DNA of 23,861 nt from IMG/VR virus record IMGVR_UViG_3300042446_000724, positions 1-23,861 of that record. One strand, written 5' to 3'. Source of the stretch: a virus. The translations under genes were made by a program, and so were the position numbers. How positions within the stretch are numbered: the first letter of the stretch is position 1; every line of letters starts with the position of its first letter. This document shows, piece by piece, positions 1-23,861 of the stretch. The notes below the pieces were generated by a model, which was given only the letters and a program-made list of their open reading frames with translations, was not told the origin of the DNA and did no database searches.

Positions 1-16
1 TAAAAACAAAATAAGA

Positions 17-600
17 TTTCTGCGTTGTCCCTTGCTAACGGTTCTTAGTCCAGATGCAAGAAGCGCATAGCCGCAACGAGACAGGAGGCACGGCTCGTAA
101 ACCAGTGAGATACGAAAATGCGTCAAACCAATTGACAAAAGCTGGTAAAATCGGGACTACTGGAAAGACAGTGCTGCTTTAAGGTGCGCTTACATACCTT
201 ATGACACATCGGAAAGAAGGTGCCTTAGGCATTAGGAACTCACTGATAAAGAGGATTCCTGATGGACCCGCTAGTAGCGTCAAGCTAGCCCTGCATACGG
301 TAAGCAGGAATAAATGTTCTGCGGATGAAAACGCGAGATGCTCCCTCATAGAAGTTTGTAAACTTCAGCAAAGCTTGAGCGTTCACAATGCCGATCATGA
401 CAGGACACCCAATTTTTCAATGGGGGAGGTTAGCGAAACTCGCTAGTAACGTATGACTAGAAAACGAGCCGCTAACTGAACCCACCAATTTCCAATAAAT
501 AACCGTTGCCCTCATGAGGCACTCAAAACTGATATGAAGTGCACTTCGTAATTAAGAGTCTAGTTCCAGTTGCAGAAAGTTCGGAAGAACTAGAACGGTT
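17..600 (+). ncRNA. Large structured non-coding RNA candidate (~585 nt)
   Basis: No credible gene lies in the first 624 bases; the only long frame (201-446) has no phage-like protein features. The stretch is about 46% GC by hand count, clearly richer than the AT-rich genes after it. Hand-found helices include GTCCC 27-31 with GGGAC 153-157, enclosing TTGC 32-35/GCAA 56-59, AGCCG 69-73/CGGCT 91-95 and ACCAG 101-105/CTGGT 142-146. Others are TAAGGT 180-185/ACCTTA 196-201, CCTGC 290-294/GCAGG 304-308, GAAGTT 351-356/AACTTC 361-366 and GTTAGCG 429-435/CGCTAAC 470-476. At the 3' end AACCGTT 501-507 pairs with AACGGTT 594-600, and TCTAGTTC 559-566 with GAACTAGA 587-594 as an alternative sharing base 594. 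The 5' end (17-23) can pair with 572-578 in the loop of that last hairpin. Size and phage context recall the GOLLD and ROOL classes, but I cannot confirm either. Strand is inferred from the downstream genes; the true 5' end may lie outside the window. Confidence 0.5.
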
Positions 601-624
601 GCCAATCTCAAAACACACAAAAAA

Positions 625-1788
625 ATGAATACCATCCAATCAGGAAACAGAACCCAATTAACGGGAGCCACAGCAATTAACAATAACTTGAGCACAGGTT
701 TTTACGATATTGGTTATGACCCAATGTCAGGATACTACCTTGAACATCGAGCGCCATTTACCTTACCAAGCAAGATTTATGGAGATTGCCATGACTTCAG
801 CTTGCGTGTAATCAAAACATTTACAGAATTAAAGAGAGGTATGAGTGTATTGCTGTCTGGACCTAAAGGTTGCGGTAAAACTCTTACAGCAAAACAAATC
901 TGTATTGAGTCATCACTTCCAGTAATCTGCGTAAATGGTCCTCACTCCAATGAAGGATTTAAAACATTCCTTAGCAATATACCAAATCCTTGCATTATCT
1001 TTATTGATGAATTTGAGAAAGTGTATTCTGAAAATGATCACAAAAACTCAATGCTTAGTTTGCTAGACGGCACAACGCACAATAAGCACTTGTTTTTAAT
1101 GACCAGCAACAGTGCTGACATTGGTAAGTATTTCAACAATAGACCTGGCCGTGTGCGCTATCACAAACGATTTGATGAGTTCCCTGAAATCGCTTTACAC
1201 CAAATGGTTGATGACAAAGTGTCTGATCCTGTAATCAATGCTGAACTGCATAAATACATTGAAACATCTGGTTCGTTGTCACCTGATGCTATTTCTTGCT
1301 TGATTGAGGAATGCATCATGCATAATGAAACTCCTGAGAAATTCAGAGACATTATCAATATTCAGAGCATTGATGAATCTTCATATACAGCAACAGTATC
1401 AACAGTTAGGTTGCTGCCGATTCCGAACCTTGATACTGAATCGCTTAGAAAAGCTAATGATTATATTGAATATGAAAAAGCTAGTGACACAAGAAAAAAT
1501 CAGTGGAGATTAAGCAGACCAGATATCGTATCAGGAAAGAAATACGTAGAAGAAAAAACTTTAGAGTATGTTAGTTTGTATTGCAGACCATTTGATGAGT
1601 ATTCATACAATCAAGAAATTGATATTAACTTTGCTTATTGTGAAGAACTAAAAGAACGTGAGTCTTTCACTATTTGCGAGAGTGATATTATTGAAATAAA
1701 GAAATCTAAAGGTTCAATTTACGTTAAAACAAAAAAACTTGAAGTAAAATTTGTCAAAACCAAACCAAGAAACGTTTTCGCCTACTAA
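625..1788 (+). CDS. AAA+ family ATPase
   Basis: A 387-residue protein with a complete AAA+ core. Walker A is GPKGCGKT at residues 79-86, Walker B is CIIFIDEFEK at 123-132, a sensor-1-like LFLMTSNS lies at 156-163, and an arginine-containing NNRPGRVRYHKRF at 171-183 is in the position of the arginine finger/sensor 2 region. The nucleotide-binding part resembles the single-AAA remodelling ATPases that phages carry near replication genes. The C-terminal ~170 residues are charged and I do not recognise them; they may bind the substrate. The substrate is unknown. The start ATG follows seven A residues and has no Shine-Dalgarno sequence; it lies about 25 bases after the structured RNA at 17-600. 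It is the first gene of the plus-strand block, and the next gene starts one base after its stop. Sure of ATPase, unsure of role. Confidence 0.9.
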   Translation: MNTIQSGNRTQLTGATAINNNLSTGFYDIGYDPMSGYYLEHRAPFTLPSKIYGDCHDFSLRVIKTFTELKRGMSVLLSGPKGCGKTLTAKQICIESSLPVICVNGPHSNEGFKTFLSNIPNPCIIFIDEFEKVYSENDHKNSMLSLLDGTTHNKHLFLMTSNSADIGKYFNNRPGRVRYHKRFDEFPEIALHQMVDDKVSDPVINAELHKYIETSGSLSPDAISCLIEECIMHNETPEKFRDIINIQSIDESSYTATVSTVRLLPIPNLDTESLRKANDYIEYEKASDTRKNQWRLSRPDIVSGKKYVEEKTLEYVSLYCRPFDEYSYNQEIDINFAYCEELKERESFTICESDIIEIKKSKGSIYVKTKKLEVKFVKTKPRNVFAY

Positions 1789-1789
1789 T

Positions 1790-2269
1790 ATGTCCACACA
1801 AGTAATCAAAAAAACTAGCGAGTCAGTAGCTCCCAAAGCTACAAAAGCCCAAATCATCGAAGCTCTTGCAATCCAAGAGTTACAAGAAAGGAAAGTTTTC
1901 AATGAAAACCTAAAATTAAAACATGAACAAATTGATAAAGAAATGATGGAAATAGCTATTTCCCATATCACTAATAAATCAAAGGAAGAACTTCCTTCAT
2001 GTGAATTTTGGGGTCATTACGCAAGTAAATCTACTGTTCAAATAACTATTGTAGATCAATCAATTCAAGATTTATTAAAACAGAAATCAAAACTTGGATG
2101 GTCAAAATGCGTATCAATTGATGAGATCAAAAAAGAAATCAGAGTTCTTGTTAATAATCAAACAAACATCAAAGAAAACCCTTTATTAAAAGAAGAAAAC
2201 ACTGACAAAGTAAAACTACTTCTTTCTTTCCTTAAAAACCCTAATCAACAAACTATCGAATTAAAATGA
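1790..2269 (+). CDS. Hypothetical protein, lysine/glutamate-rich
   Basis: A 159-residue protein I do not recognise. It is rich in Lys, Glu and Gln, and residues about 20-60 look strongly helical, possibly coiled coil. No catalytic motif, cysteine cluster or membrane segment is visible. I take the ATG at 1790, in the TAAtATG junction right after the ATPase stop, rather than the in-frame ATG at 1751, which would overlap the ATPase gene by 38 bases; the same one-base spacing recurs at 7672 and 13985. Its 3' end overlaps the next gene by ATGA. The coupling suggests co-translation with the AAA+ ATPase, so a partner or adaptor role is possible, but that is inference only. Confidence 0.75.
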   Translation: MSTQVIKKTSESVAPKATKAQIIEALAIQELQERKVFNENLKLKHEQIDKEMMEIAISHITNKSKEELPSCEFWGHYASKSTVQITIVDQSIQDLLKQKSKLGWSKCVSIDEIKKEIRVLVNNQTNIKENPLLKEENTDKVKLLLSFLKNPNQQTIELK

Positions 2270-2658
2270 ATAAAAACATAAAAGTTATTGAAACTGAAAA
2301 CCTTGAAGACGCATTAAAACTTTTTGTTGATGCGTATAACGGAATGAGTCCTGGAGATGAGGTGACATTAACAATAAAAGCCCCACCCAAAGAATCCGTT
2401 AAGCTATGTCGAGTAATAGGACCTGAAGGACATTATCTTTTCAACTTGATCAATAAAAATCTAGCTGTAAAAAATATCTCAAAAGCTGGATATGTATCAA
2501 TGGACTCAAACTACAATTGGTATTACAGCGTTGAACTACCAAAGCAAAATTTAGAAGCAGGAGTTCACGTGACAAATGGTGATCATATATTCCTGTTTCA
2601 TTATGAGATAGAAAACCTAGAATATACATGGGATAAAATGATCAAGTATGTTTCCTAG
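2266..2658 (+). CDS. Hypothetical protein
   Basis: A 130-residue acidic protein I do not recognise. The composition is that of a soluble mixed alpha/beta protein, with aromatic residues concentrated at about 84-91 (SNYNWYYS) and at the C-terminus (YTWDKMIKYV). No signal peptide, membrane segment or known catalytic motif is visible. The start overlaps the stop of the preceding gene (ATGA at 2266-2269), which indicates translational coupling. Twenty bases separate its stop from the GHKL-like gene. It belongs to the leftmost early-type cluster, and nothing in the sequence suggests a specific function. Confidence 0.75.
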   Translation: MNKNIKVIETENLEDALKLFVDAYNGMSPGDEVTLTIKAPPKESVKLCRVIGPEGHYLFNLINKNLAVKNISKAGYVSMDSNYNWYYSVELPKQNLEAGVHVTNGDHIFLFHYEIENLEYTWDKMIKYVS

Positions 2659-2678
2659 TTCCTTGAGGCAAAATTGCA

Positions 2679-3842
2679 ATGAAAACATTCTTCGTAACAA
2701 ATACACAGATTGACCCTAAAAGCTGGTCGATGATTGGAGTCTCGTCCAAGCCTAACTCTACTAATCCTATTGGTAGGTTTGGCACTGGACTTAAATACGC
2801 TATCGCCATCTCACTGCGACTTGGCTGGCAAATCAAGATCACCAACTATGTTAATGGTGTTCCCGAAGAACATGTTTTTAGCCAGACTAAAGATACATTC
2901 AGAGGCACTGACATCAATGTTGTTTATGACAATGACAAAGCACTTCCATTTACGATGCACTATGGTGCTCATTGGGAGCCTTGGACAGTCCTTAGAGAGC
3001 TATACAGCAATACTTTGGACGAAGATGGCGCAATGGATTTTGATGCACCAAACATTGAAAATGGCAGCGTCATTGAAGTTGACTCAGTGGAATTTAATGA
3101 GCTTGCCAAGAATTATGACGAATACTTCCTTACTGGTAACCGTCATTTAGATAACGTAGTTCATGATTACGGCAATCTCCAAGTGCTGAATGGTAAGTAT
3201 GCTGGTAAAGTATTCTTCAAAGATGTATTTGTCGGCACAATGAAAAACGCTAAGTATGGATACAATATCCATGGTAAGGTTGACTTGACTGAAGATAGAA
3301 CAATCAGAGATAACTGGATGCTTAGTTGGGACATTGCTCAAATCATTGTTACTCAAGAACATCCAGAATCAATGAATGATTGGATCTTCTCTAAAGATAG
3401 CGAAGAAGAGTCATTTGCTATTCCAAGTTACATTAAATGGAGTGAATCATTTAAAGATGTTGTATCTGAAGCTAGGATCAATCATCCAGCAACATTGATG
3501 AATAACCTTAAAAGAGAGCTTCCAAGGGAAAAAACAGTATATGTAACTGTAGAACTTGAAGAGATTCAATCTGTAATGCTTCAACAAGCAGTCAGTAAAA
3601 TCAAACGTGCTGGTTTCAATACAAATTACGAAATCAAGTTTATCAAAACAGAAGACAAGCATTTAGTTGCCTTTGTTGAGAATGGCGAGATTCATTTGAG
3701 TCTGCAAGCATTCAAGAACATGGACTATCTTGTCTCTACCCTCATTGAGGAACTAGCGCATTGCGAAGGTTATCTTGACGAGACACGGAGTTACGAAACA
3801 TATCTTTGTGATAGTATTGCAAGACTAGTATCAATTATCTGA
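2679..3842 (+). CDS. GHKL-like (HSP90/histidine-kinase fold) ATPase, phage family
   Basis: A 387-residue protein with two motifs typical of GHKL ATPases: a glycine-rich PIGRFGTGLKYA at residues 30-41, like the G2/ATP-lid box, and an N-box-like RELYSNTLDE at 106-115, with Glu and Asn spaced as in the Mg-ATP-binding helix. In canonical members the N-box comes first; here the order is reversed, so the domain may be circularly permuted. The C-terminus carries LIEELAH (355-361), an acidic/His helix ending that I recall in phage proteins of this kind. The middle holds no recognisable domain. It sits in the early cluster, 20 bases after its neighbour, and the next gene begins three bases after its stop. 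ATP binding is likely; the biological role is unknown. This is my reading of motifs, not a database match. Confidence 0.75.
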   Translation: MKTFFVTNTQIDPKSWSMIGVSSKPNSTNPIGRFGTGLKYAIAISLRLGWQIKITNYVNGVPEEHVFSQTKDTFRGTDINVVYDNDKALPFTMHYGAHWEPWTVLRELYSNTLDEDGAMDFDAPNIENGSVIEVDSVEFNELAKNYDEYFLTGNRHLDNVVHDYGNLQVLNGKYAGKVFFKDVFVGTMKNAKYGYNIHGKVDLTEDRTIRDNWMLSWDIAQIIVTQEHPESMNDWIFSKDSEEESFAIPSYIKWSESFKDVVSEARINHPATLMNNLKRELPREKTVYVTVELEEIQSVMLQQAVSKIKRAGFNTNYEIKFIKTEDKHLVAFVENGEIHLSLQAFKNMDYLVSTLIEELAHCEGYLDETRSYETYLCDSIARLVSII

Positions 3843-3845
3843 GTT

Positions 3846-4076
3846 ATGGATAAGCTAAAGCTACCAGATCGTTTCTCGGAAGAAGCACAATCATTGTTCA
3901 GGGCTTATCAAGAAATCTGGAGCGTTGAACATATTGTTAAAAAACGAATAGGAGAACCTTATTGGGAGCTTTGCAACGCTGCGCTTTTCATTGTGTTACA
4001 AGCGATTGTCAATGAAGATGACCAAGATGCAGGAAATGCGTTGAAAATACAGCATCGTAAATCAAACAAAACATAA
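3846..4076 (+). CDS. Small hypothetical protein
   Basis: A 76-residue protein I do not recognise. It appears mostly helical, with Trp-containing segments (EIWSVEH, PYWELCNAALFIVLQAIV) and a basic tail ending HRKSNKT. The hydrophobic stretch at about 46-55 is too short for a confident membrane helix. It starts three bases after the GHKL-like gene and is followed seven bases later by another small gene, so it belongs to the same transcript. Confidence 0.65.
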   Translation: MDKLKLPDRFSEEAQSLFRAYQEIWSVEHIVKKRIGEPYWELCNAALFIVLQAIVNEDDQDAGNALKIQHRKSNKT

Positions 4077-4083
4077 AAACATT

Positions 4084-4407
4084 ATGACACAAGAAGAGGA
4101 TGAAAAGCTTATTGAGGCAATTCATAAAAAAGAATTGGATGAAATATGTTATTGGGTAAATGAGTATTTTAATGCTTACGAAGCAACTGATATTTCAATT
4201 CACAAAATCAAAATAGACGAAGGAACTCGATTCCACATAATTAATGACTTGTATAGTAATGATGGAGTGCTTATGAGAACAAGGGATTATGCAGAAACAG
4301 TTAACGAGAGTCATCAATACATGATGCTTGATACTGAAGTTTATAAGAAAATTTCTGAATTATACATGCAAAACAAAGAATATAACCTAAGAAACCCTAA
4401 AAAATAA
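4084..4407 (+). CDS. Small hypothetical protein, acidic
   Basis: A 107-residue acidic, Glu/Tyr-rich protein that I do not recognise. It opens with a charged helix (TQEEDEKLIEAIHKKELDE), and no motifs, cysteine pairs or transmembrane segments are evident. The leader is AAAAACATT with no Shine-Dalgarno sequence. Its TAA stop shares its last base with the ATG of the next gene (TAATG at 4405-4409), a typical coupled junction. Confidence 0.7.
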   Translation: MTQEEDEKLIEAIHKKELDEICYWVNEYFNAYEATDISIHKIKIDEGTRFHIINDLYSNDGVLMRTRDYAETVNESHQYMMLDTEVYKKISELYMQNKEYNLRNPKK

Positions 4408-4607
4408 TGCATCCAAAATTAGAAGACATTCAAATCAGATTAAGAAAACTACTTGAGCTAGAAGGGGTTAAACAAGGGACAAAAAAAGCAGCAATCATTG
4501 AATGGGCATTGCTAAATGGTGTTAGCCTTGCTATGGGTAATTCATTCCCGCAGTATTTAATACTTGTTATGGCTAGCGGAAGATCAATACTGAATGAAAA
4601 ATTATGA
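4407..4607 (+). CDS. Small hypothetical protein
   Basis: A 66-residue protein I do not recognise. The N-terminal half is a basic helix (EDIQIRLRKLLELEGVKQGTK) and the C-terminal half is moderately hydrophobic (GVSLAMGNSFPQYLILVMASG), which might be a weak membrane-associating or buried helix. It overlaps both neighbours: TAATG upstream, and ATGA at 4604-4607 with the exonuclease gene. Coupling to the recombination cassette is the only hint of context. Confidence 0.6.
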   Translation: MHPKLEDIQIRLRKLLELEGVKQGTKKAAIIEWALLNGVSLAMGNSFPQYLILVMASGRSILNEKL

Positions 4608-5434
4608 ACGATAACACAATCACATCATTGCCAGCACCTTTTGCTCGCGCATTAGCAGCTGATGAATATAGCAAGGGCAAATCAGACTACACCGTAACGC
4701 AGCTTGTAAGCCCTCCACAGCGCACTTACCTCGCTACGCAGTCACAACCCGTAAAAGACGAGTATGCGTCCTTCATGGCGCTCCTAGGCACAGCAATCCA
4801 TAGTATCCTTGAGAAGTATGCGCGTCCCGAGCAAGGTGAGCTAGCTGAGATTCGGAACTTTGCTAAAGTTAAAGTTGGTAATGATATTGTTACCATTTCT
4901 GGTCAGATGGATTATTGGGCTGATAACTGTCTCTATGACTATAAAGCCACTGGTGGTGTTCAAGAAAAAGCAAAAGACGAACATTATAAGCAAGTTCAGA
5001 TGAATGCTTGGCTTGCAGAACAGAATGGTATCAAGTGTGAGTATGTAGGTGTTGTCTATTTTCAACGTGACTGGAAATACATGCAAAGCAAAGTAGATCC
5101 GTCCTATCCTAAAACACCAATCAAGATCTTTGTTCATCCTTATGACGCAGAATATGCTGAAAAGATTATCAACGAAACTGTAAACGAACATCATAAAGCT
5201 TCGCTTGGGGAACCAAGGAGATGCACCTTGGATGAACAATGGGCAAAAGCAGATACGTTTGCAGTTAAGAAACCAGATGCACAACGTGCAAGACGAGTGT
5301 ATGATACTAGAGCGGAAGCTGAAGAGAACATTAAGTCTGGAGAAATCATCGAGAAACGAGCAGGTGAGAAGACTTTCTGTAGTTCTTTCTGTGGTTTTGC
5401 TCACTGTTGTTCACAGTTTCAATCAGGAATTTAA
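4604..5434 (+). CDS. RecB-like PD-(D/E)XK exonuclease with C-terminal cysteine cluster
   Basis: A 276-residue nuclease of the RecB/Cas4-type PD-(D/E)XK superfamily. The motifs run in the expected order: GTAIHSILE at 62-70 with the motif-I His66, SGQMDYW at 99-105 with Asp103, YDYKAT at 111-116 supplying Asp112 and Lys114, and a Gln-containing helix YKQVQMNAW at 128-136. Near the C-terminus Cys259, Cys263, Cys268 and Cys269 follow the isolated Cys207, an arrangement like the iron-sulfur staple of Cas4 and AddB nucleases. The likely role is 5'-3' resection of double-stranded DNA ends to give single strands for the annealing protein encoded next. The gene overlaps its upstream neighbour by ATGA, and 31 bases separate it from the ERF gene. 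Confident in the nuclease family; the Fe-S cluster is an inference. Confidence 0.85.
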   Translation: MNDNTITSLPAPFARALAADEYSKGKSDYTVTQLVSPPQRTYLATQSQPVKDEYASFMALLGTAIHSILEKYARPEQGELAEIRNFAKVKVGNDIVTISGQMDYWADNCLYDYKATGGVQEKAKDEHYKQVQMNAWLAEQNGIKCEYVGVVYFQRDWKYMQSKVDPSYPKTPIKIFVHPYDAEYAEKIINETVNEHHKASLGEPRRCTLDEQWAKADTFAVKKPDAQRARRVYDTRAEAEENIKSGEIIEKRAGEKTFCSSFCGFAHCCSQFQSGI

Positions 5435-5465
5435 CAAACCATAACAACAACTAAATAAAATAAAT

Positions 5466-6041
5466 ATGCAAAAAGCAGCGGAAAAATTACAGCAAATTCA
5501 ATCAGAATTGATTGCACCCAAGAACCTAGAAAACAAATTCGGCAACTATCGTTACAGGTCTGCCGAGTCAATCCTAGAAGCTCTTAAGCCACACCTTGAA
5601 AAACACAAGGCAATCGTAATCCTTAGTGATGAGATGGTAGATATTGGTGGGAGAATCTATGTAAAATCAACTGCAAGCTTTACGGCAGATGGAGAAACCA
5701 TTTCCACTACAGCATTTGCACGTGAAGCAGAAAGCAAAAAGGGTATGGATGATGCACAGGTTACAGGAGCTTGCTCTTCTTACTCGCGCAAATATGCTCT
5801 TAACGGCTTGTTCTGTATTGATGACACCAAAGATGCTGACGCTACAAACGATCATGGCAAATCAGAAAGTGCTGCTGAACCAAATTCAGAAATGATTGAT
5901 AAAATCATTGCATCTTTCAATGCTCAATCTACTATTGCCGAGCTTGACGCAAAACTTGCAAAAGCAAAAACAACTCCTTATGGCGAGAACCCAAGAGTTC
6001 AAGCTTCATACCAAACAAACAAAACTAGACTAAGTAAATAA
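5466..6041 (+). CDS. ERF-family single-strand annealing protein
   Basis: A 191-residue protein with the hallmarks of the ERF recombinase family: GNYRYRSAESI at 26-36 near the N-terminus, then the conserved block DDAQVTGACSSYSRKYALNG at 95-114 and the acidic FCIDDTKDAD at 116-125. ERF proteins coat single-stranded DNA and anneal complementary strands during phage recombination and genome circularisation. Length is normal for the family. The gene lies just after the exonuclease and is followed by a small unknown and an OB-fold protein, making a complete exonuclease/annealase/ssDNA-binding cassette. Its leader is purely A/T (aaataaaataaat) with no Shine-Dalgarno sequence. Confidence 0.92.
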   Translation: MQKAAEKLQQIQSELIAPKNLENKFGNYRYRSAESILEALKPHLEKHKAIVILSDEMVDIGGRIYVKSTASFTADGETISTTAFAREAESKKGMDDAQVTGACSSYSRKYALNGLFCIDDTKDADATNDHGKSESAAEPNSEMIDKIIASFNAQSTIAELDAKLAKAKTTPYGENPRVQASYQTNKTRLSK

Positions 6042-6045
6042 CATT

Positions 6046-6330
6046 ATGTCAGCAATCATTAGCATTAGCTTAAAAAAAGAACATCTGGACAAACTAGATC
6101 CATCTACATTTGTCACCACTAAAAGCGGAACCTACATTCCATTAACGCTTTTTGTAGATGACAAAATTGACAATTATAAACAAAACGTATCGGCTGTAAT
6201 TAGCCAGAACGAAGAAGATCGCAAAGCCAAGAAAACCAAAACCTATGTTGGTAATGGTAAAGTGCTTTATGTTCGAGACGGTATCAAGACAGCAAAAGAG
6301 TTGGAAGCTACCGCTAGTGAGGAATTTTGA
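6046..6330 (+). CDS. Hypothetical protein of the recombination cassette
   Basis: A 94-residue protein. The N-terminal half is beta-rich (AIISISLKKEHLDKL, GTYIPLTLFVDDKID); the C-terminal half has a charged EEDRKAKKTKTYVGNGKVLYV segment. I recall similar short proteins beside annealase and ssDNA-binding genes in other phages but know no assigned function. It starts four bases after the ERF stop and lies 30 bases before the OB-fold gene, so a role in ssDNA handling is plausible by position only. Confidence 0.75.
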   Translation: MSAIISISLKKEHLDKLDPSTFVTTKSGTYIPLTLFVDDKIDNYKQNVSAVISQNEEDRKAKKTKTYVGNGKVLYVRDGIKTAKELEATASEEF

Positions 6331-6360
6331 TTTGAAAGTAAACTTCAATTAAAATAATAT

Positions 6361-6927
6361 ATGCCAAGCACAATTCATCAAGTATTAAACCTGCCATCAA
6401 AAGGCACGGCTATGTCTCTAGGCCCAGTCAAGATTGACGCTGTTTACGAGATAAAACAAAGTTCAAATGGCAAAAACTATCGCAACATCAACATCTCAGA
6501 CAATTCTGGTAAATCAAAAATGTCCTTATGGGGTGTTGCTTGTGATTGCAATTTGAAACAAGGAGATACGGTTACATTTGTAGGCACTCTCAAAAAGAAT
6601 GAATACAATGGCACTGTAAGCATTTCTAGTGAAAGCTGCTCAATTGCTGGCAGTAATGCATCCTTACCTGCTGCGTCTACTCCAGCTGCTTCAACTACTG
6701 TATCAGTTCAAGAAACACCTAGTTCCAAAGTTCCGTTACATGAACTTGCCAGACAGATGGCTCTATTCACATTTGAGTTTCAAGAAGCTCTTCGTGTAAT
6801 GGAGATCCCTAAAGAAACCATTGAGAAGATGGTTGTTCGTGCTCCTGAATTTGCTGCATTGTGGTGGTTTGGCGAGAAGCAACTTAAGGAAGCTTCTGCT
6901 GATGACATCCCAATGACAGACGATTGA
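6361..6927 (+). CDS. OB-fold single-stranded DNA-binding-like protein
   Basis: A 188-residue protein with an N-terminal OB-fold (about residues 18-95). The beta strands VKIDAVYEIKQ, KNYRNINISDNSG, KSKMSLWGVA, DTVTFVGTLKK and GTVSISSE match the tRNA-anti/RPA-like OB pattern. A low-complexity Ala/Ser/Thr-Pro linker (about 99-121) leads to a helical region and an acidic tip SADDIPMTDD (179-188) that resembles the protein-interaction tail of bacterial SSB (DDDIPF). The expected role is binding ssDNA made by the exonuclease and recruiting partners. It follows the ERF gene and the 94-residue gene and is the last gene before a terminator. Not a canonical SSB by length or sequence; function inferred from fold and context. 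Confidence 0.78.
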   Translation: MPSTIHQVLNLPSKGTAMSLGPVKIDAVYEIKQSSNGKNYRNINISDNSGKSKMSLWGVACDCNLKQGDTVTFVGTLKKNEYNGTVSISSESCSIAGSNASLPAASTPAASTTVSVQETPSSKVPLHELARQMALFTFEFQEALRVMEIPKETIEKMVVRAPEFAALWWFGEKQLKEASADDIPMTDD

Positions 6928-6986
6928 GAGAGAGTCGTCATGAAGGCATGGCGCGACTTTGTTAAAAACAGTTAAATTAACTCGCT

Positions 6987-7016
6987 GGCAGACCGAATAT
7001 AGTCTGCTGTTTTTTT
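6987..7016 (+). terminator. Rho-independent terminator
   Basis: GCAGAC (6988-6993) and GTCTGC (7002-7007) form a six-base-pair stem, with a possible flanking G-U pair, around the loop CGAATATA; seven T residues follow at 7010-7016. This should end the exonuclease/ERF/OB-fold transcript. A second hairpin lies just upstream (AGTCG 6933-6937 with CGACT 6954-6958, inner CATG-AAGG-CATG). The T-run directly abuts the ATG of the RNA ligase gene at 7017. Confidence 0.85.
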
Positions 7017-7670
7017 ATGATTGATTTTAAAGGATTTCCCAAAATGGCAAGACTCTCCCGTAGAGTAGTAGTCACAGAAAAGATTGACGGAACTAATGCT
7101 CAAATCTGCATTGTGAAATACAAAGCTGATGAAGATGTTGACACAGATGGTTGCATTGATGCATGGATGGAAGATGACCATATGTTTTTCATGTATGCTG
7201 GAAGTAGAAACAAATGGATTTTCCCAAGCAATGACAATTATGGATTTGCTAAGTGGGCGCAAGCAAACAGAAAAGAACTGCGTCAGCTTGGCGTAGGACA
7301 GCACTTTGGTGAATGGTGGGGCAAAGGCATTCAGCGCAACTACGGACTCGAAGGAAAGCGTTTTAGCTTATTCAATACTATCCGTTGGTGTAGACATAAT
7401 GAAGAGCCGCAGCAAATCTTAAAAGCTGATCCTAGCGTTATTAAATACCAAGATGTTCTACCTATTTGTTGCGACTTAGTTCCAGTTCTTTATGATGGCG
7501 TATTTGATACAGTTGCTATTGATCAAGTGTTGCAAAATCTAAAACTAGAAGGTAGTGTCGCAAAGCGTAACTTCATGAATCCAGAAGGTATTGTTGTGTT
7601 TCACGAAGCAAGCAATACTGGATTCAAGAAAACAATAGAAAAAGATGATAGCCCTAAATCACTGGTTTGA
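7017..7670 (+). CDS. RNA ligase (nucleotidyltransferase superfamily)
   Basis: A 217-residue enzyme of the covalent nucleotidyltransferase superfamily. Motif I is EKIDGTNA, with Lys22 as the expected adenylated lysine. A segment FGEWWGKGIQRNYG corresponds to motif IIIa, NPEGIVVF (188-195) to motif IV and FKKTIEKD (203-210) to motif V. The layout and short length fit phage RNA ligases (Pfam RNA_ligase) lacking a C-terminal OB domain; a DNA substrate cannot be excluded. The likely role is joining nicked RNA, for example repairing cleaved tRNA. The start at 7017 keeps FKGFPKMARLSRR, the segment expected before motif I, but lies directly after the terminator T-run; ATG 7044 is an alternative. The next gene starts one base after the stop. 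Confidence 0.85.
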   Translation: MIDFKGFPKMARLSRRVVVTEKIDGTNAQICIVKYKADEDVDTDGCIDAWMEDDHMFFMYAGSRNKWIFPSNDNYGFAKWAQANRKELRQLGVGQHFGEWWGKGIQRNYGLEGKRFSLFNTIRWCRHNEEPQQILKADPSVIKYQDVLPICCDLVPVLYDGVFDTVAIDQVLQNLKLEGSVAKRNFMNPEGIVVFHEASNTGFKKTIEKDDSPKSLV

Positions 7671-7671
7671 T

Positions 7672-7893
7672 ATGGATGAATTAATAGAACTGAAAGACAT
7701 CATTGTAGAGTGTCAAGACTGCAAAAGTAAAGCCACAGCTCAAGAGATTAACGATGATGTTGAGCGTTACTTCTCAATGACGAAGAAATCATTTGTAAAA
7801 TTTCCTGCAAAGGGAATTAAAAAAGATTCTCTACAAAAGATTGTGGACTTGCGTTTAATATGCGAGCTTTGCCATGAGAAAGAATATGAGTAA
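7672..7893 (+). CDS. Small zinc-ribbon-like protein
   Basis: A 73-residue protein with two CxxC pairs, CQDC (Cys14/Cys17) and CELC (Cys64/Cys67), that could bind one zinc ion across the fold. The rest is charged and helical. I place the start at 7672, in a TGAtATG junction right after the RNA ligase stop; an upstream in-frame ATG at 7645 would overlap the ligase gene. The 3' end overlaps the HNH gene. Partner and function are unknown, but the position suggests co-expression with the ligase. Confidence 0.7.
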   Translation: MDELIELKDIIVECQDCKSKATAQEINDDVERYFSMTKKSFVKFPAKGIKKDSLQKIVDLRLICELCHEKEYE

Positions 7894-8323
7894 GAAAAAA
7901 GCAAAGCCAGTAAAGAGAAGATTAGACGTTGCTCGTCCATATAATAATGGCACATGGACAAAATCTAGGTTCTTTGGGTTTATTAGAAGCGCATTACGTA
8001 GTGCTAGCTCTAGATGGCAGCCAAAGTTTGATTGCTTAAAAGCAGCTTATGTTGACACAAGAGTCAACAAGAAGACCAATAGAGCATCAAAGCATTACAA
8101 ATGCGCTATCTGTAAAGATGTATATCCTGGAAAAGAAATCCAGATTGATCACATTATTCCAGCTGGCAGCTTAAGAGACTTTGAAGACCTTCCTAGTTTT
8201 GCTAAACGTTTATTCTGCGAAGCTTCTGGATTCAGGGCTTTGTGCATTAAATGTCACCAGCAGGTAACTGCGGAGGAAAAACTTCGTTCATCCAGCAATT
8301 CGGAGGATATTCAAGATCTCTAG
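7886..8323 (+). CDS. HNH endonuclease domain protein
   Basis: A 145-residue HNH nuclease. CAIC (Cys73/Cys76), the catalytic IDHI (Asp88-His89) and CIKCH (Cys120, Cys123, His124) make up the zinc-supported beta-beta-alpha metal motif. A basic N-terminus (KKKAKPVKRR) probably contacts DNA. Such proteins act as homing or packaging/recombination nickases in phages; which applies here is unclear. ATG 7886 overlaps the upstream stop and follows a purine-rich AGAAAGA; ATG 7874 would add four residues. The last 77 bases are shared with a convergent minus-strand gene, so the final Cys123/His124 codons are read in both directions. Confidence 0.8.
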   Translation: MSKKKAKPVKRRLDVARPYNNGTWTKSRFFGFIRSALRSASSRWQPKFDCLKAAYVDTRVNKKTNRASKHYKCAICKDVYPGKEIQIDHIIPAGSLRDFEDLPSFAKRLFCEASGFRALCIKCHQQVTAEEKLRSSSNSEDIQDL

Positions 8324-8798
8324 AATCAGCAGCTAAAACCTCTTCACTCATCCAAACCTTGTTATTAAGATAACATTTGCACACTGCGCAACCTGCATTG
8401 TTCTCCATGAACTTTTCAGGTATGTGCATTAGTAGCTTTGATAAACCACTGCATCCATAACAACCATTAACTTGTGATTTTGCTGGACAACTTTGACAGA
8501 TATTTGTTCTGCGTAATGCTTCTTCTTTACTGACTAATGGAACTCCATTTGACCATCTTGACTTTAGTGCCTGTAGGTAATGTTGGAAGTCTCCAAGATG
8601 CATACGATACACAGACTTAGCATTGGGATTACTGACCAATGCTGGATTAGCTGCATAGATAGCTCCAAGAAACTCATCACGCTCCTCAAAAGTAATCTTA
8701 TGTTCACGAAGCGCTTGTCTAGCGTCTCCAACATAAATAATTGACCCTTTCCACTCCACCCTACTAGGTGGATTCATTGATACACCAGATGGCTCCAT
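8247..8798 (-). CDS. Cysteine-rich hypothetical protein (putative metal-binding)
   Basis: A 183-residue protein and the only convincing minus-strand gene left of 17 kb. The C-terminal half holds eight cysteines in ordered pairs: CQSC (101/104), CYGC (113/116), CAVCKC (137/140/142) and NCWM (Cys168). This looks like one or two zinc sites or an Fe-S cluster. The N-terminal ~90 residues are a typical soluble sequence with YRMHLGDFQHYLQALKSRW before the cysteines. I use ATG at 8798; an upstream TTG (8807) is possible. The gene is divergent from the DUF932 gene with about 40 bases between them, so both promoters must lie in or around that A/C-rich spacer, and it ends inside the HNH gene. Function unknown. 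Confidence 0.75.
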   Translation of the reverse strand: MEPSGVSMNPPSRVEWKGSIIYVGDARQALREHKITFEERDEFLGAIYAANPALVSNPNAKSVYRMHLGDFQHYLQALKSRWSNGVPLVSKEEALRRTNICQSCPAKSQVNGCYGCSGLSKLLMHIPEKFMENNAGCAVCKCYLNNKVWMSEEVLAADSRDLEYPPNCWMNEVFPPQLPAGDI

Positions 8799-8839
8799 AG
8801 CCAACAACTACAACAAACAATACAAAATACAAACAAAAT

Positions 8840-9844
8840 ATGGCACACCTAATCAAAGAACGCGACATCCAAGCTGGACTTAACCAAGCATGGCACAACC
8901 TGACAACTATTGTTGACGAGGTTAAGCAAGACAACTCTATGCCTTTCGAGGTTGTTGAGTCTCCTATCTACTACAAGAAACAAGAGCAAGATTACTTTGG
9001 TGTAACACGCGATGTTTACGTAGAAGATCCAGAGTTCAAGATTCTGCTCGCTAATGATGACTGGCTTCCAATTGGCGATCCATACGCCTCCAGCTATCAA
9101 CCATCCTCTATTAAAATGTTCTGGGAGGTTATCAAAAAGGGTATGGGGCAAACACCTTACCAGATTGTGTCTGCTGGCACAGTTGATAATCGTCGCAAGC
9201 TATTTGCTTCGCTTAAGGTTACTGAGGGATTTGAGGTTGCTGGTCGCAAGTTTGAGGATTTCATTACTGTATTGGATTCTTTTGACAAGACTACCGCACT
9301 CACTGCTAGATACCTTAACTTCTGCACAGTGTGCAATAATACCTTCATGGCATCTATGACATCAGGCAAGGAGATTGGCAAAGCCAAGCACACGCAAATG
9401 CTTGAGGTCAATGTAGCGCGTCTCATTGATGCTATTGATGGCTTTGCTGGAACGTCCAACTTGTTCCAGTCTATGCTTGAACGCGCACATGAGAAAGAAT
9501 GCTCCAGAGATGAAGCTAAGGCATGGGCAGCTGGTGTTCAGGGTCGCAACATGGAGAAGGGAACAAACGCTCTTGTTCAGAAAGCTGCGCGTATTGGTGA
9601 GCTGTTTGAGTCTGGTCGTGGTAACGAAGGTCGCACACGTCTTGATGCATTCCAAGCATTGACAGAATTCGAAACTCATGAGTCATCCAATCGTAAAGAA
9701 GCTGGTGCTCAAAACTACAGCAGCAACTGGGGTGCTTCGGCATTAACAAAAACCATTGCGGCTCAACGCTTTGAAATTGATTGGGACACCAATGTCAAAC
9801 GTGGCAACAAGCTCCTTGAGTCAGCAGTTGCTTTAGCCAACTAA
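8840..9844 (+). CDS. DUF932 family phage/plasmid-like protein
   Basis: A 334-residue protein of the DUF932 (phage/plasmid-like TIGR03299) family. It shows the N-terminal region with AWHNL, the central FCTVCNNTF block at about 161-169 typical of the family, and a C-terminal ARLDAF-like segment (RTRLDAFQALTEFETHES) before a small serine-rich end. The family is widespread in phages and plasmids, but no biochemical function is established to my knowledge. The leader is A/C-rich without Shine-Dalgarno. Codon choice looks slightly more optimised (more GC at third positions) than in the small unknown genes around it, which hints at high expression. It is divergent from the cysteine-rich gene and followed by a 112-base gene-free spacer with potential RNA structure. 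Confidence 0.87.
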   Translation: MAHLIKERDIQAGLNQAWHNLTTIVDEVKQDNSMPFEVVESPIYYKKQEQDYFGVTRDVYVEDPEFKILLANDDWLPIGDPYASSYQPSSIKMFWEVIKKGMGQTPYQIVSAGTVDNRRKLFASLKVTEGFEVAGRKFEDFITVLDSFDKTTALTARYLNFCTVCNNTFMASMTSGKEIGKAKHTQMLEVNVARLIDAIDGFAGTSNLFQSMLERAHEKECSRDEAKAWAAGVQGRNMEKGTNALVQKAARIGELFESGRGNEGRTRLDAFQALTEFETHESSNRKEAGAQNYSSNWGASALTKTIAAQRFEIDWDTNVKRGNKLLESAVALAN

Positions 9845-9850
9845 AAACTT

Positions 9851-9940
9851 TCCTTTCATCGAGTGATGAATTAGGAATAGCCTCGTCAGAATAGCATCAT
9901 ATACAAATTGATGGACAGGCAAAACCTATCTTGGCGAGGC
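9851..9940 (+). ncRNA. Possible small structured RNA or 3' element after DUF932 gene
   Basis: Directly after the DUF932 stop, TTCATC (9855-9860) and GATGAA (9865-9870) form a hairpin with a GAGT loop, extended by TCCT 9851-9854 and AGGA 9873-9876. A second unit is closed by GCCTCG 9880-9885 and CGAGGC 9935-9940, with possible inner pairs ATAG 9891-9894/CTAT 9926-9929 and CATC 9895-9898/GATG 9910-9913. No T-run follows, so it is not a classical terminator. It could protect the mRNA end or regulate the downstream small genes. Weakly supported. Confidence 0.3.
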
Positions 9941-9956
9941 ATTTAATCTAAAGAAT

Positions 9957-10082
9957 ATGCAATTGTGGTTTATTTTTACTAATGGAAAATACTTGGCAAT
10001 CAAGCCAATCCATAAAAACAATCAATGGAAGCTACGCCTTCAATTACTTAAAATTAAATTAACAAAAAAACAAAATGATTAA
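9957..10082 (+). CDS. Possible 41-residue small protein
   Basis: A short frame starting MQLWFIFTNGKYLAIKP and ending in a basic LKIKLTKKQND, 41 residues. The leader (aaagaatATG) resembles those of neighbouring real genes, and its stop overlaps the start of the next gene by eight bases, as expected in this compact genome. Against it are the short length, absence of known motifs and AT-rich sequence in which such frames arise by chance. Otherwise the 9941-10074 stretch holds nothing I can identify. Confidence 0.35.
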   Translation: MQLWFIFTNGKYLAIKPIHKNNQWKLRLQLLKIKLTKKQND

Positions 10083-10371
10083 TGAATTAGAATTAAATAG
10101 AATTCAAGAAATGATGAAGGTCATGCTTCATTACTCTAATGGCGGAGAAGTGCTTTCAAGACCATTCCTTTGCGATGATGAAGAATTTGAATTAGACTTG
10201 TGTCCAGAATGGAATTGGGGTCGTTATGAATACAAAATAGCGCCACAGAAAAAGGTCATTTATGCTATTTACGACAATGACAATCTGGTGATGGTTTCTC
10301 AAAACAAAGCTGTCATTGATAAGTATTCACAAGAAATTAACCTGCCAGTCAGAATCTTAAAAGAATTATGA
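10075..10371 (+). CDS. Small phage hypothetical protein (WNW...EYKI type)
   Basis: A 98-residue protein. The central CPEWNWGRYEYKIAP segment resembles a motif I recall in many short phage proteins (W.W...Y.I.P) of unknown function. The N-terminus is an amphipathic helix followed by an acidic CDDEEFELDL stretch, and the C-terminal half appears beta-rich. No catalytic residues are evident. The leader is A-rich, and the stop overlaps the next start by ATGA (10368-10371). Confidence 0.75.
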   Translation: MINELELNRIQEMMKVMLHYSNGGEVLSRPFLCDDEEFELDLCPEWNWGRYEYKIAPQKKVIYAIYDNDNLVMVSQNKAVIDKYSQEINLPVRILKEL

Positions 10372-10634
10372 GTAGATCAATCTTAAAAGACATCACTCCA
10401 GGGCCATGGGATTTGGAAATCGTTGAAGGCATCGAACAAAGCAGAGCAGATGTTGTTGCAGCAATGTATTTGCCAGACATGGTTGAGGTATTGAAAGTAA
10501 TTGCAGATCCATGGCAAATTAAAAGAAACTTGCTATTTCAAGATGACGCTTCAGTTATTTTTGAGATGGCATCAATTGCACGAAAAGTTTTAGAGAAAAT
10601 GCAAAATGAATACAGTCAAAACAGCCCTGATTAG
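10368..10634 (+). CDS. Small phage hypothetical protein (TPGPW motif)
   Basis: An 88-residue protein beginning SRSILKDITPGPWDLEIVEG. The TPGPW segment near the N-terminus is common in small phage proteins of unknown role. The rest is predicted helical (ADVVAAMYLPDMVEVLKVIA, ASVIFEMASIARKVLEKMQN). It overlaps the preceding gene by ATGA and the following gene by 29 bases. Confidence 0.7.
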   Translation: MSRSILKDITPGPWDLEIVEGIEQSRADVVAAMYLPDMVEVLKVIADPWQIKRNLLFQDDASVIFEMASIARKVLEKMQNEYSQNSPD

Positions 10635-10857
10635 TAGTTGGGACAAGATGGCGAACATGTTTCTTCAAATCCACTTCATAAAAGAAACAGGCAGGTGGGA
10701 AACAGTGAACAGAAATGAATGTCAAATTTTGACAAAATTAAAACTTGCAGCCAGATTCAGCATGGATAAACCTGACCCACCGAACGCTTACGACCTGCTG
10801 CTTAGAGAGGCTGGAAAAAAAGGAATCGGACTAGAGACATTTAGTGAAGAAGAATAA
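10606..10857 (+). CDS. Small hypothetical protein
   Basis: An 83-residue protein I do not recognise. It has a Trp-containing N-terminus, a KETGRWETV segment and an acidic end (GLETFSEEE). ATG 10606 gives a 29-base overlap with the previous gene; ATG 10648 (MANMFLQIHF) would avoid the overlap and cannot be excluded. The stop lies three bases before the next start. Confidence 0.6.
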   Translation: MNTVKTALISSWDKMANMFLQIHFIKETGRWETVNRNECQILTKLKLAARFSMDKPDPPNAYDLLLREAGKKGIGLETFSEEE

Positions 10858-10860
10858 TTT

Positions 10861-11856
10861 ATGACAAACACAGTATACCTTGACGGAATCCCATTAGAAG
10901 ATGATGAGATTGGTGCAGTAAGTGAAGAATACGCAATTCCTTATGACGTTGTTGCGGAGCTTCTGGCTCAATACAGAAGCGGAAAAGAAATAAACAGTAA
11001 TGCTTATAGTGGCGTAGTGAAGAACAGGGTGAATGGATTCATCTCAATGCTCTCCAGAGAAGTCACAAATGGCCTAGAAGCAGAGGCATTTGCCAATCTG
11101 GAAGTAGTATCCAAAGTTGATGTGGCTGCCGTCCTGAGCGATCCTGAGCAAATTGACGATAAAGAGCAGGACATTGCTGCTTTGATGCAGATTGTAACTG
11201 ATCCTATCTCAGAACACTTTGTTATCCGAGAAGGTGGTCAAGCAACTCTGCGAATGGACAATCCTCCATCGTTGGAGCAAGCATACAAGGTTATTGATCG
11301 TATCTTTGTAGCGCGTGACGTTACAGAAAAGATTGATGACTACTCGACTTGGTTGCTTGGTAGCATTACCTCAGAACTTGAAAACCACTTTGGTAATCAG
11401 TTTGACGTAAGCCAAGTGATTGAAGTGTCTGACAAGGCCTACAACACCATTGTTACGGCTGTCAGCGTGTTCAAAGAATACAATGGACGTAAGTTCAACT
11501 TGTCATTCAGTCACCACAAAGAAGCATTTTACTCAAAAATTGAGAAAGCAGATAAAGATCTTATCCTTAAAAAAGCTGAAGAAATTGGATTGTCAGCTAA
11601 AAACGTAAGAAGCCTTGCAAGTATCTGCAAAAAACTAGGCAACTCAGTAATTGTTGACCTAACATCTAAAGACCAAGTAGACGATTTGATTGCAGCCTGT
11701 AAGGACGCTTCAGTAGATTATGTAACTTGCGACGAAAACAATCTATGGAAGAGAACCAAAAGTATGACGGAGCCGACAGCGGCAATTGTAATCAATCTGA
11801 AAACCAATGTGATCAAGATCGACGGGAAGGAGCAGAAATTGAAGGTAAAGGACTAA
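10861..11856 (+). CDS. Hypothetical protein, possible DNA-binding
   Basis: A 331-residue, acidic N-terminal, mostly helical protein. Residues 214-222 read LSFSHHKEA, followed by a helix-turn-helix-like stretch KDLILKKAEEIGLSAKNVRSL (about 232-252). This layout resembles phage/plasmid proteins in which a conserved LS.SHH element precedes a helix that selects DNA, so DNA binding is a reasonable guess. The N-terminal ~200 residues contain no recognised domain. It lies between small unknowns and the primase-helicase. The last 112 bases are also the start of the next gene in another frame. Family unproven. Confidence 0.75.
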   Translation: MTNTVYLDGIPLEDDEIGAVSEEYAIPYDVVAELLAQYRSGKEINSNAYSGVVKNRVNGFISMLSREVTNGLEAEAFANLEVVSKVDVAAVLSDPEQIDDKEQDIAALMQIVTDPISEHFVIREGGQATLRMDNPPSLEQAYKVIDRIFVARDVTEKIDDYSTWLLGSITSELENHFGNQFDVSQVIEVSDKAYNTIVTAVSVFKEYNGRKFNLSFSHHKEAFYSKIEKADKDLILKKAEEIGLSAKNVRSLASICKKLGNSVIVDLTSKDQVDDLIAACKDASVDYVTCDENNLWKRTKSMTEPTAAIVINLKTNVIKIDGKEQKLKVKD

Positions 11857-12161
11857 ACAGTATTCTAATTGAGGTTGGAGCGTTGACAACATACCTCCAA
11901 AGACAAATTAGAGAAACATTGGAAAATGAATCAGAAGAAATTGCTGAATACATTAACCAATTCAAAAGCCTACCAGACGCCGAAAGCGTTGCTATCATGG
12001 AGAAAAATATGATTCAAGTAATGAAGTTAGTTCCTATGGCTGATGCAATAGGATTGAATTTTATTACTTCGTTGATTGGCTCGATGGCGGCAACAATCGG
12101 ATTTGATCCTGTAGTAGAATCAATAGAGCAAATTAATCAAAGACAATTTAATGATAACTGA
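11745..12161 (+). CDS. Hypothetical protein overlapping the 331-residue gene
   Basis: A 138-residue protein from ATG 11745 (a TTG at 11727 would extend it). The first ~37 residues (EENQKYDGADSGNCNQSENQ and on) are polar and low-complexity and are encoded in the region shared with the previous gene. The rest (LNSILIEVGALTTYLQRQIRE onward) looks like a real helical protein with a hydrophobic GLNFITSLIGSMAATIGF near the end. A shorter product from a non-ATG start after 11856 is possible. The stop overlaps the primase-helicase start by 11 bases, implying coupling. No function recognised. Confidence 0.6.
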   Translation: MEENQKYDGADSGNCNQSENQCDQDRREGAEIEGKGLNSILIEVGALTTYLQRQIRETLENESEEIAEYINQFKSLPDAESVAIMEKNMIQVMKLVPMADAIGLNFITSLIGSMAATIGFDPVVESIEQINQRQFNDN

Positions 12162-13983
12162 AACCAAAACGATATACGACTTACAAGAAATCAAAGCAAA
12201 GCTAGAACATCGCATTGACGAGTTCGTTTTAACCTTGTTCCCTGCCGCAAAGAAACAAACAGGATGCTACCGTGTTGGCAACATTGACGGAAATCCTGGA
12301 GATAGTCTTAGTATTTCAACTAAGTCGTATAACATTGGTCAGTTTTATGACCATGCCAACCCTGCAATCAAGGGTAGTGCATGGAAGTTAGTTCATTTAG
12401 TCAAAGGTATTTCCATTCCCGCAAGCATTGCATGGCTTGGTAATTTCCTCAACATTGCTCCTATTCAGAATTTTTCTGGAGCAAACAAGTCAACAAATTA
12501 CAAAGAGTTGGCTGAAGCTATCAAACCTCTTAGCGAGGATTGCATCAAGTATGCTGCTGAACGCAAGATTAGTAAGCGCACACTTGAAGCATACAGCGTT
12601 GGCACAGGTGCTCGCGGAGAGCTTATCTTTCCGCATTACGACTGTGAATCACGCCTTAGTCTTAACAAACATTGGATGCCGAACAACGATAAAACGATGT
12701 GGTGTAGTCCCAATCCAGTCCACAACTTGTTTGGCAAAGATGTTTGTGATCCTTCTACAAATAGTGATCGTCTCATTATTGTAGAAGGGCAGTGGGATGC
12801 CTTAGCCATGTTTGAGCTAGGGCTTCCCGCTGTTTCTATTCCTTCTGGTGTTTCCAATATGAATTGGATTAAGGAGGATTATGAATACCTTTCCTACTTC
12901 GACACCATTGTTCTTATCATGGACAATGATGCAGCTGGTAAGAAATGCGCTGTCGATGTTGCAGCGCGTCTAGGTATTGATAAATGCATCATCGTCAATC
13001 TTCCTCTCAAGGATGCCAATGACATGCTCAAGGCTGGCCGTGGTGGAGAGATCATCAATCTTATTGAGTCAACTGCCAAAGGTCAACTTGATGAGATTGT
13101 AGATGCCATAGAGATGAAGGGTGAGGTTATGGACTTCATTCGTGGTGACTATCTTCTTGATGGTGATCCGTTCTTTATTCCTGGCTTTGATCTTACTTTC
13201 CGTAAGAATGAGATTACTCTGTGGTTTGGTTACACATCACAGGGTAAGTCCCAAGCAGTTCAGAATCAAGTAGCTAACTTAGCTGCGCGTGGGGTTATGA
13301 GTGTTGTTGCTTCTTTTGAGCAGCCACCTGAGCGCACGTTCGGTTCCATCTTGATGAACATGACTGGCAATTCAGATATTGTAGCTGATGATGACTTTGA
13401 AAAAGCATTCAAGTATCTCAGTGAACATTGCTTTATCTACAAAAGCAGAGAGAAAGCAAACCCTCTCAAACTCATTAACATGTTCATCCATGCCCATAAA
13501 CGGTATGGGGTAACTAATTTTGTCATTGATAACGTAATGACGATGGATGTTGATCGCGGAGACAATACCGCTCAAGCACAAGCTATTGACGCTATCCGTG
13601 TCTTTGCTTCCAACTATCCTGTGCATGTTCATGTTGTGGCGCATCCACGTAAGAGTGGTGAAGGTGTCAGCAGTCCACCAGCTATTGCCGAGATTCAAGG
13701 TGCTAGCGAGTGGGGCAACATGCCAGACAATATCATTACTGTATGGCGTGACGTATCTAAGCATGAACGTCTTGCTGAGATGAAGGCTAATGACTATCCC
13801 GATGACGCAATGCAAGAGTTCTGGGAATCAACTCCATGTGGTAAGCTAATCTGTCGTAAGCAACGTGCTACTGGTGAGATTCCGATGACCAATACGTGGT
13901 TTGATAAATCAACCAAACGTTTCCTCCCAAGTCCAGGTCCTGTTCGACCAATGTATTCCCCAACCCAAAAACCATGGCTTTAA
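12151..13983 (+). CDS. DNA primase-helicase (TOPRIM + DnaB/Twinkle-like helicase)
   Basis: A 610-residue bifunctional replication protein resembling T7 gp4. The TOPRIM domain shows LIIVEGQWDALAMFELG (209-224; Glu212) and VLIMDNDAAGKK (254-265; Asp258 and Asp260). The RecA/DnaB-type helicase has Walker A GYTSQGKS (360-367), Walker B FVIDN (457-461), a DnaB motif-3-like VHVVAHPRK (493-501) and an IQGASEWGNMPDNI segment (515-528). No obvious N-terminal zinc-finger cysteine set is visible, so primer synthesis may be reduced or differ from T7. It should unwind DNA at the fork as a hexamer and make or license primers. It overlaps its upstream neighbour by 11 bases, and the next gene begins one base after the stop. 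Confidence 0.9.
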   Translation: MITETKTIYDLQEIKAKLEHRIDEFVLTLFPAAKKQTGCYRVGNIDGNPGDSLSISTKSYNIGQFYDHANPAIKGSAWKLVHLVKGISIPASIAWLGNFLNIAPIQNFSGANKSTNYKELAEAIKPLSEDCIKYAAERKISKRTLEAYSVGTGARGELIFPHYDCESRLSLNKHWMPNNDKTMWCSPNPVHNLFGKDVCDPSTNSDRLIIVEGQWDALAMFELGLPAVSIPSGVSNMNWIKEDYEYLSYFDTIVLIMDNDAAGKKCAVDVAARLGIDKCIIVNLPLKDANDMLKAGRGGEIINLIESTAKGQLDEIVDAIEMKGEVMDFIRGDYLLDGDPFFIPGFDLTFRKNEITLWFGYTSQGKSQAVQNQVANLAARGVMSVVASFEQPPERTFGSILMNMTGNSDIVADDDFEKAFKYLSEHCFIYKSREKANPLKLINMFIHAHKRYGVTNFVIDNVMTMDVDRGDNTAQAQAIDAIRVFASNYPVHVHVVAHPRKSGEGVSSPPAIAEIQGASEWGNMPDNIITVWRDVSKHERLAEMKANDYPDDAMQEFWESTPCGKLICRKQRATGEIPMTNTWFDKSTKRFLPSPGPVRPMYSPTQKPWL

Positions 13984-13984
13984 T

Positions 13985-14167
13985 ATGAAAACAATATACC
14001 AAAGAGAAAAAGGAAAGAAACGCTATCCAATGGATGGTCCACCAATGCGCATTCAGAGACTGATGCAATCACCACAAAGAAACCACAAGGAACTCTTTAG
14101 TTGGCTAAAAGAAAACCCAGGAACAAGACCCGAAACAGCAGAACTATGCAAAAAGAAAAGTCGATAA
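13985..14167 (+). CDS. Small basic hypothetical protein
   Basis: A 60-residue, strongly basic protein (KTIYQREKGKKRYPMDGPPM... ending ELCKKKSR) that I do not recognise. I use the ATG at 13985 in the TAAtATG junction; an upstream in-frame ATG at 13901 would lie inside the helicase gene. Its charge suggests nucleic-acid binding, but nothing more specific. It overlaps the DUF3310 gene by 22 bases. Confidence 0.6.
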   Translation: MKTIYQREKGKKRYPMDGPPMRIQRLMQSPQRNHKELFSWLKENPGTRPETAELCKKKSR

Positions 14168-14583
14168 CTGAATGGTTGAAAGAAATCCCTGATGAAAAAA
14201 TAAGGGACTTGGCTATTGCTAATTGCAAATTATATCCATCTGCTGGATATGAAAACAAAGAAGTTAATTCCCTGAAGGATGCAATATATTACGGTTTCAT
14301 TTGGAGTAGAACTCCTGAGGGGAGTGATTTCTGGCTAGATGAATACAGAAAATGTGTAAGCTATCTTAAGGTTGAAGATAAAGTTAATCACCCTAGTCAT
14401 TACAAATCTCATCCATCTGGTATTGAATGCATTCAAGTGACGGAGCATCTAAACTTCTGTCTTGGCAATGCAATCAAATATATTTGGAGAGCAGACGATA
14501 AAGAAAATGATATAGAAGACTTGCGTAAAGCAGCTTGGTATGTTAATCGTGAGATCGAGCGCAGGTTAAAGGCTCGTAAATAA
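14146..14583 (+). CDS. DUF3310 (SaV-like) domain protein
   Basis: A 145-residue protein with two parts. The N-terminal part (ITEWLKEIPDEKIRDLAIANC and on to about residue 70) is a segment I associate with phage proteins of unknown function. The C-terminal part (about 79-141) is the DUF3310 domain: VNHPSHYKSHPSGIECIQVTE, then NAIKYIWRADDKENDIEDLRKAAWYV. DUF3310 is found in many phages, and a link to nucleotide metabolism is often suggested, but no activity is established to my knowledge. I prefer ATG 14146 over a TTG at 14101. Five bases separate its stop from the tRNA, so the two are probably co-transcribed. Confidence 0.87.
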   Translation: MQKEKSITEWLKEIPDEKIRDLAIANCKLYPSAGYENKEVNSLKDAIYYGFIWSRTPEGSDFWLDEYRKCVSYLKVEDKVNHPSHYKSHPSGIECIQVTEHLNFCLGNAIKYIWRADDKENDIEDLRKAAWYVNREIERRLKARK

Positions 14584-14588
14584 TTTAA

Positions 14589-14664
14589 TGCGGGATGGAC
14601 AAGAGGTTAAGTCGCGGGTTTCATAAGCCTGAGATCGTCGGTTCAAATCCGACTCCCGCAACCA
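14589..14664 (+). tRNA. tRNA with CAT anticodon (Met, or Ile2 if modified)
   Basis: A 76-nt cloverleaf. The acceptor TGCGGGA 14589-14595 pairs perfectly with TCCCGCA 14654-14660, followed by discriminator A and encoded CCA. The D arm has GAC/GTC and the conserved GG. The anticodon arm CGGGT-TTCATAA-GCCTG carries T33 and anticodon CAT (14622-14624). The T arm GTCGG-TTCAAAT-CCGAC is perfect. The U1-A72 pair and lack of three G-C pairs next to the anticodon loop speak against an initiator tRNA. Elongator Met or lysidine-modified Ile-CAU cannot be separated by eye. Confidence 0.95.
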
Positions 14665-14672
14665 ATTTTATT

Positions 14673-14984
14673 TAGTCAGATACTGTTATTGGTCGATGAC
14701 AGTATTACTTGGTAGGTATTTGGTTACTGACTATGTAAAGCGCTGACATACCGCTTAGTATGTCCCTACACTCGCGCTCATTGCATTGAGGGCACTGCGT
14801 CAACTAAGGCGTATGTCGGGTAAACTGAAAAGTTCGGGAAACCGAAAGCAGTAAATGATCGACAGGTGAGCGACCTGAACAGTGGGTGCGAGTGTGGTAA
14901 TACCTGTGTAAGCACCTCGGTCATGTCTAAAGAATGAGAAATATCCGTCTGATTACGCCTTCGCAGACACGTAGAAAAATCAGA
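14673..14984 (+). ncRNA. Structured non-coding RNA downstream of the tRNA (~310 nt)
   Basis: The 344-base gap between the tRNA and thyX (14665-15008) is about 47% GC and folds well by hand. TAGTCAG 14673-14679/CTGACTA 14727-14733 stacks on ATACTGT 14680-14686/ACAGTAT 14699-14705. AAGCG 14738-14742/CGCTT 14752-14756 and GACATA 14745-14750/TATGTC 14759-14764 are either a pseudoknot or alternatives. ACACTCGC 14768-14775 pairs with GCGAGTGT 14888-14895 and encloses CACTG 14793-14797/CAGTG 14880-14884, CTCA 14777-14780/TGAG 14787-14790, ACTG 14824-14827/CAGT 14849-14852, TTCGG-GAAA-CCGAA (14833-14846, a GNRA tetraloop) and CAGGT 14863-14867/ACCTG 14873-14877. Near the 3' end TCTGATT 14948-14954 can pair with AATCAGA 14978-14984. 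It may be a stable trans-acting RNA or the leader of thyX. No known family recognised. Confidence 0.6.
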
Positions 14985-15008
14985 TACCACAACAACCACA
15001 CCCATCCG

Positions 15009-15659
15009 ATGAATGTAGAACTATTAAATCACTTTGGAGACGATCTCATGATCGTCAATGCGGCTCGCGTCAGTTACGATAAAGAGTCAAAAGAGTTTGG
15101 AGATAAAGACACTAGGCTGATTAAGTTCTTGATTGATCATAAGCACACATCACCACTTCGTCACCCACAGCTACAGTTTAGAATTGAATGCCCAATCTAC
15201 GTTGAGCGCCAGCTATTCAAACATCAAGTTGGGATGTCTGCAAACAGCATTAGTGGCAGGTATGTGGACTTTCATGACGAATATGAGGCTCCAACGCAAT
15301 ATCGCCTTCAATCAAAAGACTCAAAGCAGGGAAGTGATGGACATCTTCATGAGGAACTTAATGACCTTATTGTTTCCCGTGTTAATGCAGTTATTAATGA
15401 AAGTAAGAAGCTATATCAAGACATGGTTGAGCTTGGTGTCTCAAAGGAGCAAGCTCGCTGTCACTTGCCATTGTGCTTGATGACAAAGTTCATCTGGACT
15501 GGATCACTGCTCTCATTCATCCATCTGTTCAACCTGCGACTGAAACCAGATGCTCAACAAGAAACACGGGAACTTGTTCAAATGATGCTTGATGCTGTGC
15601 GCCTTATTGATGGCAATCCATTTAAGCATTCATTAGAGGCCTTGGGGTATGGTGGATAA
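15009..15659 (+). CDS. thyX: Flavin-dependent thymidylate synthase
   Basis: A 216-residue ThyX, which makes dTMP from dUMP using FAD, NADPH and methylene-tetrahydrofolate. The N-terminus (VNAARVSYDKE), HKHTSPLRHPQLQFRIECPIYVERQ in two adjoining conserved segments (44-68) and KHQVGMSANSISGRY (71-85) follow the family closely. In the signature that is normally RHR...S.RY, Lys71 and Gln73 replace the two arginines, while His72, Ser77, Asn79, Ser82 and Arg84 are kept. I start at ATG 15009 because the protein then begins MNVELLNHFGDD as expected; an upstream in-frame ATG (14934) would only translate the structured RNA. The leader CCCATCCG has no Shine-Dalgarno. The stop overlaps the next gene by 11 bases. 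It supports phage DNA synthesis. Confidence 0.92.
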   Translation: MNVELLNHFGDDLMIVNAARVSYDKESKEFGDKDTRLIKFLIDHKHTSPLRHPQLQFRIECPIYVERQLFKHQVGMSANSISGRYVDFHDEYEAPTQYRLQSKDSKQGSDGHLHEELNDLIVSRVNAVINESKKLYQDMVELGVSKEQARCHLPLCLMTKFIWTGSLLSFIHLFNLRLKPDAQQETRELVQMMLDAVRLIDGNPFKHSLEALGYGG

Positions 15660-16065
15660 CAATCAAGTAGAATCTGTTTTAAATTGTTCTGCGTCTTTGC
15701 GAAAAGCAGCGATTAAGCGTTATTATGAAAAACTAAGGAATGACCCAGTTCGATGGGCAAAACGCATAGAGAATCAGCAAAAACGTAGGGAAAAGAAGGA
15801 AGTTCGTGAAAGGGAACGCCAGCAAGAGCGTGAAGCATGGGTAAAACTCCCGAAGGATCACCCGCGCAAAACCAGAAAGCCACAACGAACGGAGGCGGCG
15901 AAAAAGGCAAAGCCCAAAAGGATGACGGAGAAACTGACCGATGGAACAGTCGCTGCCAAATACCTACACATGCGCTTGGCAGACTGCCCGAAAGAACTGA
16001 TCGACTTTAAGCGCGAACACATCCGACTGAACCGAAAACTTAGAACCAGAATCAAATCACTATGA
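15649..16065 (+). CDS. Basic, coiled-coil-like hypothetical protein
   Basis: A 138-residue protein, extremely rich in Lys, Arg and Glu. Residues about 35-65 (RWAKRIENQQKRREKKEVRE) look like a long charged helix, followed by a basic linker and a compact C-terminal segment YLHMRLADCPKELIDFKREH. The last piece resembles short helical regions seen in small phage proteins next to DNA-packaging or replication genes, but I cannot assign a family. The start overlaps thyX by 11 bases, and the stop overlaps the next gene by ATGA. Confidence 0.75.
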   Translation: MVDNNQVESVLNCSASLRKAAIKRYYEKLRNDPVRWAKRIENQQKRREKKEVRERERQQEREAWVKLPKDHPRKTRKPQRTEAAKKAKPKRMTEKLTDGTVAAKYLHMRLADCPKELIDFKREHIRLNRKLRTRIKSL

Positions 16066-16262
16066 ATACAATCGAGAAACTAAGAGAAAAGATGGCAAGC
16101 ACAGTAAAGGCTCTTGAAAGCAAGGACATCAGTGCGGAGGAAGCCATGGCAATTTGTCGAGCAGGGGCCGTGGTCATTGGATCGCTGCGAGTAGAGCTGC
16201 AATACCGTCAGTCACGCACTGAAAGGCCTGAAATTGCTTTCATGGAGAAATCCAATCCATAA
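16062..16262 (+). CDS. Small helical hypothetical protein
   Basis: A 66-residue, probably all-helical protein (MNTIEKLREKMASTVKALES, then AEEAMAICRAGAVVIGSLRV). No motif recognised. The ATGA overlap with the preceding gene at 16062-16065 indicates coupled translation. It is the last gene of the thyX group; a new promoter follows 20 bases after its stop. Confidence 0.7.
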   Translation: MNTIEKLREKMASTVKALESKDISAEEAMAICRAGAVVIGSLRVELQYRQSRTERPEIAFMEKSNP

Positions 16263-16282
16263 AATATGATTGGATAAGATCT

Positions 16283-16291
16283 TGATATAAT
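16283..16291 (+). promoter_or_regulatory. Extended -10 sigma70-type promoter
   Basis: TGATATAAT at 16283-16291 is a perfect extended -10 (TGn followed by TATAAT). No good -35 lies at the usual distance, as expected for extended -10 promoters. A start site seven bases downstream would fall at G16298, exactly the first base of the closing stem of the RNA described next, which strongly supports both. Confidence 0.6.
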
Positions 16292-16297
16292 AGATTT

Positions 16298-16387
16298 GAC
16301 TTCTAGGCTGGGGTGGCGACCCAGGATAAAGCCCTTAAATGGGAAGAGTGCCTGTCTCCGTGACTTGAAAACATGACACTAGAAGTC
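16298..16387 (+). ncRNA. Compact structured small RNA (~90 nt)
   Basis: GACTTCTAG 16298-16306 and CTAGAAGTC 16379-16387 form a perfect nine-base-pair terminal helix, long enough to be unlikely by chance in a gap this small. Inside are CTGGG 16308-16312/CCCAG 16320-16324 around the loop GTGGCGA, a weak CCC-TTAAAT-GGG hairpin at 16332-16343, and a bulged stem TGT 16353-16355/ACA 16376-16378 continuing as CGTG 16359-16362/CATG 16372-16375. The RNA would start at the predicted transcription start and ends 16 bases before an HNH gene. No terminator T-run follows, so it may be processed from the HNH mRNA or be its leader. I recognise no riboswitch or ribozyme consensus. Confidence 0.6.
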
Positions 16388-16403
16388 TCCTTATTTACCA
16401 TCA

Positions 16404-16691
16404 ATGAAAAGAATATCAGACAAAAGGAAGGAATGGCTTGAGCAGTATAAACGCATACTTAAAGTGTATATTCCTGCTGCCTGTGCTCGTTGCCGTATGC
16501 GCGGCAATAACTGGAAGCATTTTGGTGGAGACTTTGAGCCACACCATCCATTCAAACGCACAACAAGAGAGTTTTGTTGTGTAGTAGTTCCTTTGTGTGA
16601 AGAGTGTCATAGATGGATTCATGAAAATAGTTCAGCCGCTAAAGACGAAGGCTGGTTTACAAGTCCAAAAACAAATTTTCTCAATTCATAA
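16404..16691 (+). CDS. Small HNH endonuclease
   Basis: A 95-residue HNH-type protein. CARC (Cys27/Cys30) and CEEC-H (Cys65, Cys68, His69) would hold the structural zinc; DFEPHHPF (His47-His48) provides the catalytic His, and WIHEN (71-75) the final His. The N-terminus is a basic helix. It is short, like phage HNH proteins of the recombination or packaging type. It is probably transcribed from the promoter at 16283 through the small RNA. It is followed directly, from the first base after its stop, by two overlapping hairpins and a structured leader. Confidence 0.8.
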   Translation: MKRISDKRKEWLEQYKRILKVYIPAACARCRMRGNNWKHFGGDFEPHHPFKRTTREFCCVVVPLCEECHRWIHENSSAAKDEGWFTSPKTNFLNS

Positions 16692-16807
16692 TCGGCTTTA
16701 GCCGACTAAAGATTTGTGCTAATGGAGGGTTTTCGTATTTCCCTTTGTAGCTCTAGGTTAAGAGAGTCCTAATGCACAGCTGATGCGGCAGCAACTTAAC
16801 CACCGCA
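16692..16807 (+). promoter_or_regulatory. Pseudoknot-rich structured leader (or RNA) upstream of 16826 gene
   Basis: Two mutually exclusive hairpins open the gap: TCGGC-TTTA-GCCGA (16692-16705) and CTTTAG-CCGA-CTAAAG (16696-16711). Then TGTGC 16715-16719/GCACA 16774-16778 closes a three-way junction with GGAGGG 16724-16729/CCCTTT 16741-16746 and CTCT 16751-16754/AGAG 16761-16764. GCTG 16779-16782/CAGC 16789-16792 follows, whose loop bases TGCGG 16784-16788 match CCGCA 16803-16807 as a pseudoknot. GGTTAAG 16756-16762 also matches CTTAACC 16795-16801, and would compete with part of the CTCT/AGAG stem. Such competing and knotted pairs close to a start codon resemble riboswitch-type leaders; no known class recognised. 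Confidence 0.5.
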
Positions 16808-16825
16808 AACCTTTACAAACAACTT

Positions 16826-17188
16826 ATGCCTAAACTAAGAAAACCAAAACCCATCATTGATGAGGAAACTATTGCCGCACCACCAGAACTTGAGAATTAC
16901 AGCGAGCCTGACATTGTAGCGCAACAAGAAGACATAAATGGCGATTCTAGCCCTCTTCAGCAAGAGGTAGAGTCAACATACCCAAGCAGCCTATCCATGC
17001 CCTCATTGCCGCTTGTGACACCATCTACGGTGAAGCTAGAAGTATTGAGAGTAGTTCCATTGTTGATTGATGCCATTAAGTTCTTTGAGTCAAAAAAACC
17101 GCTGACTGCTATACGCCGTGAAATTATCAGGAAGCGCATAGAGTCAGCGAATATTTTGATCAATACAGTTAAGTCAATGGATACTTAA
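16826..17188 (+). CDS. Hypothetical protein
   Basis: A 120-residue protein. The first ~75 residues are Pro/Ser/Glu-rich and probably disordered; the C-terminal part (STVKLEVLRVVPLLIDAIKF, then TAIRREIIRKRIESANILI) is helical and basic. I recognise no family. The gene ends at 17188, overlapping the stop of the giant minus-strand gene by four bases, so transcripts from both sides converge here and no separate terminator is visible. The preceding structured leader ends about 18 bases before its ATG. Confidence 0.7.
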   Translation: MPKLRKPKPIIDEETIAAPPELENYSEPDIVAQQEDINGDSSPLQQEVESTYPSSLSMPSLPLVTPSTVKLEVLRVVPLLIDAIKFFESKKPLTAIRREIIRKRIESANILINTVKSMDT

Positions 17189-20100
17189 TAGGATTCATCC
17201 ATTCCTTCTTCCCTAAAAGGCGAGGGAACTCCATAGTAATCTATGAATCCCTTGTCTTTTAGTTCTTTGTATCCCCACCCACCTTCTTCTGCGTGGCGTT
17301 TTGGTGTGCGACCTCTACCCTCCCTTGTTCCGCTCATCTGATTGACTAGTCCGTAAATAAATTCAGTATTACTAATACCATTAAATCCATCTTTAGGAGT
17401 AAATCTGTTTTGCAAAAGAGCAGCCATATTGATTGCGGTCGAGTAAGGCTCTTGAAGAACACTTTGCAATGGATTCATTCTTTCCGTATCGCGAACAGAA
17501 TCTTTCATTTCATACCAGTCATCTTCAGAATTACCAGTGAAGATTGTAGCAGTATCTTTTGATGCTGATTTAACCAATGCTTGAGTTGGACCAAATGAGA
17601 ACAAAGCCCCTAATCCAGCTGGCGTTATACCAACTGCATCCCATGCTGCATCTTGACCCACATCTTTAACCAAGCTTAAGTAAGCGCTGTTGTGTCCATC
17701 TTTTGAGAAATTAGGGTCATTCACAAGCATGTAGCTAGGGAATAACTGTTCTTTCAATATGTTCCACATCCAAGGAGATTCTTCATTCCATTGAGTTAAT
17801 GACTCAACATAACGCGAAGCTCTTTCTCCAATATCCTCATCATCATCATCATCAAACATTTCAGCCAAAGCGCTAGCAATGTAAGCTCCAAATTGGGAGA
17901 TCGCAGCAGCCCTAAATAAGAAGAACATACTGTTTTGAATCATCGTTCCAGCAATGTTTTCAACACCCTCATTAATTGTTTCTTTATCAAGGTTGTCATA
18001 CTTGCCAAAAGCTTTAGAAATAAACATTTCAGCATACATAGCTCTATTTGCGTTGACTGTAGCGCTGTGATTACCGTGTCTTACAAAACCATTTAGCAAC
18101 AAACTACGAACTGGCATACGCTTATCAATATTGTAGATTCCAGCTTTTTTAGATTTGTCTCCAAGTCCCATGAAATCTGTAACCATCATGTCTGCTCTAG
18201 TTTTAGACAATGTGCTGATTTCATCTGGGTTCATTTTGAACATTTCCTGAATTGTAGCAGGAGCGTTTTCCATGTCCTGCTTTAATCTATTGTGCAACTC
18301 AAATGCGTAAATAGCTTTTACCATTACACGTTCTGGAGCACCAATAAGAACATCCAAACTTCCTTCAGCAAGATCGTTGAATTTTGCCATTGCGTAACGC
18401 AAACCATATTTAATTCGATTCTCTCTATGATAGCGAGCAATTTTGATTTGAGTTGAACGAATGTTAGCTCCTTCGGCTCTATGCTTATAGCTTGTAACAC
18501 TGTTCTCTTTAACAAAATTAGCCATTTGCGGATCATTTTTAAGAGCCAGCCATAAAGCTTCAGAATATCGCGATATATCCTTGTCTGAATAACCAAGCAT
18601 TTTACCAAACAAGATATTTGCACCCTTGCTTGCAGCAGGAACAAAGCCGTTAAGGATTGGTTGCCAGAAGCTAATTAGTTGTTTTGCAAGAACAAGCAAA
18701 GTGGAGAATTTAATTGCATTGTTAAATGCGTTTTCCATTAACTCTTGAGGCATGTCATTTCTGATTTGTTTCTCAATAGTATTCATAATGTAAGCCGAAA
18801 TGTATTCATAATTTTGACCAGAGTTGTAAACATTTTCTGCAACTCCGATTTCTTTAAGCATACCTCCCTCAGTAATCATGTCTCCGTTATTTTTACGGAC
18901 AATACGACCCATTAGCTTTCTTATCACATTATAAGTAGGAGCCATATAGGTTCTATACAATGCATCGTTAGCTAGTGAGTCAGGCGCTGTAAACGGATTC
19001 AAATCAATTGGTCTTAAGATGTTCCTATCTTTTTCTGACTTGTTTTTTGATTTTCTGTTTACGAAATTTAATGTTGAGCTTTCAAAAGAAATAAACTCAT
19101 CAATGTCAATCGTTTCTTGGTTTACATCGTAACTAGTAGTGTCCAATGGATTTCTGAGATAACTAAATCTCAAAGGAACAGTAGAGTAACTAGTTCTATA
19201 AACCTTCTCAAATGGGTCATTACCAGTCAGAGTTTTGTCTTTACTTCCAGTTTCAGTTCTCATGTCTTTACTGGAAAATACGTTTGCAATTCTATGAGCA
19301 TCAGTAATTGAACCAAATTCTTTTAGAAGCGCATCACTGTATTCAGTAACAGCAGCTATTTCAGATTCACTCATGCCTTTTTGCAAATCACGAATCATAT
19401 TGTTAATCAAAACCTGTTGATAACTCTCACCAGATGGAGTTTTTGAGTTGGCAATAGGTCCCCTTACTGCACTAGCTAAAGTAGTTGCATCGCGTTTAAT
19501 GATTTCAAAAATATCAATAACAGCTTGAGCCTCTTTGTCTTGTTTGTAAGATTTGTTGTAAAGTTTGTTTACAACTTTAATACCAATACTAGAAGCTTTT
19601 TGCAATTTACTTTTACCAGCAATACTCGCTTTGTGATCATTTACACCATTAATGAATGATGTTGCCCATTCCCAAGCTTTCATGCCCGGTCTATTACCAG
19701 AAAGCGCATCTCTAGTTTCGGCTTCAGCAATACCTCTTAATGACGCAATGATATATGCCTTCGCGCCATTCATAAAATTATTATTAAGGTTCTTAGATGC
19801 TTGGCCAATGCGGTCTTGGAAGTCTTGATATTCAGAAGTATATCTGTTCTTACCACTGGCTCCATTAATTCCGTGATCAAGCATGCCAACAAGAGATAAA
19901 GCCTCAAGATAAGCACCATGATTGCCACGGAACTTGCCACGCATCAAAGCATTTTGGTGATAAGTCATGCTGTATAGAGCATTATCAGTCTTGGTTGCGT
20001 TAAATGCTCCAGTAATAAGTTTTTCAAGAATGTTTCTACCGTAAATAGCAGAGAACAAACTTGCATAATTGTGAGATATGTCAGCCTCGTATACTGCTTT

Positions 20101-23100
20101 TGCCAAAATGAATGATGGAGACTGTGATGAATCTATAATATTGTATAGCGAAGCCATTGATTTCTCTGCTTTGCCTATTACAGCGCCGTATTTAGATTTC
20201 TTGCTATCTAGTTCACCGCTGTGAAGCATCATCAAAATGTCTTGTATTTGCGCTTCATTCATCATGATTGCATGACTTTGCGCTGATTTAGAGTTTAGGA
20301 AATTGTTTTCATTTATCACGATTTCGTAAGCTTTTTGCGCAATAGATCTTTTTTCAGAAGGTGAATACTGATCTTTTTTCTTACTCAAAAAGTTCATGCC
20401 AGAATTCTGCAAGATCGGTTTGTTGTTTGCGTCTGAAGCAAAAGCATAAACAGAATCAAACAACTCATTTACGTTTGTGTCATCAAGTCTATTAAACTCT
20501 TTCATGACGCTAACAATTCCAAGACCTTTTGCAAATGCGCTACGATCACGGTTAATTGCTTGCTTCAAGAAGTAATCAAGATGATTTGCTTTAACTTTTT
20601 GCAAGAACTCGCGCACCGTTACTTTAGTGGTGATTCCAGCAGCAGTTGCCAAACCATCATTAATTTCTTTATCTAATTCAATTTTAACTGTTTTCTTGTC
20701 TAATGTTCTGAGCGGCTGCCCAGGCATTAATGGAGGTATTGTTGCAGCATTGAAAATGATGTTTTTCAATCTCTCGTCAACACTCCACGATCCATTCTCA
20801 CGTCTCTTTAGTTTGGCTAATTCAGTTTTAGCATCTCTGCTGTAAAGAATGTAGGATGTTTCATTTTTGGTTTCAATTTCATTTGTTGGCAAGAATACAG
20901 ATTTTGAGTGCGCATCATTAACAAACAATGCTAAACCTCTAAGTCGTTGCCTAAGGGATTCACGTCTTGCGTGTCTTCTAATATTAACCGTATTAACAGC
21001 TTCTTTGTTGGCGCTTGAATTCTCCACATCTACACCATTTTGAACATCAGCTGGTTTTGTAACTGTGGCTGGTTCATAATTCATTGCGTCCATATCACGC
21101 ACAGAAATACCAAACAATTGCACCGCTTTACCATCAGCTTCATTAATCTGATTGTCAAAAACATCGTCAGCTAGAGTTGCCATGTCTTCAGTAAGTGCAT
21201 TGCGCAATCTTGCAATCTCAAGGACATTTTCAATATTCTGATAAATGTCAAAAGCACCTGCAAAAACGTCAATATGTTCATTAATGTGGCGATACATTTC
21301 CTGACCTTCTTTTTCAATGAATAATCGCATAGCTTCATTGATAACTCTTGTAGTATTCAATGCTTCATCAAATTGCACGGCGTATAATGGATTCGACTTT
21401 TTAAGCTGCTCATCAAGAGTAATATCAATAACAACTTGGTGCGTTGGTGCCTTATTATTTAATAATCTTTGTTCAGTAATTTTATCACTAAAGCGATACT
21501 CTTTCTGGAGTGTCATTAACGTTCTTGTGTTTAACTGAGTGCTCTTACGCATTGAATCAAGTGATCTTTGAATTCCATTGCGAACATCAATCAGTTTTTC
21601 AATTTCTCGCGCAACTAACCCAATTCCAATGTTAGCCATATTTTGATTTTCCATTACGGTTTCAGCATCCAACTCCGCAGCAGAATCAAAAGCAGAAGCT
21701 AAATCAGAAAACACAACTTCATCTCTCAACTCAAAAAGCAAACTTTCATTGCGAACCAAATGCTCAATAACTTTATTCTTGATAAATCCAAAATTGGTTT
21801 GACCATCAATAGCTTTAACAAGCGATCTGGCTATTTCATTTCGTTTAGTTACCCCAAGGCGCTTAAATGCTTGAGCCATAACAGACTCACCACCAGCTTG
21901 TTTTTGCAGTTGCCTGATTTGCGCCACAATTGCTAATTTATCTCTATTAAGGAAATCAATTTTCTGTTTAGATTTAGGATTGCCTTTGAGTTTTACAATT
22001 TCTTTATTAATAGAAACGAGTTCTTGTTTGAGGTAATCAATGTCTTGCGACTTATCACCAACTTTGTTTTCAAAATCTCTAATTTGATTTTCAATAGCAG
22101 TTTGAACATCAAAATTTTCTCTATACTCTTTAATGAGTTCGTCAATAAACTTATTGCTTTGAACATTAGTTAATACAGCTTGATACAATCCTTTGTTTCT
22201 GCCGTTAATTAGTCCTCTATTAAGGTAAGCTTTTGTTTCCGCAATAAAGTCATTAATGTTGTCTAAGTTCACTTCACTGTATTCAATAACAGAAAGCGCC
22301 AATGGATTAAACTTGTTTTCAATAAATGAAGTCAATTCAGGTGATACCTCAAGAAGTCCGTCAGTTTTCTCAACAACATTTCCAATAGCTAGCGCCAACT
22401 GATTTCCATAAATTAAAAGTTTTGAGTTACTGTTTCGAGCTAGCGTATTTCTCCTATCCAATAATTTTTTCAATCCATCATTGAATTTGAATGGATCTCT
22501 TGCTAAGTATTCTTTATCGGCTAACAAATTAACAACAACTTGATCAATTTTTGAAATCTCAGAAAGGTTTCTTTTGTAATCTGAAAGATATTTCTTTTTA
22601 GCTTTAGTAGCGCCAGCTTTATTAACTCGATAACTGTAAGATTCCCGTTTATTAGCAAGGTCTAGTATTGTTGCTGTTAATGATTCAGCAGTAGCAATTA
22701 AGTTTGCAGCAGTTTTAGAATGCAGGTTTTTATTTTGATTGAGAATGAAATTAAGTATTTCTTCTCTTCCTTTTGTTTGCCATTCTTTAATCTGTGAATC
22801 AATATTCAAAATATCGTTATCAGCGCTATCCATATTGTTCTTACGGATCTGCTCGATAAGTTTAATGTTGTCTTGCGCTTCATTCATCAAGTCATTCCCA
22901 ACAAGCTCTACTACACCTTTGCGTAATTGGCGCATAATAGATACGTCATTGTCAGTCGCGTCCATAGTGTCGATTGTCACAGAATTTTCTTGTTTTGCTG
23001 AATTAAATGTTCTTTTAAGTAAAAAGCTTCCATGTTCAGTTGCTGAAATCATTGCGTTCAAGAATTTCTGTATTCTTCTTCTTTCAAAAATCTCAGTAGA

Positions 23101-23861
23101 AGGAGTTTTGTTGTAATAGTAATTAAGCATGTTCCCTTCAGGCATAATATCAGCTTTAATTGGGCGAACAAAAACTGTAGGATTGTTTCTAGCTTTTAAT
23201 AATTCATAACTTGATTGCGGAGCTAGAAGTTCAGCTGGGTAAGCTTCGTCAAATATGGAAATTGTTTCAATGTCAGCATCTTGCGGAGTAAGAGAATCCA
23301 AAGAACCAATTAACTCAGAGATAATGTAACGATAAGTATGATCAGGAGTTTCGTAGAATTCCTGCATAGCGCCTTTAGCCTGGCTAATTTGCTCATAGGT
23401 GTATTCTTGCCCAGTTGCTTTATTGCTATTCATATTCTGAATAAGCAGCATTGCGTCAATACCAGATTTTATTTTTCTAGGAGAAGCCATCTGTATAGCA
23501 TCATTAACTTTCTTGAAGCTTCTTGCTGATGTGTCTTCTTTGGCAATACCAGTAAAAAATGTCTCCTCAAATGCTTTTTGGAAATCAGCAACTGTAGTCC
23601 CATAAATAGAATCCATTATATCGGACTCATTAAAATCATTAACATTATCTGGATCAAATTCAGTAGGTGTTTGCCCTGTTCTACTTAATTCAATCTCAGT
23701 CATTTTTTGGCTTCTAATTTCCGTAGAAGAAAACGCTTTTATTGCGCGATTCATTGCTTCTTTACGTAGTGGAGAAAGTTCAAAGCTAATTAAGTTAGCG
23801 CCACTACCTCCAATGCTGTTTAGCAATCTGTAAGCATCAGGATTTGACAACACATCTGAAA
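17185..23861 (-). CDS. Giant phage protein, probably virion/ejection (large polyvalent type), 5'-truncated by window edge
   Basis: One open frame of more than 2,220 codons. The first start codon inside the window is a GTG at 23853, but the frame stays open to the edge, so the true N-terminus lies outside. Residue numbers here count from that GTG. Long helical, coiled-coil-like stretches occur around 590-660 (KQELVSINKEIVKLKGNPKS). The C-terminal third holds hydrophobic helices near 1720-1740 (KQLISFWQPILNGF) and 1975-1994 (FFLFRAAAISQFGAYIASAL), then an acidic DDDDDED near 2001. The region ADMMVTDFMGLGD...VRSLLLNGFVRHG resembles the C-terminal domains of large polyvalent or internal virion proteins of phages. 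I see no RNA polymerase, protease or muramidase motif. It likely enters the cell with phage DNA or builds part of the ejection machinery; this is inference. Confidence 0.75.
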   Translation of the reverse strand, partial: SDVLSNPDAYRLLNSIGGSGANLISFELSPLRKEAMNRAIKAFSSTEIRSQKMTEIELSRTGQTPTEFDPDNVNDFNESDIMDSIYGTTVADFQKAFEETFFTGIAKEDTSARSFKKVNDAIQMASPRKIKSGIDAMLLIQNMNSNKATGQEYTYEQISQAKGAMQEFYETPDHTYRYIISELIGSLDSLTPQDADIETISIFDEAYPAELLAPQSSYELLKARNNPTVFVRPIKADIMPEGNMLNYYYNKTPSTEIFERRRIQKFLNAMISATEHGSFLLKRTFNSAKQENSVTIDTMDATDNDVSIMRQLRKGVVELVGNDLMNEAQDNIKLIEQIRKNNMDSADNDILNIDSQIKEWQTKGREEILNFILNQNKNLHSKTAANLIATAESLTATILDLANKRESYSYRVNKAGATKAKKKYLSDYKRNLSEISKIDQVVVNLLADKEYLARDPFKFNDGLKKLLDRRNTLARNSNSKLLIYGNQLALAIGNVVEKTDGLLEVSPELTSFIENKFNPLALSVIEYSEVNLDNINDFIAETKAYLNRGLINGRNKGLYQAVLTNVQSNKFIDELIKEYRENFDVQTAIENQIRDFENKVGDKSQDIDYLKQELVSINKEIVKLKGNPKSKQKIDFLNRDKLAIVAQIRQLQKQAGGESVMAQAFKRLGVTKRNEIARSLVKAIDGQTNFGFIKNKVIEHLVRNESLLFELRDEVVFSDLASAFDSAAELDAETVMENQNMANIGIGLVAREIEKLIDVRNGIQRSLDSMRKSTQLNTRTLMTLQKEYRFSDKITEQRLLNNKAPTHQVVIDITLDEQLKKSNPLYAVQFDEALNTTRVINEAMRLFIEKEGQEMYRHINEHIDVFAGAFDIYQNIENVLEIARLRNALTEDMATLADDVFDNQINEADGKAVQLFGISVRDMDAMNYEPATVTKPADVQNGVDVENSSANKEAVNTVNIRRHARRESLRQRLRGLALFVNDAHSKSVFLPTNEIETKNETSYILYSRDAKTELAKLKRRENGSWSVDERLKNIIFNAATIPPLMPGQPLRTLDKKTVKIELDKEINDGLATAAGITTKVTVREFLQKVKANHLDYFLKQAINRDRSAFAKGLGIVSVMKEFNRLDDTNVNELFDSVYAFASDANNKPILQNSGMNFLSKKKDQYSPSEKRSIAQKAYEIVINENNFLNSKSAQSHAIMMNEAQIQDILMMLHSGELDSKKSKYGAVIGKAEKSMASLYNIIDSSQSPSFILAKAVYEADISHNYASLFSAIYGRNILEKLITGAFNATKTDNALYSMTYHQNALMRGKFRGNHGAYLEALSLVGMLDHGINGASGKNRYTSEYQDFQDRIGQASKNLNNNFMNGAKAYIIASLRGIAEAETRDALSGNRPGMKAWEWATSFINGVNDHKASIAGKSKLQKASSIGIKVVNKLYNKSYKQDKEAQAVIDIFEIIKRDATTLASAVRGPIANSKTPSGESYQQVLINNMIRDLQKGMSESEIAAVTEYSDALLKEFGSITDAHRIANVFSSKDMRTETGSKDKTLTGNDPFEKVYRTSYSTVPLRFSYLRNPLDTTSYDVNQETIDIDEFISFESSTLNFVNRKSKNKSEKDRNILRPIDLNPFTAPDSLANDALYRTYMAPTYNVIRKLMGRIVRKNNGDMITEGGMLKEIGVAENVYNSGQNYEYISAYIMNTIEKQIRNDMPQELMENAFNNAIKFSTLLVLAKQLISFWQPILNGFVPAASKGANILFGKMLGYSDKDISRYSEALWLALKNDPQMANFVKENSVTSYKHRAEGANIRSTQIKIARYHRENRIKYGLRYAMAKFNDLAEGSLDVLIGAPERVMVKAIYAFELHNRLKQDMENAPATIQEMFKMNPDEISTLSKTRADMMVTDFMGLGDKSKKAGIYNIDKRMPVRSLLLNGFVRHGNHSATVNANRAMYAEMFISKAFGKYDNLDKETINEGVENIAGTMIQNSMFFLFRAAAISQFGAYIASALAEMFDDDDDEDIGERASRYVESLTQWNEESPWMWNILKEQLFPSYMLVNDPNFSKDGHNSAYLSLVKDVGQDAAWDAVGITPAGLGALFSFGPTQALVKSASKDTATIFTGNSEDDWYEMKDSVRDTERMNPLQSVLQEPYSTAINMAALLQNRFTPKDGFNGISNTEFIYGLVNQMSGTREGRGRTPKRHAEEGGWGYKELKDKGFIDYYGVPSPFREEGMDESY

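Follow-up and report, generated by a model that had tools for sequence, protein, structure and literature searches.

Bases 19-603 of the window (the whole stretch analysed, an entire linear IMG/VR virus record of 23,861 bp) contain what is almost certainly a member of a real structured RNA family. Eight further distinct uncultured phages share material from the conserved part (best estimate about 19-410), which divides into three separable modules (A, M1 and C). These form a chain of independently folded units with covarying stems and near-constant loops (Table 1). The 5' end of the RNA may lie outside the window, upstream of base 1. As a whole, the stretch is tentatively read as encoding a large structured RNA, noncoding and free-standing, that belongs to a lineage of uncultured phages with an ERF recombinase. 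It would work in trans, docking translation components as a scaffold or decoy.

Relatives were gathered by exact search with the hairpin CCTGCATACGGTAAGCAGG, by ERF-protein search and with degenerate patterns. Together with the window, the eight relatives (L015, L011, L012, L010, L088, L089, L091 and L107) make up nine phage types; the same DNA was also present in other records (L002-L004, L014 and L016 are identical to L015, L005 to L011, L087 to L012 and L090 to L010). The source habitats are presumably freshwater, as read from the record names. Nearly all relatives are phages with common ERF, exonuclease, SSB-like or primase-helicase genes, and the replication and recombination genes of the window comprise an AAA ATPase, an exonuclease, an ERF annealing protein, an RNA ligase and a primase-helicase. 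The adjacent ATPase, used as a protein query, returned no relatives, and none were found among the named phages and plasmids searched. L013 belongs to the same phage group and lacks A, M1 and C. L006 was rejected as a relative (it has a single hairpin in common with the window, probably by chance), as were 15 bacterial-genome matches to the P3/P4 loop pattern, in which the stems are absent and which look like chance.

The initial annotation stated that no gene fits the start of the window, and bases 1-624 indeed contain none. The only plus-strand ORF of at least 60 aa in this region (201-446, 81 aa) is contradicted as a conserved entity by the M1 homologues, because their lengths (91-121 nt) differ by non-multiples of three and their changes preserve pairing; the region is noncoding. 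The GC content, described earlier as raised, is higher than just downstream (45% vs 30-39%), but since other parts of the window reach 44-49%, composition alone is a weak argument. Single-sequence folding was only mildly better than in shuffled sequences (z -1.75, matched by 1 of 20 shuffles; z -0.56 on the minus strand). The case therefore rests on comparison.

Table 1. Positions and module orders of the structured RNA in the window and its relatives.
Feature	Record	Position	Strand	Description
Module A	window	19..172	+	5' multibranch domain, then GAAAGA-loop hairpin 159-162/169-172; from comparison
A helices	window	H1 27-31/153-157; H2 32-35/56-59; H3 69-73/91-95; H4 101-106/141-146; H5 122-126/132-136		
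Module M1	window	202..311	+	four hairpins, P1-P4; eight distinct homologues, covariation
M1 P1	window	207-211/218-222	+	GAAAGA loop; 211-218 is G-A in the window
M1 P2	window	230-234/260-264	+	variable
M1 P3	window	270-274/285-289	+	loop region TAGCGTCAAG in the window; described across the module as UAGCGUCAAG
M1 P4	window	290-294/304-308	+	loop ATACGGTAA in the window; described across the module as AUACGGUAA
Module C	window	315..409	+	closing stem 315-321/401-407 (TGTTCTG/CAGGACA), inner CGG 322-324/CCG 391-393, tail CC 408-409
Window-specific domain, putative	window	421..486	+	TGGG 421-424/CCCA 481-484, GTTAGC 429-434/GCTAAC 471-476, CTCG 439-442/CGAG 465-468, CTAG 443-446/CTAG 457-460, then CC; all seen in the sequence
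Window-specific 3' domain	window	501..603	+	AACCGTT 501-507/AACGGTT 594-600, inner TCTAGTTC 559-566/GAACTAGA 587-594
Module M2	window	14763..14902	+	covarying stem, invariant internal loop TGAGGGCA / TGAGCGACCTGA
Module M2	L015	5308-5442		
23S helix 43 copy	L015	5442-5474		near-exact
Extra M1 copy	L010	6960-7055		
Extra M1 copy	L089	8559-8651		
Extra M1 copies	L011	9145-9258; 9631-9752		
Extra M1 copy	L012	11424-11537		
Module order	window			A-P1-M1-C
Module order	L088			A-P1-M2-T-arm-M1-C and further closed domains; about 1.6 kb noncoding
Module order	L015			M2-H43-M1-C
Module order	L107			A-P1-M2-P1-C; rest of M1 absent

Covariation in relatives had been proposed as the test of a large structured RNA, and the stems of A, M1 and C do covary. 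For each of the three modules the covariation score was reached by none of 500 shuffles, with a caveat that these controls ignore relatedness and overstate independence, several of the nine phage types being linked by descent or recombination. Module A is common to the window, L011, L012, L088 and L107. In these five sequences H3, the inner pairs of H4, and H5 are 100% paired, and both partners have changed in 6 of 13 pairs; H2 also covaries. The multi-branched 5' domain of the initial annotation, closed by GTCCC/GGGAC, is borne out: this helix (H1) pairs at five of five positions in the window, L011 and L107 and at four of five in L012, the stems within it exist and covary, and in L088 it probably pairs in another register. 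In the M1 alignment 95% of cells pair and both sides changed in half of the pairs (10/20), and when the partner strand is shifted by one column pairing falls to 19-34%. The covariance models recover their seeds across about 1.1 Mb, and the M1 model additionally detected five weaker copies in four relatives (E 2.5e-6 to 0.0017), none of which had been used in building it. Module C is represented by seven homologous units in six phages (4/11 pairs changed on both sides). Its 7 bp closing stem shows compensatory changes and is followed by ACC, and the fourth pair of this stem is an invariant U-G wobble (7/7).

The remaining part of the RNA, 411-603, found no homologue among the relatives. It holds two further closed domains. 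For the first (421..486) closure is suggested solely by its likeness to the closed units of L088, and in the second both stems (501-507/594-600 and 559-566/587-594) are exact complements in the window sequence alone. A pseudoknot had been suggested between 17-23 and 572-578. The complementarity is exact (TTTCTGC/GCAGAAA) but probably due to chance, because L011, L012 and L107 keep the 5' strand without the partner.

The architecture of the RNA is mosaic. The noncoding stretches measure about 0.4 to 1.6 kb, modules were swapped, duplicated or lost, and homologous modules stand at unequal spacing in distinct phages. In L088 (4235-5850, minus strand; ~1.6 kb noncoding) roughly seven closed domains can be recognised by eye. 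Each ends in a ~7 bp stem, after which come ACC(A) and a CC linker rich in U, and one of them has a canonical T-arm although no tRNA can be called; the window copy follows a similar pattern. Another module, M2, shares a noncoding stretch with A, M1 or C in L015, L088, L091 and L107. It may itself constitute an independent structured RNA motif: in an alignment of 17 distinct sequences 17 of the 24 predicted pairs covary. M2 is widespread in IMG/VR contigs (L108-L124) and absent from Rfam 15; a search of about 600 bacterial genomes, run without a positive control, found none. Two of the M2 contigs encode a further known RNA, a permuted tmRNA in L109 (11241-11646) and a hammerhead ribozyme of type II in L119 (8813-8877). 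Elsewhere in the window, a gap of ~230 bases (9845-10074) contains no convincing gene and none of A, M1, C and M2, and one uninterrupted ORF, 2,222 codons long, occupies 17185-23853 of the minus strand.

Such an architecture bears on whether the RNA is an ornate self-assembling one. GOLLD and ROOL form 14-mers and 8-mers, and the contacts between their subunits are conserved (PMC12286853). A comparable homo-oligomer or cage, joined through the constant hairpin loops, is unlikely here. The size class and the phage setting are alike, and modular hairpins with constant loops would suit loop-loop or A-minor contacts. However, there is no sequence or covariance match, and the overall architecture of a symmetric cage would be expected to be constrained, whereas the relatives differ in length by the range given above and in the modules they contain.

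The position of the RNA relative to genes varies between phages. In the window it precedes the ATPase, the first plus-strand gene (start: 625), lying 22 bases upstream on the same strand, and it could be a leader of that gene in the window phage. In L010, L011, L012 and L089 it is found 3' of an SSB-like gene, in L088 and L091 one gene further, and in L107 after the primase-helicase. What follows 3' of the RNA is an AAA ATPase gene in the window, a gene for an HNH protein in L012 and small ORFs in L011 and L015. A cis-acting leader or 3' element controlling neighbouring replication and recombination genes would fit the placement of the relatives' RNAs between genes of the recombination/replication region, as well as the TTTAG-N3-7-CTAAA element often seen near RNA ends. 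Because different phages have different genes behind the RNA, with no conserved link to one downstream gene, a leader for one gene is disfavoured. In addition, the RNA is far bigger and more elaborate than usual leaders, and a promoter and terminator scan of the window RNA stretch gave no match better than chance, so that cis control is considered improbable. The small TTTAG-N3-7-CTAAA hairpin might itself serve these phages as a promoter or as a signal for processing. It is present in the window (2877, 9832, 14096, 16697), L010, L011, L012, L013, L015, L089 and L107, in most of these phages at 4-7 copies per 10-24 kb (vs at most 0.35 in shuffled sequences), and it is absent from two other ERF phages.

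In the relatives, the proximity to genes for ERF, exonuclease, primase-helicase and SSB-like proteins might also be expected of a DNA-level element (a recombination site or an origin of replication) with hairpins that function in single-stranded form. This is very unlikely. U-G wobbles are tolerated, including the invariant one in C, which argues for RNA over single-stranded DNA; a modular structure spanning hundreds of bases is larger than known origins, and the position is not fixed to one gene.

Pieces resembling the translation apparatus lie within the noncoding stretches of some relatives. In L015, helix 43 of 23S rRNA, which belongs to the GTPase-associated centre, is copied almost exactly (93.8% identity over 32 nt to the 23S rRNA of L151, E 6.5e-10; profile match E 2.3e-6). 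Canonical T-arms outside called tRNAs were detected in L088 and L091 (one shared copy) and in L089. In total the set has four T-arms, including that of the real tRNA of the window (tRNA-Met 14589-14664, the only tRNA called there), vs 0.12 expected in shuffles. Both the T-arm and the rRNA helix are missing from the window RNA copy, and in searches with 16S and 23S profiles at E up to 5 L015 alone matched. Wholesale rRNA mimicry was rejected: likenesses of 10-20 nt to 16S h35/h36 and 23S H44 were within shuffled expectation or failed the profile test, and those to 16S 1080-1106 and 23S 1097-1116 were no better than shuffled sequence. A tmRNA-like motif noticed by eye in L089 and L088 was not confirmed by ARAGORN or Rfam.

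Returning to the preferred reading, the RNA probably works in trans and would serve as a scaffold or decoy. Loops that stay constant while their stems drift point to docking of protein or RNA; candidate sites would be the loops GAAAGA, AGCGUCAAG and AUACGGUAA together with the closing-stem/ACC ends. Parts of the host translation apparatus are proposed as partners because T-arms in three relatives and helix 43 in one occur in the same noncoding stretch, although docking onto translation components, the leading mechanism, is rather doubtful. Still somewhat less probable is the full picture in which a chain of exchangeable folded modules, partly copied from functional parts of tRNA and rRNA, would bind and redirect host translation during infection. 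The recognisable T-arms and rRNA helix in some relatives and the mosaic structure could alternatively mean that degenerate host or phage tRNA and rRNA pieces were gathered by recombination and have no present function, but this is most improbable, being largely refuted by the strong covariation and constant loops, which indicate ongoing selection, and A, M1 and C match no tRNA or rRNA model.

Noncoding RNAs that are both large and structured are rare; the majority have been found in phages or mobile elements and have no known function. The initial annotation considered a divergent GOLLD or ROOL or a new class. A search of bases 1-700 gave zero Rfam 15 matches at E up to 5, ROOL (RF03087) included, and the modules of the relatives match no Rfam family. 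The GOLLD covariance model (RF02032) did not match the window or the eight relatives at E up to 10 (control genomes: only sub-threshold matches). The ROOL model did not match any of the nine records at E up to 10 either, a result that is weak alone since no control genome matched. A divergent GOLLD or ROOL is thus not upheld, and for a covarying RNA that matches no Rfam family a new class is the better reading. The family appears to be new while its kind, large structured phage RNA, is already known; no description of these RNAs was found in the open-access literature searched, a scope that leaves out most subscription journals.

The RNA resembles ROOL in being ~0.6 kb long, in occurring in phages or mobile elements, and in its many covarying stems and modular look, but it lacks a covariance match and its relatives vary greatly in length and module content. 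With GOLLD it shares being a large structured RNA of lake-derived phages, but it does not match the model, its motifs differ and a fixed 3' core is absent. OLE, raiA and HEARO RNAs are likewise large structured bacterial RNAs; unlike these, there is no Rfam match, and an OLE-associated protein or IscB/IsrB gene was not noticed nearby. Phage tRNA and tmRNA clusters are similar in the closing stems of ~7 bp followed by ACC(A) and in the T-arms of some relatives, but ARAGORN and Rfam call none there, tRNA and tmRNA models do not match within 1-624, and A, M1 and C lack a T-arm. The family is absent from Rfam 15 and backed by covariation. Its open modularity sets it apart from GOLLD and ROOL and allows the parts to be tested singly, and the helix 43 copy and T-arms in relatives provide a concrete functional hint towards translation that other ornate RNAs lack.
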